From Aureimonas ureilytica (lineage in GTDB: Bacteria; Pseudomonadota; Alphaproteobacteria; Rhizobiales; Rhizobiaceae): a stretch of DNA of 64,000 bases. Made by a program: the position numbers and the translations under genes. The notes beneath the pieces are model-generated. The model ran no database searches and was not told where the DNA came from. It saw nothing but the letters and a program-made list of their open reading frames with translations. This document shows positions 1 to 64,000 of this stretch, piece after piece (the stretch's first letter is position 1; each line of letters starts with the position of its first letter). The stretch spans positions 1 through 64,000 of the forward strand of contig NZ_LDQA01000057.1 of assembly GCF_001475935.1 (NCBI RefSeq), given 5' to 3'.

Positions 1-2256
1 TCGCGCGGCCGCCTCGCTCACCGCCGCGCCGTCGCTGCCGAGCAGGCCGACGGAGAGTTCGCGCTCGCCCCGGTCGTTGACGAAGAAGGAGCGCAGGTCC
101 GGGATCGCCGCGAGCTTGGCGGCGATGACGGGCTCGAGCTGGGCCTGGCTGCGGTGGCGGTCGAACTTGCGCACGAGATTGACCGTGAGCGCGGCGCGGC
201 GCACCTCCAGCGTGCCGGTGGGTGATGAGCCGCCGATGGCGAGCACGGAGCGCACCTCGGGCAGTTCGCGGATGCTGGCCGCCGCCAGGTCCACCGCGCG
301 GCGGGTCGAGTCCAGCGTCGTGCCCGGCGGCAGCTCGACGGAGACCACGATGCGCGAGGCGTCTTCCTTGGGGATGAAGCCGGTCGGCAGATGTTTCGTG
401 GCGTCCATCGACAGGAAGAAGAGCCCGATGCCGACCGCGAGCGTCAGCCAGCGCCAGCGCACGGTGAAGCCCAGAAAGCCCGTATAGGCCCGCATCAGCG
501 GCCCGTCGCGCTGCTCGGCGGGATGCGGGCGGTTGAGGAAGGCGAGGAGCACGGCGGCCACCGCCGCGCCAATGGCGATGCGCAGCGACAGCGCGCCGGC
601 CTGATCCCAGGTGACGGCGGGGGCATGGAGCTTCAGCCAGTCCACCGCCGCGTTGCCGCCGGCTGTTTCCGGCAGGGCGGCCAGCGCGAAGAGCGCGCCG
701 ATGGCGAGACCCGCCAACGGGGCGATGCGCAGGACATAGCGGCGCAGGAGCGGGGCGAAGCCCGGTCCTTCATGTGTTTGCGGGCGGAAGAAATAGGCCG
801 CCAGCATGGGCGTGATGAGGCGCGCGACGAGCAGCGAGAAGAACACCGCCACCGCGACCGTCAGGCCGAACTGCTTGAAATACTGGCCGGCGACGCCGCC
901 CATGAAGGAGACTGGCGCGAACACGGCCATGATGGTGAGCGTGATGGCGATGACGGCGAGGCCGATCTCGTCCGCCGCTTCCATCGCCGCCTGATAGGGC
1001 GGCTTGCCCATGCCCATGTGGCGTTCGATGTTTTCGATCTCGACGATCGCATCGTCCACCAGAATGCCGGTCACGAGCGTGATGGCCAGAAGGCTGACGA
1101 GGTTCAGCGAGAACCCCATCATGCTCATGGCCCAGAAGGTCGGGATCGCGGCGAGCGGCAGGGTGATGGCGGCCACCAAGGTCGCGCGCCAGTCTCGCAG
1201 AAAGAGCAGCACGACCACGACGGCGAGGAACGCGCCCTCGGCGAGCGTTTCCATCGCCGATTCGAAATTGCCGTAGGTATAGGTCACGCTGTCGTCGATG
1301 CGCGTGAAGCGCACGTCGGGATGCGCCTTGGCAAGCTCCGCGATGCGCTCGGCGGCGAGACCCGCGACGGTCGTGTCGCTCGCGCCCTTGGAGCGGTAGA
1401 TCGAGAAGGCGACGACGGGCTGGCCGTCGAGCCGGGCAAACGAGCGCGGCTCCTGCACCGTGTCGGTGACGGTGCCCAGCTCCGACAGGCGCACCTGACG
1501 CCCGCCCGACAGCGCGATGCGCGTATCGGCCAAGGCGCGGACGGTGCCGGCGGAGGAGAGGGTGCGGATCGCCTGTTCCTGGCCGCCGAACTGGCCCCGG
1601 CCGCCCGACATATCCACATTGGTGGCGCGCAGCTGCGCGTTCACCTCGGCCGCCGTGATGCCGAGCGCGCCGAGCCGGTCCGGGTCGAGCCGCACTTGGA
1701 TCTCGCGCTTGACGCCGCCCATGCGATCGACCTTGCCGACGCCCTTGATGCCCTGAAGCGCGCGGATCACCGTGTCGTCCACGAACCAGGAGAGCTGCTC
1801 GGGCGTCATGCCCGGCGAGGTCGCGGCATAGGTGACGATCGACTGGTTCTCGACCTCGATACGCTGGACGATCGGCTCCTCGATCGTGCGGGGAAGATTG
1901 CCCCGGATCTTGGCGAGCGCGTCCTTCACGTCGTTGAGGGCGCGGTCGGTGTTGACCTCCAGCCGGAACTCGGCCGCCGTCACGGACTGGCCGTCCGTCA
2001 CGGTGGAGGTGATGTGCTTGATGCCGGAAACGCCGGCGACGGCGTCCTCGACGAGCTTGGTCACCTGCGTTTCCAGCTCGGCGGGTGCGGCGCCCGACTG
2101 GGTGACGGTGACGGAGATCACCGGCACGTCGATATTGGGAAAGCGCGTGATCGGCAGATTCATGAAGCTGACGATGCCGATGGCCACCAGCACCACGAAG
2201 AGAAGGATGGGCGGAACCGGATTGCGGATCGCCCAGGCCGAGATGTTCCAGTTCAT
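1..2256 (-). CDS. RND efflux pump inner-membrane transporter (AcrB/MexB-like), 3' end outside window
   Basis: This is a proton-driven multidrug or solute exporter of the inner membrane that works with a periplasmic adaptor and an outer-membrane channel. The ATG at 2256 opens a frame of 752 codons with no stop before the window edge, so about 70% of a typical 1,030-1,060 residue RND pump is visible. The N-terminus (MNWNISAWAIRNPVPP) and first membrane helix are typical of the family. The motif GILVDDAIVEIENIERH carries the paired Asp residues of the TM4 proton relay. The start overlaps the adaptor stop by 4 bases (ATGA), so translation is probably coupled. The substrate cannot be told from sequence. 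Confidence 0.95.
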   Translation of the reverse strand, partial: MNWNISAWAIRNPVPPILLFVVLVAIGIVSFMNLPITRFPNIDVPVISVTVTQSGAAPAELETQVTKLVEDAVAGVSGIKHITSTVTDGQSVTAAEFRLEVNTDRALNDVKDALAKIRGNLPRTIEEPIVQRIEVENQSIVTYAATSPGMTPEQLSWFVDDTVIRALQGIKGVGKVDRMGGVKREIQVRLDPDRLGALGITAAEVNAQLRATNVDMSGGRGQFGGQEQAIRTLSSAGTVRALADTRIALSGGRQVRLSELGTVTDTVQEPRSFARLDGQPVVAFSIYRSKGASDTTVAGLAAERIAELAKAHPDVRFTRIDDSVTYTYGNFESAMETLAEGAFLAVVVVLLFLRDWRATLVAAITLPLAAIPTFWAMSMMGFSLNLVSLLAITLVTGILVDDAIVEIENIERHMGMGKPPYQAAMEAADEIGLAVIAITLTIMAVFAPVSFMGGVAGQYFKQFGLTVAVAVFFSLLVARLITPMLAAYFFRPQTHEGPGFAPLLRRYVLRIAPLAGLAIGALFALAALPETAGGNAAVDWLKLHAPAVTWDQAGALSLRIAIGAAVAAVLLAFLNRPHPAEQRDGPLMRAYTGFLGFTVRWRWLTLAVGIGLFFLSMDATKHLPTGFIPKEDASRIVVSVELPPGTTLDSTRRAVDLAAASIRELPEVRSVLAIGGSSPTGTLEVRRAALTVNLVRKFDRHRSQAQLEPVIAAKLAAIPDLRSFFVNDRGERELSVGLLGSDGAAVSEAAAR

Positions 2257-3446
2257 CGCTTGGCCTCCGCCGTTTCGAGCGTCTCGGCCGGCACGGGCGT
2301 GACCTTGTCGCCATCGCGCACGAAGGTGCCGGCGACCGCGACGACGCTCTCGCCCGCCTGGAGGCCGGAGCGGATTTCCACCGCGCTGCCGGTGGAAACG
2401 CCCGTGGTGACGGTGCGCGTCGCCACGACGCCGTTCGACACGACCTGCACGAAATCGCCCGTCGGCCCGGTGTTGACGGCGGTGCGCGGCACGGTGACGC
2501 CGGTGCTGCGATCGGTCTCGATCACGGCGCGAGCAAACGCCCCGACGCGCAGGGTGGCCTCCTTGGGCAGGGCGATACGCACGCGCCCGAGGCGCGAGGC
2601 CTGCTCGACGCGCGGCGAGACCAGGCGCACTTCGCCATGGGTCTTGATGCCGCCCGCCGCCGTCACTTGAGCCGGCTCACCCTTGCGAATCGTGCCGAGC
2701 GCGGTTTCAGACACGTCGGCGTCGAGTTCCACCAGCCCGTCGCGCGCGATCTCGAACAGGCCGCCGCCGGCCGCCGAGACGATCTGCCCGAGCTGGGCGA
2801 CACGGCGCAGGACGAGCCCGTCCGTCGGCGCGCGGATTTCAGCCTTGGAGCGGCGAAGCTCCAGCTCGGCGCGTTCGGCGCGCGTGGCGGCGAGGTCCGC
2901 TTCCGAGAGGGCCACGTTCTGGCGTGCGGAGGCAAGGCGGGCCGCAGCCGTCGCGGCGGCCGAGACGCGCGTGTCCAAGACGTCCTGGCCGACAATGCCC
3001 TTGTCGTTCAGCGCCCTCGTGCGCTTCAGCGAGGCGTCCGCCTCCACCGAGGCCGGCTCGGCTTCGGTGATCGCGGCCTTGGCCTGCTGTATCGCGGCTT
3101 CGGCACGCGCGACCTGCGAGGCGGAGCGCGCCAGATTGACGTCGATCATGTCGGTTTCGAGCCGGGCCAGAACCTGACCGGCCTTCACTTCGTCGCCCTC
3201 GTCCACCAGAAGCTCGCGAACGCGCAGGCCATCGACATCCGCGCCGACCGTCACGGTCTCGCGCGGGGTCAGCGTGCCGGTGACGGTGACGCTCGCCACC
3301 AGTTCGCGCGGCTCGGCCGTCAGCACCGAGATGTTGGGCGGCGGGGGCGCGGCGACTGGTGCGGCCGGTTCGGCGGCCCATGTGGGAGCGGTCAGGCCGC
3401 TCAGCGCGACCGAAGCGGCAAGGGAGAGGGCCAGGCACCGAAGCAT
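2253..3446 (-). CDS. RND efflux periplasmic adaptor subunit (membrane fusion protein, HlyD/AcrA family)
   Basis: This adaptor links the inner-membrane pump to an outer-membrane channel. The protein (397 aa) begins with a signal peptide (MLRCLALSLAASVALSG, Ala-rich cleavage region) and then shows the barrel/lipoyl and alpha-hairpin pattern of the family. The lipoyl half-motif VDEGDEVKAGQVLARL and the return half-motif RAPTDGLVLRRVAQLGQIV are readable. I chose the ATG at 3446 because GGAG sits 7 bases upstream. An in-frame ATG at 3500 overlaps the stop of the TetR gene by 4 bases and would add 18 residues; it has a poorer ribosome site but cannot be excluded. The gene is the middle member of a regulator-adaptor-pump operon. 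Confidence 0.93.
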   Translation of the reverse strand: MLRCLALSLAASVALSGLTAPTWAAEPAAPVAAPPPPNISVLTAEPRELVASVTVTGTLTPRETVTVGADVDGLRVRELLVDEGDEVKAGQVLARLETDMIDVNLARSASQVARAEAAIQQAKAAITEAEPASVEADASLKRTRALNDKGIVGQDVLDTRVSAAATAAARLASARQNVALSEADLAATRAERAELELRRSKAEIRAPTDGLVLRRVAQLGQIVSAAGGGLFEIARDGLVELDADVSETALGTIRKGEPAQVTAAGGIKTHGEVRLVSPRVEQASRLGRVRIALPKEATLRVGAFARAVIETDRSTGVTVPRTAVNTGPTGDFVQVVSNGVVATRTVTTGVSTGSAVEIRSGLQAGESVVAVAGTFVRDGDKVTPVPAETLETAEAKR

Positions 3447-3496
3447 GGGAACACTCCGAAAGAAGCGAGGGAGGGGAGAGAGAGGAGCGCGCGCGA

Positions 3497-4120
3497 TCAT
3501 GCGGGGTCGGCCCCCAGAAGGCTGGCGATCATACGGTGAAGGTAGGGGCGCAGCGTTTCGGCTGGGCGCTCGGGCTCAAGGCGAAGCCGCATGACGAGGC
3601 CGTCGCCCATACCCATGAGAAAGGTCAGCGCGAGGTCGAGATCGAGATCGGCGGCGATCTCGCCACGCGAGCGCGCCTCCTCCAGAACCACCTGAAACCG
3701 TTGGCGCACTTCGGCCTCGATCGCCTGGAAGCGCTCGCCGACAGCCGTGTTGCGCAGCGATTCCGAGCAGATCTCCACCATCAGATTGCCGGTCTCCGGG
3801 TCGCGGGCCTGCGCGAGATAGGTCAGCGCGACATCGGTGATGCGGCGGGCGATCGGGCCGGGCGCGGCGAGTTGGGCGAGGCAGGCGCTCGCGGCCAGCC
3901 GCTCCTCCTCGGCGATCGCCTCGATGATCGCGTCCTTGGAGGGATAATAGCGATAGAGCGCGCCCGGGCTCATCTTCGCTTCGGCGCAGATTTCGCTCAT
4001 CGACGCGCGATGAAAGCCCGAGCGCGAGAAGCAAAGCCGCGCGGCGCGAAGGATGTGGTCCTTGCGCGAGAGGGGCGCGCTCGCCGCCTCCGGCAATTCG
4101 GCAGTATCGGTGAAGGTCAT
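3497..4120 (-). CDS. TetR/AcrR family transcriptional regulator of the adjacent RND operon
   Basis: This is a ligand-responsive repressor, likely of its own operon. The 207-residue protein has the TetR helix-turn-helix at about residues 40-65 (MSEICAEAKMSPGALYRYYP), followed by a helical ligand-binding domain. I chose the start at 4120 because the longer frame from 4156 would place the palindromic operator inside the coding sequence. The gene lies immediately upstream of the adaptor on the same strand, which is the usual layout for local efflux control. The inducer is unknown. Confidence 0.92.
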   Translation of the reverse strand: MTFTDTAELPEAASAPLSRKDHILRAARLCFSRSGFHRASMSEICAEAKMSPGALYRYYPSKDAIIEAIAEEERLAASACLAQLAAPGPIARRITDVALTYLAQARDPETGNLMVEICSESLRNTAVGERFQAIEAEVRQRFQVVLEEARSRGEIAADLDLDLALTFLMGMGDGLVMRLRLEPERPAETLRPYLHRMIASLLGADPA

Positions 4121-4140
4121 GGAATCAGCAGAATGAGAGC

Positions 4141-4152
4141 GAACGATCGTTC
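4141..4152. promoter_or_regulatory. Candidate TetR operator (perfect 12-bp palindrome)
   Basis: GAACGATCGTTC is a perfect palindrome 20 bases upstream of the chosen TetR start. Its composition resembles operators of TetR-type efflux repressors. Autoregulation of the whole regulator-adaptor-pump unit is inferred from position. Confidence 0.6.
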
Positions 4153-4231
4153 TCATATCATTCGCAACTTATCAGGTCCAGATACGATCAACTTTCCGTT
4201 GGCTTGAAACTGATGTCGGGCTGGCGAAGGT

Positions 4232-4495
4232 TCAGGGGTCGAGCGGCCGCATCTGGTCGAGAATGTCGCGCGCGGCGTCGTTGCGTGCGAGCAGCAGTTC
4301 GATAGAGGAACGCTGGAACATCGTGACCGCCATCAGCAGTCGCAATTCGGGCTGATGCGGACTGGAGAGAATCATCGGCGCGGGCTGGAGCGGCGGGTCC
4401 CGGTCGTCGACGTCGGTTTCCGCGCGCACGTCTTCGCCGGAAAGCCGATGGGGCTCTCCCTGCGAGCGGACGTTGGGGAAGCGCAGAATGTTCAT
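4232..4495 (-). CDS. Small protein of unknown function (87 aa)
   Basis: I do not recognise this protein. It starts MNILRFPNVRSQGEPHRL, has an acidic middle (ETDVDDRDP) and ends in an amphipathic helical stretch (LLMAVTMFQRSSIELLLARN) without a signal peptide or a clear membrane helix. I chose the ATG at 4495 because a GGA-containing site lies just upstream and the sequence further up looks non-coding. It stands alone between the efflux operon and the ffh promoter region on the other strand. The protein-like composition supports a real gene, but function is unknown. Confidence 0.6.
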   Translation of the reverse strand: MNILRFPNVRSQGEPHRLSGEDVRAETDVDDRDPPLQPAPMILSSPHQPELRLLMAVTMFQRSSIELLLARNDAARDILDQMRPLDP

Positions 4496-4871
4496 GGTTC
4501 CAGCGGGCGTCGGAATGGTCTGACCGAAGAGTAACTTCGGACGTTTAAGAAAGTGGCGACAGGAATGCGTAGGACGTGGAATGCAGCGTGTCTTCGCGCC
4601 AAAACTCTGAGAAAGCGTGAAGAGGGACCGGTTTTGCACCGGATGAGGCCGTGGCTCTTGACTTTCGAGCCCCGAGCAGCCTTAAAGACCCAAACCTTGC
4701 GACCGTTCCGACCGCAATCCGCCGACCATGTCCCTCGTTTGCCGAGCCGCATGGAGGTCCCCATCCGCCAGCGAGATTCGCCCGCGGATGCGATCCGCTT
4801 TGGCGCTGCGGCTTGGAAGGGGCGCTTCCGGTTCCCATTCTTCCGCTGGTCGGAAGAACAAGGACGATGCG
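4496..4871. other. Divergent intergenic region upstream of ffh (376 bp)
   Basis: This gap separates the 87-aa gene (minus) from ffh (plus). It holds a small hairpin (CCGAAG/CTTCGG, 4524-4540) just upstream of the minus-strand gene and a candidate ffh promoter at 4657-4686. No convincing coding frame is seen. Confidence 0.6.
4657..4686 (+). promoter_or_regulatory. Candidate sigma-70 promoter for ffh
   Basis: CTTGACT at 4657-4663 matches the alphaproteobacterial -35 (CTTGAC). A 17-base spacer leads to CTTAAA at 4681-4686 as a weak -10. The distance to the ffh ATG is about 185 bases. Confidence 0.4.
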
Positions 4872-6437
4872 ATGTTTGAATCCCTCCAGGACCGCCTCGG
4901 GTCCATCCTGAACGGCCTCACCGGCCGCGGCGCGCTGTCGGACTCCGACGTGTCGGCCGCGCTGCGCGAGGTTCGTCGGGCGCTTCTGGAAGCGGACGTG
5001 TCGCTGGAAGTGGTGCGCTCCTTCACCGACCGCGTGCGTTCCAAGGCCGTGGGCGCCGAGATCGTCAAGTCGATCAAGCCCGGCCAGATGGTGGTCAAGC
5101 TCGTTCATGACGAGCTGGTCGCGACGCTCGGCTCCGATCAGGTGGCGATCGATCTGAACGCGCCTTCGCCGGTCACGATCATGATGGTCGGCCTGCAGGG
5201 CTCGGGCAAGACCACCACCACGGGCAAGATCGCCAAGCGCCTGACGGAGCGCCAGAAGAAGCGCGTCCTCATGGCCTCGCTCGACACGCGCCGCCCGGCT
5301 GCGCAGGAGCAGCTGCGCATTCTGGGCGAGCAGACGGGCGTCGCCACCCTGCCGATCATCGCGGGCCAGGACCCTGTCGAGATCGCGGCCCGCGCCGCGC
5401 AGGCCGCCCGCCTCGGCGGTTACGACGTTCTCATCCTCGACACCGCCGGCCGCACGCATATCGACGAGCCGCTGATGGTGGAAATGGCCGAGATCAAGGC
5501 CAAGTCCGCCCCGCATGAAATCCTGCTCGTCGCCGATTCGCTGACCGGTCAGGACGCGGTGAATCTGGCTCGCTCCTTCGACGAACGCGTCGGCATCTCG
5601 GGCATCGTCCTGACCCGCGTCGATGGCGACGGGCGCGGCGGCGCCGCGCTCTCCATGCGCGCCGTTACCGGCAAGCCGATCAAGCTGATCGGCACGGGCG
5701 AGAAGATGGACGCGCTGGAGGATTTCCATCCCGCGCGCATCGCCGACCGCATCCTTGGCATGGGCGACATCGTTTCGCTGGTCGAGCGGGCCGCCGAAAA
5801 CATCGACGCGGAAAAAGCCGCGGCGATGGCCAAGAAGATGCAGTCCGGCAAGTTCGATCTGAACGATCTGGCCGACCAGATCGGCCAGATGCAGAAGCTC
5901 GGCGGCATGGGCGGCGTCATGGGCATGATGCCCGGCATGGCCAAGATGAAGGACCAGATCTCGGCCGCCGGTCTCGACGACAAGTTGCTCAAGCGCCAGC
6001 TCGCGATCATCTCGTCCATGACGAAGTGGGAGCGCGAGAACCCGGACCTGCTCAAGCACTCGCGCAAGAAGCGCATCGCGGCGGGCTCGGGCACGGATTC
6101 GGCCGACATCAACAAGCTTCTCAAGATGCACCGTCAGATGGCGGACATGATGAAGGCGATGGGCGGCAAGGGCGGCAAGGGCGCCGGCATCATGGGCAAG
6201 CTCATGGGCGGCCTCGGCTCCAAGATGGGTCTTCCGCCCGGTCTCGGCGGCGGTATGCCGGACCTCTCCAAGATGGACCCCAAGAAGCTCGAAGAGATGG
6301 CCAAGTCCCTTCAGAAGGGTGGCCTCGGGGGAATGGGCGGCTTGCCCGGCGGCCTGCCTCCCGGCCTTGGCGGCGGTGGGCTTCCCGGCCTGCCTGGCCT
6401 TCCCAAGCTTCCCGGTCTTCCGGGCAAGAAACGATAG
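4872..6437 (+). CDS. ffh: Signal recognition particle protein Ffh (SRP54)
   Basis: Ffh is the SRP GTPase that binds signal sequences and SRP RNA and docks ribosomes at FtsY for membrane insertion. In the 521-residue protein the N domain covers about 1-90. The G domain has the P-loop at 107-119 (GLQGSGKTTTTGK), DTAGR at 190-194 and TRVD at 248-251. The Met-rich M domain follows at roughly 300-460. The tail is unusually rich in Gly, Pro and Leu, a common alphaproteobacterial extension. I chose the ATG at 4872 because AGGA lies just upstream and the family N-terminus (MFESLQDRLG) starts there. rpsP follows 100 bases downstream. Confidence 0.97.
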   Translation: MFESLQDRLGSILNGLTGRGALSDSDVSAALREVRRALLEADVSLEVVRSFTDRVRSKAVGAEIVKSIKPGQMVVKLVHDELVATLGSDQVAIDLNAPSPVTIMMVGLQGSGKTTTTGKIAKRLTERQKKRVLMASLDTRRPAAQEQLRILGEQTGVATLPIIAGQDPVEIAARAAQAARLGGYDVLILDTAGRTHIDEPLMVEMAEIKAKSAPHEILLVADSLTGQDAVNLARSFDERVGISGIVLTRVDGDGRGGAALSMRAVTGKPIKLIGTGEKMDALEDFHPARIADRILGMGDIVSLVERAAENIDAEKAAAMAKKMQSGKFDLNDLADQIGQMQKLGGMGGVMGMMPGMAKMKDQISAAGLDDKLLKRQLAIISSMTKWERENPDLLKHSRKKRIAAGSGTDSADINKLLKMHRQMADMMKAMGGKGGKGAGIMGKLMGGLGSKMGLPPGLGGGMPDLSKMDPKKLEEMAKSLQKGGLGGMGGLPGGLPPGLGGGGLPGLPGLPKLPGLPGKKR

Positions 6438-6537
6438 AGGCCGGCGCGCCGGCTTCTCCTTCGCAACACCAACTTAACTGTCAGACACCACGGCGCGGCC
6501 TCAAAAGGCGCCGGGATCAAGAACAAAGGACAAACCC

Positions 6538-6921
6538 ATGCCTCTCAAGATGCGCCTCGCCCGTGCCGGCTCCAAGAAGCGCCCCTACTACCACATCGTC
6601 GTCGCCGACGCCCGTTCGCCGCGCGACGGCCGCTTCGTTGAGGCGGTCGGCGCTTGGAACCCGATGCTGCCGAAGGACGCCGAGCGCGTCACCCTTCAGG
6701 AAGACCGCATCAAGCATTGGCTCGGTGAAGGCGCTCAGCCGACCGACCGTGTGCTGCGCTTCCTCGACAAGGCCGGCATCGTGAACCGTCCGTCGCGCGA
6801 GAACCTCAAGAAGGGCCTGCCGGGCAAGAAGGCCCAGGAGCGCGAAGCCGAGCGCAAGCAGCGCGAGGAAGACGCCCGCGCCGCCGCCGAGCAGGCCGCT
6901 GCCGAAGCTTCGGCCGAGTAA
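6538..6921 (+). CDS. rpsP: 30S ribosomal protein S16
   Basis: S16 is a small-subunit assembly protein. The 127-residue sequence opens with the family signature ([20 protein letters not shown], then [15 protein letters not shown]) and carries a Lys/Glu/Ala-rich alphaproteobacterial C-terminal extension. A strong AAAGGA lies 8 bases before the ATG. It sits between ffh and rimM as in many alphaproteobacteria, but a terminator and a GGDEF gene follow it here, so cotranscription with rimM is unlikely. Confidence 0.98.
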
Positions 6922-6973
6922 GGTTTCGGAGCGGTCACTTGACCGATCTCTTAACATCTCGACTGTAAAAGTA

Positions 6974-7003
6974 AGGCGCGCTGGCTTTCCAGCGCGCCTT
7001 TTT
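6974..7003 (+). terminator. Rho-independent terminator after rpsP
   Basis: An 11-bp perfect stem (AGGCGCGCTGG/CCAGCGCGCCT, loop CTTT) is followed by five T. It should end the ffh-rpsP transcript. Confidence 0.9.
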
Positions 7004-7120
7004 CGTGGGGCAGCGAGTCGGCTTGGCCATGGCCGGGAGCGGCGCGCATCGGACTTTCGGCGAACACCCTTCGCCCGAAGTATGTCTTTGCCGTTCGATC
7101 CGCGCTTCGTTGGGAGACTG

Positions 7121-8563
7121 ATGCCGATGGACCTGTTCGCCCTTGCCCCGATCCCTCTCTGGCTGGAGGACTGGAGCGGCATCCGCCGGCTCGTGGACCA
7201 ATGGCGGGCGGAAGGGATGGACGATCCCCGCGCTTTTCTCTCAGCCGATCTCACCCGGGTTCGCGCCTCGGCCCAAGCGATCCGCATCATCGACGTGAAC
7301 CCCGCGACCCTGCGCCTGTTCGAAGCGCGCGACACGGCCGAACTCGTCAACCGGCTGGGCGAAGTGTTCCAGGGCGCGATGCTGGAAAACCATCTGGAGG
7401 AGATCGTTCAGATCGCCGGCGGCTCGCCCGAGTTCACCAGTTCCGCCGTGAACCATACGTTGAGCGGCCGCCCGCTCGACATCCAGCTCAAGGGCCGCAT
7501 CCTGCCCGGCCACGAAGACACTTGGGACCGGGTTCTGGTCGCGACCGAAGACGTGAGCGAGCGCGAGGGCGCGCGGCGGCAACTCGCCGAAAGCGAGGTC
7601 TATGCCACGGCGCTTTTCGAGAACTCGCCGGTTTCGCTCTGGGTGGAAGATTTCTCGGCCATCCGTGAACTTCTGGAAGACGTGCGCGCGACCGGCGTGT
7701 CCGACTTTCGCACCTTTCTCGAAGTGCATCCCGATTTCGTCACGCGCTGCGCCAGCGAAATCCGCGTTCTTTCGGTCAACCGGCAGACGCTCCAGCTCTT
7801 CCGCGCGCCCGATCTCGACACGCTCCTGTCGCGCCTGGGCGACGTGTTCCGCGACCGGATGCTGCATCCCTTTCAGGAGCAGCTCATCGATCTCTGGAAC
7901 GGCAAGCTCTTCCAGAGCCGCGAGGTCGTGAACTACTCGCTGGAGGGCGAGGAGATGCATTTCGTCCTTCAGTTCGACGTCCTGCCGGGGCATGAGAGGG
8001 ATTGGTCGCTCGTTCAGATCGCGCTGACCGACATCACCGCGCGCAAGAAGGCGGAGGCCTATCTCGAATATCTCGGCAAGCACGATGTTCTGACCAAGCT
8101 CTACAACCGCTCCTTCTTCAACGACGAGATGAACCGCATCGAACGCCGGCGCACGGAAACGGTGAGCGTGCTGGTGGCCGATCTCAACGGGCTGAAGGCG
8201 CTGAACGACCAACTCGGCCATGCCGCCGGCGACACGCTTCTGCGCCGGGCAGGAGAGGTCTTTACAGAGGCCGTAAGCCGTCCCTGGACCGCCGCGCGCA
8301 TCGGCGGGGACGAGTTCGCCGTGCTGATGCCGGGCGCGGGAGCCGCCGAGGCGGAGATGCTGATGGCTTCGATCGAGGAACTCTGCGAGGTCAACAACCA
8401 GTTCTATCCCGGCGAAGCCCTGTCGCTGTCCATGGGCATTGCGACCATGCGGGCGGGCGAGCGGCTGGAGGAGGTGGCGCGCCGGGCCGATCTTCTGATG
8501 TATCAGGTGAAGCGGCGCTTCTATGAACGGACCCATCAGGATCGGCGTGGGGCGATGTCCTGA
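7121..8563 (+). CDS. Diguanylate cyclase with two PAS-like sensor domains (PAS-PAS-GGDEF)
   Basis: The predicted enzyme makes cyclic di-GMP from two GTP. The protein (480 aa from this start) has two homologous PAS-like units, marked by PIPLWLEDWS and PVSLWVEDFS near the start of each. A GGDEF domain follows, with the intact active-site signature RIGGDEF (GGDEF at 395-399) and the upstream D-x-N-x-LK-x-LND metal/substrate motif. The RxxD inhibitory-site position reads RPWT, so product inhibition is probably absent. No signal peptide or membrane helix is seen, so it should be cytosolic. GGGAG lies 4 bases before the ATG at 7121 and 10 before the ATG at 7127; an upstream ATG at 7082 has no good ribosome site. 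Confidence 0.9.
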   Translation: MPMDLFALAPIPLWLEDWSGIRRLVDQWRAEGMDDPRAFLSADLTRVRASAQAIRIIDVNPATLRLFEARDTAELVNRLGEVFQGAMLENHLEEIVQIAGGSPEFTSSAVNHTLSGRPLDIQLKGRILPGHEDTWDRVLVATEDVSEREGARRQLAESEVYATALFENSPVSLWVEDFSAIRELLEDVRATGVSDFRTFLEVHPDFVTRCASEIRVLSVNRQTLQLFRAPDLDTLLSRLGDVFRDRMLHPFQEQLIDLWNGKLFQSREVVNYSLEGEEMHFVLQFDVLPGHERDWSLVQIALTDITARKKAEAYLEYLGKHDVLTKLYNRSFFNDEMNRIERRRTETVSVLVADLNGLKALNDQLGHAAGDTLLRRAGEVFTEAVSRPWTAARIGGDEFAVLMPGAGAAEAEMLMASIEELCEVNNQFYPGEALSLSMGIATMRAGERLEEVARRADLLMYQVKRRFYERTHQDRRGAMS

Positions 8564-8710
8564 CGGGTTTTCGGCCGGACGATTCGCGGCCCGTGGTTGA
8601 CGAAGCTCGCGCGCGCGGTCAAACGATCTCTGGAGTTTTTTGAACTGGCCAGTTCCAATGCCCTCGGGCAGGCTGGCCGCTCTTCCGTTCCTTCGCGAGT
8701 TCGCTGCCCC

Positions 8711-9298
8711 GTGTCCGATCCCCAAGCGCCGTCCGATCCCGTTCTTCTCGGCACCGTGGGAGGCGCGCATGGCATCAAGGGCGAAGTGCGCGTCAAATCC
8801 TTCACGCAGGACCCCGAGGATCTGGGCGCCTATGGCCCGCTCTTCGACAGCACCGGACGCCGGTTCACCGTCCAGTCGGCGCGCGTGCAGAAGAACGTCG
8901 TGGTGGTTCGCTTTGCCGAGGTGAAGGACCGCAACGCCGCCGAGCGGTTGAACGGTACCGACCTCTTCGTGGATCGCAGCGCCTTGCCGGACGAAGAGGA
9001 TGACGAGTTCTATCAGGCCGATCTCGTCGGCCTCGTCGCGCGCACGACGGACGGAACCGTGATCGGCGAAGTCGTTGCCTTCCACGATTTCGGTGCAGGC
9101 GACATTCTGGAAATCGCTCCCGACGGCGGCGCCAGCGTGATGATCCCCTTCACCGAGACGGCCGTGCCGGAGGTCGATCTCGATCTCGGCTTCATCCTGG
9201 TCGAGCCCGTCGCCGCCGGCTTGTCGGGCGCCGTCGAGGCGCGCGAGGGCGAAGGCGACGAGGATGGCGAGACCGAGGACAAGCCCACCGAGGCGTAA
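8711..9298 (+). CDS. rimM: Ribosome maturation factor RimM
   Basis: RimM is a 30S assembly chaperone that binds S19. The protein (195 aa) has the N-terminal RimM barrel (VLLGTVGGAHGIKGEVRVKS) and the C-terminal PRC barrel (YQADLVGLVA, GAGDILEI, IPFTETAVPEVDL). It ends in an acidic tail (GEGDEDGETED). I chose the GTG at 8711 because the conserved fold begins 10 residues later. An ATG at 8597 in the same frame would add 38 residues with no family match. Confidence 0.93.
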   Translation: MSDPQAPSDPVLLGTVGGAHGIKGEVRVKSFTQDPEDLGAYGPLFDSTGRRFTVQSARVQKNVVVVRFAEVKDRNAAERLNGTDLFVDRSALPDEEDDEFYQADLVGLVARTTDGTVIGEVVAFHDFGAGDILEIAPDGGASVMIPFTETAVPEVDLDLGFILVEPVAAGLSGAVEAREGEGDEDGETEDKPTEA

Positions 9299-9390
9299 GC
9301 CCGGCCGCACGGCGCATCCCCTCGCGCGTTGCCATCCCCCGCGTCGCGCATTATCGCTGACCCGCCCAGGAGGGCGAGGGAGGATTCATC

Positions 9391-9693
9391 ATGATCATCG
9401 TGTCCGGTACGCTGAAAACCACGGATCAGGCGCTCGACGCGCTCATCGAACCCATGCGCCGCCTGATCGAGGCGACGCGCCAGGAGGCCGGCTGCAAGGT
9501 CTATGCCTTCGCGCGGGATGTCTCGGAGCCCGGTCTCGTGCGCATCTACGAGGAATGGGACAGCCGCGAAACACTGACCGCCCATACCAAGGCCGCTCAC
9601 GTCGGCGCATGGCATGAAGCGCTGGACGCAGCCGGCGGTGCCGCCGTGACACTTCAGATCGTCAACGTCGCCTCCGTCGAAGCGTTCGGCTGA
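9391..9693 (+). CDS. Antibiotic biosynthesis monooxygenase (ABM) domain protein
   Basis: This 100-residue single-domain protein has the dimeric alpha/beta-barrel ABM pattern: an N-terminal strand ([10 protein letters not shown]), a long helix, then [10 protein letters not shown] and [23 protein letters not shown]. Family members act as quinol monooxygenases or small-molecule or haem-degrading enzymes; nothing here fixes the substrate. AGGGAGGA precedes the ATG. The gene lies between rimM and trmD, with its stop 5 bases before trmD, so it is probably cotranscribed with them. Confidence 0.85.
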
Positions 9694-9698
9694 GCGTC

Positions 9699-10400
9699 AT
9701 GGTCTTTCGTGCGTCCATCCTCACGCTTTACCCCGAGATGTTTCCCGGGCCGCTCGGCACGTCGCTCGCCGGCCGTGCCTTGCAGCGTGGGGACTGGACG
9801 CTGGAGACGACCTTCATCCGCGAATTCGGTGAGGGGCGGCATCGTCTGGTGGACGATACGCCCGCCGGCGGTTCGCCCGGCATGGTGCTGCGGGCCGATG
9901 TTCTGGCCCGCGCCATCGATGCGGCGAGCCCCGAGGACGATCCGCGCCCTAGGCTCCTGATGAGCCCGCGCGGCCGGCCGCTGACGCAGGGCTTCGTGCG
10001 CGACCTCGCTGGAGGGGAGGGGGCCGTAATCGTCTGCGGACGGTTCGAAGGCGTGGACGAGCGCGTGATCGAAGGGCGTGGCCTGATCGAAGTCTCGATC
10101 GGCGATTATATTCTCTCGGGCGGCGAGATGGCGGCGCTCGTGCTGCTCGACGCCGTGGTGCGCCTTCTGCCCGGCGTCATGGGCAACAGTTCCTCCGGCG
10201 AAACCGAAAGCTTCGAGAACGGGCTGCTGGAGCATCCCCATTATACGCGCCCGGCCCTATGGGAGGGGCGGACCATTCCTCCCGTCCTTACCTCCGGCGA
10301 TCATGGCGCGGTGGAGCGCTGGCGGCGCGCCGAGGCCGAGCGCCTGACGCGCGAGCGCCGGCCCGATCTCTGGAGCCGGTTTTCCAACCGGGACGACTGA
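9699..10400 (+). CDS. trmD: tRNA (guanine-N1-)-methyltransferase TrmD
   Basis: TrmD makes m1G37 in tRNAs and so prevents +1 frameshifting. The 233-residue protein has the SPOUT trefoil-knot signature [11 protein letters not shown] at about 133-143, the loop [11 protein letters not shown], and the C-terminal segment [16 protein letters not shown]. The start follows the ABM gene stop by 5 bases. rplS, often next in this operon, is not found downstream. Confidence 0.97.
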
Positions 10401-10536
10401 CGGCCAGTTCCTGGCTGCGTCGGGCGCTTCGGGCAGCCAGGAAGGGGCGGTCCCGCCGTCTCTGTTCCCATCCCTTGCCGTGGCGCGTGTCAGCCCAGGC
10501 TGATTTGGCATAGCCGGCGAGAAGCCGAACAGGCTC

Positions 10537-10854
10537 TCAGCAATTTGGAACGAGACCGGAACGCTGACGCGAGCGCACGGCTTGGCTGTCGCAACCCTTG
10601 TTTTGCCCCGAACCATAAAGGCCGTTTTCGCGATAGCGGCCGGTTCGCGGCGCGAGCGTGCCGTCGCTCCCTTGGCGCAGCGCGCGCGAGGCCGGGCGCG
10701 GCGCGGAAACACCGCCCGAATTCGTCCGGCGCGCGTTCTGCCGGCAGGCGGTATCGCCGGCTTCGCATTGGCGCACGGCTTGGGCGTGAGGCTGGCCGAC
10801 GGGAAAGATCGTGAGCAGTGCGAGCACTGCAGGCAGGAGTGCGACATACCTCAT
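10537..10854 (-). CDS. Small secreted cysteine-containing protein of unknown function (105 aa)
   Basis: I do not recognise a family. The protein begins with a clear Sec signal peptide (MRYVALLPAVLALLTIFPVG, probable cleavage after AHA at residue 24). The mature part is basic and low in hydrophobics, with four Cys (30, 37, 88, 105), which allows two disulfides in the periplasm. AAAGGA sits 6 bases upstream of the ATG, which strongly supports this start. It is convergent with trmD. A split inverted repeat lies in its upstream region. Confidence 0.7.
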   Translation of the reverse strand: MRYVALLPAVLALLTIFPVGQPHAQAVRQCEAGDTACRQNARRTNSGGVSAPRPASRALRQGSDGTLAPRTGRYRENGLYGSGQNKGCDSQAVRSRQRSGLVPNC

Positions 10855-10906
10855 GATGATCCTTTCGCCGGCTCGGCTCGAAGGTCGGGCCACGTCACGG
10901 GAGATA

Positions 10907-11067
10907 AGAACCGGGGACAGAACCCTTCGGGTCGGCGGACCGTGTCTTGTTCCCGCCGCGCATCGTTGCCGGTGCTCGCTCATGCGCTGCACGGCCTGCG
11001 CCCGGCACCTTGCCGGCAGAAACAATCGCTCGCTCGCCCTCCGCCGAATGGTCCTGTCCCCGGTTCT
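10907..11067. repeat. Palindromic intergenic element, copy 1 (arms separated)
   Basis: The 14-base arms AGAACCGGGGACAG (10907-10920) and CTGTCCCCGGTTCT (11054-11067) are perfect inverted copies about 133 bases apart. The left arm continues AACCCTTCGG, the same continuation seen in copies 2 and 3. The intervening DNA has no supported gene. It may be two half-elements in opposite orientation, or one element split by an insertion. Confidence 0.7.
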
Positions 11068-11137
11068 AGCCCGCTGTCGCGGCGCCGCTGGGGTGATATA
11101 AAGGTCAGCGAACTCCAAACGAAAGAGCGCATCCCTC

Positions 11138-11986
11138 TTGTTCGAGACCTTTCGCGCCTTACGGGACTCGGCCGCGGGCGCCATGTTCGTGCGGCTTCTG
11201 GTTTTGGTAGCGCTTCTGGGCGGCGCACTCGCCGCGCTCCAGCTTTGGCATCGCAACCGCGAGGCCTCCGGTCCTGTCGTGTCGCATAGCGTTCGCGCGC
11301 CGGTGCTGATCCCGGTGGCCACACCGTCTCCGCCGCCCGCGCCTGGGCCTAGCCTGACGCTCGCGGAGCAGCGGCGCTGGTTTCGTCCGCTGGAACTGGC
11401 TCGGATGACCTTCACCTTCCAGCCGAGGCAGGGCATCGCGCCCGGCGAAATCTGCGCTCGCTTGAAAGAGCTGGGATGGAAAACGGATCGCGCTGGGGCT
11501 GCGCCCCGCAGCGGGCGCGAGGAATGCGCGATGGAGCGAACCTATCCGCGCCCCGGCGACGGGCCGCCGACACGTCTTTTTGCCATGGCCCGCAGCGCGA
11601 GGGACGACGATGACAATGCGCTCGACTTCCGTGTGAAGGCCAATCTCCATGACGAAGCGAAAGCCGCAGATGCCGGGCGCGACGTCGCTGTCGTTCTTGC
11701 GGATCTGATGTCGCGGGTCGGGCGCGCGCCGGGCGAGGCGCTGCTGGCCAAGGTCGCCGCGTTCGAGACCTTCGAGGCGGAGGTCGCAGGCGCAAAACTC
11801 TCGCTCAAACCCGAGCGCGCCGATATCCGTCGCTTCAATCTCAGCGTTCTTCTTCCCCGTCCGTTCGAGGCGGGCGACTCTTCACGCTTCGCGCCCATCC
11901 CGCCCGAAGAGAAGCGCTTGATCGGGCGGCAGGGTCTTGTGCCTCAGGGCCTGTCCGCCGACGCCGGGCCGGCGGACAGGCCGTAA
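11138..11986 (+). CDS. Membrane-anchored protein of unknown function (282 aa)
   Basis: I do not recognise a named family. The protein has one N-terminal membrane helix (about residues 17-35, FVRLLVLVALLGGALAAL), a Pro-rich linker (SPPPAPGPS) and a periplasmic domain with two Cys (EICARLKELGW and GREECAMERTY). The annotated start is TTG at 11138, preceded by AAAGAG. An in-frame ATG at 11183 would remove 15 residues and leave the membrane helix at the very N-terminus. Composition and length suggest a real envelope protein. It is convergent with galE. Confidence 0.7.
   Translation: MFETFRALRDSAAGAMFVRLLVLVALLGGALAALQLWHRNREASGPVVSHSVRAPVLIPVATPSPPPAPGPSLTLAEQRRWFRPLELARMTFTFQPRQGIAPGEICARLKELGWKTDRAGAAPRSGREECAMERTYPRPGDGPPTRLFAMARSARDDDDNALDFRVKANLHDEAKAADAGRDVAVVLADLMSRVGRAPGEALLAKVAAFETFEAEVAGAKLSLKPERADIRRFNLSVLLPRPFEAGDSSRFAPIPPEEKRLIGRQGLVPQGLSADAGPADRP
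11948..11982. terminator. Hairpin between convergent genes
   Basis: A perfect 13-bp stem (GGCCTGTCCGCCG/CGGCGGACAGGCC) spans the last codons of the plus-strand gene, 13 bases before the galE stop. There is no T-run. It may act as a bidirectional attenuating or 3'-protecting hairpin. Confidence 0.4.
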
Positions 11987-11994
11987 GCCAAGCG

Positions 11995-12984
11995 TCAGCG
12001 CGCGTTGCGACGCGACAGATTCTCTTCCCAGGACAGGGCATCGGCGACGATCCGGTCGAGATCGTCGAAGCGCGGCGTCCAGCCGAAGCGCTCGCGCGCG
12101 ATCGACGCGTCGGCCACGATCGAGGTCGCATCGCCCGGCCGGCGTCCCGCGAAGCGCACGTCGAACTCCTTGCCCACCACGCGGCGCACCGTATCGAGAA
12201 CCTGAAGCACGGAATAGCCGTGGCCATAGCCGCAATTGGCGATGAGCGACTCGCCTCCGCCGCGCAGATAGCGCAGGGCCTGCGCATGAGCGTCGGCGAG
12301 ATCGCTCACATGGATATAGTCGCGCACGCAGGTGCCATCCGGCGTATCATAGTCCGTGCCGTAGACATCCATATGGGTCCGCTTGCCGAGCGCGGTCTCG
12401 CTCGCGACCTTGATCAGATGGGTCGCGCCCTTGGTGGACTGGCCGGTGCGGCCCTTGGGATCGGCGCCCGCCACGTTGAAATAGCGCAGCGCCGCGAAGG
12501 TCAGCGGATGAGCCGCGGCTGTGTCGCGCAGCATCAGCTCCGTCATCCATTTGGACGTGCCATAGGGCGATTCGGGCGCGGGTGGCTGCGTTTCCTGCAC
12601 CGGCATCTGGCGCGGCGAGCCATAGACGGCGGCAGTCGAAGAGAAGATGAAATGCTTCACGCCGCAGCGCACGGCGCTTTCGATCAACGCACGGCTGGCC
12701 ACCGTATTGTTGAGATAGTAGCCGAGCGGATCGGAGACGGATTCCGGCACCACGATCGAACCGGCGAAATGAATGATCTCGGTGACGCCGAATTCGGCGA
12801 TCACGCGCTCCACGAAGGGCTGGTCGTTGATGTCGCCGACCTGCAACCGCGCTTCCGTGGGCACCGCCCATTCGAAGCCGGTGGACAAGCGGTCGATCAC
12901 CACCACGTCCTCGCCGGCATCGACGAGATTCCAGACCATGTGGCTGCCGATGTAACCGGCGCCGCCCGTTACGAGAACCGTCAT
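11995..12984 (-). CDS. galE: UDP-glucose 4-epimerase
   Basis: GalE interconverts UDP-glucose and UDP-galactose with bound NAD and feeds exopolysaccharide and LPS sugars. The 329-residue protein has the Rossmann GGAGYIG at 7-13, the catalytic Ser/Thr in SSTAAVYG (115-122) and the YxxxK pair (Y141, K145). The substrate loop region RYFNVAGADP is present. It lies beside type I secretion, manC and phosphomannomutase genes, which fits nucleotide-sugar supply for surface glycans. Confidence 0.95.
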   Translation of the reverse strand: MTVLVTGGAGYIGSHMVWNLVDAGEDVVVIDRLSTGFEWAVPTEARLQVGDINDQPFVERVIAEFGVTEIIHFAGSIVVPESVSDPLGYYLNNTVASRALIESAVRCGVKHFIFSSTAAVYGSPRQMPVQETQPPAPESPYGTSKWMTELMLRDTAAAHPLTFAALRYFNVAGADPKGRTGQSTKGATHLIKVASETALGKRTHMDVYGTDYDTPDGTCVRDYIHVSDLADAHAQALRYLRGGGESLIANCGYGHGYSVLQVLDTVRRVVGKEFDVRFAGRRPGDATSIVADASIARERFGWTPRFDDLDRIVADALSWEENLSRRNAR

Positions 12985-13068
12985 GCTTGTCGCCTTTCCC
13001 CAGCCACGCTGGCGCCAGAGCTAGAGGCTTTGCCGCAGCGCGGCAAGCAGGGCGTGCATTTTGGGTTA

Positions 13069-13125
13069 AGAGCCGAGGGCAGAACCCTGCGGCGGATCGA
13101 CCCGCAGGGTTTTGCCCCCGGCTCT
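13069..13125. repeat. Palindromic intergenic element, copy 2
   Basis: Two 24-base arms (13069-13092 and 13102-13125) pair with only two mismatches, both G-U compatible, around a 9-base loop. The arm AGAGCCGAGGGCAGAACCCT matches the element seen at 10907 and 45977. It lies 44 bases downstream of the hlyD-like stop and has no T-run. Confidence 0.8.
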
Positions 13126-13169
13126 AAGCGAACACCCGCGACGCCGCTGCGAAGCGCGCGGGAGCGTCG

Positions 13170-14537
13170 TCAGGTTTCGCGGAAGGCGCGGCTGAAACTG
13201 TCCTCGAGAGGCTTCAGGAGATATTCGAGGAAGGTGCGCTCGCCGGTCTTGATATAGGTCTCGACCGGCATGCCGGGATAGATCTGCGCGATGGCGACGC
13301 CGGGCGGCAAATGGTCCGACAGACGCAGGCGTGCGACGTAGTAGGGCTGCTCTGTGCGTGGATCCACCAGCCGGTCGGGCGAAACGAAGGTGACGGTGGC
13401 GTCCACGGTCGGCGTCAGACGGTTCAGCGCGGTGAATCGCAGGTCGGCATGCTGGTTGACATGAACCGCGTCGATGTCCTGCGGGGTCAGCCGCGCTTCC
13501 ACGATCATGTTTTCGCCGGTCGGCAGAATTTCGGCCATGGGCTGGCCGGGCGAGACCACCGCGCCCTTGGCGTTGTAATTGACCTTGACCACGACGCCCG
13601 CGCTCGGCGAGCGCACGGTGACGCGCTCCAAGACGGCCTCGGCGGCCTGCAACTGCTCGTCCACGTCGGCGATGCGCGCGCGCGTCTCGTTCAGCTCGGC
13701 GGCAGCGGTTTCCACGCGCTTGCTCTGGAGGCGGGCGATCTGCTCCTTCTTTTCCTCGACCTGGGTCTTGGCCGACAGAACGCTGGAGCCGAACTCGCCG
13801 ATCTGGCCGGTGAGCTGCGCCTGCGACAGGAGAAAGTCGGTATATTCGCGCCGGTTGGCGAGGCCCTTGTCGAGCAGAGCCTTGCGGCGCTTCAGCTCTT
13901 CCTTGACCACGGCCAGTTGTTCCTGTGCGGCGCTTTTCTGCTCGCCAAGGCCCTGGATCTGCTCGCTCAGCGCGGCGATCTGCTGGCCGATGATCGCAAC
14001 TTCGCGCCGATGGCCTTCGAGCTTGGTGGTGAATTCCTTCATCTGCTCGGACAGGACATTGGCGAGCGGCGCGTCGTCCGGCTGCTGGCGGAGCTTGGCC
14101 GGGAACACGAGGTCCGGCGCGCCGTCGCGCTCGGCCGAGAGACGCGCGGCGCGTGCTTCCAGCGACAGAAGCTGATTGCGCAGCCGGTTGCGCTGCGCCC
14201 CGGCCGAGGAGGATTCGAAGCGGAAGAGCGGCTGCTCGGCCGCGATCCGATCGCCCTCGCGCACCAGGATTTCGGAGACGATGCCCCCTTCCAGATGCTG
14301 GATCTGGAGGTTGCGCCCGGCCGCGACCACGAAGCCGTGGGCGATCGCCGCGCCCGAGAGGGGAGCCGTGGTGGCCCAGACGCCGAAGCCGCAGAGGAAC
14401 AAGCCCGACAGGGCAAGGCCGGCCAGCGTCAGCTTGCGCGACTGGGTGGGCACCGCATCGGCCCAATGGGCACGCGGCGGACGGGCGCGCTGGGCGCTGG
14501 GGCCGGATATCCGGGGCGCCAAACGGTCCTCGCTCAT
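13170..14537 (-). CDS. Type I secretion periplasmic adaptor, HlyD family (PrsE/PrtE-like)
   Basis: This membrane fusion protein bridges the secretion ABC transporter and a TolC-type channel. The 455-residue protein has a short cytosolic N-terminus, one membrane helix (about 37-57) and lipoyl halves (QHLEGGIVSEILVREGDRI and the later VRSPSAGVVVKV). A long coiled coil spans about 115-300. A C-terminal beta-barrel carries the family motif PGMPVETYIKTGERTFLEYLLKPL. Its ATG overlaps the upstream ABC transporter stop by 4 bases. No outer-membrane TolC gene is adjacent, as is usual for rhizobial PrsDE. Confidence 0.93.
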   Translation of the reverse strand: MSEDRLAPRISGPSAQRARPPRAHWADAVPTQSRKLTLAGLALSGLFLCGFGVWATTAPLSGAAIAHGFVVAAGRNLQIQHLEGGIVSEILVREGDRIAAEQPLFRFESSSAGAQRNRLRNQLLSLEARAARLSAERDGAPDLVFPAKLRQQPDDAPLANVLSEQMKEFTTKLEGHRREVAIIGQQIAALSEQIQGLGEQKSAAQEQLAVVKEELKRRKALLDKGLANRREYTDFLLSQAQLTGQIGEFGSSVLSAKTQVEEKKEQIARLQSKRVETAAAELNETRARIADVDEQLQAAEAVLERVTVRSPSAGVVVKVNYNAKGAVVSPGQPMAEILPTGENMIVEARLTPQDIDAVHVNQHADLRFTALNRLTPTVDATVTFVSPDRLVDPRTEQPYYVARLRLSDHLPPGVAIAQIYPGMPVETYIKTGERTFLEYLLKPLEDSFSRAFRET

Positions 14538-16315
14538 TGCATCCCTCCCTGCGCGCTGGTCGGCGCTTGACCCTGGCCGAACTGACCCTTCACCACCATG
14601 GATTCGATGCGGCGGCGCGCTTCGCCCTCGCGCTGGTCGGCCTCCGCCTTTCGGCGGGCAGCCTGCCTTGCATAGACATCGGCCTTGGGGCCGACATCGT
14701 CGATCGCTCCGTCGCGCAGGATCATGATGCTGTCGGCCAGTTCCGCGACATTGCGCCGCTGGGTGACGAGCAGAACGGTCACGCCGTCGCTTTGCGCGTT
14801 GCGCAGCGCCTGTTCGAGGGCCATGTCGCCCTCGTTGTCGAGATGGGCGTTCGGCTCGTCCAGGATCAGAAGACGCGGGCCGCCGAAAAAGGCGCGGGCC
14901 AGCCCGACACGCTGGCGCTGGCCGCCGGACAATTGATGTCCCGCAGGCCCGAGCAGTGTGTCGTAGCCTTTGGGCAAGCGCTGGATCAGGTCGTGGACCT
15001 GCGCCTTTTTGGCCGCTTCCACGATCTCCGCATCGGCGGCGTCCGGTTCGAAGCGGGCGATGTTCTGGGCCACGGTGCCCGGCAGCATTTCGACGTCCTG
15101 CGCGAGATAGCCGACGCGCCGGCCGAGCTGTTCGGGGTCCCAGTTGCGGATATCGGCGCCGTCCACCCTGACGGAGCCTGCATGGATGGGCATGGCGCCG
15201 ATCAGCGTGCGTGCGAAGGTCGATTTGCCGGCACCCGACGGGCCGACCACGACCATGCAGGTGCCGGCCGGAATCTGCACCGAGACGCGCTTCAGCAGTG
15301 GTTCGGCGACGGGATTATGCGGGGCGAGCACGACAAGCTGTTGGATCGTCACCAGGCCGGTCGGCTCGGGAAGCTCGGTGGCCTTGGGGCGGGGAGTTGC
15401 GCTGGACAGCGCCTTTTGCAGACGCTCCCAAGCCTTGCGCGTTTCCACGAACTGCTTCCAGCCGGCGATCACCTGATCGATCGGCTGAAGGCCGCGCCCG
15501 GAAATCAGCGAGGAGGCGAAGATCATGCCGCCCGACATTTCGCGCTGGAGTACGAGATAGCCGCCCGTGCCGAGAATGGCGATCTGCAGTCCCAGGCGAA
15601 ACGCCTTGGAGGCCCCCGCGAACCAGGCATTGGTGCGGTTCATGCGATCCTGAGCGGCGAGCGAGCGCGCTTCGGACGCGCCCCAGGCGTCGATCGTGTT
15701 CTCCATCATGCCCATGGCGCGGATGCTTTCGGCATTGCGCACGAAGCTCTGGGCCGACAGCATCGCGGCCATCGAGTTCTCGCTCGCCACGGTCGCGGCA
15801 CGGGCCGAGGCCTGCTGGTTGCAATAGGCGAGGATGGCCAGAACCACGGCGCCGAACAGGGTCAGGAAGAACAGGGCCGGGTGGAGAAACCACAAAAGCC
15901 CGATGAAGAGGGGCGAGAAGGGCAGATCGAGATAGCCGAAGATCGAGCGCCCGCCGACGAAACCGCGCACGGTCTGGAGATCGCGCAGCGGCTGCGTGTC
16001 GCCGACGCCCGCGCGCGGCCCGTTCATGGAGGCGATCATCGCCTCGTTGGCGGCCGCCACCTCGATCCGCGCGCCGAGGCGGCTGGCGATAGCGTTGCGC
16101 ACCGCGTCGAGAACGCCGAGCAGGGCCAGCGCCAAGGCGGCCATGATCGAGATATAGATCAGCGTATCGACCGAGCCGGACGAGAGAACGCGGTCATAGA
16201 CTTGAAGCATGTAGACGGGCTGGGTCAAAAGCAGGAGGTTCACCACGAAGGTGAAGCCCATCAGTCCCGCCAACCCGGCCCAGACCGTGCTGCGCACGCG
16301 CTCGATCGCATTCAT
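14534..16315 (-). CDS. Type I secretion ABC transporter, permease/ATPase (PrsD/PrtD-like)
   Basis: This fused membrane/ATPase half-transporter exports unfolded RTX-type proteins. The 593-residue protein has about six helices in residues 1-300 (FVVNLLLLTQPVYMLQVYDRV is typical of the PrtD type). The ATPase has Walker A GPSGAGKST near 358, LSGGQRQRVGLARAF near 460 and LLILDEPNAHLDNEG near 485. No C39 peptidase domain is present, which fits export of proteins with C-terminal signals. I chose the ATG at 16315; the longer frame would need a TTG at 16348. Its likely client in this window is the RTX glycanase at 46040-48859. Confidence 0.94.
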   Translation of the reverse strand: MNAIERVRSTVWAGLAGLMGFTFVVNLLLLTQPVYMLQVYDRVLSSGSVDTLIYISIMAALALALLGVLDAVRNAIASRLGARIEVAAANEAMIASMNGPRAGVGDTQPLRDLQTVRGFVGGRSIFGYLDLPFSPLFIGLLWFLHPALFFLTLFGAVVLAILAYCNQQASARAATVASENSMAAMLSAQSFVRNAESIRAMGMMENTIDAWGASEARSLAAQDRMNRTNAWFAGASKAFRLGLQIAILGTGGYLVLQREMSGGMIFASSLISGRGLQPIDQVIAGWKQFVETRKAWERLQKALSSATPRPKATELPEPTGLVTIQQLVVLAPHNPVAEPLLKRVSVQIPAGTCMVVVGPSGAGKSTFARTLIGAMPIHAGSVRVDGADIRNWDPEQLGRRVGYLAQDVEMLPGTVAQNIARFEPDAADAEIVEAAKKAQVHDLIQRLPKGYDTLLGPAGHQLSGGQRQRVGLARAFFGGPRLLILDEPNAHLDNEGDMALEQALRNAQSDGVTVLLVTQRRNVAELADSIMILRDGAIDDVGPKADVYARQAARRKAEADQREGEARRRIESMVVKGQFGQGQAPTSAQGGMQ

Positions 16316-16623
16316 GGAAAGCCGCAATCCCGATCGACCCGAGCCCAAGCGCGCCGGGTCGCCCTCATTCTCGCCGTAGGGCTGTTGGGGTAACCTTAAA
16401 TGGCGTGAAAGGCTAGTATTATAGTTAAAATTTTCCGAACGGAAGCAGCCCTGACGGAAGAGGTCAAGCCTGTTCTTCCTCGGTTGGTCCGATGGCGTTT
16501 ACCGCAAAAGACTAAGACCGCGCTAATAATGGCTCAGTCTGTTGCGTTGCGGAAGCAGGTCGCGCACAAGAAGCACCACATAACCCTATCGGTAGCCGGT
16601 GATCATCACCCGAAAGGAAATTT
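16316..16623. other. Divergent intergenic region between secretion operon and manC (308 bp)
   Basis: This AT-richer stretch contains a consensus -10 (TATAAT, minus strand, 16418-16423) about 100 bases before the ABC transporter start. For manC the only clear signal is the ribosome site AAAGGA before its ATG. I see no gene. Confidence 0.6.
16418..16423 (-). promoter_or_regulatory. Candidate -10 box for the type I secretion operon
   Basis: The minus strand reads TATAAT in an AT-rich context. The -35 region (GCTTCC or TTCGGA) is weak, which could mean activator dependence. Confidence 0.4.
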
Positions 16624-18042
16624 ATGAGCACCCTTGTGCATCCTATCATCATTGCCGGCGGCTCCGGGACGCGCCTCTGGCCCGTGTCGCGCGACACGAT
16701 GCCCAAGCAGTTCGTTTCCCTCCTGGGCGAAGGGCGCACGACGTTCGAGGAGACGATGCTGCGCGTCGTCGGCCCGCGTTTTGCGAAGCCCATCGTCGTC
16801 ACTCACTCCGACTTCCGCTTCACGGTCGCCGAGCAACTGGCGCGCAACGGCATTGAGGCTGACATCGTGCTGGAGCCCGAGCGGCGGGACTCTGCGATGG
16901 CCATTGCTGTCGCTACCGTTGTTGCCAATCTGCGCGATGGCGATGCCGTCTGCCTCGTTCTGGCCGCCGACCATGTGATCAGCGACGGCGAAGCCTTCAC
17001 GCGCGACTGCCTGACGGCAGCCGAGGCGGCACGCGGCGGGCGCATCATGATGCTCGGCATTCAGCCGAGCTGGCCCGCGACCGGCTATGGCTATATCGCG
17101 CCGGGCGCTCCGCTGGACGACAGCGGCCGCCTGTTCGAGGTGGCGCGCTTTGCCGAAAAGCCCAATGCCGAGACGGCCGAGCACTATATTCGCGAAGGCT
17201 ACAGCTGGAACAGCGGCAATTTCGTTTTCCCGGCCTCGCTCATGGTCGAAGAACTGACCGCCAACGCACCCGACACGCTGAAGGCGGCGGAAGGGGCGGT
17301 GGATGGCGCGCAGCGCGATCTCGACTTCCTGCGCCTCGACGCCGAGCGTTTCGCGAGCGCCCCGCGCATCTCGATCGACTATGCGGTGATGGAAAAGACC
17401 GCGCGCGCGGGCGTCCTGAAAGCCTCCTTCGGCTGGTCGGATGTCGGCTCCTGGGACGCGCTCTACGACATCAAGTCGCAGGATGGCGACCGCAACGTGC
17501 TGGAAGGCCCGGTCTCGGTGCTCGGCACGACGGGCAGCTTCGTGCGCTCCGACGAGGTGCTGACGACGGTGGTCGGCCTCGACAATGTCGTCGTCGTCTC
17601 GACGCCCGACGCCGTGCTCGTCGCCTCCAAGGACAAGGCGGCCGAGGTCAAGACGCTGGTGGCCAAGCTCCATAGCGAAGGCCGGCCGGAAGCCGGACAG
17701 CATCACAAGATCCACCGCCCTTGGGGCTGGTATCAGCGCATCGACATCGGCGAGCGCTTCCAGGTCAAGCATATCTGTGTGAAGCCGGGCGGTATCCTCA
17801 GCCTCCAGCGCCACTACCACCGCGCCGAGCACTGGGTCGTCGTGCGCGGCACGGCCGAAGTGACGGTGGACGGCACGGTGAAGCTGTTCCACGAGAACGA
17901 GGCCGCCTATCTGCCGATCGGCTGCACGCATCGCCTGCACAATCCCGGTAAGATCGACCTGAAGCTCATCGAAGTGCAGGTCGGCTCCTATACGGGCGAA
18001 GACGACATCGTGCGCATCGAGGACATCTACGCCCGCAACTGA
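16624..18042 (+). CDS. manC: Mannose-1-phosphate guanylyltransferase / mannose-6-phosphate isomerase
   Basis: The enzyme makes GDP-mannose from GTP and mannose-1-phosphate, and the type II isomerase domain interconverts fructose-6-P and mannose-6-P. In the 472-residue protein the nucleotidyltransferase part opens with GGSGTRLWPVSRDTMPKQF near residue 12. The later FGWSDVGSWDALY and the C-terminal cupin (FQVKHICVKPGGILSLQ, HYHRAEHWVVVRGTAEV) follow family order. AAAGGA lies upstream of the ATG. A convergent phosphomannomutase is next, so both GDP-mannose steps are encoded here. Confidence 0.96.
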   Translation: MSTLVHPIIIAGGSGTRLWPVSRDTMPKQFVSLLGEGRTTFEETMLRVVGPRFAKPIVVTHSDFRFTVAEQLARNGIEADIVLEPERRDSAMAIAVATVVANLRDGDAVCLVLAADHVISDGEAFTRDCLTAAEAARGGRIMMLGIQPSWPATGYGYIAPGAPLDDSGRLFEVARFAEKPNAETAEHYIREGYSWNSGNFVFPASLMVEELTANAPDTLKAAEGAVDGAQRDLDFLRLDAERFASAPRISIDYAVMEKTARAGVLKASFGWSDVGSWDALYDIKSQDGDRNVLEGPVSVLGTTGSFVRSDEVLTTVVGLDNVVVVSTPDAVLVASKDKAAEVKTLVAKLHSEGRPEAGQHHKIHRPWGWYQRIDIGERFQVKHICVKPGGILSLQRHYHRAEHWVVVRGTAEVTVDGTVKLFHENEAAYLPIGCTHRLHNPGKIDLKLIEVQVGSYTGEDDIVRIEDIYARN

Positions 18043-18064
18043 GCGGCGCGTCCTCTCCCAAAAG

Positions 18065-18092
18065 AAAGGGCCTCCCGTGGGAGGCCCTTTTT
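18065..18092 (+). terminator. Rho-independent terminator after manC
   Basis: An 11-bp stem (AAAGGGCCTCC/GGAGGCCCTTT) ends in a run of five T. Because the arms start with AAA it could also work on the opposite strand for the convergent phosphomannomutase gene. Confidence 0.9.
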
Positions 18093-18111
18093 CGTTTGCG
18101 AAGGAGAAAGC

Positions 18112-19518
18112 TCAGAGCGCGCGGGCCGCGCGCTCCAGACCCTCGTTCACCAGCGCCTTGGCGGCGTCGGGCGTCGCGGCCTCGGCATAGCAGCGCAGCT
18201 CGGGCGCGTTGCCCGAGGCGCGGAAATGCATGGTCTCGCCGCCCGACAGCGTGACATGAACACCGTCCAGACGGTTGACCGCGCCGGGCTGGCCCAGCCC
18301 TTCGAAGAAGCTCGCGCGGAAGCCATCGTCCTCGGCGAGCCGCGCCAGAAACGCGCTGCTCTTCTCGCCCGGCACGTTCTGAAGCCGGTGCGAGGCGGCG
18401 GGCTTGGCGCCGACGCGCTCCACCAGAATCGAGAGCGGAACGCCCGCCTTGCGGCTCGCCACCAGCGCGCAGAGGAGCGGAAGCAGCGCGTCGCGCGTCG
18501 GCAGGGCGGGGATGGTGCGCCCGTCCACGATCGCGTCCGTGCCCTGAATGAAGCCGCCATTGGCCTCAAACCCGGCGACGCCCTTGCGCCCCTCTGCCAA
18601 GGCTTCCTCGATGCCGGCGATCACATAGGGCGAGCCGACGCGGGTGCGCAGAACCTTGTCCACGAGGCCTGAGCTTTCCAACGCCGAGCCCGAGGTGACG
18701 GGCGTCACGATCGTGTCGAAGCCGAGAGTGCCGGCGGCGATCAGGCCGAGCACATCGCCCCGGATCACCTCGCCGCGCTCGTCCGCCATAAGAGGCCGGT
18801 CGGCATCGCCATCGGTGGAGAGGATCGCGTCGAAACCGCCGGCCGCCGCGTCGCTGAGGATCTGGAGGTCTTCCGGGCGATGGGCCTCGGTGTCCACGGG
18901 GATGAAGTGATCGGCGCGCCCGAAGGGCACGGCCTCGCCGCCCAGCGCCTCGACCGCCTCGGCCAGGACATCGCGCGCAACCGAACTGTGCTGATAGATG
19001 CCGATGCGCGCGCCCTTGAGCGCTTCCGAGCCGAAGGCATCGACCGCGCGCTGGAGATAGCGCGCGCGCGCGTCCGAACTCGCGATTCCGGCCGGGGGCG
19101 TCAGGCTTTCGCTTGCCACGGGGCCGAGCGCTTCGAAGGCGGAGAGAATGTCCGTCTCGTCGGCCTTGGTGATCTCACCCTTGAGCCCATAGAATTTCAG
19201 GCCGTTGCGGTCTTCCGGGATATGGCTGCCCGTCACCATGACGGCGGGCAGGCCGAGCCGGGCCGCTTCCAAAGCGAGCGCCGGTGTCGGCACCGCGCCC
19301 GCGTCAATCGGCTCGAAGCCCGCGTCCCGCGCGGCCGCGGCGGCAAGCCCCGCGATCTCGGGGCTGCTCGCGCGCAGGTCGCGGCCGATCACGACGCGCT
19401 TCGGCGCGCCGCGCTCGCTCATCACCCGCAGAAAGGCGAGCGTATAGCGATAGCTGGGTTCGCCGACGAGATCGGTGACGAGACCGCGCAGGCCGCTGGT
19501 TCCGAACTTCAGGCTCAT
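18112..19518 (-). CDS. Phosphomannomutase (alpha-D-phosphohexomutase superfamily)
   Basis: The predicted reaction is mannose-6-P to mannose-1-P, giving the substrate of ManC. The 468-residue protein starts with FGTSGLRG. It has the phosphoserine loop VTGSHIPEDRNG (Ser98), the Mg-binding loop DGDADRP (236-242), a sugar-recognition segment with EANGGF, and a C-terminal phosphate-binding stretch (RASGNAPELR). It is convergent with manC and 20 bases from its terminator. A role as phosphoglucomutase cannot be excluded from sequence alone. Confidence 0.9.
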   Translation of the reverse strand: MSLKFGTSGLRGLVTDLVGEPSYRYTLAFLRVMSERGAPKRVVIGRDLRASSPEIAGLAAAAARDAGFEPIDAGAVPTPALALEAARLGLPAVMVTGSHIPEDRNGLKFYGLKGEITKADETDILSAFEALGPVASESLTPPAGIASSDARARYLQRAVDAFGSEALKGARIGIYQHSSVARDVLAEAVEALGGEAVPFGRADHFIPVDTEAHRPEDLQILSDAAAGGFDAILSTDGDADRPLMADERGEVIRGDVLGLIAAGTLGFDTIVTPVTSGSALESSGLVDKVLRTRVGSPYVIAGIEEALAEGRKGVAGFEANGGFIQGTDAIVDGRTIPALPTRDALLPLLCALVASRKAGVPLSILVERVGAKPAASHRLQNVPGEKSSAFLARLAEDDGFRASFFEGLGQPGAVNRLDGVHVTLSGGETMHFRASGNAPELRCYAEAATPDAAKALVNEGLERAARAL

Positions 19519-19621
19519 GAAGACCTATCCTGCCGTTGAGTTGGGTGAAGAATGAATGCGGCTCAGCCTTTGCGCCAGAGGGCACGGAGCCGTTTTGTGA
19601 GGGCGTCGAGAAGGGGAGGGA

Positions 19622-19840
19622 TCAGTGCTGCGACCGATCGCCCGAGCTGCCCGGCGGCTCGTCCATCGGCTGATAGGTGATGAAGAAGATCCAGATCCCG
19701 TAGGCGCCGATCGCCGCCGTGATCAGCGCCCAGGTTTGGCTGCCGGCATAAAGCTCGACCCCCGCCCAGACGAAGCAGACCGCGACGGTGACGACGCGCC
19801 GCCATAGCGGGCGAAAGAAGGGGTGGTGCTGGTCCTTCAT
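19622..19840 (-). CDS. Small inner-membrane protein, DUF3329-like (72 aa)
   Basis: The protein begins MKDQHHPFFRPLWRR and has two predicted membrane helices (VVTVAVCFVWAGVELYAG and WALITAAIGAYGIWIFFI) with a short polar tail. The HPFFRPLWRR start matches a small Rhizobiales family I recall as DUF3329; function is unknown. It lies 100 bases downstream of opgC on the same strand, so it may share the glucan transcript. Confidence 0.7.
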   Translation of the reverse strand: MKDQHHPFFRPLWRRVVTVAVCFVWAGVELYAGSQTWALITAAIGAYGIWIFFITYQPMDEPPGSSGDRSQH

Positions 19841-19941
19841 GCTCGGCCTTTCCCGAAGGTCGGTTTGGCCGCCCTTATAGCCTATCCCCCGCAAAAGACG
19901 ACCGCGCCGAGCACCTGTCTTTCGCGCATTCGCGTGAGCGC

Positions 19942-21138
19942 TCAGCCGGCCCGGCCGAGCGAGGCGGGCGGCGCGACGGGGTCCGCCACTGCAGGGCGCG
20001 CCGGCGCTGGCGCCTTGGCCTTGCCCGTCTGGCTGACGCCGCGCCACCATTCGAGAAACAGGGCGAGCGCGTAGTGAAGCGCAAGGCCGGTTGCGATCAG
20101 CAGCGTGTCGAAGAGAAACGAGGGCTCGCGATGCAGGCGCAGGATCTGCGCAAGCAGCGACAGGATCGTGCCGGTCGCGAAGATCGGCAGAGAATGGCGG
20201 CCGATCAGGCAGAGTGGGTTCGCGGCTCCGATGCGCCGGAAGACCGAGCCATAGGGCGCGTGGACGAAGACATAGACCAGAGCGGCCAGATGCATGAGGC
20301 GCGGCAGCGTCACGAAGGTCTTGTCGAAGCCCGTCATCAGGAAGGGGCCGGGCACCATGGCCGACCAGTGCCAGAGCTGGAACTCCACGAACAGGAAGGA
20401 CAGGAAGAGATAGACGAGCGCGACGGCGTAGAGCGTCGGATGATAGGCGACGAGCGCCCGCCCGCCGGCTTTGGCGAGGCCCGCCGCCAGCCCGATGGCG
20501 AAGACCATCTGCCAGGCGAAAGGGTTGAACTGCCAGCCGCCGGGATTGGGATGGTTCGGCAGGTTGAAGCCCGTCGTACCGGCCACGGCCCAGAGCGTCG
20601 CGGAGACGATCAGAAGGCCATAAACGCCGAAGCGGCGCACCAGCGCCAGCATGAGAGGCAGCATCAGAAGGATGACGCAGTACATCGGCAGGATGTTGAG
20701 ATAGGCGAGCTGATGCATGAGCGTCGCAACGCCGGCCAGCGTCTCGATCGGCTGGGTGACGAAATAACCGATGCCAAGCTCCATGAGATAGCGCCCGTCG
20801 CCGGTGGTCATCGCGGCGATCGCGAAGAGCGCGACGGTGATCATCGTCAGCGTGATATGAACGAGATAGAGCGTGCCGGCGCGGCGCAGCGCCTTGAGGC
20901 TCGCCACGAGCGCCGAGCCTTGGAGGAACGATCGCCCGTAGGCGAAGGCCGAGGCGAAGCCGGCCAGGAACACGAAAAGCTCGGCCGAGTCCGAAAAGCC
21001 GTAATTGCGCGAGGTCAGGTGCTCCCACATCACGCCCGGCACGTGGTTGATGAAGATCGTCAACAGGGCGAAGCCGCGAAAGAAATCGACGCGATGATCG
21101 CGTGCCGTGCCCGATGCTCCAACCCTTGCCGATGTCAT
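19942..21138 (-). CDS. opgC: OpgC-family membrane protein (glucan succinyltransferase-like, acyltransferase fold)
   Basis: OpgC proteins are multi-pass inner-membrane enzymes that add acyl (often succinyl) groups to osmoregulated periplasmic glucans. The protein (398 aa from this start) carries the signature RDHRVDFFRGFALLTIFINH near the N-terminus and about ten membrane helices, followed by a Pro/Ala-rich cytosolic tail. I chose the ATG at 21138; ATGs at 21153 and 21186 are possible. It lies downstream of opgH and opgG on the same strand but beyond a terminator, so it may have its own promoter. The acyl group transferred is inferred from family only. Confidence 0.88.
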   Translation of the reverse strand: MTSARVGASGTARDHRVDFFRGFALLTIFINHVPGVMWEHLTSRNYGFSDSAELFVFLAGFASAFAYGRSFLQGSALVASLKALRRAGTLYLVHITLTMITVALFAIAAMTTGDGRYLMELGIGYFVTQPIETLAGVATLMHQLAYLNILPMYCVILLMLPLMLALVRRFGVYGLLIVSATLWAVAGTTGFNLPNHPNPGGWQFNPFAWQMVFAIGLAAGLAKAGGRALVAYHPTLYAVALVYLFLSFLFVEFQLWHWSAMVPGPFLMTGFDKTFVTLPRLMHLAALVYVFVHAPYGSVFRRIGAANPLCLIGRHSLPIFATGTILSLLAQILRLHREPSFLFDTLLIATGLALHYALALFLEWWRGVSQTGKAKAPAPARPAVADPVAPPASLGRAG

Positions 21139-21568
21139 GCCCTGCCATTCCATTCTCTGCGTGGCGAAGCCGTCGCCGCGCTTCAAGCCTGGCCAGCGAA
21201 CGATCCGCCGTCATGCCTGCGGCAGGCTGTTCGCCGGTCGCTTCGCGTGCCGCCTTCGTCCAAGGCCAGACAGCTCTTTCGCTCGGGGAGCTTTCCCGCA
21301 GCTTCCGGCTGCACCCGCGAGCGACCCGGCCTTCCAGCTGTTCACTCGCTTCATGCGACGATGCGATGGGTGGGTGAGACCCATCAGTCATATAGACTTA
21401 GGATTAAGGTCGGCCAGCTGAACCGTTTCTGAACGTCATCTTCCCGCAGTCAACCAAACAAAGCGGGCAAGACGGCGTGCGGGGGCGCCGTGGGTTTGGC
21501 GCAGGCCCAAACGAAAACGCCGGACGGGGAGGGCCCCGCCCGGCGCGCGATCCTCGATAAGGCTTCGA
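21139..21568. other. Intergenic region between opgH and opgC (430 bp)
   Basis: The stretch contains the opgH terminator at its opgH end. I see no supported gene; the open frames here lack ribosome sites and coding character. Confidence 0.55.
21513..21545 (-). terminator. Rho-independent terminator after opgH
   Basis: On the minus strand CGCCGGGCGGGG pairs with CCCCGTCCGGCG (one mismatch) and is followed by TTTTCGTTT. It would separate opgH from opgC. Confidence 0.8.
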
Positions 21569-23446
21569 TCAGGCCGTGGCGATGGCCGCCGGCGGCAAGG
21601 GCGAAGCGCTGGAGTCCTTCGTGATGTTCGGTTCGCGCCCGATGGTCTCGTCGGTCAAGCGGCGGCGCCATTTCTCCGACGAACGGATGACCGGCTCCGG
21701 GTCGAGTTCGAAGGGCGTTGCGAAGACACTTGTCTTGCGCACGAAATCACCCAACGCGGGGTCGCCCGAAAGCGAGATGAAGAGCGGCGCGATCAGCAGC
21801 GGAATGGCGATCGGGCAGACCCAGAAGAACAGCTCGAACGCGTAGAAGAAGGTGAGGAACAAGAGCACCGCACCGGCGATCACCATCCACCAGGACGCCT
21901 GGAAGGCGGTTTTCAGCGGCAGGCCCTCGTCGTCGCGGTCGGTGGACGGCCAGCCGCTGTCGAGGCCGAGCAGGATTTCCGCCACCGCCTTGGACTGGAA
22001 CATCATCATGATCGGGGCGAGCGCGCTGGTCAGCACAAGCTCGACGCCGCCGCCGAGCAGCACGGTGAACAGGCCGCCGAAGGCCGTCGAGCGGCGCGTG
22101 AAGGCCGTGTAGCAGGCGATCAGGGTCTTGGGCAGAAGAAGCAGGAGCACGATGCCGAGCAGCAGGAGCAGCGCCTTGCCGGTTTCAGGCTGCGGGAAGA
22201 CGGGGAACAGCGAATCGGCCGGGAAATAGTTCGGCGCGGGGCTGAGGATCGGGTCGAGAAGGCTGACGATCAGGAACAGGAGCCAGATCGGCGAGGCCGC
22301 ATAGGCCATGATGCCGGAGATCATCGACACCCGGCTCCAGAAGCGGATGTTGGGCGCGGGGACAAGACGCCCGTGCTGAAGATTGCCCTGGCACCAGCGC
22401 CGGTCGCGCTTGGCATATTCGATCAGATTGGTCGGCGCTTCCTCGAAGGAGCCCTGAAGATCGGGGTCCACGCGGACCTTGAAGCCGGAGCGCGCGAGAA
22501 GCGCGGCTTCCACAAAGTCGTGGGAGAGGATGTGCCCGCCGAAAGGCGGCTTGCCCGAGAGATTGGGCAGGCCGCAATGATCGGCGAAGGCGCGGGTGCG
22601 GATGATCGCGTTATGACCCCAGAACGGACCTTCGCGCCCCTGCAGCGAGGCGATGCCGCGCGAGAAGACGGGCGAATAGAGCGCTGCCGAAAATTGCAGC
22701 GCGCGGCCGAACAGGGTGCGACGGCCGATGATGAGCGGCTGCGTCTGCAAAAGGGCGAGCTCGGGATCGGCGTCCATGCGCGCGACCATTTCGAGCATGG
22801 TCTCGGGCCGCATCAGCGAGTCGGCGTCGAGGATCAGCATATAGTCGTAAGCGCCGCCGCAATTGGTGACGAAGTCCGCGATATTGCCGGCCTTGCGGCC
22901 GATATTCTTCTTGCGGTTGCGATAATAGAGATGGCTGCCCGCTTCCAGCGCGGCCGCGACGGAGAAGGTCGCGCGGCGCTCGGCCGCCACGGCCTCGGCC
23001 TTGGTGGAATCCGAAAGGATATGGACGTCGAAATTGTCGAGCCGGCGGATCGCCTGGAGGCCCTCGATCATGGCCGCGACGCGCGCCAGAACGGCGTCGG
23101 CGTCTTCGTTGTAGACCGGCATGAGAATGGCCGTGCGGCTTTGCGAGCGCCGCCCGTCGGGCGCTGCCGTCCAGCGCCGGCCCCGGCGCGAGAAGATGCC
23201 GACCACCGCCGTGTTGAAGCCCCAGGCGAGCCAGAGGCAGCAGACGATCAGCAGCAACACCTGCACCACATGGAGCCAGGTCGTGCCATTGGCCGTGATC
23301 ACCACGGCGAACAGGACGCCGGCCACGACGGCCAGGAGCAGCGCGAACAGCGCGAAGAAGAATCTACCCAATACGATCACGGACGCGCTCGCTGACAAGG
23401 ATCTCGTGCGGGCGGCGACATCATCACGAGACCTTGACGGAATCAT
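21569..23446 (-). CDS. opgH: Glucans biosynthesis glucosyltransferase OpgH (MdoH)
   Basis: OpgH is an inner-membrane family 2 glycosyltransferase that polymerises the beta-1,2-glucan backbone of osmoregulated periplasmic glucans. In the 625-residue protein two helices (about 28-50 and 58-83) precede the catalytic domain. That domain shows PVYNED, DSTK, the DAD motif at 207-209 (LILDADSLM), SHDFVEAALLARSGF and the product-binding RDRRWCQGN. Several more helices follow. The start at 23446 follows the 110-aa ORF by 110 bases in the opgG-ORF-opgH string. Confidence 0.95.
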   Translation of the reverse strand: MIPSRSRDDVAARTRSLSASASVIVLGRFFFALFALLLAVVAGVLFAVVITANGTTWLHVVQVLLLIVCCLWLAWGFNTAVVGIFSRRGRRWTAAPDGRRSQSRTAILMPVYNEDADAVLARVAAMIEGLQAIRRLDNFDVHILSDSTKAEAVAAERRATFSVAAALEAGSHLYYRNRKKNIGRKAGNIADFVTNCGGAYDYMLILDADSLMRPETMLEMVARMDADPELALLQTQPLIIGRRTLFGRALQFSAALYSPVFSRGIASLQGREGPFWGHNAIIRTRAFADHCGLPNLSGKPPFGGHILSHDFVEAALLARSGFKVRVDPDLQGSFEEAPTNLIEYAKRDRRWCQGNLQHGRLVPAPNIRFWSRVSMISGIMAYAASPIWLLFLIVSLLDPILSPAPNYFPADSLFPVFPQPETGKALLLLLGIVLLLLLPKTLIACYTAFTRRSTAFGGLFTVLLGGGVELVLTSALAPIMMMFQSKAVAEILLGLDSGWPSTDRDDEGLPLKTAFQASWWMVIAGAVLLFLTFFYAFELFFWVCPIAIPLLIAPLFISLSGDPALGDFVRKTSVFATPFELDPEPVIRSSEKWRRRLTDETIGREPNITKDSSASPLPPAAIATA

Positions 23447-23556
23447 GAGAGGCGCGCCGGCCCGTCTCCGGCGCCAGGACGGATACAACATCCGCCCGTG
23501 ACGCCATGGTCTGATGAAATGGCTCGGCCGGGAGGTTGGTCCCGGCCGTCATGCGT

Positions 23557-23889
23557 TCAATGGCCTTCGCCGACCCCGTGGGTCAGGTGCTCGCGCAGGA
23601 TGGGCCGCACGGGCATGGCGAGCGGCGAGCGGGGCTGCGGCAGCACCAGCTTGCGCAGAAAGGCCAGCGCCTTGCGCTTGCCCAGCCGCGCCGCCTCGAT
23701 CACCACCTGCGGCTCCGGCCCGGTGCGCCCGTCGAAGGCCAGCCGCTCGGCGATGGCGGCCAGAACCTCCTCCTCCGAAAGGTCCGGCCGGCCGACGAGA
23801 TAGCCGACGGGGCGGGAGTCGAAGAACCGCTCGGCCTCGCCCGGAGGCGCAAGGGACGGGTTGCGCGAGATCACGGACGGCCCGTCCAT
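23557..23889 (-). CDS. Small protein encoded between opgG and opgH, unknown function (110 aa)
   Basis: The frame begins MDGPSVISRNPSLAPPGEAE and contains a soluble helical middle (DLSEEEVLAAIAERLAFDG) and a basic stretch (ARLGKRKALAFLRKLVL). There is no signal peptide or membrane helix. Its ATG lies inside the opgG 3' end (19-base overlap), which indicates translational coupling. Position suggests a role in glucan synthesis or its regulation; I recognise no family. ATG at 23901 is an alternative start. Confidence 0.65.
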   Translation of the reverse strand: MDGPSVISRNPSLAPPGEAERFFDSRPVGYLVGRPDLSEEEVLAAIAERLAFDGRTGPEPQVVIEAARLGKRKALAFLRKLVLPQPRSPLAMPVRPILREHLTHGVGEGH

Positions 23890-25517
23890 TGGTACAACCA
23901 TGTTTCGGAGATGATGCGCTGGTTAAAGGAGAGCTTGGCGCGCAGCTCCACCGGACTGGCGTTCAGCTTCTCCAGTTCGATCGACAGGCGCCAGCCGCCG
24001 CCCGGCAGGCGCGACACGCCGCTATGAACGAGGCGCGCCCCATCGGCCGGCACATCGACGATCGGCACGACCATCGCGTCGAGCGGCAGGTTCTGCGCCG
24101 TGCCGGCCTCGAAATTGATTTCGAAGCGCCAGAGATTGGTGTCCGCCGTGTCGGCACCGTTGCCGCCGACGCCCGCATAGGTGCCGCCGACCACGGCGAC
24201 ATGGCTCTGCATCTCGGTCATCGAGCCCCAATGCATCCGGTAGCGGAACTCGAACTGCGAGCCGGCCTTGGGCTTTTCTTCCGGCACCCAGAAGGCGACG
24301 ATATTGTCGTTCACTTCGGAATTGGTCGGGATCTCCACGAGCTGGATGCTGCCCCGACCCCAGTCGCCGAGCGGCTCGATCAGGAGCGAGGGGCGAAGCT
24401 CGTAATGGGCCTCGACATCCTCGTAATGGGAGAAGTCGCGATCGCGCTGCAGCAGGCCGAACATTTTCGGCGAGGCTTCGGTGAAATAGGACAGGGCGAG
24501 ATCGTCCGGGTTCTTGAGCGGACGCCACAGGCGTTCGCCGTTCGGACGCAGGATGAACAAGCCGTCGCTGTCATGCACCTGCGGGCGGAAATCCTCGCGC
24601 TTGCTGTGGTCGTTCTCCCCGAAATAGAACATCGAGGTCAGCGGCGCGACGCCCAGCCGCTCCACCTCGCCGCGGAAGAACAGACGCGCGGTGACGTCGA
24701 TCACCGTCTGCGGGCCGGGCTTGAGTAGGAAGGCGTAAGCGCCTGTCAGGCTGGGGCCTTCCAACTCGGCGAAGATCTGCACCGTCTCGTCGGTGGGCTG
24801 AGGCTTCACGATGAAGAAGGAAGTGAAGCGCGGGAACTCTTCCGCCGTGGTGGTCGCCGTGTTGATGGCGAGACCACGGGCCGACAGACCGTACCGGTTG
24901 TTCATGCCGAGCGCGCGGAAATAGGACGCGCCGAGGAACGAGACCAGTTCGTCGAAGAGATCGGGCCGGTCGAGCGGATAGTTCAGGCGGAAACCCGCCA
25001 CGCCAGGAAGCTGGATGGTCTGAAAGAGCGAGGGATCGAGCGGAGCCAGGAATTCGAAATCGGCGCCCGAGAAGACCTGCGGCTGGAAATGCGTGCCGTC
25101 GCCCACATAAATGCGGGTGATCGCCTTGTAGAGGAAGCCCGGGAAATAGGCCTGCATCTGGAAGTTCAGCGGCTCGTTCGCCCAGACGGTCCGGTCCCGC
25201 CGGTACAGGATGCGCCGGTAATGGTCGTAGTCGAGATCCTGGATCACCTGGGGCAGTTCGTTGCCGGGATCCTGATAGGGCTGGGCCGCGCGATTGCGCA
25301 TCGCCGCCGACAGATTGTCGAAGGAGAAGGCGTTCAGATCGACATGAATCGGGGGGGAAGCCGGCGCGGCGGCCGGTTGCGGCTCACCCTGCGGCGCGGG
25401 CGCTGCCGGCTGGGCTTGCGGGTCCTGGGCCCGAGCCTGCGTCCAGAGCAGCGTGATCACGCCGCCCAGACCGTATTTCAGAGCCGTGCGTCGGGAAAGA
25501 TGCGAGGGTCTCGTCAC
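23871..25517 (-). CDS. opgG: Glucan biosynthesis protein OpgG/OpgD family (periplasmic)
   Basis: This periplasmic protein is needed for the branching or release stage of osmoregulated periplasmic glucan synthesis. The 548-residue protein (GTG start at 25517) has a twin-arginine-type signal (SRRTALKYGLGGVITLL, then ARA) as in OpgD, so Tat export is likely. A Pro/Ala/Gln-rich linker and the OpgG beta-sandwich follow (FGENDHSKREDFRPQVHDSD and DGLFILRPNGERLWRPL are typical). A longer frame to 25610 would need a TTG and crosses a promoter-like sequence, so I reject it. Whether it is OpgG or OpgD in role cannot be settled here. Confidence 0.92.
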   Translation of the reverse strand: MTRPSHLSRRTALKYGLGGVITLLWTQARAQDPQAQPAAPAPQGEPQPAAAPASPPIHVDLNAFSFDNLSAAMRNRAAQPYQDPGNELPQVIQDLDYDHYRRILYRRDRTVWANEPLNFQMQAYFPGFLYKAITRIYVGDGTHFQPQVFSGADFEFLAPLDPSLFQTIQLPGVAGFRLNYPLDRPDLFDELVSFLGASYFRALGMNNRYGLSARGLAINTATTTAEEFPRFTSFFIVKPQPTDETVQIFAELEGPSLTGAYAFLLKPGPQTVIDVTARLFFRGEVERLGVAPLTSMFYFGENDHSKREDFRPQVHDSDGLFILRPNGERLWRPLKNPDDLALSYFTEASPKMFGLLQRDRDFSHYEDVEAHYELRPSLLIEPLGDWGRGSIQLVEIPTNSEVNDNIVAFWVPEEKPKAGSQFEFRYRMHWGSMTEMQSHVAVVGGTYAGVGGNGADTADTNLWRFEINFEAGTAQNLPLDAMVVPIVDVPADGARLVHSGVSRLPGGGWRLSIELEKLNASPVELRAKLSFNQRIISETWLYQWTGRP

Positions 25518-25581
25518 GGGAATGGCGATCTTCTTCTCGTTGAATGCGCACGCCTTTGAGCATATGCGAAAAGCCGTGAAT

Positions 25582-25610
25582 AGCCTAGCTTTCGCGAGAG
25601 GCTTCAACAA
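25582..25610 (-). promoter_or_regulatory. Candidate promoter for the opgG operon
   Basis: On the minus strand TTGTTG (25605-25610), a 17-base spacer and TAGGCT (25582-25587) form a plausible sigma-70 promoter about 60 bases upstream of the GTG start. Confidence 0.4.
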
Positions 25611-25779
25611 GTTCGCCGGCTTTCGCTTGGGTTAGGCGTCCACAAGTCCGCGTCGGGCCTGCCGCAACGGGGCCGCAAGCCATGCCAAGGCCCGCTGAAC
25701 CCCGTTTGGGGCGGAAGTGAGGAAGAGCCTCGACGCCAACCGCGAGCGCCGTGTCGCTTGAGGTCGGCCGCCGCCGCGC

Positions 25780-26289
25780 TCAGCGCAGGCGGCGCAGTCT
25801 CACGCTCAGGAGCTGGTCCACCTGCTGGAGCGAACTCAGGAGCGCCGAGCGTTCGCGCTCCTCCATCGCGTTGCCAAGCTCGGTTTCCAGCCGCATCCAC
25901 AGGGCGAGCACGCGCTCCTTGGCCGCTTCCCCCGCGCTGGTCAGCGTCACCATGGTGCGGCGCGCATCGCGGCTATTGGATTCGCGCAGCACGAGATTCT
26001 TCTCGATCAGGCGATCCAGCATCTTCGAGACGGTGGACGGGCGCACGGCGAGTTGGTCGGCCAGCATGGATACGCTGACGGACTCGCCGGGCGTCAGGCG
26101 CACGAGGAGCTGATCCTGGCCAGGATGCAGATCGATCTGCGCCAGAAGCAGCGCCAGAAAGGCGCGGGTTGATTTGGCGATCGAAAGAAGGGTCGCGACC
26201 AGCTGCGCGTCTTCGTTCGTCGACTCGGAAGGTGAGGCCGTCATCGTGTCCGGCACGCCTGAGCCTCGCAGACTGATACGCTCGTTCAT
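25780..26289 (-). CDS. MarR family transcriptional regulator
   Basis: This is a dimeric winged-helix repressor or activator, usually of small-molecule or stress responses. The 169-residue protein shows the MarR core: the recognition region VSVSMLADQLAVRPSTVSKMLDR and the wing NSRDARRTMVTLTSAGEAA. I chose the ATG at 26289 because a TATAAT promoter and an 11-bp inverted repeat lie just upstream; an ATG at 26244 is possible. No enzyme or pump gene is adjacent, so its target beyond itself is unknown. Confidence 0.9.
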   Translation of the reverse strand: MNERISLRGSGVPDTMTASPSESTNEDAQLVATLLSIAKSTRAFLALLLAQIDLHPGQDQLLVRLTPGESVSVSMLADQLAVRPSTVSKMLDRLIEKNLVLRESNSRDARRTMVTLTSAGEAAKERVLALWMRLETELGNAMEERERSALLSSLQQVDQLLSVRLRRLR

Positions 26290-26337
26290 GCGAAACGATA
26301 TGCAAGAACGCATTTCGTTTCGCATTTAAGTAATTAT
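26288..26337 (-). promoter_or_regulatory. MarR promoter and autoregulatory operator
   Basis: A perfect TATAAT -10 is read on the minus strand at 26332-26337. Just downstream, ATGCGAAACGA (26288-26298) and TCGTTTCGCAT (26315-26325) form an 11-bp perfect inverted repeat with a 16-base spacer. It covers the expected transcription start and touches the start codon. This is a strong layout for autorepression. Confidence 0.7.
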
Positions 26338-26479
26338 AAGCTGGCTTACGAAAGCGAAAGATGGTCGGGCGCGGATTGTCTCGCTTTTCGAAGGACTTGC
26401 GCCGGAAGTGGGGCTAACCCGTTGGTCTGCCTTATTATTGACGTGCGTACCTCGCGCTGGCGGGAGGTCGCCTCTCGTT

Positions 26480-27064
26480 TCAAACTCGTTTCCGGCCAAT
26501 CAATGTCCTGAAATTGCCCAGAATCAGGAGGCCATCGGGCGTAAGGACTGATTCGGGGTGGAACTGAATCCCGAAGGTCGGATGCTCGCGGTGACGAAGC
26601 GCCATGATCTCGTTTTCTTCCGACCAGGCAGTAACGCGCAGATTCGTCTCCATTTCAACCGTAGATCGAACGATCAAGGAATGATAGCGCCCGACCTCCA
26701 AAGGGTCGGCAAGACCGGCGAAGAGATCGGATGCTTCGTGGCGCACGGGCGAGGACAGTCCGTGCATGGGGCGCAGTGCGCGCCCGATCTCGCCGCCGAA
26801 GGCCGCGCCGATCACCTGATGCCCGAGGCAGACCCCCAGAATCGGAACGCGGCCCGAAAAGGCGCGCACGCAGTCGAGGCTGACGCCCGCTTCCATCGGG
26901 CCGCAGGGACCGGGCGAGATGACGATGGCCTCGGGTTGAAGCGTCTCGATCCCAGCGAGCGTGATCCGGTCGCTGCGGATGCTGGTGACGCTGAGATCCA
27001 GCCGTTCGAGATAGCGGCCGAGATTGGCCGAGAAACTGTCGTAATTGTCGAGAAGCAGGATCAC
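26480..27064 (-). CDS. pabA: Aminodeoxychorismate synthase glutamine amidotransferase subunit (PabA/TrpG type)
   Basis: This subunit releases ammonia from glutamine for chorismate amination. The 194-residue protein starts at a GTG (VILLLDNYDSFSANLGRYLE). It has the oxyanion/PGP region ISPGPCGPMEAG, the nucleophile motif GVCLGHQVIGAAFGG and the His/Glu pair in FGIQFHPESVLT. The GTG overlaps the pabB stop by 4 bases (GTGA). Pairing with a PabB-type partner favours folate over tryptophan synthesis. Confidence 0.93.
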   Translation of the reverse strand: MILLLDNYDSFSANLGRYLERLDLSVTSIRSDRITLAGIETLQPEAIVISPGPCGPMEAGVSLDCVRAFSGRVPILGVCLGHQVIGAAFGGEIGRALRPMHGLSSPVRHEASDLFAGLADPLEVGRYHSLIVRSTVEMETNLRVTAWSEENEIMALRHREHPTFGIQFHPESVLTPDGLLILGNFRTLIGRKRV

Positions 27065-28476
27065 GTCCGCGCCTTCGCCCCATTCGCATAGGCCTCGAAA
27101 GCCGCCAGGATGCGCGCGGCCTTGGTGCAGGTTTCGCGGTATTCGTCGGCACCTTCCGACAGGATGGTGACGCCGCCGCCTGCGCCGAAGCGCGCTTGAG
27201 TGCCTTCGAACTCCACCGTGCGAATGGCGATCGACAGATCGGCTGCGCCGTCGAATCCCAGATGCGCGATCGAGCCGCAATAAACGTCCCGCCGCCGCCC
27301 TTCCAACTCGGCGATGATGTCGCAGGCCCGGATTTTCGGCGCGCCGGTGATGGAGCCGCCGGGAAAGGTGGCGCGCAGAAGGCCGCCGGGGCCATGCTCC
27401 GGCTTCAATCGCGCGCGCACTTGCGAGACGAGATGATGCACGCCGGCAAAGCTCTCCAGCGCGCACAGCGCGGGAACCTCGACACTGTCAGGCTCGGCGA
27501 CGCGCGAGAGGTCGTTGCGCAGGAGATCGACGATCATGACATTCTCGGCCCGATCCTTGCGTGAGGCGAGAAGCGCGGCGGCGGCGGCGGCATCCTCGGC
27601 CGGGTCGCTCGCGCGCCGCGCCGTGCCCTTGATGGGCCGCGTCTCGACCTCGTGGCCATGGAGGCGCAGGAACAGTTCGGGTGAGGCGGAGGCGATGGTG
27701 CGGTCCTCGGCTTCCAGATAGGCCGCGAAGGGGGCAGGGTTGATGCGCCGCAACACGCGGTAGAAGCCGAACGGATCGAAGCCGTCGGGCAGCGCGGCTG
27801 TGAGACGGCGCGCCACATTGGCCTGATAGATGTCGCCCGCGCGGATGAAGTCGCGCACCCGCTCCACCATGGCGCCGTACGCGGCTTCATCGAAGTCGGA
27901 GCGCCAGACGGGCGCGACCGGCGACGGGGGCGGCAGGGCGGGGGCGAGGCGGTTCAGCGCCGCGCGGAAATAGGCGATGCGCGCGCGCGCCTCGGCCTCT
28001 CGCGCCGCGTGGGGGGAGGCCGCGTCCAGCGCGGCGGAAAAGCCGGCGGAGACGAGATCGGCGCGGCCGGTCTCATGATCGAAGACCAGCGCCGTGTCGT
28101 AGAGTCCGAGCGCGATCAGCGGCCGGTCCGGGGCCAAGTCCGGCACGACGCGCAGGCGCTCCACGAAATGCCCCGCTTCGAAGGCGAGAAAGCCGGCAAG
28201 GCCCGGGCCGAGGCGCGCAGCGCCCGTCGCCTCCGCGCGGTAGCGCCCGAGCAGAGCATCCAGCGCCGCAAAGGGCTCTTCCTGGATTCGCGCGCCGGCA
28301 AGGCGCGTCTCCTGCAGCGAGGCGGTGAATTCGGCGAAGGGCGCGGCGAGGATGGCCGATCGACGCCCGTTCGGCCCGCCCGGCGCGGCGCTGTCGAGAA
28401 AGGCGAGCCGGCCGAGCGGGCGCAGGCGCGCGGCCGCTTCGATCGGATCGCAGCCCTCGAAGGGTTCGGACCACAT
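27061..28476 (-). CDS. pabB: Aminodeoxychorismate synthase component I (PabB)
   Basis: PabB converts chorismate and ammonia to 4-amino-4-deoxychorismate, the precursor of p-aminobenzoate. The 471-residue protein has the chorismate-binding domain with RPIKGTARR, whose Lys (PIKGT) marks PabB rather than TrpE (PIAGT). NLLRNDLSRV-type (IVDLLRNDLSRVAEPDSV), FPGGSITGAPKIRA and the final GGGVTILSEGADEYRET are present. It lies directly before pabA and no pabC lyase is adjacent. Confidence 0.94.
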   Translation of the reverse strand: MWSEPFEGCDPIEAAARLRPLGRLAFLDSAAPGGPNGRRSAILAAPFAEFTASLQETRLAGARIQEEPFAALDALLGRYRAEATGAARLGPGLAGFLAFEAGHFVERLRVVPDLAPDRPLIALGLYDTALVFDHETGRADLVSAGFSAALDAASPHAAREAEARARIAYFRAALNRLAPALPPPSPVAPVWRSDFDEAAYGAMVERVRDFIRAGDIYQANVARRLTAALPDGFDPFGFYRVLRRINPAPFAAYLEAEDRTIASASPELFLRLHGHEVETRPIKGTARRASDPAEDAAAAAALLASRKDRAENVMIVDLLRNDLSRVAEPDSVEVPALCALESFAGVHHLVSQVRARLKPEHGPGGLLRATFPGGSITGAPKIRACDIIAELEGRRRDVYCGSIAHLGFDGAADLSIAIRTVEFEGTQARFGAGGGVTILSEGADEYRETCTKAARILAAFEAYANGAKART

Positions 28477-28596
28477 GGCGGAGCCTTTCCGTTTCAGCCG
28501 ATACGCCGGCCTCTGCCGCGATACCCGCGTAGCGAGGCCGGAAAGCAGGCGCGCCGTATAAAGACAAAGCTCTGCCTTGTCAGCGCCGACCGGCGA

Positions 28597-29241
28597 TCAA
28601 TCCTCGATCAGGAAGATGTGCAGCGTCGCCGGGCCGTGAACGCCGATCACGAGACTGCCTTCGATGTCGGTCGTACCGCTCGGGCCGGTGACCACCACGA
28701 GATTGCGGCTGCGCGCGAGGTCGAAGCGCGCCACTGCCTCTTCCAGATGCGGCACGATATCGGCGGTGCGCACGGCCACGAGGTGATGCAGCGGCAGAAA
28801 AGCGTCGAGAACGGCCATATCGGGGCCGGAGCGAATCAGAAGGCTCGCGGTTTCGGCAACGGCGCATTCGGCGATCGACAGGGCGATCTGGTCGTCCACC
28901 TCCTCACGCAAGGCCACGCCGGCCTCAGCGAAGGGCAGAGCCAGAAGCGCGGGCGTCGGCTGGAGTTTCAGCGCCGGCTCTCGGCCGCGCGTGGCGAGAT
29001 GCGCCGCCACAGCGGCGGGCAGGGCGGCCCAGTTCGCCACGCGTTCCGACGAGGCGCCCGGCGGCAGGCGCGTCATCGCCGCTTCGAACAGGGTCGTGAG
29101 ATCGCCATCGGGCAGGCGCGGGCGCACCCGCTCGGGCTCCACGAGAAGCGCATCGGCCTCGGCGCGAATGCGGTCCTGCGCGCGGGCGGGACCGATCGCG
29201 TGTCGGATGGCGGCGAAGATGCGCTCGCGGGCGTCGCTCAT
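28597..29241 (-). CDS. lutC: Lactate utilization protein LutC/LldG family (LUD domain)
   Basis: This is the third component of the LutABC L-lactate oxidising complex. The 214-residue protein shows the LUD fold with ECAVAETASLLIRSGPDM near the middle and the conserved end VVVTGPSGTTDIEGSLVIG followed by VHGPATLHIFLIED. Its ATG overlaps the lutB stop by 4 bases. Confidence 0.92.
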   Translation of the reverse strand: MSDARERIFAAIRHAIGPARAQDRIRAEADALLVEPERVRPRLPDGDLTTLFEAAMTRLPPGASSERVANWAALPAAVAAHLATRGREPALKLQPTPALLALPFAEAGVALREEVDDQIALSIAECAVAETASLLIRSGPDMAVLDAFLPLHHLVAVRTADIVPHLEEAVARFDLARSRNLVVVTGPSGTTDIEGSLVIGVHGPATLHIFLIED

Positions 29242-30680
29242 CGCGCGCCCTCCCGCTGGCGCTTGGCCTCGGCCTGAAGGAAGGTCGGCCCGCTCGGCGG
29301 CGCGGGCATCTCGCGATGGCGCGTCCAGGCCCCGCCGACGAGCGGCAGGGACGAAATGCGCCCGCGCGCGCCGCCCATGAGATGCAGCGCCTTGGAGCCG
29401 AGCCCCATGGCCAGACGGTAAAGCGGGGGATGGGTCGCAAGCCAGCGCCAGAGCCCGATTCCGATCCGCATCGTGCGCGGCTCCAGTCCCTCGCGCCAGC
29501 TCGCCGTGCGCCAGCCCTTGAGCAGGGTCGGGAGCGGAATATCGACCGGGCAGACTTCGCGGCAGCGCCCGTTCAGCGTGCAGGCATGGGCAAGGTCGCG
29601 CGTCTTCTCGTTCAGCCCGTCGAAGATCGGCGTCAGCACCGCCCCCATCGGGCCGGGATAGGTGCCACCATAGGCGTGGCCGCCGATCTGGTTGAAGACG
29701 GGGCAATGGTTCATGCAGGCGCCGCAGCGGATGCAGCGCAGCATCTCGCGCATCTCCTCGCCCGCCAGCATCTTGGTGCGTCCGTTGTCCACCAGTACGA
29801 TATGGAACTCGTCCGGCCCATCGAGATCGCCGGCCCGTTTCGGCCCGGTGTGAAAGGTCGTGTATTGCGTCAGCGCCGCGCCCGTGGCCGAGCGCACGAG
29901 AAGGCGCAGCATCATCGCGGCATGGGCGGCCGAGGGCGCGAGCTTTTCGATGCCGGCCGTCGCGATATGAATGCGCGGCGGCGTGGTGGTCATCTCGGCA
30001 TTGCCCTCATTGGTCACGGTGCAGACGCTGCCCGTGTCGGCGATGAGGAAGTTCGCGCCCGATATGCCGACATCGGCGTCGAGAAAGCGCTGGCGCAGAT
30101 GCCGGCGCGCCGACGCCGCCATGGCCTCGGCGGTTTCCTCCCGGTGCGGGTCGGCATGGGAGGCGCGGAACAATTCGGAAATCTGCTCGCGCGTCTTGTG
30201 CATGGCGGGCCAGATGATGTGGCTCGGCCGCTCGCCGGCGAGCTGCACGATATGTTCGGCGAGATCCGTCTCGACCCGCTCGATGCCGGCGTCCTCCAGC
30301 GCGTGCGGCAGGCCGATCTCCTCGCCGAGCATCGACTTGGAGCGCGTCACGCTCTTGGCGCCGGCCTTGCGACAGATGTCCACGACGATACGGCAGGCCT
30401 CGTCGGAGGTCTCGGCATAATGGACCACCGCGCCATTGGCGCGCGCGTTGCGCTCGAACTCGGCGAGGTAATGGCCGAGATTCTCGACCACGTGGTCCTT
30501 GATCGCCTTGCCGCGCTCGCGCGCCACCGCGAAGTCCGGCCATTGGCCGACGATCGCCGCGCGCTTGGTGCGCGCCGTGCCCGTGGTGCGGTCGATCGCC
30601 GTCTTCAGCCAGCGGTCGGCCAGCGCGCCGTCGGCGCGTTGCAGAAAGTCCGGGGTGGGCGTCGGGGCCGGGGCGCTCAT
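29238..30680 (-). CDS. lutB: Lactate utilization iron-sulfur protein LutB/LldF family
   Basis: This is the iron-sulfur core of the LutABC complex that oxidises L-lactate to pyruvate. In the 480-residue protein the N-terminal LUD-like domain includes RSKSMLGEEIGLPHALEDAG. Two 4Fe-4S motifs follow: CIRCGACMNHCP near residue 314 and CTLNGRCREVCPVDIPLP near 365. The start overlaps the lutA stop by 4 bases and the stop overlaps the lutC start, so the three genes are one translationally coupled unit. Confidence 0.95.
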   Translation of the reverse strand: MSAPAPTPTPDFLQRADGALADRWLKTAIDRTTGTARTKRAAIVGQWPDFAVARERGKAIKDHVVENLGHYLAEFERNARANGAVVHYAETSDEACRIVVDICRKAGAKSVTRSKSMLGEEIGLPHALEDAGIERVETDLAEHIVQLAGERPSHIIWPAMHKTREQISELFRASHADPHREETAEAMAASARRHLRQRFLDADVGISGANFLIADTGSVCTVTNEGNAEMTTTPPRIHIATAGIEKLAPSAAHAAMMLRLLVRSATGAALTQYTTFHTGPKRAGDLDGPDEFHIVLVDNGRTKMLAGEEMREMLRCIRCGACMNHCPVFNQIGGHAYGGTYPGPMGAVLTPIFDGLNEKTRDLAHACTLNGRCREVCPVDIPLPTLLKGWRTASWREGLEPRTMRIGIGLWRWLATHPPLYRLAMGLGSKALHLMGGARGRISSLPLVGGAWTRHREMPAPPSGPTFLQAEAKRQREGAR

Positions 30681-31468
30681 GGCTTCTCTCCGGTGGGCGT
30701 TTCGCCGATGGCAGGGGTGCCCAGTCGGCCGGCAATGGCCTCCACCGTGTGGAACACGCGCACCGGGGAGCCGCGCCGTTGCAGCTTGCCGGCCATGTTC
30801 ATGAGGCAGCCGAGATCGCCGCCGAGCAGAATGTCAGCCCCCGTCGATTCCACGGCCACGGCCTTTTCCTCCACCACGGCATTGGCGATGGCGGGATATT
30901 TCACGCAGAACGTGCCGCCAAAGCCGCAGCAGACATTGTTGCCGGGCAGGGGCACGAGATCGAGCCCCTCGACGCTGCCCACGAGGCGGCGGGGCTGGTC
31001 GTGAACGCCGAGTTCGCGCAGGCCCGAGCAGGTGTCGTGATAGGTGGCCTTCCCCTCGAAGCGCGTGGGCGCGGGGTGGAAGTCCATGACATCGACCAGG
31101 AAGCTGGTGATCTCATGGGTGCGGGCCGCCAGGTCTTCGGCGCGGCGCAGCCAGGCGGGATCGTCGCGAAACGTGTGGGGATAGTCGTGGCGGATCGTCC
31201 CGGCGCAGGAGCCCGAGGGCGCGACGACATAGGGGTACGACTCCAGAACCTCGATCTGGTGCCGGGCCATGGCGCGCCCGCTGGCCTCGTCGCCCGAATT
31301 GAAGGCCGGCTGGCCGCAGCAGGTCTGATCCAGCGGCACCTCGACATCGCAGCCCGCCGCCACCAGAAGATCGCGCGTCGCCTCGGCGATGCCGGGCCGC
31401 ATGACATTCACGAGGCAGGTCACGAAGAGGGCGACCCTCGGCCGCTGGGATTCGGATTGGGCTTGCAT
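30677..31468 (-). CDS. lutA: Lactate utilization protein LutA/LldE family (CCG-domain)
   Basis: This cytosolic Fe-S/heterodisulfide-reductase-like subunit belongs to LutABC. The 263-residue protein has two CCG modules: DQTCCGQPAFNSGD with Cys at 50-51, and GNNVCCGFGGTFCVKYP near residue 179. I chose the ATG at 31468 because GGAGG lies 5 bases upstream; the longer frame has no such site. No lactate permease or GntR regulator is adjacent. Confidence 0.95.
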   Translation of the reverse strand: MQAQSESQRPRVALFVTCLVNVMRPGIAEATRDLLVAAGCDVEVPLDQTCCGQPAFNSGDEASGRAMARHQIEVLESYPYVVAPSGSCAGTIRHDYPHTFRDDPAWLRRAEDLAARTHEITSFLVDVMDFHPAPTRFEGKATYHDTCSGLRELGVHDQPRRLVGSVEGLDLVPLPGNNVCCGFGGTFCVKYPAIANAVVEEKAVAVESTGADILLGGDLGCLMNMAGKLQRRGSPVRVFHTVEAIAGRLGTPAIGETPTGEKP

Positions 31469-31626
31469 GAAGGCCTCCGCCGCCTTGCCATTCCCTTTCC
31501 TATTGGAACTCCCGGCGCGCCGAAGCAAGGCTTCGAACGCTTCTAAAACATGGGGAGAAAAGACTCGCTTGGCAGAGCGAGGAACTCGTGCTTAACTTTT
31601 CAACAATTCGAACGGAGGCCTCAAAA

Positions 31627-31893
31627 ATGTACGTCGTGCGAATTGACTGCGATGATGCCCGCAAGTTCCAGGCCTTTTCGAAGCTGCGCGATGCGCGCAT
31701 CTTCGCCCGTGAGGCCGGCGATTCCGAAGACCTCGAGGAAATGCCCGTTCTGTTCGAGGTGCCCGATACCAACGATGCCGAGATCGCTGTGATGGCGGTG
31801 CGCGATGGCATGGGCGTTCCGGTGATCGAGCCCGAGCCGGACGCGGCCGTGATTCTGGCCTCCATGGGCCTGGGAACGGGCCTTCGTATCTGA
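31627..31893 (+). CDS. Small acidic protein of unknown function (88 aa)
   Basis: The protein (MYVVRIDCDDARKFQAFSKL onward) is acidic and soluble, with an alpha/beta feel and no signal peptide or membrane helix. GGAGG lies 8 bases before the ATG at 31627, and the codon pattern is coding-like. It is divergent from lutABC, sharing a 158-base intergenic region with it, and convergent with cobS. I recognise no family. Confidence 0.7.
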   Translation: MYVVRIDCDDARKFQAFSKLRDARIFAREAGDSEDLEEMPVLFEVPDTNDAEIAVMAVRDGMGVPVIEPEPDAAVILASMGLGTGLRI

Positions 31894-31957
31894 GGGCTGC
31901 CAAGCGCGCCGTCTCTGCCGCTTCCTGAGCGGACACGGTGGTCCCGTGTCGTGGCGC

Positions 31958-32731
31958 TCAAGCCGCGAGCGCGAGGCCGAGAAGGAGAAGGCATTCCACG
32001 ATCTGCTGGGCGGCGCCGAGCGTGTCGCCCGTCGTGCCGCCGAGCCTCTGCGCGATGAAGCGGCGAAACAACCAGAGCCCGCAGAGAGCGAGGGCGGTTG
32101 GTGCGAGCGCGCCGGTCCAGCCGCCGATCGCCGCCCCGCCCGCGACCGCGAGGCCGAGAGCTGCAAGCGCGACCTGACGCCCTTCATGCGGGAAGGGCGC
32201 TTCCATCCGATTCGACAGGCCCCCAAGCCGCGCCGAGGGCAGGCTGGACCAGAGCCAGGCCATCGCGCCCCGGCTCGCGCCCGCTACGACCAGCATCGCC
32301 AGCGCGCCGAGCGCGGGCGCATGGGCCGTGAGATCGGCCAGAAGCGCGGCGCGCAAGCAAAACGCGCCGATCAGCGCCAGCGCGCCATAGGTGCCGATCC
32401 GGCTGTCCTTCATGATTTCCAGCGCGCGCTCGCGCGTGGCGTGGCCGAAGAGCCCGTCCGCCGTATCGGCCAGACCGTCCTCGTGCAGCGCGCCGGTCAG
32501 TCCGATGAGAAGAAGAAGAGCGATCAAGGCGCAGGCGAAGGGCTGGAGCCCGAGCGCGGCGAGGCCGAGAAGGACAAGGGCCGGAGGCAGCGCCACGGCC
32601 AAACCGACGAACGGGAAGGCGAGGGCATCGCGCCCCAGCGGATGCGGGCCGCCCTCGAAGGCGCTCGTGCGCGCGGGGAAGCGCGTCAGAAAGGCGCTCG
32701 CGCGAAAGAAGCGATGGGCGGCGCGCTGCAT
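31958..32731 (-). CDS. cobS: Adenosylcobinamide-GDP ribazoletransferase (cobalamin synthase)
   Basis: CobS is the inner-membrane enzyme of the nucleotide-loop stage that joins AdoCbi-GDP and alpha-ribazole. The 257-residue protein has the family N-terminus (FLTRFPARTSAF), the acidic signature GALHEDGLADTADGLFGH, ERALEIMKDSRIGTYG and several membrane helices. It is divergent from cobT, which makes alpha-ribazole-phosphate. Confidence 0.93.
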   Translation of the reverse strand: MQRAAHRFFRASAFLTRFPARTSAFEGGPHPLGRDALAFPFVGLAVALPPALVLLGLAALGLQPFACALIALLLLIGLTGALHEDGLADTADGLFGHATRERALEIMKDSRIGTYGALALIGAFCLRAALLADLTAHAPALGALAMLVVAGASRGAMAWLWSSLPSARLGGLSNRMEAPFPHEGRQVALAALGLAVAGGAAIGGWTGALAPTALALCGLWLFRRFIAQRLGGTTGDTLGAAQQIVECLLLLGLALAA

Positions 32732-33231
32732 GGATGAAGCCTTTTCCCCTCTGTGTTCCGGCGCTTCTAACAGAGTTTTGCTGCGATGCTGGCCCCTGCG
32801 AAAGGTTGCCACCCTGCGGGTCGCCTCGGTGGATGTGGCTCGTCGCTCGCAGAGCCTGTTCGACAACTCGGCTCTACGTATCCCTTTCGCCCCTGCTTGA
32901 GCGTCGATCTCAGCCGATGCTGCTGGCATCGGCGGCGGCGGGGGCTTGTTGGGGCCTGCCATCCTGTCACCGCCCTTCCACCTGCGGATTTTCAAACCCG
33001 TTCGGAATGCGTTCTCGCTCCGACGAGGGGCACTGGATCTTCGGGCCGGGAAACGCTGGGGCTTTGGCATGCGCAACGGTTTGCGCGCTGGGGGCTTCTT
33101 GCCTATGGAGCTTGGCGTCGAACCCAACGCGCTCGCGCGGGCGTCTGCCTGCTGCGAGGCACGTCGGTCCGGCGCCGGACGCGGGCCCAGCTGTTCCGCC
33201 CGGTCCGCATTTCTTCGAGGAACCTCATCCC
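32732..33231. other. Divergent intergenic region between cobS and cobT (500 bp)
   Basis: This is an unusually long gap for such a dense window. I looked for a cobalamin riboswitch on both strands and saw neither a B12 box nor the CCGCAACT core. It contains a small palindrome (TCAGCCGATGC at 32910-32920 with GCATCGGC following) that also occurs at 52320. No supported gene is seen; open frames here have weak coding character. Confidence 0.55.
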
Positions 33232-34248
33232 ATGTCCGCCACCGGCCGCCCCTTCGATGACATCCGCGCGCTGCTTGCCCAGATGCCGGGACCCGACATT
33301 CGCGCCCGCCACGACGCGCGCCACCGGCAGGAGGAGCTGACCAAGCCCTCCGGCAGTCTCGGTCGGCTGGAGGACATCGCCGAATGGATGGCGGCGTGGC
33401 AGGGCCGCGCGCCGAGCGTCAATCGGCCGACGGTCGCGATCTTCGCGGGCAATCACGGCGTCGCCGCGCGCGGCGTCTCGGCCTATCCGACGGCGGTGAC
33501 GCAGGCCATGGTCGAGAATTTCGCGGCCGGGGGCGCGGCGATCAACCAGATCTGCGCGACGTTCGACCTGGGCCTCAAGGTCTTCGACCTCGCGCTCGAT
33601 TATCCCACGGCCGACATGTCCAAGGAGCCCGCGCTCAGCGAAAAGGACTGCGCGGCGACCATGGCCTTCGGCATGGAGTGTCTGGCGGGCGAGCCCGATC
33701 TCCTGTGCATCGGTGAAATGGGCATCGGCAACACGGCGGTCGCCGCCGCGATGTTCGCGGCCCTGTTCGGCGGCGAGGCGGCGGACTGGGTCGGCCCCGG
33801 CACGGGGCATGACGCGGCCGGTATGGAGCGCAAGCGCGCCATCGTGCAGGAGGCGATCGACCTGCATCGCCCGCATTTCGGCAATCCGCTCGAAATCCTG
33901 CGCCGGCTCGGCGGGCGCGAACTCGCCGCCATGTCGGGCGCGATCCTCGCCGCGCGCCTCCAGCGCGTGCCCGTGATCGTGGACGGCTATGTCGCGACGG
34001 CCTCGGCGGCCATTCTCCAGGCGCTGGACCCGACCGCGATCGACCATTGCCTTTTCGGCCATGTCTCGGCCGAGCCGGGCCATCAGGCGGCCTTGGCGCG
34101 CATGGGCAAGGTGCCGCTTCTGGCGCTGGGGATGCGCCTTGGCGAAGGCACGGGCGCCGCGCTCGCCGCCGCCATGGTGAAGGCGGCCGTCGCCTGCCAC
34201 AACGGCATGGCGACCTTCGCACAGGCCGGCGTTCCCGACCGGCAGTAA
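33232..34248 (+). CDS. cobT: Nicotinate-nucleotide--dimethylbenzimidazole phosphoribosyltransferase
   Basis: CobT activates the lower ligand base to alpha-ribazole-5'-phosphate for cobalamin. The 338-residue protein is the usual length. It has TKPSGSLGRLEDIAEWMA, IFAGNHGVAARGVSAYP, the Gly-rich GEMGIGNTAVAAAMFAAL and the catalytic Glu region GHVSAEPGH. I chose the ATG at 33232 on family alignment; a GAGGAAC-type site lies upstream. A strong hairpin terminator follows. Confidence 0.95.
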   Translation: MSATGRPFDDIRALLAQMPGPDIRARHDARHRQEELTKPSGSLGRLEDIAEWMAAWQGRAPSVNRPTVAIFAGNHGVAARGVSAYPTAVTQAMVENFAAGGAAINQICATFDLGLKVFDLALDYPTADMSKEPALSEKDCAATMAFGMECLAGEPDLLCIGEMGIGNTAVAAAMFAALFGGEAADWVGPGTGHDAAGMERKRAIVQEAIDLHRPHFGNPLEILRRLGGRELAAMSGAILAARLQRVPVIVDGYVATASAAILQALDPTAIDHCLFGHVSAEPGHQAALARMGKVPLLALGMRLGEGTGAALAAAMVKAAVACHNGMATFAQAGVPDRQ

Positions 34249-34642
34249 GCTCTTCCCGCAACACGACGGCATGGCTGGTGCGGCGGCCGCCAGCCACTGC
34301 GGCACGCCGGGCTTGCGATCGAAAAGCAGGCGCCACGAGGCAACTCATGGGCCTCTCGCGATGGTGAAGGGCGAAGGGCAATGGCACGCCCTGCGCCCTT
34401 CACCATCGCGAGAGGCCTTTTCGGCCGGCCTCTGCCGCTTGTCCGGGAGCCCGGATGTTAGTCCCATCACGAGCCATCATGCCGAGCCGCCGGCTCGCTC
34501 TTGGGCCGGCGTCGCGAGCCGTGCCCAGCCGCCGAGCCGTGCCCGGCGGGTGAAGGTCTGTGCCGCCCTCCGCCATGGGCCGAACTCGCCGGGAAGGGAT
34601 TGTCGCGAAGAGCGCTTACATCCTATCGCAGAGCGCGACTGT
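34249..34642. other. Convergent intergenic region between cobT and the phosphonate operon (394 bp)
   Basis: It holds the cobT terminator hairpin and, further right, a GC-rich segment with two direct copies of GAGCCGTGCCC near 34520-34550. No gene is supported. Confidence 0.5.
34350..34422 (+). terminator. Exceptionally long hairpin terminator after cobT
   Basis: Two perfect 24-base arms (34350-34373 and 34394-34417) enclose a loop that itself pairs AGGGC with GCCCT, and TTTT follows. The stem is far longer than needed for Rho-independent termination and could also be a mobile palindromic element. Confidence 0.85.
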
Positions 34643-36160
34643 TCACCGCACCAGCGTGTCATCCTCGTGGGTCAGACGAAGTTCGAGAAGGCGTTCCATG
34701 CCTTCCAGTTTCAGAGCGATTGCGGCCGGGTCGCGAGAGCGCTCGCACCGTTCGAGAGGATCGTCGACGAGATCGAAGAGGACCGGCGGCAGACCGGCGA
34801 AATGGACGTATTTGAAGCGCTCCGTGCGAACCACGTGGAGGCTGAGGCGGTTAGCCGGCAGGGCGAAGGCGTTCTGCGTCTGGCCTCGGGCGGGATCGCG
34901 GAAGTCGAAGCTCCAATGGGCGGCGTCCCGCCAGTTCTCCGGTCGCTCGCCACGGCAGAAGGGCAGCAGGCTGCGGCCATCGACATTGGGCGAGGGAGCG
35001 ACACCGACGAGGTCGAGGATCGTCGGCAGGATGTCGATGGACTGGCTGAAATCCCGAATGCGACGCCCCCGCGCCGCATCGGCCTCGGGGCGGGGATCGC
35101 GCAGGATCAGCGGGATGTGCGCGGACTGGTCGAAATAGCCGAGCTTGCCGAGAAGCCCGTGGTCGAAGAGCTGCTCGCCATGGTCGCCCGACAGGACGAT
35201 CAACGTCCGATCCCAGCGCCCGGCCGCCTTCAGCGCGGCGACGATCCGCCCGAGATGATGGTCCACCTCGGCGACCAAGCCCGCATAGGTGGCCCGCAGC
35301 CGGCGCGCCAGACGCTCGTCGGCCGCCGCTGCGAGACCGCAGAGGCCGGGTGCGAAGCCGGCGAGATCGACGGTGCGCTGGTGGAAGGCGATCAGCGGAT
35401 GCTGGGCGGCGTCCCGCTCGAAATCGCCCCAGCCGATCGGAAGGGCGATGTCGGCCGGGTCGAGCCGCGAATGGAACGGCTCGGCGACGGCGAAGGGCGG
35501 ATGCGGCGCGATGAAGGAGATATGGGCGAAAAAGGGCTCGGGGCCGGTGACGGACAGCCAGTCGAGGAAACGGTCGGTCAGGAAAGCCGTCTCGGAATCC
35601 TCCGCCGCGAAGACGGCGGGCGCGCCGAAGGGCCTTTGCGCGAAGATCGCCTCGCGCCCGCGCTCGGGGTTGGGTACGTCGTAGCCGCGCTTCTTCAGGT
35701 GTGCGAGCCAAGGCCCGGCGCGCTCGGTGAGCAGCGTGTCGGCCTCGATCCCGGGCGCGAGGCCTTCGTAATCGCCGCATGCGGGGTCGCCGGGTTGGAG
35801 CGTGCGAGGGTCGGCCGTGGTGTCGGTATAGCCGAAGAGAACAGGCCGATAGCCGGCCCGTCGCGCCTCGGAAAAGACGGTGGGGTGGCGCGCGTCGAGC
35901 GGGGTGCCGTTCTGGATCGAGCGATGCTTGTGGGGATAAAGGCCGGTGTGCAGCCCCGCCCGCGCCGGACCGCAGGGATAGGCCTGCGTGAAATGGCGCT
36001 CGAAGGTGACGCCGTCCTGCGCGAGCGCCTCGATATGCGGGAGCGGCAAGGGCGCGCGGCCGGGGCCGTGATCGGCGCGCCATTGGTCGGCGGTGACGAA
36101 CAGGATGTCGTAGCCTCGGGCGGCTTCCGGGCGTGAGGGGGCCTCAGATGGGGAAGACAT
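34643..36160 (-). CDS. Phosphonate monoester hydrolase / sulfatase-fold enzyme (alkaline phosphatase superfamily)
   Basis: The predicted role is hydrolysis of phosphonate monoesters (possibly also phosphodiesters or sulfate esters). The 505-residue protein has the formylglycine motif YPCGPARAGLHTGLY (C-x-P-x-R, Cys63), an N-terminal metal Asp in VTADQWRADH and SGDHGEQL later. From memory, segments such as QNGTPLDARH, GDHGEQLFDHGLLGKLGY, FSQSIDILPTILD and RFKYVHFAGLPPVLFDL resemble Rhizobium phosphonate monoester hydrolase more than choline sulfatase. There is no signal peptide, so it should act in the cytosol. Its start lies inside the ABC ATPase 3' end (17-base overlap), tying it to the phosphonate operon. 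Confidence 0.85.
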   Translation of the reverse strand: MSSPSEAPSRPEAARGYDILFVTADQWRADHGPGRAPLPLPHIEALAQDGVTFERHFTQAYPCGPARAGLHTGLYPHKHRSIQNGTPLDARHPTVFSEARRAGYRPVLFGYTDTTADPRTLQPGDPACGDYEGLAPGIEADTLLTERAGPWLAHLKKRGYDVPNPERGREAIFAQRPFGAPAVFAAEDSETAFLTDRFLDWLSVTGPEPFFAHISFIAPHPPFAVAEPFHSRLDPADIALPIGWGDFERDAAQHPLIAFHQRTVDLAGFAPGLCGLAAAADERLARRLRATYAGLVAEVDHHLGRIVAALKAAGRWDRTLIVLSGDHGEQLFDHGLLGKLGYFDQSAHIPLILRDPRPEADAARGRRIRDFSQSIDILPTILDLVGVAPSPNVDGRSLLPFCRGERPENWRDAAHWSFDFRDPARGQTQNAFALPANRLSLHVVRTERFKYVHFAGLPPVLFDLVDDPLERCERSRDPAAIALKLEGMERLLELRLTHEDDTLVR

Positions 36161-37181
36161 GGGCGTCCTTCGGGTCGATCGCGACATGGACGCGGGCGCC
36201 GGGCGCAAGGTCCGCGCAGTCGCGGCTCGGCCAGTCGACGCGCAGGCGCAGCGGCCCTTCCTCGCCCTTCAGCTGGAGGTAGAAGCGCGTCGTCTGGCCC
36301 TGAAACAATCGCGCCTCGACTTCGGCGGGCTCGCCGACCCCCGAGGCATTCCGGTGGATGTCCTCGGCGCGCAGGAAGATGCCGGCGCGCTCGGGGCTGC
36401 CGGCCACCTCGAACTCGATCGCGCCGAGCCGGGCGCGCCCGCCCCGCACGGGCAGTTCGAGCCGGTTGCGACCGCCGATGAAGCCGGCGGTGAAGGCGCT
36501 GCCGGGGCGTTCATACAGCGCGTCGGGGCTCGCCACCTCCTCGAGCCGCCCCGCGCGCATGACGGCGATCCGGTCCGCCATGGCGAGCGCCTCGGACTGG
36601 TCGTGGGTCACGATGATCGCGGTGGTGCCGACCCGCTGCTGGATGCGGCGGATTTCGTCGCGCAGGTGGTCGCGCACCACGGCGTCGAGCGCCGAGAGCG
36701 GCTCGTCGAGAAGCAGGACGTCCGGGTCCGAGGCCAGCGCGCGGGCGAGCGCGGTGCGCTGCTGCTGGCCGCCCGAGAGCTGGTTGGGATAATGGCCGGC
36801 GCGCTCGGACAGGCCCACGAGCTCGATAAGTTCGCCCGCGCGGGCGCGGATCTTGGCGGCGTCCGCGCCCCGCACCTTCAGGGGGAAGCCGATATTCTCG
36901 GTGACCGTCATGTTGGGAAAGAGCGCATAGGCCTGGAAGACCATGCCGATCGGGCGCTTCTGCGTCGGCATATGCGTGATGTCCCGGCCGCCGAAGAGAA
37001 TGCGCCCTTCGTCGGGCGAGGCGAGGCCCGCGATGCAGCGCAGGAGCGTGGTCTTGCCGCAGCCCGACGCGCCGAGCAGAGCGATCATCTCGCCCGCCGC
37101 GATGCTGAGGTTCACGTCCTGAAGCGCCGGCTTGCCGTGATAGTGCTTGCCCAGCCTCTGAATGTCGATCGTGGCGCTCAC
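36144..37181 (-). CDS. ABC transporter ATP-binding protein (phosphonate/aminoethylphosphonate-type importer)
   Basis: This ATPase energises the importer encoded upstream. The 345-residue protein has Walker A GASGCGKTT near residue 36, Q-loop VFQAYALFPNMTV, signature LSGGQQQRTALARALA, Walker B LLLDEPLSALD and the H-loop THDQSEALAMADRIAV. A C-terminal TOBE domain (about 270-345) is typical of the PotA/FbpC/PhnT class. It overlaps the permease gene by 4 bases. Substrate is inferred from neighbours. Confidence 0.92.
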   Translation of the reverse strand: MSATIDIQRLGKHYHGKPALQDVNLSIAAGEMIALLGASGCGKTTLLRCIAGLASPDEGRILFGGRDITHMPTQKRPIGMVFQAYALFPNMTVTENIGFPLKVRGADAAKIRARAGELIELVGLSERAGHYPNQLSGGQQQRTALARALASDPDVLLLDEPLSALDAVVRDHLRDEIRRIQQRVGTTAIIVTHDQSEALAMADRIAVMRAGRLEEVASPDALYERPGSAFTAGFIGGRNRLELPVRGGRARLGAIEFEVAGSPERAGIFLRAEDIHRNASGVGEPAEVEARLFQGQTTRFYLQLKGEEGPLRLRVDWPSRDCADLAPGARVHVAIDPKDAHVFPI

Positions 37182-38074
37182 GGCTTGGCTCCCTTCCCGG
37201 CGCCGGCGGGCGCCGAGGCGCTGCGTCCGGCGTTGAAGTAGACGACGGCGACCGACAGGAGAAGCGTCACCGCGAAGTTGATCATGGTCATGACGGCGAG
37301 CACGTTGAAGTCGGCGTCAGCGCTTTTGAGCATGTTGAGGAGATAGAGCTGCACCGTCTCGAAGCGGCTGCCCGTCGTGATCTGGACGATCGCGATCTCG
37401 TTGAAGGAGACGGCGAAGGCGAGGATCGCGCCGCTGGCAAGGCCCGGTCCGATGCTGGGCAGGATCACATGGCGCAGGGTCTGCCCGGTCGAGGCGCCGC
37501 AGGTGCGCGCGGCTTCCGTCAGGTCCTCGACCTTGGCCGCCGCCATGGCACCGTCGATCGACCAGTAGACGAAGGAGAAGGCGACCGCGACATGGGCTGC
37601 CAGAAGCAGGCCGAGCGTGCCCTGAGCCTGCGGCACATAATCGCCCGTCGCGCGCAGGAGCCCGAAGGCGATCACGAGCAGCGGCATGGCGAAGGGGATC
37701 GCCGCCAGCGTTTCCAGAACGGGGCGGATCGCCGGGTTGCGCACGCGCTGCCAGTAGACGGCGGGCGCGACGAGCGAGAGGTCGATCACCGCCACCGCCA
37801 CTGCGAGGCCCAGCGAACGCAACAGGACGGCGCGGAAGCGCTCGTCGGAAAAGGCGTTGATCCAATGGGCCAGCGTGTAGCCGTCCGGCAGGACTTCGCT
37901 CGTCCAGCGCGTGGCGAGACTGTAGAGAAGGACGGCCGCGATGGGCAGCAGGATGTAGAGCGCGGCGAGGATCAGGAGCGGCAGGGCGCTCCAGCCCGCG
38001 CGCACCGGGCCTTCCCGGTGGCGGCGAAAGGTGCGCGCGCGGCCGGGCGCGGTTTCGAGCGTCACGTCAGCCAT
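37178..38074 (-). CDS. ABC transporter permease (second membrane subunit)
   Basis: The 298-residue protein has about six helices and the EAA loop EAARTCGASTGQTLRHVILP that contacts the ATPase. It belongs to the PotC/PhnV-like class. I chose the ATG at 38074; it overlaps the preceding permease gene by 13 bases and the ATPase start by 4, which indicates a tightly coupled operon. Confidence 0.9.
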   Translation of the reverse strand: MADVTLETAPGRARTFRRHREGPVRAGWSALPLLILAALYILLPIAAVLLYSLATRWTSEVLPDGYTLAHWINAFSDERFRAVLLRSLGLAVAVAVIDLSLVAPAVYWQRVRNPAIRPVLETLAAIPFAMPLLVIAFGLLRATGDYVPQAQGTLGLLLAAHVAVAFSFVYWSIDGAMAAAKVEDLTEAARTCGASTGQTLRHVILPSIGPGLASGAILAFAVSFNEIAIVQITTGSRFETVQLYLLNMLKSADADFNVLAVMTMINFAVTLLLSVAVVYFNAGRSASAPAGAGKGAKP

Positions 38075-38964
38075 TTCAGACCTCGGCGGGTGAAGAGGCG
38101 GAACAGGAGAAGGCTGACCATCGCGAAGATCATCAGGATCACCGCCATGACGGGCATACGCTGGCTGCCGAACAGCGAGCCTTGCAGCGTGCGGCTCATG
38201 TCGATCGTGATCAGCGGATAGGCGGCGGGCGATCCGCCCATCAGCGCGACGGGCGTTCCGTACATGCCGACCGACCAGGTGAAGATCAGCAGCCAGGAGG
38301 CCAGAAGAAAGGGACGCAGCACGGGCCAGCCGACATGGCGCCAGAACTGGAGGAGGGTCGCCGAGCAGCATTGCGCGGCCTCCCACCACTCCTCGCGCAG
38401 GAGCGCCATTGAGGGGAGCGAGAAGAGCACGAACATGGGGACGTTGGTGTATTCATAGGCCAGCACCAGCCCCCAGAAGGAGTTGGCGGCGGGCGGCACC
38501 ATGTCCAGCCCGGCGGCGCGAACCATCAGCGTCACCATGCCATAGGTGCCGAGCGCGGCCACGAAGGCGAAGCCGATGCCGATGCCGCTGAAATTGGCCG
38601 CGACGTTGAGGAGGCCGAGATACAGCGAGCGGCTGCCGCGCGCCATGCGCGACAGAACCCAGGCGAGCGGCGCGCCGATGAGAAGCGCGATCGTCGCCAC
38701 GCTGAAGCCGAGAAGCAGACTGTTGAGAATGGCGGCCCGTGCGGTGCGCGAGCCCAGGACACCGATCCAGTTGCCGAGCGTGAAGCCGGTGCCGGTGGCA
38801 TCGGCGAAGCTCGCCCGCAGCATGACGAAGCAGGGCGCGAGCAGAAGAGCGCCGGCCACGAGGATCAGCGGAAGCGCCGGCAGCCAGTCGCCGACGAGCC
38901 GCGCGGCGCGAGACGGGCGGGCCGCCTCGGGCGGCGGGGGGACGACGGGCGTGCCGGCGCTCAT
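38062..38964 (-). CDS. ABC transporter permease (first membrane subunit)
   Basis: The 300-residue protein has about six membrane helices after a Pro-rich N-terminus and an EAA-like loop (EEWWEAAQCCSATLLQFWRH). It is of the PotB/PhnU-like class. It starts 5 bases after the binding-protein gene stop. With the next permease it forms the heterodimeric channel. Confidence 0.9.
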   Translation of the reverse strand: MSAGTPVVPPPPEAARPSRAARLVGDWLPALPLILVAGALLLAPCFVMLRASFADATGTGFTLGNWIGVLGSRTARAAILNSLLLGFSVATIALLIGAPLAWVLSRMARGSRSLYLGLLNVAANFSGIGIGFAFVAALGTYGMVTLMVRAAGLDMVPPAANSFWGLVLAYEYTNVPMFVLFSLPSMALLREEWWEAAQCCSATLLQFWRHVGWPVLRPFLLASWLLIFTWSVGMYGTPVALMGGSPAAYPLITIDMSRTLQGSLFGSQRMPVMAVILMIFAMVSLLLFRLFTRRGLKWLT

Positions 38965-38969
38965 GGCCG

Positions 38970-40103
38970 TCAGCCTCCCGCGACCTGTTCCTGCCAGACG
39001 CCCGCGATCGCGGCGACGTCGAGATCGGCCCAGTTCTTGATGACGTGGACACCTTCATACTGCGCGTCGGGCAGCCAGCCCGCCTTGGCGTCGGCCGGCA
39101 GGTCGAGATCGCCGAGCACCCAGCGGATCGGACGCGCGCCGAACTTGGCGAAGGCGATCTGCGCCTCGTCGGACAGAACGAAGTCGAGCAGCAGCTTGCC
39201 CGCGTCCATCTTGGCTGTGTTGTAGCGGTTGATCATCAGCGCCGAGGGCGCATAGATCGTGCCCTTCGGGATCACGACCTCGGCGTTGACGCCCTTGGCC
39301 TTCACCTGGGCGGCGGCGGCGATGCAGTTGAAGTCGTACTTGATCTGGATCGGCACCTCGCCGCGCTCCAGCGTCTGGGCGTTCTTGGCGGCCGTCGAGA
39401 ATTGCGGCAGCATCTTCCTGGCGAACTCGGCGCCCGGCGCGAGGTCGGTCTCGCTGCCGCCATGAGCATAGGCCCAGGCAATGAAAACGGCGAGATCGGT
39501 GCCGCCCGAGCCACCGGCATCGATCGAGCCGATGAGGCCCTTGTATTCCGGCTTCAGGAGATCGTCCCAAGAGCGCGGCACGTTCTTGACGACGTCGGTG
39601 TTGACCACGAAGGCGGGAACGCCCGTATAGGTCGCGACCCAACCGCCTTGCTTGCCCTTGAGACCGGCGGGCAGCTTCGCGGCCAGCGGCGGCATGAAGG
39701 GCGGCACCACGCCGCGCGCGTCGGCCACGGGGCCGAAGAGAATGCCGATATCGGCCGAGATGGCGACCGGGTTGTTCTTCTCGGCGTCGAACTTGGTGAT
39801 CTCTTCCAAGGAGCTCATGTCGGTATCGACATGGTTGATGGTGAAGCCGTACTTGGCCGCCATCTTCTGGAGGACTTCGCCGTAATTGGCCCAGGAGTCC
39901 GGCATGCCGTAGCTCACGAACTCGGCGGCCTCGATCTTGGCCTTGCTGATATCGACCGGCGCGGACCAGTCGCTTTCGGCGGCGAAGGCGGCAAGGCTCC
40001 GGGGCCGGCCGAGGCCGAAGGCGGCGGCGAGGCCGAGCGCGCCGGTGCCGACCAGGAAGCGGCGACGGTCAACCGCCGCGCGCAGAAGCTTGGATGTCGT
40101 CAT
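38970..40103 (-). CDS. ABC transporter periplasmic substrate-binding protein, Tat-type signal
   Basis: This is the solute receptor of the operon's importer. The 377-residue protein has a twin-arginine signal (DRRRFLVGTGALGLAAAFGLG at about 12-32), so export in folded form is likely. The mature part is of the iron/putrescine/phosphonate receptor type (IGSIDAGGSGGTDLAVFIAW, EVPIQIKYDFN). By context (PhnX, FAD oxidoreductase, phosphonate ester hydrolase) the ligand is probably 2-aminoethylphosphonate, an N-alkyl derivative or a phosphonate ester. Confidence 0.9.
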   Translation of the reverse strand: MTTSKLLRAAVDRRRFLVGTGALGLAAAFGLGRPRSLAAFAAESDWSAPVDISKAKIEAAEFVSYGMPDSWANYGEVLQKMAAKYGFTINHVDTDMSSLEEITKFDAEKNNPVAISADIGILFGPVADARGVVPPFMPPLAAKLPAGLKGKQGGWVATYTGVPAFVVNTDVVKNVPRSWDDLLKPEYKGLIGSIDAGGSGGTDLAVFIAWAYAHGGSETDLAPGAEFARKMLPQFSTAAKNAQTLERGEVPIQIKYDFNCIAAAAQVKAKGVNAEVVIPKGTIYAPSALMINRYNTAKMDAGKLLLDFVLSDEAQIAFAKFGARPIRWVLGDLDLPADAKAGWLPDAQYEGVHVIKNWADLDVAAIAGVWQEQVAGG

Positions 40104-40166
40104 GGGAGATGTCCTTGGTTTGGGCGATCCGCCCGACGTTTCGGGCCGGAAGGAAGGGGAAAGGGG

Positions 40167-40970
40167 TCAGGGCCGTTCGCCGCGGGTGATGCGCGCCTCG
40201 ATCTCGTCGATCACGGGCAGAAGGTCGGCGACGCTGTCGATGACGACATGCGCGCCATGGGCTTGGAGGGCGGCGCGGGCGCGCTGGCGCAAGGCGGCGC
40301 GCTCGTCCTGCGACAGCGCGGCCAGCTCGGCGAGGGACAGGCCCGCCTCGTTGCCGCTGAGCGCGACGCCGACCGTCCAGCAGCCGGCATGGACACCTTC
40401 CTCGATGCCGACGCCGGTGTCGTCCACCTTGACGGTGCGCCACGCCGGCCAGACGCCGAGTTCGAGAAAGGTGCGATACATGTTCATCGGGCTCGGGCGG
40501 CCCTCGGGCAGGTCGCCGGCGCAGACGAGATTGTCCGGCGAAAAGCCTTGAGCGGCCGCCAGCGGCAGGAGCCGCTCCATGATCGAGCGCGTGTAACCGG
40601 TGGTGGAGCCGATGCGGCAGCCGCGCTCGCGCAGCGCCGCCACCGCCTCGGCCGCGCCGGGCACGAGCTCGGCATAGTCGGCAACGGCCGCCTCGTTCAT
40701 TGGCACGAAGATCTCGTAGATCCGGTCCACGGCCGCGCCGTCCGCCGCCGTCCCCTGCGCCGCTTCCCAGGCCTTCGCGACGCGCGGCTCGGCGAGCATG
40801 GCAGCGATATGGTCCCATTTCGGCCGGCCCATCGGCCCGCGCGCTTCCGCCACGGAGACGGCGACGCCGAAGCTCGCGAAGGCTTCCACGAAGACGCCCA
40901 TCGGGGCTCGCGAGCCGAAGTCGATCACGGTGCCGGCCCAGTCGAAGACGACGGCCTTGATCTCGCTCAT
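40167..40970 (-). CDS. phnX: Phosphonoacetaldehyde hydrolase (phosphonatase)
   Basis: PhnX cleaves the C-P bond of phosphonoacetaldehyde to acetaldehyde and phosphate through a Schiff base. The 267-residue HAD-family protein has the nucleophile motif VVFDWAGTVIDFGS (Asp10), the Schiff-base Lys in GPMGRPKWDHI (Lys51), STTGYTRSIMERLLP and VKVDDTGVGIEEGVHAG. Its ATG overlaps the upstream oxidoreductase stop by 4 bases. No PhnW transaminase is encoded in the window, so its aldehyde substrate must come by another route or from elsewhere in the genome. Confidence 0.95.
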   Translation of the reverse strand: MSEIKAVVFDWAGTVIDFGSRAPMGVFVEAFASFGVAVSVAEARGPMGRPKWDHIAAMLAEPRVAKAWEAAQGTAADGAAVDRIYEIFVPMNEAAVADYAELVPGAAEAVAALRERGCRIGSTTGYTRSIMERLLPLAAAQGFSPDNLVCAGDLPEGRPSPMNMYRTFLELGVWPAWRTVKVDDTGVGIEEGVHAGCWTVGVALSGNEAGLSLAELAALSQDERAALRQRARAALQAHGAHVVIDSVADLLPVIDEIEARITRGERP

Positions 40971-42130
40971 CGCGCGATCTCCTTGTGTTGGAACAGGTCG
41001 GCTCCGAGGCCGAAAAGCTCGCCGACGACCTCCTCGCCGAGCGCGAAGGCGGTGGAAGCGCCCGTGCCGCCGGTGACGATGGCAAGGCGCACGTTGGGCT
41101 CGGGCGCCTCCACCAGAACGGTGCGGTCGGTGGCCGAGGCGTAGGTGCCGATCCAGCGCTCGGCGACATGGCGGTTCGGCAGATCGAGCACCGCGTCGAG
41201 TTCCGACAGGATCAGCGCGTCGAAGCGCTCGCTGGCGAAGGGCGCGGGGTGGTCGCCATAGACATGGCTGTCGCCGACCACGAGCGAGCCGTCGGCCGAC
41301 TGAACGGCGATCAGATGAATGCCGGCCGCCCGCTGTTCGGCGGCGTCCCGGTCCAGTCGTCGGCCCAGCGACGCGGCCTCGGGGAGATCGGCAAAGCCCT
41401 CGTAGCGGGCAAAGGACAGATCCGACATCACGGCCGCGCCGAGCCGCACGGGATGCGCTGGGGCGACGCGCAGCATCTGGAGCGTGCAGATGCGGATGCC
41501 GGCGGAGCGGATGCGCTCGGGATAAAGCGTGGCAAGATCGTCGCCGGGGCAGACGACGACGCGCGCGGCGCGCACGAGACCCGCCGAGGTCGCGAGTCCC
41601 TCCGGCACGACCGCCTGAACGGCAGTGCGCCAATGGAAGGTGACGCCGTGCGCTTCCGCCAGCCAGTCGGCCAGTCGGGGCACCGCTTCGCGGGATTCGA
41701 CGCGCAGCTCGTGCGGGCTGTGCAGCACGGCGCGCGCCTTATCGAGGCGGAGCGCGGGAACGAGAGTGGCGGCCTCGCTCACCCCGATCATCCGACACCC
41801 TTCGCCCATGTCGGTGCGCAGGAAGGCGTGGAGAACCTCGGCCGCTTCCTCGCGGTATGCCGGCATGACGAGCCCGTGATGCAGGACGGGAATGCCCGCG
41901 AGGGGGGCGATTTCGGCCCAGACGTCGCGGCTGCGGCGCGCCCGCGCCCAATGCGGGCCGGCCTTTTGCCCCGTCACGGTGACGAAGCCGAAATTGCGGA
42001 TCGAGGCGCCGGTGGCCGCCGCGCCGCGATCGACGACCGCCACGCTGAGGCCTTGCCGCACGGCCGCCAGAGCCATTCCGAGGCCGACAATGCCGGCGCC
42101 CACGATGGCAAGATCATAAGAACGGGTCAT
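40967..42130 (-). CDS. FAD-dependent amine oxidoreductase, phosphonate-cluster type (TIGR03364-like)
   Basis: This DAO-family flavoenzyme (387 aa) has the FAD fold GAGIVGLGMALAA at 11-23, the RNFGFVTVTGQ segment and the C-terminal IVTGGTGASTAFALGEEV. I recall the TIGR03364 subgroup as a recurrent neighbour of PhnX. Related flavoenzymes (PbfC/PbfD) have been reported to oxidise 2-aminoethylphosphonate or its N-methyl form, giving phosphonoacetaldehyde. Translational coupling to phnX and absence of phnW support that role here; exact substrate is inferred. Confidence 0.85.
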   Translation of the reverse strand: MTRSYDLAIVGAGIVGLGMALAAVRQGLSVAVVDRGAAATGASIRNFGFVTVTGQKAGPHWARARRSRDVWAEIAPLAGIPVLHHGLVMPAYREEAAEVLHAFLRTDMGEGCRMIGVSEAATLVPALRLDKARAVLHSPHELRVESREAVPRLADWLAEAHGVTFHWRTAVQAVVPEGLATSAGLVRAARVVVCPGDDLATLYPERIRSAGIRICTLQMLRVAPAHPVRLGAAVMSDLSFARYEGFADLPEAASLGRRLDRDAAEQRAAGIHLIAVQSADGSLVVGDSHVYGDHPAPFASERFDALILSELDAVLDLPNRHVAERWIGTYASATDRTVLVEAPEPNVRLAIVTGGTGASTAFALGEEVVGELFGLGADLFQHKEIAR

Positions 42131-42266
42131 AGCGATGTCGAAAAGAAGCCAAAGGGCAGCACCATCTGCCGGTGCCGCCCTTCTAATCCTCCGATATGAC
42201 GCTTCTATGAATGCTAAGTAAGTATAGATTTTATATATATATGGCGATCTTGGTCGATACTCGGTT
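42131..42266 (-). promoter_or_regulatory. AT-rich promoter region of the phosphonate operon
   Basis: The 136-base gap between the LysR gene and the oxidoreductase contains the most AT-rich run in the window (alternating TA at 42231-42242, with TATACT on the minus strand at 42221-42226). Such a segment is a likely LysR-controlled promoter for the seven-gene operon. Confidence 0.45.
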
Positions 42267-43160
42267 TCAGAATCGGGCGGGCGCCGATCCCTGCACTTTC
42301 TCCCCCGCTATGGCCAGAAAGGCCGCGACGGCGGAGTGGCCGACATATTCGGGAAGGGTCACGAGATAGTGGCCGATATCCGCGCCGGCCCCCTCCAGAA
42401 TGGCGACATCGATATGCTCGTCGGCCTCGACCTCGCCTTCCACGGCGATGGCCAGCCCGATGCCGACGGCGGCAGCGGCATAGGCGACGTCCAGTGTCGC
42501 GACTTCCATGACCGGATCGAGCTGGACGCCTGCGTCGCGGGCGAGCGTATCGAGCAGCGCGCGCGTGCCCGACAGCTTGTTCCACAGGACCATCTTCTGC
42601 CTGTCGAGGTCCCGGAGGGAAAGAATTCCCGCTTGCAGAAGCGGATGCCCCTTGCGGCCATAGACGAGGATGCGGCAGCGGACCAGTTCGAAGCAGGCAA
42701 AGCGCGGATCGGGCGCGGGGCGGGAGATGGCGGCGACGTCCAGCTCTCCCTTCAGAACCGCCTCCATCAGTTCGGCCGAAGGCCCGCCTCTCGTCACCAC
42801 GCGAATGTTGCCGTGGCGGCTGACAAAGGCGGAGAGCATCGGCATGATCAACCGATGGGCACTGAAGCCGATCGACAAACGCCGCTCCGCCGACCCGCCC
42901 GCCGCCGCCATGTCACGCTCGATCTCGTCGAGACAGGCCAGCGCGATGCGGATCTTGGCGATCAGCGGCTCGGCATCGGCCGCCACACGCACCGAATGCC
43001 CCTCACGGTTGAAGATGCGGAACGGCGCGGCCGCTTCGAACGCCTGAACCTGCGTCGAGACGGTCGGCTGGCTGACGCCGATCTCGCGCGCTGCCTTGGA
43101 GAATTGCCCAGTGCGGGCCAGGGCATCGACGGCCCGAAGCTGGGCAAGAGTGGGCGCCAT
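42267..43160 (-). CDS. LysR family transcriptional regulator of the phosphonate operon
   Basis: This is a predicted effector-responsive activator. The 297-residue protein has the N-terminal winged HTH (LAQLRAVDALARTGQFSKAA, then GVSQPTVSTQVQAFE) and a periplasmic-binding-like effector domain. It lies directly upstream of the oxidoreductase-phnX-transporter string on the same strand. A phosphonate or phosphonoacetaldehyde effector is inferred from position. Confidence 0.9.
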   Translation of the reverse strand: MAPTLAQLRAVDALARTGQFSKAAREIGVSQPTVSTQVQAFEAAAPFRIFNREGHSVRVAADAEPLIAKIRIALACLDEIERDMAAAGGSAERRLSIGFSAHRLIMPMLSAFVSRHGNIRVVTRGGPSAELMEAVLKGELDVAAISRPAPDPRFACFELVRCRILVYGRKGHPLLQAGILSLRDLDRQKMVLWNKLSGTRALLDTLARDAGVQLDPVMEVATLDVAYAAAAVGIGLAIAVEGEVEADEHIDVAILEGAGADIGHYLVTLPEYVGHSAVAAFLAIAGEKVQGSAPARF

Positions 43161-43400
43161 GCAGATGTCTCCGAGTTCGGCAGGGGTCCTTCCTTAACAT
43201 TGGTTCGCGCGCACGCGGAGGCGTTGCCCCCATCCGCCGTCAGGTCCGATCCGCTTGTGGGGCTGAGGCCGTCACGGACCATGGGCAAGGACCGTGATCG
43301 GCCTACCCCGTTTGACGGCTTGCTTCGCCTCCCGTCAGCCGCTTGTCATCTCCATCGCCTAGGAATCCATCGTCCCCAACCGATCGGCAAAGGCCCCGGC

Positions 43401-44069
43401 ATGGATTCTGCTTGTCAGCCCGAACTGGTGATCTTCGATTGCGATGGCGTTTTGATCGACAGCGAAGCGATCCAGTGCCGGATCGATGCGCAGGAACTGA
43501 CGAAACTTGGATTTCCGGCCAGTCCCCATGACTTCGCGCGAGCCTTCGTCGGCCGAACCACAAGAGACATGATCGAGCATGTCGAGCGGTCGCTCGGGCG
43601 GGCGCTGCCCGATCGTTTCGAAGCCGACCGGGATCACCTGCTGGAACAGGCCTACCGCACCGAGCTGCGGGCCATCGAGGGCGTCGTGGAGGTGTTGGAG
43701 GTCGTCGGTATCCCGACCTGCGTGGCATCGAACGCCGCGATGGGGCACCTACGATATGTCCTGGAGTCGACCCGTCTTTTGCCTCATTTCGAGGGACGAT
43801 TGTTCGGTGTCGATCTGGTACCCCGTCCCAAGCCCGCGCCGGACCTCTTTCTCCTGGCCGCCAGAACCATGAATGTCGCGCCGGCCAGATGCCTCGTTAT
43901 CGAAGACAGCGAAACCGGCGTTCGGGCCGCGGTCGCGGCAGGTATGCCGGTCTTCGGCTTTCACGGGGGAGGGCACTGCTACCCCGGCTATGAGGCGCGG
44001 CTGATGGATGCCGGGGCGATGCGGGTCTTTTCGGACATGAGAGAACTGCCGGCCCTTTTGCGGCTTTAG
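43401..44069 (+). CDS. HAD-superfamily phosphatase / beta-phosphoglucomutase-like hydrolase
   Basis: The 222-residue protein is a subfamily IA HAD phosphatase. It has the nucleophile motif VIFDCDGVLIDSE (Asp13, Asp15), the Ser/Thr motif VASNA, the Lys region VPRPKPAPDLF and the metal motif VIEDSETGVRAAVAAG. AAAGG lies 7 bases before the ATG. It is divergent from the LysR regulator and precedes a phosphate transporter, so Pi recovery from a small phosphoester is plausible; the substrate is unknown. Confidence 0.87.
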   Translation: MDSACQPELVIFDCDGVLIDSEAIQCRIDAQELTKLGFPASPHDFARAFVGRTTRDMIEHVERSLGRALPDRFEADRDHLLEQAYRTELRAIEGVVEVLEVVGIPTCVASNAAMGHLRYVLESTRLLPHFEGRLFGVDLVPRPKPAPDLFLLAARTMNVAPARCLVIEDSETGVRAAVAAGMPVFGFHGGGHCYPGYEARLMDAGAMRVFSDMRELPALLRL

Positions 44070-44179
44070 GGCACGCGACGTCACGCCGTTCCCCTCGTCG
44101 CGCCGAGGGATCCGGCCGCTATCGCGCCTCTGTCATATGGGCGCGCTACGATCTCTCGTTCACAACTTCGAGAGGGATC

Positions 44180-45796
44180 ATGACGATCACCGCTGAACGA
44201 ACCGCCGCAGACGTCGCAGTAAGACGCCCCGATCTCGATCGCGGTCTGGGAGCCGCCGGACGATGGGGCTTCGTGGTGGCGACAGGGGCCGCCATCGCCT
44301 ATGTCGCCTATAGCATCTACGCCGACGCCAGCGCCGCCGGAGTCCAGCCGACCACCTATCTGCCCTTCATTCTCCTGTTCGTCTCGCTGCTGATCGCATT
44401 GGGCTTCGAGTTCGTGAACGGCTTCCACGACACGGCCAACGCGGTCGCAACCGTGATCTACACCCATTCGCTGCCCGCCCATGTCGCGGTCGTCTGGTCC
44501 GGGGTCTTCAACTTCCTGGGCGTGCTCGTGTCGAGCGGTGCGGTGGCCTATTCGATCATCTCGCTCCTGCCGGTCGAACTCATCCTGCGCGTCGGGTCGC
44601 AGGCCGGGTTCGCGATGGTCTTCGCGCTCCTGATCGCCGCCATCGTCTGGAATCTCGCCACCTGGTATTTCGGCCTGCCATCGTCCTCGTCGCACACTTT
44701 GGTGGGCTCGATCATCGGCGTCGGCGTCGCCAACGCGGTCTTGAGCGGTCACGGCGGCACCGCCGGGGTCGAGTGGGGCGAGGCGGCCAAGGTCGGCTAT
44801 TCCCTGCTTCTTTCGCCGATTCTTGGTTTTGCCCTGGCCGCCATCCTGTTCAAGGTCATGCGCGTCCTCGTGCGCAACGAGGCGCTCTATCGCGAGCCGA
44901 GCGCGAACACGCCGCCTCCGGCCTGGATTCGCGGACTTCTGATCTTCACCTGCACGGGCGTGAGCTTCCTGCACGGCTCCAACGACGGGCAGAAGGGCAT
45001 GGGTCTCATCATGCTCATCCTCATCGGAACGGTGCCGACCGCCTATGCCCTGAACCGGGCCGTGCCCGAAAGCTACATGCCTGAGTTCCACCAGCGCGCC
45101 GAGGCCGTCGTCTCCGCGCTGGCCCCGCGCGGCCCCTACCGCGTCGACGCCGCGGTGACGGCCGAGGCGGCCTTGCAGCGCTATATCTCGCAGAAGACCC
45201 TTCAGCCCGACACGCTGCCGGCGCTTGCCTCGCTCGCCACCGATATCGACAACGAGGTCTCGCGCTACGGCTCGCTTCAGGCCGTGCCGGCGGCCGTCAC
45301 GAAGAACGTGCGCAACGCCATGTATCTCGCGTCGGAAGCGATCAAGCGTCTTCAGGCCGACGAGACGGTTTCCCTGACTCCCGACGAGACCTCGGCCCTG
45401 TCGGCCTTCAAGGCCTCGCTGGATGCCGGCACGCGCTTCATCCCGACCTGGGTCAAGGTCGCCGTGGCCTTTGCGCTCGGCCTCGGCACGATGGTTGGCT
45501 GGAAGCGCATCGTCGTGACGGTGGGCGAGAAGATCGGCAAGCAGCACCTCACCTATGGACAGGGCGCATCCGCCGAGCTGGTCGCCATGGCGACGATCGG
45601 GCTGGCGGACCGGTTCGGCCTGCCGGTTTCGACGACGCATGTGCTGTCGTCGGGCGTCGCAGGCACGATGGTCGCCAACGGCACCGGCCTGCAGATGAGC
45701 ACGGTGCGCAATCTCGGCGCGGCCTGGCTCCTGACCCTGCCGATCTCGATGCTGCTGTCGGCGGGCCTCTACGCCCTGTTCCTGCAACTGGCCTGA
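44180..45796 (+). CDS. pit: Inorganic phosphate transporter, PiT family
   Basis: This is a low-affinity proton/metal-phosphate symporter of the inner membrane. The 538-residue protein has two inverted PiT halves with the signatures GFEFVNGFHDTANAVATVIY and SFLHGSNDGQKGMGLIM, PSSSSHTLVGSIIGVG, and the second-half VSTTHVLSSGVAGTM. A long central cytoplasmic loop (about residues 305-415) is typical of bacterial Pit. GAGAGGG lies before the ATG. It follows the HAD phosphatase at 110 bases. Confidence 0.95.
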   Translation: MTITAERTAADVAVRRPDLDRGLGAAGRWGFVVATGAAIAYVAYSIYADASAAGVQPTTYLPFILLFVSLLIALGFEFVNGFHDTANAVATVIYTHSLPAHVAVVWSGVFNFLGVLVSSGAVAYSIISLLPVELILRVGSQAGFAMVFALLIAAIVWNLATWYFGLPSSSSHTLVGSIIGVGVANAVLSGHGGTAGVEWGEAAKVGYSLLLSPILGFALAAILFKVMRVLVRNEALYREPSANTPPPAWIRGLLIFTCTGVSFLHGSNDGQKGMGLIMLILIGTVPTAYALNRAVPESYMPEFHQRAEAVVSALAPRGPYRVDAAVTAEAALQRYISQKTLQPDTLPALASLATDIDNEVSRYGSLQAVPAAVTKNVRNAMYLASEAIKRLQADETVSLTPDETSALSAFKASLDAGTRFIPTWVKVAVAFALGLGTMVGWKRIVVTVGEKIGKQHLTYGQGASAELVAMATIGLADRFGLPVSTTHVLSSGVAGTMVANGTGLQMSTVRNLGAAWLLTLPISMLLSAGLYALFLQLA

Positions 45797-45976
45797 TCCC
45801 CGCGGGCCCGGCGGGTCGTCAAGGCCGATCGTGCCGCAGCACTGCCGGGCCAGCCCCTGATCGATATCGGCCTTTCACGCCATGCGGGCTTTCTGGCCCA
45901 AGAAAGCCGGAGCATTTCCCGCGAAAGCCGGGTCGGTTTTCGCGCCGGGACACTGCGAGAAACGAGCGCCGCGACT

Positions 45977-46030
45977 CAGAACCGGAAACAGAACACTCGG
46001 CCGATCCGAAGTGTTCTGTCCCCGGTCCCC
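45977..46030. repeat. Palindromic intergenic element, copy 3
   Basis: Arms CAGAACCGGAAACAGAACAC (from 45977) and GTGTTCTGTCCCCGGT (46011-46026) pair around a short loop with a few mismatches. The core matches copies 1 and 2. It lies 10 bases past the stop of the RTX glycanase gene. Confidence 0.75.
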
Positions 46031-46039
46031 AGACCCGTC

Positions 46040-48859
46040 TCAGGCAAACACGTGGTGATCCGTCAGATCCTTGATCGTCTCGTTCAGGATCGTCACCTTG
46101 TCGCCGCCGTCGAAGAGCAGCACGACCGAGCTGCCGGACTGGATCATGCTTGGCAACTGCGCGCCATGGCCATAGGCGGACCAATCGATCCGGTCTTCGG
46201 CGGCGTTGAAGTCGCTGATCGTGTCCTGACCGCCACCGGGGGCAAAGACGAAGAGATCGCGCCCTTCGCCGCCGGTCAGCCAGTCGTTGCCGCCTCCGCC
46301 CCGGATCGTGTCGTCGCCGGCCTTGCCGTCGATCACGTCGTTGCCCGCGCCCCCGGTCAGCACATTGCCGAGCCCGTTGCCGATCAGCGTCGCCGCTGTG
46401 GAGCCGGCCGTGGCGCGAATGGCCGAGCCGGTGAGGACGAGCTGTTCCACATTGGCGGGCAGCGTATAGTCGATCGAGGCATAGATCGTGTCGCGGCCTT
46501 CGCCGGCGTTTTCGATCACGCGGTCGCCGGGATTGTCGACATAATAGGTGTCGTCGCCCGTGCCGCCGATCATCGTGTCGGCCCCGGCCTTGCCGTCGAG
46601 AACGTCGTTGCCCGCCCCGCCCGACAGGATGTTGTCGAGGGCGTTGCCATAAAGCGTGTTGTTCAGGGCGTTGCCGGTGCCCCGGATGGCATTGCCTTCC
46701 AGAACCAGCATCTCGACATTGTCTGATAGCGTGTAGTCGATCGAGGCGCGCACGATGTCGTAGCCTTCGTTCGGAGCTTCCACCACCCTGTCTCCGGGAT
46801 TGTCGACGTAATAGCTGTCATTGCCCGTACCGCCGATCATCGTGTCGGCCCCGGCCTTGCCGTCCAGAATATCGTTGCCCGCGCCGCCCGACAGGATATT
46901 GTCCATGGCGTTGCCCGTCAGCGCATTGTCCAGCTCGTTGCCGGTGCCCTGGATCGCCTTGCCTTCCAGCGTCAGGTACTCGACATTGTCGGGCAGGGTG
47001 TAGTCGACCGAGGAGCCGATGCCGTCGCGCCCTTCGCCGGCCTTCTCGATGACGACATCGCTCACATTGTCCACGGAATAGAAGTCGTTGCCGGTGCCCC
47101 CGATCATCGTGTCGGCGCCCGCCCCGCCGATGATCGTGTCGTTGCCGCCGCCGCCGATCAGCGTGTTGGCCTCCGCATTGCCGAACATCTGGTTGGCGAG
47201 ATCATTGCCCGTGGCCTTCAGCGCGCCCGCCAGAAGCGTGATGTTCTCGACATGGTCGGGCAGCACGTAATCGACGCTGGCGCGCACCATGTCCTTGCCG
47301 CCATTGGCCTGCTCGACGATCGTGTCCTTCGAACTGGTGATCGTGTAGGTGTCGTCGCCCTGCGTGCCCACGAAGGCCTGAGCGACCGGCTCCTTGACGA
47401 CCACGGCCTGCTCGGCGGCGGGGTGGGCGAGGGGGCTCGCGTCGAGACTGTAGGCCCTGATATAATCCACCTTCAGGTCCGCCGCCTTGAAGGTCGAGAG
47501 ATCGGCCGTCTTATCGATCGCGAGATTCACCAGCATGTACATGGGGCCGTGCATGTCGGCCGGGGTCGCGATGGACTTCACCGCCGCGCCGTCGAGATAC
47601 CAGGTGACGGTGGAGGCCGTCCACATCACGCCATAGGTGTGAAAGCCGGAGGTGAGGTCGGGCGTGAAGATCGTGCTCGACAGCGGCACGTCCTTGCCGG
47701 TGGAATAATCGTGGGTGGTGGCTCCCCAGGCGTCGGTGCCGTGGCTTTCCATCACGTCCAGCTCGGAGCCGTTCTTGCCGGTCGTGTAGAGCCAGAAGGC
47801 GGGCCAGACGCCCTGGCCGGCGGGCACTTCCATGCGCGCTTCGAAATAGCCGTAGGTCTGGGTGAAGCTGTTGCGCGTCGTCAGAAGGCCCGACGTATAC
47901 TGATAGCCGTAGAGCGCGCCGAGCTGCGCATCGGGCGTCTTGTCGGCATGGATGCTGAGAATGCCGTCCTTGACGCTGAACGGGTTGGTCGTGACGGCCT
48001 GCCCATTCTTATCGAGCATCGCGGTGTCGACATAGAGCTGCTTCTCGCCATTGCCCGGCAGCGTGCGCGCCATCACGGCGTTTCGATCGCCGCCCCAGCC
48101 ATAGTCGGTGCGCCAGGTGCCGCTGTCCTTGCCGTTCCACAGATTCAGCGAGTTGAAGTCGTCGTTGAAGGTCTGCTTGAACTGCGAGGTGTCGAGCTTG
48201 AGGTGGAAGTTGTCGGCGGTGAAATCCTTCACCTGCGTGTTCAGGATCTTGACCGCGTCCGTCTCGGTCAGTTTCAGGATCACGTCCGACCCGACCTGGG
48301 TCATCGCCGCCTTCACCTGCGCGAAGGACTTGAAGTCGTAGCCGCTCAGCCGGATCGTGTCCGGGATGATCGAAGGGCCGGACGTGCCACCGGGATGGAA
48401 GTCGGTGATGACATCGTAGCCCGACTTGGCGCTGAAATCGAAAATGTCGCCGCCGCCGCCGCCCGTCAGGACGTCGTTGCCCATGCCGCCATTGATGATC
48501 TGGAAGCGGGCATTGCCGACGATATAGTTGGCGAGCGCGTTGCCGAACACGCCATCGGCATAGCCGACCACGGCGTTCTCGACATGATCGGCCATGACAT
48601 AGCTGCCGACGAGGTTGACCGTGTCGATGCCGCCCGTCGCGGTTTCCACGATCTTGGTTCTTTGATCGACCTGATAATATCGGTCGTCGCCGTCTCCGCC
48701 GATCAGCGTGTAACGACCCATGCCGACCGAGAAGGCGTCGTTCTCGGCCGTTCCCGTCGCAACTCCATTGATCAGCTTGGAGCTGTTGTAGGCATTGGCC
48801 GTCTTAACGTATCCGCCGCTGAGCTTGACGGGATTTCCGAAGAAGTCCTGAAGCGCCAT
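46040..48859 (-). CDS. RTX-repeat glycoside hydrolase family 16 glycanase (ExsH-like, type I secreted)
   Basis: The predicted secreted endo-beta-glycanase acts on exopolysaccharide. In the 939-residue protein an N-terminal RTX-type block (residues about 50-150, e.g. LIGGDGDDRYY, GGMGNDVLTGGGGGDIF) precedes a GH16 domain at about 230-470. The catalytic motif ELDVMES places the acid/base pair at Glu366 and Glu371 with Asp368. A long C-terminal RTX region (about 490-900) holds many GGxGxDxxx nonapeptides, and the tail (VTILNETIKDLTDHHVFA) is of the kind type I exporters recognise. No Sec signal is present. AAGGGG lies before the ATG. It exceeds the Sinorhizobium ExsH length by about two-fold. 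Confidence 0.92.
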   Translation of the reverse strand: MALQDFFGNPVKLSGGYVKTANAYNSSKLINGVATGTAENDAFSVGMGRYTLIGGDGDDRYYQVDQRTKIVETATGGIDTVNLVGSYVMADHVENAVVGYADGVFGNALANYIVGNARFQIINGGMGNDVLTGGGGGDIFDFSAKSGYDVITDFHPGGTSGPSIIPDTIRLSGYDFKSFAQVKAAMTQVGSDVILKLTETDAVKILNTQVKDFTADNFHLKLDTSQFKQTFNDDFNSLNLWNGKDSGTWRTDYGWGGDRNAVMARTLPGNGEKQLYVDTAMLDKNGQAVTTNPFSVKDGILSIHADKTPDAQLGALYGYQYTSGLLTTRNSFTQTYGYFEARMEVPAGQGVWPAFWLYTTGKNGSELDVMESHGTDAWGATTHDYSTGKDVPLSSTIFTPDLTSGFHTYGVMWTASTVTWYLDGAAVKSIATPADMHGPMYMLVNLAIDKTADLSTFKAADLKVDYIRAYSLDASPLAHPAAEQAVVVKEPVAQAFVGTQGDDTYTITSSKDTIVEQANGGKDMVRASVDYVLPDHVENITLLAGALKATGNDLANQMFGNAEANTLIGGGGNDTIIGGAGADTMIGGTGNDFYSVDNVSDVVIEKAGEGRDGIGSSVDYTLPDNVEYLTLEGKAIQGTGNELDNALTGNAMDNILSGGAGNDILDGKAGADTMIGGTGNDSYYVDNPGDRVVEAPNEGYDIVRASIDYTLSDNVEMLVLEGNAIRGTGNALNNTLYGNALDNILSGGAGNDVLDGKAGADTMIGGTGDDTYYVDNPGDRVIENAGEGRDTIYASIDYTLPANVEQLVLTGSAIRATAGSTAATLIGNGLGNVLTGGAGNDVIDGKAGDDTIRGGGGNDWLTGGEGRDLFVFAPGGGQDTISDFNAAEDRIDWSAYGHGAQLPSMIQSGSSVVLLFDGGDKVTILNETIKDLTDHHVFA
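46287..47340 (-). repeat. Tandem 267-bp repeats inside the RTX glycanase gene
   Basis: The RTX region is built from units of 267 bases (89 codons). The nonapeptide segment recurs in register at about 46287, 46554, 46821 and 47088. The unit reads AGADTMIGGTGND, YYVDNPGDRV, then YTLxDNVExLxLxGxAI and LSGGAGNDxLDGK. The two central units share long identical DNA stretches, so copy number may vary by recombination. Confidence 0.8.
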
Positions 48860-49057
48860 GATGCATCCCCTTGATTTATCAGGATGCTACGCGGCGAGTT
48901 CCTAACTCCCGTAGAGGTTGATCTTTATGATTTTAATGAAGATCGCTTTCGCACGATCTGTCGCAGCTTTGTGATCGGTGAATGGTGAATCATGAGATGC
49001 TGCAACAAAGACAGTTCTTTTAGCTGGGCGTTGTTGTGCCGCCCGGCTCGACCGTGT

Positions 49058-51067
49058 TCAGCCGCCGGGCCGCAGCGCCCGCGCCAGCACATCCGATAGC
49101 GCCAGCGCGCCGCTTCGGCTGAGATGGTTGTCGTCGGCATAGAGCACCACGCCCCCACGCTGCATCGGGCAGCCCTGCGCCACCGAGCACAGGCTCGCGC
49201 CGACATCCACGAGCTGAAAGGACTGCGTGCGCGCCAGATCGGCGAAAGCCGCGCGCAGCGGGGCCTGGCGGGCTTCGTGCAGGGCCAGCGGCAGGCTGGC
49301 CTGCGCGGGATGGCCGTAGAGATCATGCAGCATCAGGGCGCGGGGCACATCGTATCGCTGCTCGGGAATGAAGGCGACGAGGCTCACCTGCATCGGCGCC
49401 AACCCGTCCATCAGGCGGGCGAGGCCGCGCCGGAACACCGCGCGGTTTTCCGCAAGGCTCGGCGCCGGCGAGGCTTCGTCCGTGATGAGCCAGTTTTCGC
49501 CCTTGCTCTGGCCGAAACGATTGCCGAGGAGCGCGCTGGTCCAGCGGGCGGTGAGAACCGCTTGTTTCAATTCGGAATGGCGCTTGGCAAAAGCCAGCGC
49601 CGCGTCCACGAACGGACGGCAGTCCGGGTCGGGCTGATCGACACCGGCCAGCGCGAAGCAGCCGCTATGAACCAGCGCATAGCCCTTGCGCCCCATCCGG
49701 CGCGCCGCTTCGCTCATGCCGGGGAGACTGGCGTCGGCGAAACTGTCGCCCATGAAGAGGAAGTCCGCCTCGGCGGCATTGGGATCGCCGATCACGCAGG
49801 CCTCGCCGGCCTGAAGGCGGTCGGGCGCGAGGCGGTCGCATGCGGCGCGGCGCGGATTGGTGTCGAGCGCGGCGGCGGCATCGGCGCGGGCGCGTTCCGG
49901 CAAGCGTCCGGGAAAGCCCGCCGTGACCTGCCCGAGGCCCGCGAACAGAACCACCAGCGCGCCGAGCGCGGCCGTGCCGAGAAACAGACGCCCGCGCGTT
50001 TCGGGCCGCTCATGGCGTAAGGGCCGTTCCACGAAGCGCCAGGAGAGAACTGCGCAGGCGAACATGGCGACGAGCGCCAAACCTGTCTCGATACCCTCCG
50101 GCTCGCGCATCAGGACATATCGCAGCGCGACGATGATCGGCCAGTGCCAGAGATAGAGCGAATAGGAGATGAGCCCGACGAAGACCAGCGGACGGAGCGA
50201 CAGAAGGGCGCTGACCCGATGGCGCTCGCCCCGTCCGCCATAGAGGATCAGGGCCGCGCCGATCACCGGCGGCAAGGCGCTTTCGCCGGGAAACAGCATC
50301 CCCTCGTGATACAAGGCGAGCGAGCCTGCCAGCAGCGCAAGACCGAGAAGGCTCGAGGCTTCGGCGCGCGCGCGCGAAGGCGGCGCGCGCGGGGCCAGCG
50401 CCACCAAGGCCCCCGCCAGGATTTCCCAGAAGCGCGTGAAGGGCAGGTAGAAGGCGAGCGTCGCATCGACCCGCACCAGCCAGATCGACAGCGCCAGGGA
50501 CAGGACGAAGCCGATCAGCACGACCGCGCGGCGGCGAGAGGCCCCAGCGCCCCCGATCGCCATCGCGACCAGCGGAAACAGGAGATAATACTGCTCTTCC
50601 ACCGCCAGCGACCATGTGTGCAGAAGAGGCGCGAGTTCGCTGGACGGGTCGAAATAGCCGGTCTTGGTGAGGAAGTAGATGTTGGAGAGGAAGGCCACGG
50701 TCGCGGCCATGCTCTGGCCCAGCGATTTGAAATCCACCGGCGTCAGCACGAAGGCGAAGCCGATCACTGTGGCCAGCATCACCACTGTGAGCGCGGGAAC
50801 GATGCGCCGGATGCGCCGCTCGTAGAAGCGCGCGATCGAGAACGTGCCCGCGTCCACTTCCGAGAAGATGATGCGCGAGATCAGAAAACCGGAGATGACG
50901 AAGAAAATGTCGACCCCGACGAAGCCGCCGGGCAGAAGGCCGAGATGGAAGAAGACGACGGCCAGAACCGCGATCGCGCGCAGTCCGTCGATATCGGCGC
51001 GGTAGCTCGGACGAGCGTTCACCTGCGCCTGCGAAGCGCCTGCGCGCCGCGCGATCTGATCAAGCAT
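49058..51067 (-). CDS. OafA/YrhL-type acyltransferase with C-terminal SGNH domain
   Basis: This inner-membrane O-acyltransferase modifies surface polysaccharide or LPS. The 669-residue protein opens with YRADIDGLRAIAVLAVVFFH (catalytic His41) and FVGVDIFFVISGFLISRII. It has about ten helices and then a periplasmic SGNH domain with GDSFADASLPG near the Ser block and DDNHLSRSGALALSDVL as the Asp/His block. I chose the ATG at 51067; the frame extends to 51145. It lies between the glycanase and polysaccharide assembly genes. Confidence 0.9.
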   Translation of the reverse strand: MLDQIARRAGASQAQVNARPSYRADIDGLRAIAVLAVVFFHLGLLPGGFVGVDIFFVISGFLISRIIFSEVDAGTFSIARFYERRIRRIVPALTVVMLATVIGFAFVLTPVDFKSLGQSMAATVAFLSNIYFLTKTGYFDPSSELAPLLHTWSLAVEEQYYLLFPLVAMAIGGAGASRRRAVVLIGFVLSLALSIWLVRVDATLAFYLPFTRFWEILAGALVALAPRAPPSRARAEASSLLGLALLAGSLALYHEGMLFPGESALPPVIGAALILYGGRGERHRVSALLSLRPLVFVGLISYSLYLWHWPIIVALRYVLMREPEGIETGLALVAMFACAVLSWRFVERPLRHERPETRGRLFLGTAALGALVVLFAGLGQVTAGFPGRLPERARADAAAALDTNPRRAACDRLAPDRLQAGEACVIGDPNAAEADFLFMGDSFADASLPGMSEAARRMGRKGYALVHSGCFALAGVDQPDPDCRPFVDAALAFAKRHSELKQAVLTARWTSALLGNRFGQSKGENWLITDEASPAPSLAENRAVFRRGLARLMDGLAPMQVSLVAFIPEQRYDVPRALMLHDLYGHPAQASLPLALHEARQAPLRAAFADLARTQSFQLVDVGASLCSVAQGCPMQRGGVVLYADDNHLSRSGALALSDVLARALRPGG

Positions 51068-51270
51068 GGCGAACCGAATGTCGATCGAGGGCGCTGAAAC
51101 AGGTCTGCATGGCTGTGTCGTCGCCTTTAAAGCAGTGAAACACATGCCGTATAAGGCTTCGACGCCCCCAAACCAAGTGCTTCATACTTTATAGGAATGG
51201 ACGGTCGGCTGGCAATTCGGAAGCGGCTGCGCGGCTGCGGTGTCGCGCAATCCAAGCAACGGGCCGATTT

Positions 51271-52095
51271 CTAGACCGACAGAATTCTCACCCCATCGGC
51301 CGCGATGCGCGCCACGCTGAGTTTGCCGCCCCGGCAGGCATTGGTGTCGAGGCCGATGCGATAGCGCGAGACGAAAGGCTTCTTGCTCGGCGTGTGCCCG
51401 TGGATGATGGTGCGCTCGAAGGGCGCCCCCTTGTGCTCCAGAAAGGGCGCGCGCACCCAGAGGAGATCCTCGTCGCTCTGCTCCTCCAGCGAAACGCCGG
51501 GGCGCACGCCGGCATGGCAGAAGAAGTAGCGCGGCGTGGTCAGCGCGGCCGGCAAGCGCTTCAGGAAAGCCAGATGCGTGGGCGGCATCTCGCGCGCGAA
51601 GCGGCGGATGATGTCCGACACTGCCCGGCGCCGGTCGCCGGCCAGATGCTGGAGGTCGTAGCCGTAGGAAAACAGCGTTTCCGCGCCGCCGAATTCCAGC
51701 CACCATTCGGGATCGACCGTGCCTTCCACGAGGCGCAGGAGCATGTCGTCGTGATTGCCGCGCAGGCACAGCCGCCGGAAGCCGTCGGGCGCGGGCGCGA
51801 TCAGGTGATCCAGCACGCCCGCGCTGTTCGGACCCCGGTCCACATAATCGCCCAGCATCACGATCAGCTTGAGGCCGGGCGTCAGGCGACCGTCCGCGAC
51901 GATGCGCTGTTCCAGAAGGCGCAGATGGTCGATGCAGCCATGCACGTCGCCGATCGCGTAGATCAGCGTCGGCTCGCCCGGCAGTGTCAGGCGGGGAAAG
52001 GGGGCTTCGTTCGGAGCCAGCCGCGAGGGCTTGCCGCGTGCGCCGGACAAGGGGCCCAGCGCCTTTTCGATCCAACCCGTCATTCCCTGTTTCAT
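51271..52095 (-). CDS. PPP-type metallophosphoesterase (serine/threonine phosphatase-like)
   Basis: The 274-residue protein has the full dimetal set: GDVHG at 49-53, GDYVDRG at 82-88, GNHD at 113-116 and IIHGHTPSKKP near the C-terminus. Family members dephosphorylate proteins or diadenosine polyphosphates. Its position near a Wzc tyrosine kinase is suggestive, but Wzc phosphatases are normally of a different fold. The ATG at 52095 is preferred over 52143. Confidence 0.85.
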   Translation of the reverse strand: MKQGMTGWIEKALGPLSGARGKPSRLAPNEAPFPRLTLPGEPTLIYAIGDVHGCIDHLRLLEQRIVADGRLTPGLKLIVMLGDYVDRGPNSAGVLDHLIAPAPDGFRRLCLRGNHDDMLLRLVEGTVDPEWWLEFGGAETLFSYGYDLQHLAGDRRRAVSDIIRRFAREMPPTHLAFLKRLPAALTTPRYFFCHAGVRPGVSLEEQSDEDLLWVRAPFLEHKGAPFERTIIHGHTPSKKPFVSRYRIGLDTNACRGGKLSVARIAADGVRILSV

Positions 52096-52456
52096 GCCGC
52101 TCGCCAAAGGCCTGTTCCCTCCGTTCGAGGGTGTTATAGGCAAGAGCGGGGGAGCGTGCGACGAATTTGGGGCGCGATCCTCGACGAAGGACGCGACACA
52201 TGATCCCTCCTGCCTTCAAGTGCCTGTTTCGAAAGCGCGTCGGCTCGGCTCGGCGGTTCTTGTCCGGCTCCCGAGGGCGAGCCACTTGTCTCGCCCGTCC
52301 GCATGGACTTTGGTCCATGTCAGCCGATGCCGCCGGCATCGACGGCGCTTCGCTCCCCGCGTGCGAACGAAAATCTCTCGATCATGCTCCGCGCGGAGGT
52401 TTCGTCTCCGGTTTCCAGCCCGCCCGGCGGGCCCTGTCTGCCGACCGGAGCCATTG
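52096..52456. other. Intergenic region before the polymerase/ligase gene (361 bp)
   Basis: No gene is supported. It contains a hairpin (TGGAC-TT-TGGTCCA area near 52305-52317) and a palindrome TCAGCCGATGCC/GGCATCGAC at 52320-52342 that resembles the one at 32910 in the cobS/cobT gap. The right end carries GGAG, the ribosome site of the next gene. Confidence 0.5.
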
Positions 52457-53923
52457 GTGATCGGCGCGCTGGGGCAGGGGAGCCGCCCGGTTGTCGCCGC
52501 CCGTCTCGCGCTGATGGGCGTGCTGGTCTTCGCCTTCGTCTGGAAGGCGGCGACGCCGCCGATTCCCGCGCTTCTGACCGCTCTCGGCTTCGGCCTGATC
52601 GGGATCGCCGCCGCCTTTCGCCGCCCGGCCGACCGGCGCGTCGCCCGCTGGTTCGACACGGCGATGGGGCTGGCCGGCGCGCTGGCGCTACTGGCGCTCG
52701 CGCAGGCGCTGCGGCTTGGCCATCATCCGCTCGCCAACCCCGCATGGGAGGAGGCTGCCGCGCTGCTCGGACCCTTGCCCGGCGCGATCTCCGTCGCCCC
52801 CTTCGACACGCTTCAGGCGCTACCCGCCGTGATCGCGCCGTTTCTGGCCTTTGCCGGCACGCTCGCCTTTTTCGACGAAGATCGCTCGGCCACGGCCTTG
52901 ATCCGATGCCTCGCGCTGCTCGGCGGTGCTTTCGCGCTGTTCGGGCTGGTACAGGTGACGCTCCTGCCGGGCAGCCTGTTTCTGTTCGAAAAAGCCTATT
53001 ACATCGACAGTCTCACCGGTTTCTGGGTCAACCGGAACGTGGCCGGTGCGCTTTTGGGCGTCGCAAGCTTCGCCGCTCTGGTCTGGCTTCTGGACGTGGT
53101 GAAGGGGATCGACCGGCCGCGCCGGGTCGCGCTTCTCTTGCGTGAGGACGATACGGGGCTTTCCTCGGCGCAGCTTCTGCCCGCCGCGCTTCTGGCGCTC
53201 TGTCTTCTGGCGCTGTTCCTTACCAAGTCTCGCGGCGCGCTGGTGGCAACCGGGGCGGCCTATGGCGTGGTGCTGCCGCTTCTGATGCAGGATGCGGCGG
53301 GGCGTCTTTGGCGAGGCCGAGGGGCAGGCATGGGCCGCCGCACCGTCTGGCTTCGGATCGCCGCCGTCGTGGCGGGGCTTCTCAGCGTCGGCCTCGTCGT
53401 TCTTCTGTTCGGCGGGTTGGCCAGCGCGCGCCTGATGCAGGAGGGCGTGGACGAGGGCCGCCTGTGTTTCTATCGCGCCGCTTGGGCCGCTTTCCGCGCG
53501 CAGCCTTGGCTCGGCTGGGGCCTCGGCACGTTCGACAGCGTGTTTCCGCTGTTTCGCGAGCCTGATTGCGGCGCGCTGTCCATATCGGTTTCCCGCGCCC
53601 ACAATGCGTATCTGCAAGGGCTGGTGGAACTCGGCCTGCCCTTCGCGCTCTTCGTGGTGGCGCTGGTCGGCTCGCTTCTGGTCCTGATCCGCTCGGGCGC
53701 GCGCAATCGCATCCGCCGCCGCCATGTGCCGATCGCCGGGCTCGGCGTCGTGATTCTGCTGGCCTGCCACGGGCTGGTGGATTTCTCACCGCAGATTCCG
53801 GGAATGGCGATCTATACTGCCATCTTTCTGGGCGCGGTCGCGACCATCGGCCTGCGCCGTCGCAGGGCAGCGCCCCAGCGCCCCCGGCCCGTCGATCAGG
53901 ATGGAGCCTGGGCGGACGCCTGA
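52457..53923 (+). CDS. O-antigen ligase / polysaccharide polymerase family protein (Wzy/WaaL type)
   Basis: This multi-pass inner-membrane protein joins or polymerises lipid-linked glycans on the periplasmic side. The 488-residue protein has about eleven helices and the Wzy_C hallmark: LTKSRGALVATGAAYG in the middle, then a large loop with AFRAQPWLGWGLGTFDSVFP and SRAHNAYLQGLVELGLPFAL. The start is a GTG at 52457 with GGAG 7 bases upstream; the in-frame extension to 52031 is non-coding in character. It overlaps the next, convergent gene by 28 bases. Ligase versus polymerase cannot be told from sequence. Confidence 0.88.
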   Translation: MIGALGQGSRPVVAARLALMGVLVFAFVWKAATPPIPALLTALGFGLIGIAAAFRRPADRRVARWFDTAMGLAGALALLALAQALRLGHHPLANPAWEEAAALLGPLPGAISVAPFDTLQALPAVIAPFLAFAGTLAFFDEDRSATALIRCLALLGGAFALFGLVQVTLLPGSLFLFEKAYYIDSLTGFWVNRNVAGALLGVASFAALVWLLDVVKGIDRPRRVALLLREDDTGLSSAQLLPAALLALCLLALFLTKSRGALVATGAAYGVVLPLLMQDAAGRLWRGRGAGMGRRTVWLRIAAVVAGLLSVGLVVLLFGGLASARLMQEGVDEGRLCFYRAAWAAFRAQPWLGWGLGTFDSVFPLFREPDCGALSISVSRAHNAYLQGLVELGLPFALFVVALVGSLLVLIRSGARNRIRRRHVPIAGLGVVILLACHGLVDFSPQIPGMAIYTAIFLGAVATIGLRRRRAAPQRPRPVDQDGAWADA

Positions 53924-54798
53924 AGAAAGCGCACGGGCCGCAGCGGCGGTGGTGTCAGCTCATGGCGCTCGGTGAAGCCGCAATCCTCGACCGGACGCGG
54001 CGGCGCGGCGTCGGCGGCCTGCAGAAGCTCGGCGATCGCGGCCGGGCGCTCGGGCGCGGCGGTCGGCTTCCCGCCATTCCGGTTGATCCAGGCGTCGCGC
54101 CGATCCTGCGGCACGGCGCGCAACACGTCCTGAAGTGCCCCTCGCGTCTGCGGCCGATCCAGCGCCGCCAGAAGCGTCAGCGCGTCATCGGGCGCGCTCC
54201 CGGCCAGAAACCGGCAGAGGTCGATCCGCAGCGCCGGCTCGCCCAGCCGAGCCGGCAGGTCGGGGGTCTGCGACAGCGACACCCAGCGCACCGCCATGGC
54301 CGCGCCCTCGAAGGGCGACTGGCGGGCGGAGAGGGCCATCATCGCGCCGTAGCGTGTGGGTTCGAAGGCGGCGAGGCGGTCGAGCGCGGCAAGTCGCGCC
54401 CAGACGCCTCCGTCCAGCGGAGCGCAGCGCAGGAGGGCGGTGGCCGCGCCTTGCGCTGCCGCGAAACGATCGAGCCGCTCGGCCAGCGGCGTTCCATCCG
54501 CGACGTCGCGATCCAAAAGAAATAGCGCGGCGCTCAGCCGCGCCCGAAGCGGGCGCGTGGCGCAATCCGGCCCGGCCGTCCCGGCCGCCTCCAGCATGGC
54601 GCGCGAGGCCGGCGCGATCCGGGGCAGGGCCTTGGCCACCTCCAGCGCCTCGGCCGTGCGCGTCAGCGGCAGAGCGGCGATCTCGGCGCGCAGGAACGCC
54701 AGCGAAAGCCCCGCCGCGAAGGCTCCCAGAGCCAGCGCGGGAAAGCTGATACGGCGGCGGGGCCGCGCGGCTGCGGGGCGGGGCGTCGCGCGGCGCAT
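53896..54798 (-). CDS. Membrane-anchored protein of the polysaccharide cluster, unknown function (300 aa)
   Basis: The protein has a basic N-terminus (MRRATPRPAAARPRRRIS), one membrane helix (about 19-36) and an Ala/Leu-rich periplasmic helical domain, which could be TPR-like, with about five Cys. It starts 10 bases after the tyrosine kinase stop on the same strand, so it belongs to the wza-wzc transcript. I recognise no family. Confidence 0.75.
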   Translation of the reverse strand: MRRATPRPAAARPRRRISFPALALGAFAAGLSLAFLRAEIAALPLTRTAEALEVAKALPRIAPASRAMLEAAGTAGPDCATRPLRARLSAALFLLDRDVADGTPLAERLDRFAAAQGAATALLRCAPLDGGVWARLAALDRLAAFEPTRYGAMMALSARQSPFEGAAMAVRWVSLSQTPDLPARLGEPALRIDLCRFLAGSAPDDALTLLAALDRPQTRGALQDVLRAVPQDRRDAWINRNGGKPTAAPERPAAIAELLQAADAAPPRPVEDCGFTERHELTPPPLRPVRFLQASAQAPS

Positions 54799-54808
54799 CG
54801 TGAGGCGC

Positions 54809-57112
54809 TCAGTTCTGATAATAGGCTTCGTAGCGCGAGGCGTAGAATTCCGACGATCCGTAGGCGCGATAGAGCTTCATCTTGGACGAATCGGACTTGG
54901 TGAGGATGATGCCGAGGCACTTGGCGCGCACGCTCGGATTGTCGCGCAGGATGCTGCGCACGACATGGCGCGCCGTGCGGCCCCATTCCACCACGAAGAC
55001 AAAGGCATCGACCCGGTGCGCGAAGGCCTTGGCGTCCACGATGGCGCCGAGCGGGGGCAGATCCACCAGCACATAGTGGAAGTGCGGGCGCACGGCGTTC
55101 ATCAGCGCGCCCATGCTGGCCGAGCTCAGCAACTCGCTCGAATGCGACACGCGCTGGCGCATCACGGCCGGCAGCACCGCGAGTTGACCCGAAGCGTCCC
55201 ACAGGAGGTGCGGCTTGGCATCGCCATTTCCATCCAGAAGGGCCTCGATCAGCCCGGTTTGCGGGCGCACGGCGAGGCTGCGCGTCAGGCCGGGATTGCG
55301 CAGGTCCGCGTCGATCAAGAGCGTGCGCCGCTCGGGCGTGCTGAGCAGCATGGCGAGGTTGGAGGCCGTGGTCGACTTGCCCTCGGAGGGCAGGCAGGAG
55401 ACCACGCCGATCACCTTGGTGGTCTCATTGGCGAGGCTGACATCGGCCGCGATGCGCGTGTTGCGCAGCGTTTCGGCGAACGACGACATCGGATGGTCGC
55501 GCCCATAGGCGGCGATGGCGCCGGGCGCCCAAAGGCCGGTGCCCGCCATGAGCGGCGCGGCGGCCGTCGCCTTGCCGACGTCGCCTTCGCCCGGCCGCAC
55601 GAGCGGGAGATAGCCCAGGAACTCGAGCCCGGTTTCGCGCCCGATCTGGTCGGCCACGCGGAAGAAGCGGTCGCGGAACTCGCGCCAGGCACCCGCGCCG
55701 GCTCCGGCGCCGACACCCAGCATCATGAAGAGGGCGAGCATCAGCGGCTTCTTGGGCGCGCTGGGGGCGGTGGGCGCTTCGGCGCGCGTGATGATGCGCG
55801 CCTGCGTCACCGGGAAGGATTGCTGCTGGATGGTTTCCTGATAGCGCTTCAGGAAGCTCTCGTAGAGCGTCTTGAAGGCCTCGGCCTGCCGCTCCAGCTC
55901 GCGCAGTCGAACCTGCGTGGTGTTGGCGTCGGCGCTGACCGCCAGTGACTGCGTGAGATTGGCTTCCAGCGACTGCTCGCGGCTGAGCGCCACCTTGTAG
56001 GCGTTCTGGTAGCTGTCGGCGATGCGGCCGAGCTCGGCGAAGATCAGCCGTTCGTATTCGGCCATCTGGTCGCGCAGGCGCACGGCTTGAATATGGGTGG
56101 AGCCGAGCTTGGCCGAGATTTCGGCTTCGCGGCGTGAGGCGGAGAGATATTGCTCGCGCAGATTGTTGATCGTGGAGCTGACCAGCGCGTCGTTCACCAC
56201 GGCGTCGGTCCGGCCGCTGTCGATCAGCTGCCGGATCTGATCGTAGCGCGCCTTGGCCTGCGCCGTTTCGGCCTTGGCCGTGACGAGCTGGGCGCTGACG
56301 CCCGTCAACTGCTGCTCGCTGACGAGCTGGCCGTTGGTGGCGATCAGATTGTTTTCGGTGCGGAACTTCTCGACGGCGAGATCGGCGTCGAAGGATTGTT
56401 TCTGCAACTCGGCGATGCGGTCCTGCAGCCAGCTTCCGGCGCGCTTGGTGGCGTCGTATTTGGCCTCCAGCTGGTCGTCCAGATAGGCTTCGGCATAGCC
56501 CTGCGCGATCTGCTGGGCCAGAACCGGCGTGCCGGCCTTATAGGAAATGCTGAGCACATAGGTGCGCCCGACGCGCTCCACCGCGACATTGCGCGCCAGA
56601 ATGGCGGCGGCGGCCGCGATGCGATCGGTCTCGTTCGTGTCGTCGATCTCGGGCGACCAGAACAGGCTGGGGACGAAGGCTATGAGGCTCTTCACGCCGC
56701 CCACCAAGCGCCCCACCAGGGACGGTGAGGCACTCATGAAGGCCTCGTTCTGATCGAGCTTGAGACGACGCGCGACGGCTTCGGCCAGATTGGTGGACTT
56801 GAGCACCTCCACCTGGCTCAGCATCTGCACCTCGTCCTGCAAAAGGGCGGTCGGCTCGCTGTATTCGCTCATGACCTGGGGCGCGCCCTTGTCGATGAAG
56901 ATGTCGGCCGAGGCGGTGTAAACGGGAACCGCCGTCAGGACATAGAGCATCCCCAGAACGAGGCCGCCCAGCGCGCCCGCCAGAACCAGCCGGTACTGGC
57001 GGCGGGCGATCGCCAGAATACGCTCGAAATCGATCAACCCGTTGGCCTGATGGGGCTCCCCCGCTTCGGGAACGCGAGAATCGACGGCGCGGGGCTCGGG
57101 AAAATGCAGCAC
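54809..57112 (-). CDS. Polysaccharide co-polymerase and BY-kinase (Wzc/ExoP-like)
   Basis: This protein controls chain length and export of exopolysaccharide by cycles of tyrosine autophosphorylation. In the 767-residue protein a Wzz domain sits between membrane helices near 39-60 and about 450-470, with a long periplasmic coiled coil. The cytosolic kinase has Walker A LPSEGKSTTASNLA near 573, Walker A' LLIDADLRNPG near 597 and Walker B YVLVDLPPLG. The C-terminus is a Tyr cluster (YRAYGSSEFYASRYEAYYQN) for autophosphorylation. It lies with a Wza-type gene upstream and an inverted-repeat operator candidate in between. Confidence 0.94.
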   Translation of the reverse strand: MLHFPEPRAVDSRVPEAGEPHQANGLIDFERILAIARRQYRLVLAGALGGLVLGMLYVLTAVPVYTASADIFIDKGAPQVMSEYSEPTALLQDEVQMLSQVEVLKSTNLAEAVARRLKLDQNEAFMSASPSLVGRLVGGVKSLIAFVPSLFWSPEIDDTNETDRIAAAAAILARNVAVERVGRTYVLSISYKAGTPVLAQQIAQGYAEAYLDDQLEAKYDATKRAGSWLQDRIAELQKQSFDADLAVEKFRTENNLIATNGQLVSEQQLTGVSAQLVTAKAETAQAKARYDQIRQLIDSGRTDAVVNDALVSSTINNLREQYLSASRREAEISAKLGSTHIQAVRLRDQMAEYERLIFAELGRIADSYQNAYKVALSREQSLEANLTQSLAVSADANTTQVRLRELERQAEAFKTLYESFLKRYQETIQQQSFPVTQARIITRAEAPTAPSAPKKPLMLALFMMLGVGAGAGAGAWREFRDRFFRVADQIGRETGLEFLGYLPLVRPGEGDVGKATAAAPLMAGTGLWAPGAIAAYGRDHPMSSFAETLRNTRIAADVSLANETTKVIGVVSCLPSEGKSTTASNLAMLLSTPERRTLLIDADLRNPGLTRSLAVRPQTGLIEALLDGNGDAKPHLLWDASGQLAVLPAVMRQRVSHSSELLSSASMGALMNAVRPHFHYVLVDLPPLGAIVDAKAFAHRVDAFVFVVEWGRTARHVVRSILRDNPSVRAKCLGIILTKSDSSKMKLYRAYGSSEFYASRYEAYYQN

Positions 57113-57427
57113 GTGGCAATCCTGTTCGAAGCGGCCAGATCGACCCTAGCCGTTTTGGGCGCATTCGCACATGCGATAGAGTTTAAAATATGGAGGATTT
57201 GAACGATCCATTGATGATCGCTCAAATCCGAAGGGGGCTCGTTCTACGAAGTGGGCGTTTCTATTCGGCGGGACTGCACAGGGGCACCGCTCCGGCCGCC
57301 ATCATACCCGCCGATGGGTGGTTTGATTGCCGCCCATCAGCCATTCAACCTTCCAGGATCGAAAGCCCACATCGCGGCCGGCCGCATCGTCCGCTCATGT
57401 GCGGCCAAGGCGCGAAGGCTTCTCGCC
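57113..57427. other. Intergenic region upstream of the tyrosine kinase gene (315 bp)
   Basis: An AT-rich block (57178-57200) and a perfect-looking inverted repeat (57195-57229) mark a likely regulated promoter for the kinase gene. The rest shows nothing I can name. Confidence 0.55.
57195..57229 (-). promoter_or_regulatory. Inverted repeat (operator-like) upstream of the Wzc-like gene
   Basis: GGATTTGAACGATC (57195-57208) and GATCGCTCAAATCC (57216-57229) form 14-base arms with one mismatch around a 7-base spacer. On the minus strand a TATTTTAAACT stretch follows, which could contain the -10. It lies 83 bases from the kinase start. A dimeric regulator site is the simplest reading. Confidence 0.5.
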
Positions 57428-58363
57428 TTAGCGTGCCGGGCTCGCGTCGCGGTTTTCCGTCACGGACGGCAGCGTGGTCGTGTTGGTGGTGATGAAGTTA
57501 TTCGTCACCGAATTGGTGACGAAGAAATTGCTCGTGCCGGCCGCGCCGTTTCCGTCCGTCACGGACAGCGAGGTGCCGCCGCGCGACACGCCCGGGACGG
57601 CCTCGCCATTGGCAAAGGCGCTCGGGCTGTCGGTGGCCGCCCTGTTGGTGCCGCCCGTGCCGCCGCCCGACAGCGAGCCGGCACCGCCACCCGCCGCGCC
57701 GCCTGCTGCTCCGCCGCCGGCACCACCGCCACCGCCCGCCGCGCCCAAGGCGGCCGTGGCCGGCTGGGCCAGAGCGGCGGTGTAGGCGCTGATCACGGCC
57801 GGATTGTTCGAGGCGGCGACCGCTTCCTGGATAAAGGCGGCATAGGTCGGCGCGACGCCCTGGCCGGCCTGCGCGGCGCGCGCCAGACCCGCGCCGATGG
57901 CGGCGCGCTGCACCGCGCTCGTCGCGTCCTGCGAGGCAAGCGACAGAAGCTGCGGCACGGCGCGGTTGTTGGAGGCCGCAAGCAGGCGAACCTGATTGGC
58001 GAGCGCCGCGCCCCCTTGCGGATAGGCGGACAGGAGTGCTGGAGGATTGGCGAGGAAGGCCAGCATGTCCGCTTCCGACACGCGGCTCGGGCCCGATAGA
58101 TAGGCGGCGGGCGCTGTGAGGCCGCCCGTGCCGGGCGCGAGCGCCGCGACCTCCTGCGACGTGGGCGCGCTGGCGGGGGCCTGAGCCACTGGGGCCTGAG
58201 CCACCGGCTCTGGCGAAGCGGCGGGTGTCGCAACGGGGGGCGTAGCCTGCGGAGAGGCGGCGGGGGCTGTGGGGGCTGCCGCGTCCTGCGCTTGCGCGGC
58301 GGCGGCCAGCCCGAGCGACAGGGCGAGCGTGGTGGAGGCAGCCGTCAGAAGGGAGCGGAACAT
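57428..58363 (-). CDS. Secreted Ala/Pro/Gly-rich protein of the polysaccharide export cluster, unknown function (311 aa)
   Basis: The protein has a Sec signal (MFRSLLTAASTTLALSLGLA, cleavage near AQA). A Pro/Ala linker with repeated PVAQAP follows, then a helical core (SEADMLAFLANPPALLSAYP onward). Next come a Gly-rich low-complexity stretch and an Asn/Thr-rich C-terminus (NSVTNNFITTNTTT). I recognise no family. It lies between the Wza-type and Wzc-type genes on the same strand. ATG at 58363 has AAGGA about 11 bases upstream; ATG at 58372 is possible. Confidence 0.75.
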   Translation of the reverse strand: MFRSLLTAASTTLALSLGLAAAAQAQDAAAPTAPAASPQATPPVATPAASPEPVAQAPVAQAPASAPTSQEVAALAPGTGGLTAPAAYLSGPSRVSEADMLAFLANPPALLSAYPQGGAALANQVRLLAASNNRAVPQLLSLASQDATSAVQRAAIGAGLARAAQAGQGVAPTYAAFIQEAVAASNNPAVISAYTAALAQPATAALGAAGGGGGAGGGAAGGAAGGGAGSLSGGGTGGTNRAATDSPSAFANGEAVPGVSRGGTSLSVTDGNGAAGTSNFFVTNSVTNNFITTNTTTLPSVTENRDASPAR

Positions 58364-58619
58364 CGGGGCCATCGTCCTTGGAAGTTTAACAGAAGGCGGA
58401 CCCGGCGCATCGGCGCCGGGCTGGCATGAGAGTGCGGGGCGAGGCCTCGCGAGCGCGGATGGTCCAGACGTTTCGCCCGTCGCCACGCCGCCCAGACCGC
58501 GCCATGCCATCGACATGAACCGGGCTTGGCGTGCTGCGACGTGACGACAACCGCTCGTCCATCCTGCGCCCGCAGGCTTCGTCAAAGGCTTTAGCCCCCG
58601 CACCTTGCCTGCGCCCGCT

Positions 58620-59831
58620 TTAGCGCAGCGTCCGCTCGGCGCTGCGGATCAGCGCGGCGTCGGTGGCGGGGCCTGCGACGCCCGAGGTGACGGAGTTGAC
58701 GACGGCCAGGAACTTCGTCACCTCGGTCGAGTCCGAGTTCGAGACGTAGAGAATATCCTTGTCGTGCATCGCGAATTTCTGCGCGAGGAACAATCCGTCG
58801 GGCTTGCGCAGGTTGAGGCGGAAGATGACCGGATACTGACCGCCCGCCTTGCCTGCGTTGCCTTCGACCTGCACGCCCATGCGGGCCAGCGTGGCCGTGT
58901 CCACCAGGCGATACAGGAAGATCTGCGCGGCGTCGGCGCGGCTGTCGAGCAGGCCGCCGACCTTGCCCAGCGCTTCGGCGAGCGTCAGGTTCGATTCGTC
59001 GAAATCCACCCGGCCCGAAAGGCCCGACGCGCCGAAGGCGAGATAGGTGCGGCGCTCGCGGTTCACGTAGACCACGTCGCCCGGATAAAGGAAGATGTTC
59101 TCGCGCGGGTTGGACAGCAGCTCTTCGAAGGGCACGGTGGCCGTCGTGCTGCCGCGCTGGAGCGTGACATAGACTTCGCGACCCGGCGCACTGAGACCAC
59201 CGGCCGCCGAGATCGCGTCCAGAACGCGCTCGCCGCTCGGATTGATCTCGATCTTGGCGGCCGAGTTCACGTCGCCCAGAACCGAAATCTGGCTGGACCG
59301 GCTCTGCACGAGATTGATCACGACCTGCGGCTCGATGGCGCGGTCGGCGAGGCGTTGCTCGATATCGGCGCGAATTTCCTCGGGCAGGCGGCCGGCGGCG
59401 CGGATCGAGCCGGCATAGGGCACGTTGATCAGGCCGCGCGTGTCCACCGTCTGGTTCGGCAGGGTGATGAAATTGCCGGGGCGGCTGCCGGCGTCAGCCG
59501 GAATGAACAGGCCGCCGGCGGCCGATTCGAACAGCGTGATCGACACGACGTCGCCGACGCCCAAGGGCAGGGCCGGCGGGCCCTTCCGGCTCGGCCCGAA
59601 GCCCGAGCTGAGGCTCTTGCGGCTTTCCAGGGGGAAGAACGCCAGGACATTGGGCGTCAGATCGACCAGCGCATAGGGCGCCTGTTCCTGCTTCTGAGCG
59701 GCCAGATAGACGGAGGCCTGGCTCTCGATCGCGCGATTGTCCGGCCCGGAATGCGGCAGGGTGGAGCAGCCGCTCAACGCCAGCAAGGTTGCGGTAAGGC
59801 TTACAAGATAGGCTTTGCCGGAAGGCCGCAT
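58620..59831 (-). CDS. Polysaccharide export outer-membrane lipoprotein (Wza/ExoF-like)
   Basis: This is the periplasmic/outer-membrane export channel component for exopolysaccharide. The 403-residue protein has a lipoprotein signal with lipobox LSGC (Cys22). A Poly_export domain starts near 95 (LGVGDVVSITLFESAAGG), followed by SLBB-like repeats (QISVLGDVNSAAKIEINPSG and ENIFLYPGDVVYVNRERRTY). AGGGA lies before the ATG at 59831. It is the first gene of the minus-strand export group. Confidence 0.93.
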   Translation of the reverse strand: MRPSGKAYLVSLTATLLALSGCSTLPHSGPDNRAIESQASVYLAAQKQEQAPYALVDLTPNVLAFFPLESRKSLSSGFGPSRKGPPALPLGVGDVVSITLFESAAGGLFIPADAGSRPGNFITLPNQTVDTRGLINVPYAGSIRAAGRLPEEIRADIEQRLADRAIEPQVVINLVQSRSSQISVLGDVNSAAKIEINPSGERVLDAISAAGGLSAPGREVYVTLQRGSTTATVPFEELLSNPRENIFLYPGDVVYVNRERRTYLAFGASGLSGRVDFDESNLTLAEALGKVGGLLDSRADAAQIFLYRLVDTATLARMGVQVEGNAGKAGGQYPVIFRLNLRKPDGLFLAQKFAMHDKDILYVSNSDSTEVTKFLAVVNSVTSGVAGPATDAALIRSAERTLR

Positions 59832-60220
59832 GTAAAATCCCTTGATCCTCGCGCGCCGCTCGGCACGGTCCATCGTGTTGCAGTGCGATGGACGATGGAC
59901 ACGCCGCGGGACGCCTCGATCCGCAATTTCGTCGGAGCCAGCCGGGATGGCATGGATCGCGAGCGGTTGCAGGGCAAGGGACCGACCTCACGTCGCGTCA
60001 CTTTCGAGCTTTCGAGATACCTAAAAAACTGTCTTTAAGCGAATCTTCTCACCCGATGTGGTGAAGAAGCCTGTGGGTGATGCCGCATCGCAACAGATTT
60101 GATCAACGGAAAGAACGGCTTGCGCGTCCGAGCCCAGGCCTTTTCTCCCCAATCTATCCCCATCTTATCCCCGCCCGGCGTGGAGCGGTTAGGCATGAGC
60201 GTCCTTGTCTGGAGGTTCCC
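59832..60220. other. Divergent intergenic region (389 bp)
   Basis: It separates the Wza-type gene (minus) from the two-gene unit at 60221. An AT-rich patch at about 60020-60050 (ACCTAAAAAACTGTCTTTAA) is the best promoter candidate. A GGAGG ribosome site closes the right end. No gene is supported. Confidence 0.5.
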
Positions 60221-60574
60221 ATGCGATCGTTCATCGAGAATTTTCCTCATAGTTCCAACCGCTTGGCTTTGGCGCCCCTGTTTCCCGACTATGTCGAGGA
60301 GATCAAGCTCGCGGCCGAGACCTCGACCCTCGTTCCCATCCCGGACGGAGCCCGATTCGCGCTGTTTTCCTTCGACGCCTCCGTGCGGGTGAAGCTGGGC
60401 ACGAAAACCACGGTTCTGGCCGATCCGCGACAGACCACCGACGGATCGGGCGGGGAATGGAACCCGGCCGCGCGGCGCATTCCCGAATTTCTGCCCGATG
60501 GCGTCACGCGCCCGACGCATCTGTGCCTGCGCGCGCCAGCGGCCGCCCTCGGCTCGGTCTCGTTCTACGCATGA
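60221..60574 (+). CDS. Small phage-structural-like protein (117 aa)
   Basis: The protein (MRSFIENFPHSSNRLALAP start) has no signal peptide. Its middle and end (IPDGARFALFSFDASVRVKL, the TTDGSGGEWNPAAR segment, THLCLRAPAAALGSVSFYA) follow a pattern I know from small prophage structural proteins: a PAGADxVLFSATxDxYV strand, then DGSGSELNPAxR, then a final LxAPAxxxVTLAFY. GGAGG lies before the ATG. Its stop overlaps the next gene by 4 bases. The assignment rests on remembered pattern, not on a search. Confidence 0.55.
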   Translation: MRSFIENFPHSSNRLALAPLFPDYVEEIKLAAETSTLVPIPDGARFALFSFDASVRVKLGTKTTVLADPRQTTDGSGGEWNPAARRIPEFLPDGVTRPTHLCLRAPAAALGSVSFYA

Positions 60575-63462
60575 ACGCGCTGTTCCGCTCCCCTTCGTCC
60601 CACGCCGGCTTTGGCGCGGGACTCTTGACGCGCCGCCCGCGCGCGCCTCTCGCCTCGCTGCCCGACGTGGCGGGCCTGCCGAGCTATACGTCCTACGGGT
60701 TCGGCTCGGCCAACCATCTGGAAGACGCCGACCAGCGCGGCCTTCTGTTCCCGGCGGGGGCGTCCGCGCTGCCTCTGGTGACGCAGGACTGGGTGCAGGG
60801 TTTCTTCTTCAGCGTCGACGAGATGCTGCGCCAGCAGGCCTCGACCTACGTCCTGGCGGCCAAGGGCGCGGGAACGGCGGCCGATACGTCCCGCATCACG
60901 CTGCGCGGCGGTTTCGACGTGTCCGGCATCACGCCGCTCAGCCTTCTCGTCTCGGCGCAGAATTCGGGAATGCGCTCCTGGGGCACGGGCCTGTCGCGCA
61001 GTCCCTCGCTGGAACGCGGCGCCGATTATCTCCTGGTCTACGGTCAGAAGGGCAATCTGCCCTTCCAATGTGTGATGCGCGTCGCCGCCGATGGCGAGGT
61101 CGCGCCCGAACTCGTGTCCAACCAGGTGGGCACGGCCAATGACGGGCCGACCTCCTGGCGCTATCTCGATCGAAACGCCAGCCAGCCAGCCTGGGGCAGC
61201 GCGGGCAGCTACGACTTCCTGTCGGGGCTCGGCGGCGTGGTGGACGCGGCCGACGGGGCGAACCGGCAGGCAGCCGGCGGCACGATGGCGGGCTTCTTCA
61301 ATATCTGGGGCTCGTTCCCGTTTTCGGGCGGGGCGCCCGATGCGGCTCTTCTGATCGAGCTGGCCGAAGGGCTTCTCGATCCGGCGGGCCTTGCCGAGCG
61401 CCTGTCCGGACGGCTGCGCTTTGCCGCCGATCTGAAGGGACCCGGCGATGTCGGGGCCGATCCGCGCGGCGAGATCACCGCCGCCCTGAGCGAGATTGGG
61501 ACGAATGCCTTCGCCCAGCCGTTTGCCGCCGCTCCGCTGCGCCGCCCGCCGGCCCTGCGGCTGCGGGCCTATGGCGACCGCTTCGTGCTGCCGCTTGGGG
61601 ACAGGACGCGCCTCGGCTCCGTTCCCTTTGCCGGAACCTATACCGGCTCTGCGGGGGAGGAGAGTTTCGAGGTTCGGCTTCTGCGCGCCGACACAGGGGC
61701 CGAGCTCGTCGGCTGGACGCCGATCTCCGTGCAGATCGATGCCGGCGCGCGGCGCTTTTCGGGCGCGCTCGCCCAGGTGCCGGCCGGCATCGCCTTTCGC
61801 CGCGAGATCCGCCGCCGGGGACTCCCCGCCAGCGCGGTCAATGGTGGCGATCGGCTCGCCATCGGCTTGGTGATCGTGGATATCGGCCAGTCGCAGCTGG
61901 CCTATCAATCCTATGCGATGGACGATACGGCGGGCGGCGGCGGCGGGCGTCAGCTCGCGCCGGTGCAGGACCCCAACCTGTTCTTCTCCGTTCTCAAGCA
62001 GCCGTCCTTCGTCAACGCGCAATCGACCGGCTACGGCGGGCCGAAGGGCTCGGTTGCGCTGTTCCAGCCCTATCGCGCCGACCAGCATGGCGACGGCAAT
62101 ATCGTGAGCTTCGAGACGATCCGCCGTCTGGCCGGCTTGCCGGTGATGATCGTGGACACGGCGGTTCCCGGCAGCCATCCCAATGCCTGGAGCCTTGATC
62201 GCAAGCGCTTCAGCTACGCCTCGCTGTTCACGCCCGACGGAGCGACCAGCAGCTTCACCTTCACCCCCGTGGCGGCCGGCCTGTCCGGCGAGGGCTTCAA
62301 TCCCGCCCCCGCCGTGGTGCCGGGCTCCTTCTCGATCAAGGTGGGAGAGGCCACGATCGCGGACGATGGCGCGGGCAATCTTGCGGGGGCGGGCGTCACC
62401 TCGGGCACGATCGACTATGCCTCGGGCAAGATTTCCAATCTGACCTTCGCCGCGCCCCCGGCGGCGGGCACGTCCGTGTCCGGCTCGTTCCGCTTCTTCG
62501 CCACGGCCCCCGAAACGTCGCAGGCCATCTCGGCCGGCCGCTGGTCGATTTGGGGCGAGGATGGGTTGCCGCTCGATCGCACCAACCGCAGCGGGCGACT
62601 GATGGTGCATCTGGCGCGCTTGCGCGGCCTCGCGCCCTCGCTCTATCGCCTGTACTGGTACACATCCATGGAAAGCCCCGCCGGTATGTCCGCCTTCGGC
62701 GCGATCATGGATCGCTTCAAGGCGCGGCTCGACGCCCTTTATCCCGCCGGCGCGGACGCGCCTTGGGCGCTCGCGCTGCCGGGCCGCTCGGCCGCGAGCG
62801 AAGAGCGTCTGACGTACCGACCGATGGGGCCGCGCCAGCGTCAATGGGCTGCTACCCGTCCCTTCGTGCGCCTCATCGGCGAAACGCTCGATCTGGAACT
62901 GGCGGACAATTTCGGCCCGCATCCTTCGGCCAAGATCGGCAGTCGCACGCTGGGCGAGCGGCTGGGCGTCGGCTGCGCCTCGCTCTTCACGCCCGGCCTC
63001 GTGGCGGAAGGGCCGGTGTTGCGTTCGGCGCGCTTCACCAGCGCCGGCCGGCAGGCGATCGAGCTGCGCTTCGATCTCGGTGCGGCGGCCAAGCTGGCGA
63101 CGTCCGACGGTTCGACCTCGGGTCTGACGGGCTTTCGTGTCGCTCCGCCGGTCGGCGGTTCGGTCACGGTCGGCTCGGGCTGGCTGGACACCGGCTTCAC
63201 CGCGTCGATCACCGGCACCGATCGCATCACCCTGACCTCCACCGGCGCAGCCTTCTCGGCCGGGCAGCGCGTCGCCTTCGGCAACGGCTCGACGGTTTTT
63301 ACCGGCAAGGGATCGACGCAGGAGGCGATCGACAATACGGCGCTCCTCAAGATGCCGGGCGACGACGACCGGATGTTCGGCGACATCGACAAGTTCGCCC
63401 GCACGGGCCGGTGCGGCAATCTCCTGCGCGCCTTCGACGACGTGACCGTCTCCGAAGCTTGA
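60571..63462 (+). CDS. Large protein with SGNH-hydrolase-like motifs, possibly a phage-type surface glycan esterase (963 aa)
   Basis: No signal peptide or membrane helix is seen. Residues 1-300 are unassigned and rich in Gly/Ser/Pro. VIVDIGQSQLAYQSY (Ser441) resembles the GQS nucleophile block of SGNH and sialate-O-acetylesterase families. ADNFGPHPSAKIGSRTLGERLG (Asp779, His784) resembles their Asp/His block. Between them a beta-rich module (SGTIDYASGKISNLTFAAPP) looks like segments of phage virion proteins. The Ser/Asp/His assignment is inference. The gene is coupled to the 117-aa gene by an ATGA overlap and lies beside exopolysaccharide export genes. Confidence 0.65.
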   Translation: MNALFRSPSSHAGFGAGLLTRRPRAPLASLPDVAGLPSYTSYGFGSANHLEDADQRGLLFPAGASALPLVTQDWVQGFFFSVDEMLRQQASTYVLAAKGAGTAADTSRITLRGGFDVSGITPLSLLVSAQNSGMRSWGTGLSRSPSLERGADYLLVYGQKGNLPFQCVMRVAADGEVAPELVSNQVGTANDGPTSWRYLDRNASQPAWGSAGSYDFLSGLGGVVDAADGANRQAAGGTMAGFFNIWGSFPFSGGAPDAALLIELAEGLLDPAGLAERLSGRLRFAADLKGPGDVGADPRGEITAALSEIGTNAFAQPFAAAPLRRPPALRLRAYGDRFVLPLGDRTRLGSVPFAGTYTGSAGEESFEVRLLRADTGAELVGWTPISVQIDAGARRFSGALAQVPAGIAFRREIRRRGLPASAVNGGDRLAIGLVIVDIGQSQLAYQSYAMDDTAGGGGGRQLAPVQDPNLFFSVLKQPSFVNAQSTGYGGPKGSVALFQPYRADQHGDGNIVSFETIRRLAGLPVMIVDTAVPGSHPNAWSLDRKRFSYASLFTPDGATSSFTFTPVAAGLSGEGFNPAPAVVPGSFSIKVGEATIADDGAGNLAGAGVTSGTIDYASGKISNLTFAAPPAAGTSVSGSFRFFATAPETSQAISAGRWSIWGEDGLPLDRTNRSGRLMVHLARLRGLAPSLYRLYWYTSMESPAGMSAFGAIMDRFKARLDALYPAGADAPWALALPGRSAASEERLTYRPMGPRQRQWAATRPFVRLIGETLDLELADNFGPHPSAKIGSRTLGERLGVGCASLFTPGLVAEGPVLRSARFTSAGRQAIELRFDLGAAAKLATSDGSTSGLTGFRVAPPVGGSVTVGSGWLDTGFTASITGTDRITLTSTGAAFSAGQRVAFGNGSTVFTGKGSTQEAIDNTALLKMPGDDDRMFGDIDKFARTGRCGNLLRAFDDVTVSEA

Positions 63463-63469
63463 ACGCACG

Positions 63470-63497
63470 AGCGGGAGGGCACGTCAGCCCTCCCGCT
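63470..63497 (+). terminator. Hairpin after the 963-aa gene
   Basis: An 11-bp perfect stem (AGCGGGAGGGC/GCCCTCCCGCT, loop ACGTCA) lies 8 bases past the stop. The T-run is short (TTCG), so termination may be partial. Confidence 0.6.
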
Positions 63498-63718
63498 TCG
63501 CCGCATTCGCTTTCAATTTAAGGTAAATGCCCGTTCGTTTTGAAATGAATTCGGGCCAAACCTAAGATAAATACATATGTCGAAGGTGTAGGTCTGTTGC
63601 TTATGCGGAGAGCAATACTTCGAGTTGGCGCAATTTAATCAAATGCCAATGTTCGTTTCAACCCGCTTAAGGGGGCGGGCGTGGTGCCATCGGGTCGATC
63701 CAAACGGAAGGACCCGAC

Positions 63719-64000
63719 ATGTCTCGCCCCTCGCTCGCAGCCCTGGCCGGTCTTGCGCTGCTGTGTGTTCCGGCTCTGTCCAGTCAAGCCACGGCCTTGG
63801 AGGCGCGGCCGATGCGCGTCTCGGAGCGCGCGTCCCATGTGCCGGCCGGCGCCGGCGCTTTGGCCCCGTTTCCCTATATCCAGTTCTGCCTCGCCAATGC
63901 CGCCGATTGCCAGACATCGAAAGGCCCGGCCGTGGTCGAGTGGACGCCCGCCAACCGTGCCTTGGTCCAGACCGTCAATCTCAGCGTCAATCGGGGCATT
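63719..64000 (+). CDS. BTLCP-family transglutaminase-like cysteine peptidase, 3' end outside window
   Basis: The visible 94 codons start with a Sec signal (MSRPSLAALAGLALLCVPAL, cleavage near ATA). A region follows that is typical of the N-terminus of bacterial transglutaminase-like cysteine peptidases: FPYIQFCLANAADC, then LTP-like WTPANRALVQTVNLSVN. The catalytic Cys/His/Asp lie outside the window. Members of the family include LapG, the c-di-GMP-controlled adhesin protease, but the LapG subgroup cannot be claimed from this part. GAAGGA lies before the ATG. Confidence 0.8.
   Translation, partial: MSRPSLAALAGLALLCVPALSSQATALEARPMRVSERASHVPAGAGALAPFPYIQFCLANAADCQTSKGPAVVEWTPANRALVQTVNLSVNRGI

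Follow-up and report, generated by a model that had tools for sequence, protein, structure and literature searches.

A phnW-less PbfD-PhnX cassette with its own ABC importer and a predicted phosphonate monoester hydrolase in Aureimonas ureilytica

Gene content and layout

The stretch of Aureimonas ureilytica DNA that was analysed here as a whole (64,000 nucleotides of contig NZ_LDQA01000057.1, hereafter the window) contains a cassette of eight genes at positions 34643-43160, all of them on the (-) strand. These are lysR, a gene for a PbfD-type (TIGR03364) FAD oxidoreductase (pbfD), phnX, the genes for a binding protein, two permeases and an ATPase of an ABC importer and, in last position, the gene for a D-type phosphonate monoester hydrolase (PMH). 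The description given in an earlier note, seven tightly packed genes behind a LysR gene, is borne out by the intergenic spacing, which ranges from -17 to +63 bases (PMH/ATPase -17, ATPase/permease 2 -4, permease 2/permease 1 -13, permease 1/binding protein +5, binding protein/phnX +63, phnX/pbfD -4) and amounts to 136 bases after lysR.

Oxidase, PhnX and the absence of PhnW

The PbfD-type FAD amine oxidoreductase (40967..42130) scored 428.7 bits against TIGR03364 (cut-off 285.1) and the phosphonoacetaldehyde hydrolase PhnX (40167..40970) 340.9 bits against TIGR01422 (cut-off 220). Phosphonatases employ an Asp nucleophile and a Schiff-base Lys. In the alignment to solved phosphonatases, FDWAGT and the Lys of GRPKWDHI in the window PhnX match the same residues of 3iru. 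No PhnW over the cut-off was found in the whole genome (completeness 99.46%), the best match to the PhnW model reaching 28.2 vs 400.8 bits, and the earlier remark that PhnW is missing at this locus thus holds genome-wide. The genome also encodes a C-P lyase (PhnJ at G000:C116:765-1577), which means that the cassette is not its sole possible phosphonate route.

Two PbfD enzymes are described in PMC10590968 as making phosphonoacetaldehyde from N-methyl-2-aminoethylphosphonate (N-methyl-AEP), one of them being efficient on AEP as well. As the window flavoenzyme sits in this family, its proposed role as the source of phosphonoacetaldehyde appears plausible from sequence. The arrangement resembles the PbfD2-PhnX pathway of Zangelmi et al. 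(2023; PMC10590968), in which a PbfD-type oxidase adjoins phnX, AEP or N-methyl-AEP is oxidised to phosphonoacetaldehyde and, in M. fucicola, phnW is absent from both cluster and genome. The window PbfD fits the PbfD2 subgroup solely by its phnW-less context. It also resembles the hpnW-phnX phosphonatase operons of Achromobacter (PMC11203657), where the flavin oxidoreductase gene hpnW adjoins phnX and replaces phnW. The consulted text of that paper mentions an Ochrobactrum strain without any phnW, whereas the two Achromobacter genomes have PhnW elsewhere. As PbfD and PhnX without PhnW have thus already been published, this half of the cassette is ordinary. Unlike the window, however, neither account brings in an ester-cutting enzyme within the text covered: the terms "monoester" and "sulfatase" are absent from the main text of PMC10590968, and "sulfatase", "monoester" and "PehA" from that of PMC11203657.

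The hydrolase

The last gene (34643..36160) encodes a protein with a near full-length match to the solved PMHs 4uph, 2vqr, 2w8s and 4upk. It carries the formylglycine motif C63-G-P-A-R67 (35960..35974), which provides the nucleophile precursor, and all PMH active-site residues that were checked. By the definition of D-type PMHs in the consulted part of PMC5488252, these comprise CxPxR, Gln beside the metal Asp, the metal-site His, Tyr at the Lys(A) position and either Asp or Thr at that of His(A); the RlPMH row of the alignment returned Thr as expected. The window enzyme shares the formylglycine motif, the metal ligands and the Tyr at Lys(A) with RlPMH (2vqr), BcPMH/PehA (2w8s), ArPMH (4uph) and SpPMH (4upk), and the Asp at the His(A) site with most PMHs. 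Unlike the known PMHs, it falls into a separate clade of 17 rows (SH-aLRT 100) and reaches about half of the PehA cut-off (NF045661; 459.1 of 900 bits), and the neighbour of RlPMH is another kind of ABC importer. On inspection of the sequence by eye, no hydrophobic N-terminus was found, so the protein is predicted to be cytosolic; the earlier characterisation as a PMH-like enzyme with a CGPAR motif and no signal peptide stands.

The Pfam Sulfatase domain of the protein and the promiscuity of family members described in PMC5488252 would also allow for a sulfatase that is unrelated to phosphonates. This appears very improbable, as Tyr111 and Asp113 occupy the alignment sites of the arylsulfatase Lys and His (according to the consulted parts of PMC5488252 and PMC12421950), so that the PMH signature is present and the arylsulfatase signature is not, and as the solved PMHs match with 334-439 bits vs 181-197 bits for the SpAS sulfatases 4upi and 4upl. 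PMHs act on phosphonate monoesters as well as on phosphodiesters (PMC5649143; substrate classes as given in the consulted part of PMC5488252), and a phosphonate ester is the presumed substrate here. Between the two Aureimonas species compared below, PMH (dN/dS 0.178) is constrained as strongly as PhnX (0.174).

The importer

The importer consists of a binding protein (38970..40103; SBP_bac_6) with a hydrophobic stretch after a twin-arginine run at its N-terminus (sequence inspected by eye), permease 1 (38062..38964), permease 2 (37178..38074; BPD_transp_1) and an ATPase (36144..37181; ABC_tran and TOBE_2). Permease 1 has no Pfam match at 1e-3 and matches PhnU2, molybdate and sulfate permeases weakly; it is kept across the importer loci, with a remnant in AU20. 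The best solved relative of the binding protein is 5t1p (Campylobacter Cj0727). A single model of the binding protein built from six sequences was unusable (pLDDT 35.7).

Like the AEP importers PhnSTUV, AepXVW and AepSTU, the window importer has a binding protein of Pfam family PF13343, and its best NCBIfam names are those of AEP importers. Unlike PhnSTUV, however, its scores lie below the cut-offs for PhnS (55.4/395.3 bits), PhnT (285.3/499.15 bits for the ATPase, which scores 377/457.7 bits for PhnT2), PhnU (39 and 34.3 bits vs 283.45) and PhnV (75/358.7 bits for permease 2).

Distribution and neighbourhoods

In a blastn comparison of the whole window with the Aureimonas endophytica locus, a single block exceeded 80 bits, covering window positions 43174-34652, i.e., the eight genes. 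As this block matches these genes, their association is not a chance one. DNA similarity is 81.5% over 8547 columns and is bounded by the ends of the eight genes; in both species the cassette ends at the PMH gene, and the flanks do not align. The dN/dS values of the eight genes range from 0.145 to 0.229. All eight genes occur in the same order in Ciceribacter and Pararhizobium, and seven in the same order in Xinfangfangia, where lysR has no match.

Elsewhere, parts of the cassette recur in other combinations. In Devosia, importer and PMH genes form a block that faces pbfA-phnY-phnA (all three over the cut-off), which form another phosphonoacetaldehyde route. This locus had been taken as counter-evidence to a phosphonate role, as PhnX, PhnW, PhnJ and PbfD were unmatched in the genome at the set limits, until the search with PhnA reversed that reading. 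Root1203 has importer and PMH genes without PhnX, and PhnW, PhnA and PhnY lie consecutively elsewhere in its genome. A PMH gene adjoins phnX without an importer of the window type in four genomes. Arboricoccus has a PMH of the window clade next to phnX, and pbfD-phnX-PMH occurs with PMHs of two other, distant branches in three genomes (G053; G195 and G299). On the PMH tree, the link to the phosphonoacetaldehyde route takes at least five state changes. For 8 of the 17 clade members, the flanking sequence covered by the analysis contains no phosphonate or importer gene of those tested.

Distant relatives of the importer occur on a plasmid of P. aeruginosa and in Meiothermus. They lie beside other hydrolases of the alkaline-phosphatase superfamily, namely PF01663 phosphodiesterase-type hydrolases, with no phnX or pbfD match within 7 kb on each side. 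The company of such hydrolases agrees with the route proposed below but, together with the phosphodiesterase activity of PMHs, it would also fit general phosphorus scavenging, in which importer and PMH take phosphodiesters (e.g., glycerophosphodiesters), PbfD-PhnX takes AEP and both share an operon because they serve one need. We consider this rather unlikely, as importer and PMH accompany differing phosphonoacetaldehyde routes, in the same operon, beside it (Devosia) or elsewhere in the genome (Root1203), and as PMH genes adjoin phnX even where this importer is lacking.

The arrangement lysR-pbfD-phnX-importer occurs with no PMH within 19 kb in two strains of R. tumorigenes and in R. rhododendri, so that only one in four plasmid records found through the binding protein (at least 60% identity) contains a PMH. 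In a sample of the class, a PMH is present in 10 of 23 genomes with PbfD vs 51 of 362 others (p 0.001), and among relatives only, 4/4 with PbfD vs 7/57 others (p 0.0006), both by Fisher tests that ignore kinship; two relatives with PbfD matches under the cut-off have no PMH. In the suggested comparison of TIGR03364 neighbourhoods, PMH adjoins pbfD-phnX in some genomes, but of 22 other PbfD loci in the class sample only two, both from one genus, are accompanied by a PMH gene, the importer is found at none of the 22, and 13 of the 23 PbfD genomes are without PMH.

These PMH-free operons on three Rhizobium plasmids, the pbfD-phnX loci of the census, most of which are without PMH, and the AEP importers AepX and AepS of the same Pfam family (consulted part of PMC8316502) would suit an importer for free AEP or N-methyl-AEP, with PMH as an optional extra for esters that arrive otherwise or as a passenger. 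We regard this as unlikely, as Devosia and Root1203 keep importer and PMH together without adjacent pbfD-phnX, PMH is under purifying selection and its reading frame is still open in AU20, where the operon is broken.

Proposed route

The reading that we favour, and consider somewhat probable, is that the cassette serves phosphorus acquisition from an O-monoester of AEP or N-methyl-AEP. The binding protein, the two permeases and the ATPase would import a small ester, of which the formylglycine PMH would cut the P-O-C bond in the cytosol, thereby freeing the aminophosphonate. The PbfD-type flavoenzyme would then oxidise the amine to phosphonoacetaldehyde, replacing PhnW, and PhnX would convert this to acetaldehyde and phosphate. 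Ester, cargo and order of steps are those that the gene set suggests; the chemistry of PbfD and PhnX, and that of PMHs on model substrates, is in print for relatives. The overall interpretation of the earlier note is upheld with regard to the missing PhnW, the oxidase family, the PMH signature and the recurrence of PMH with importer and phosphonoacetaldehyde pathways, but is less secure for the ester as cargo, as PMHs also cut phosphodiesters and the Rhizobium operons have the importer without PMH.

More tentatively, the cassette may represent a full cytosolic path from intact AEP O-esters (e.g., glyceryl-AEP or sugar-AEP from phosphonolipids or phosphonoglycans) to phosphate, with such esters being the natural substrate of a PMH branch and the importer being a new ABC type for them. 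Lipids and glycans contain built-in phosphonates (consulted part of PMC8316502), whereas in the literature examined the hydrolytic AEP pathways start from the free compound and PMHs were assayed on model substrates. The remark that no description of such an operon had been seen applies, given the PhnW-less PbfD-PhnX precedents, to its less ordinary half: in the open literature searched, no description was found of PbfD-PhnX paired with an own importer and an ester-cutting enzyme. If true, the coupling of importer and PMH to PbfD-PhnX would be a first step for phosphonate bound in lipids or glycans and would give PMHs a natural role.

Regulation

The LysR-type regulator (42267..43160; LysR_substrate and HTH_1) probably responds to the compound. 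It scored 163.6 bits against TIGR03339 (phn_lysR), under the cut-off of 341.1. An alignment of the lysR-pbfD gap (42131..42266) from four operons revealed a common AT-rich motif, which is a candidate LysR operator. A search of the window for Pho boxes with at most three mismatches yielded four matches, none of them in this gap; as 1.94 were expected and at least four occurred in 11 of 100 shuffles, they are counted neither for nor against the proposed role. One match precedes lysR (43332-43349) and another a PHO4 transporter gene (44119-44136).

Results and Discussion

The eight genes of the cassette lie where the earlier note had placed them, at 34643-43160 (-) of the window, in the order lysR, pbfD, phnX, binding protein, permease 1, permease 2, ATPase and phosphonate monoester hydrolase (PMH). 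From PMH back to lysR, the intergenic gaps are -17, -4, -13, +5, +63, -4 and +136 bases. In profile searches the FAD oxidoreductase PbfD (TIGR03364; 428.7 bits, cut-off 285.1) and PhnX (340.9 bits, cut-off 220) exceeded their cut-offs, in agreement with how both had been named in that note. The importer and the LysR protein exhibited a likeness to 2-aminoethylphosphonate (AEP) families, with all scores below the curated cut-offs. Within the gap between lysR and pbfD (window 42131-42266; 3895-4033 in the Aureimonas endophytica locus L050), four operons (also those of Ciceribacter L044 and Pararhizobium L023) have in common an AT-rich stretch containing TATA and TTCATA-like elements, a candidate LysR operator. 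The same two genes are separated by a 14-pair terminator-like hairpin (window 42151-42183 (-)); hairpins of this type numbered six across the scanned region, 4.5 being expected. Genes for a HAD-family hydrolase and a PHO4 (PiT) phosphate transporter lie beside the cassette and divergent to it (43401-45796 (+)), without a match in L050.

Over most of its length, the protein of the last gene scored higher against solved PMHs (4uph 439, 2vqr 381, 2w8s 365 and 4upk 334 bits) than against sulfatases (4upl 197 and 4upi 181 bits). 4upk, which its PDB file names phosphonate monoester hydrolase, is SpPMH. The enzyme names of 2vqr, 2w8s, 4uph, 4upi and 4upl follow the accessible text of PMC12421950 and PMC5488252, and the latter describes two positions that part PMHs (Tyr and Asp/Thr) from related arylsulfatases (Lys and His). 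The window protein contains Tyr111 and Asp113 at these positions. Among 59 aligned rows, the first position is Tyr in 58 (Phe in locus L049) and the second Asp in 56, Thr in two (RlPMH and L027) and Ser in one (L191, where D25 and Q26 fall in gaps as well). Judged by its residues the window protein is thus a D-PMH, and the enzyme had rightly been called phosphonate-monoester-hydrolase-like. BcPMH was reportedly discovered as a glyceryl-glyphosate hydrolase. PMC5649143 ascribes to PMHs a specificity for phosphonate monoesters and for phosphodiesters.

The lack of PhnW that the earlier note had remarked on extends to the own genome (5,012,346 bases, 183 contigs, 99.46% complete; the window lies in contig C137), in which no match exceeded the PhnW cut-off (of four matches at E 0.001, the highest scored 28.2 bits, cut-off 400.8). 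As such matches below the cut-off were also obtained in 14 of 14 control genomes, they were taken as other aminotransferases. PhnA was not found in this genome at E 1e-20, and PhnJ of C-P lyase is encoded at C116:765-1577.

According to the accessible text of PMC10590968 (iScience 2023), PbfC and PbfD enzymes oxidize N-methyl-AEP to phosphonoacetaldehyde, the rate of PbfD2 from M. fucicola with AEP is only 4-fold below that with N-methyl-AEP, most pbfD2 genes reside in clusters that lack phnW, and A. baumannii PbfD1 carries the TIGR03364 annotation. The available part of PMC11203657 describes hpnW instead of phnW, adjoining phnX, in Achromobacter and refers to an Ochrobactrum strain lacking phnW. 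A census of 22 other PbfD loci among 385 genomes of the class (stretches of 7.5-19 kb) yielded phnX in 17 of them and phnW in none, the query being one Rhizobium PhnW, which does detect phnW of genome G071. As the published PbfD and hpnW clusters and our census agree, a missing PhnW is ordinary. The window's binding protein was likewise absent from all 22 stretches. PMH genes beside TIGR03364 oxidoreductases, for which a search had been proposed, do recur, but in only two of these 22 loci, both from one genus. Of the suggestion that the operon from phosphonate ester to phosphate is undescribed, the part concerning an oxidase and PhnX without PhnW does not hold, as this is published; for a PMH inside a PbfD-PhnX operon, however, no report was found in the accessible portions of open-licence main texts, including PMC10590968, PMC10574752, PMC12366243, PMC8154272 and PMC11203657. 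The cassette represents a variant on the known PbfD-PhnX pathway, and our comparisons support a proposed start from AEP esters. In Comamonas endophytica (L210, 7213-9988), a gene for a phosphonate degradation HD-domain oxygenase is divergent to pbfD-phnX.

A blastn comparison of the 21.5-kb L050 with the whole window yielded a single block above 80 bits (window 43174-34652; 81.5% over 8547 columns), which starts 14 bases ahead of lysR and stops 9 short of the PMH end. The L050 sequence on either side, about 3 kb ahead of the block and 10 kb behind it, does not align. With tblastn, none of the window's flank genes HAD, PiT, cobS and cobT (starts of the latter two chosen by hand) was matched in either L050 or L022 of strain AU20. 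As the likeness stops at the cassette ends and the flanks differ, the eight genes appear to form a single unit that occupies different locations. Between the window and A. endophytica, pairwise dN/dS is 0.145-0.229 across the eight genes (PMH 0.178). Ciceribacter L044 and the Pararhizobium plasmid L023 contain all eight genes in the same order, as does Xinfangfangia L048 without a lysR match. On plasmid pAU20c of Aureimonas sp. AU20 (L022, 8260-11482) a broken operon is left, with lysR and both permease genes reduced to pieces, the ATPase gene in two frames and the PMH frame still open; pbfD, phnX and the binding protein gave no match in the 21-kb stretch, nor did PhnX or PbfD in the genome at the limits used. 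The broken copy is next to glycerol-3-phosphate genes (glpD/glpK) that are accompanied by an ABC importer. Overall, the cassette is real, conserved and mobile-looking.

The simplest account of the cassette is that a monoester of AEP or N-methyl-AEP would be imported, hydrolyzed by PMH in the cytosol and oxidized by PbfD, after which PhnX would cleave the C-P bond. The strongest point against it is formed by Rhizobium operons in which the importer stands without a PMH. The importer is rare: searches of 385 genomes of the class (E 1e-60) and of 317 of the family (E 1e-70) returned the own genome alone. Four of ten plasmid records matching the binding protein share 60% or more with it. One is L023, which has the PMH. 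In the other three, the Rhizobium plasmids L203 and L204 (both R. tumorigenes) and L205 (R. rhododendri), lysR-pbfD-phnX-importer stands without a PMH match across 19 kb of plasmid. The cargo there would have to be usable by PbfD-PhnX unaided, unless PMH is encoded elsewhere, as it is in four Ancylobacter genomes in which PMH and pbfD-phnX lie apart. All cases would be accounted for if the importer took free as well as esterified AEP. More distant kin (about 39%) adjoin small PF01663 phosphodiesterase-type hydrolases on a P. aeruginosa plasmid (L211, 6944-12134) and in Meiothermus (L212, 6929-11614), which might be phosphoester uptake operons; these are the two examined of six weaker plasmid records, a third (Aeromonas) being unannotated. 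As both adjoin alkaline-phosphatase-superfamily hydrolases of another kind, a phospho- or phosphonoester cargo fits the importer family.

The contig scan yielded 134 PMH relatives, of which 80 were kept; the window PMH shares at least 51% with 14 of these and at most 31% with the remaining 66, a gap partly made by the scan, which requires one of two short motifs. Together with the window, AU20 and L023 these 14 form a 17-row clade, with five full operons, two importer-PMH sets without pbfD-phnX, one PMH-phnX pair and one broken operon; for eight of 17, none of the tested phosphonate or importer genes was found in the examined flank. Genome-wide counts in 15 of these genomes (L050 left out, L023 being plasmid only) gave PhnX in 10, PbfD over cut-off in 9, PhnJ in 12 and PhnW over cut-off in 2; PhnA was present in two of the six in which it was sought. 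By raw count, all 15 contain at least one of PhnX, PhnA and PhnJ.

In the class sample, PMH (E 1e-90 or better) occurs in 10/23 PbfD genomes versus 51/362 others (p 0.001, relatedness ignored), and in 9/22 without the own genome (p 0.003, relatedness likewise ignored). The ten belong to six of 17 PbfD-bearing families. Among 61 relatives, PMH (E 1e-60) is found in 4/4 with PbfD over cut-off versus 7/57 (p 0.0006, again ignoring relatedness), and was not found in the two with weaker PbfD matches (G040, G055). These counts may be low, as only some first-look candidates per genome were scored (at most five in the PbfD class search). PMH lies next to PbfD in only three of 61 PMH genomes of the class sample, own one included.

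The Devosia MAG L047 contains importer-PMH, with pbfA, phnY and phnA (683, 784 and 535 bits; cut-offs 525, 635.65 and 407.55) convergent at about 60 bases from PMH, and beyond them a phn_lysR gene over cut-off (350 versus 341.1); PhnX, PhnW, PhnJ and PbfD were unmatched in its genome at the set limits. Rhizobium sp. Root1203 (L039) has lysR-importer-PMH and, elsewhere in the genome, PhnW, PhnA and PhnY in a row, all over cut-off, with PhnX unmatched at 1e-25 and PbfD at best 138.6 bits, below cut-off. Arboricoccus L042 contains PMH-phnX, and in genomes G053, G195 and G299 the set is pbfD-phnX-PMH, with PMHs from other branches (40-45% identity to that of the window). On the tree of 59 PMHs (quick method, SH-aLRT only, 15 of 56 inner branches open), linkage to phnX or pbfD takes a minimum of five changes, with AU20 left out, all other rows scored unlinked, and linkage of 29 rows (L173-L201) taken from 1.5-kb flanks and PbfD coordinates only.

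Upstream of the Devosia block lies an ADP-ribosylglycohydrolase-domain gene (L047, 3674-5788). At L036 (8668-14280 (-)), an other-branch PMH directly follows a different AEP-importer-like ABC set (binding protein 25%, ATPase 42% to the window's). Cytosolic PMHs next to importers may occur more widely, as RlPMH (L025, 8989-16201) and its kin (L027, 8986-15975), both RlPMH/PehA-type T-PMHs, each precede ABC importer genes that are annotated differently from those of the window.
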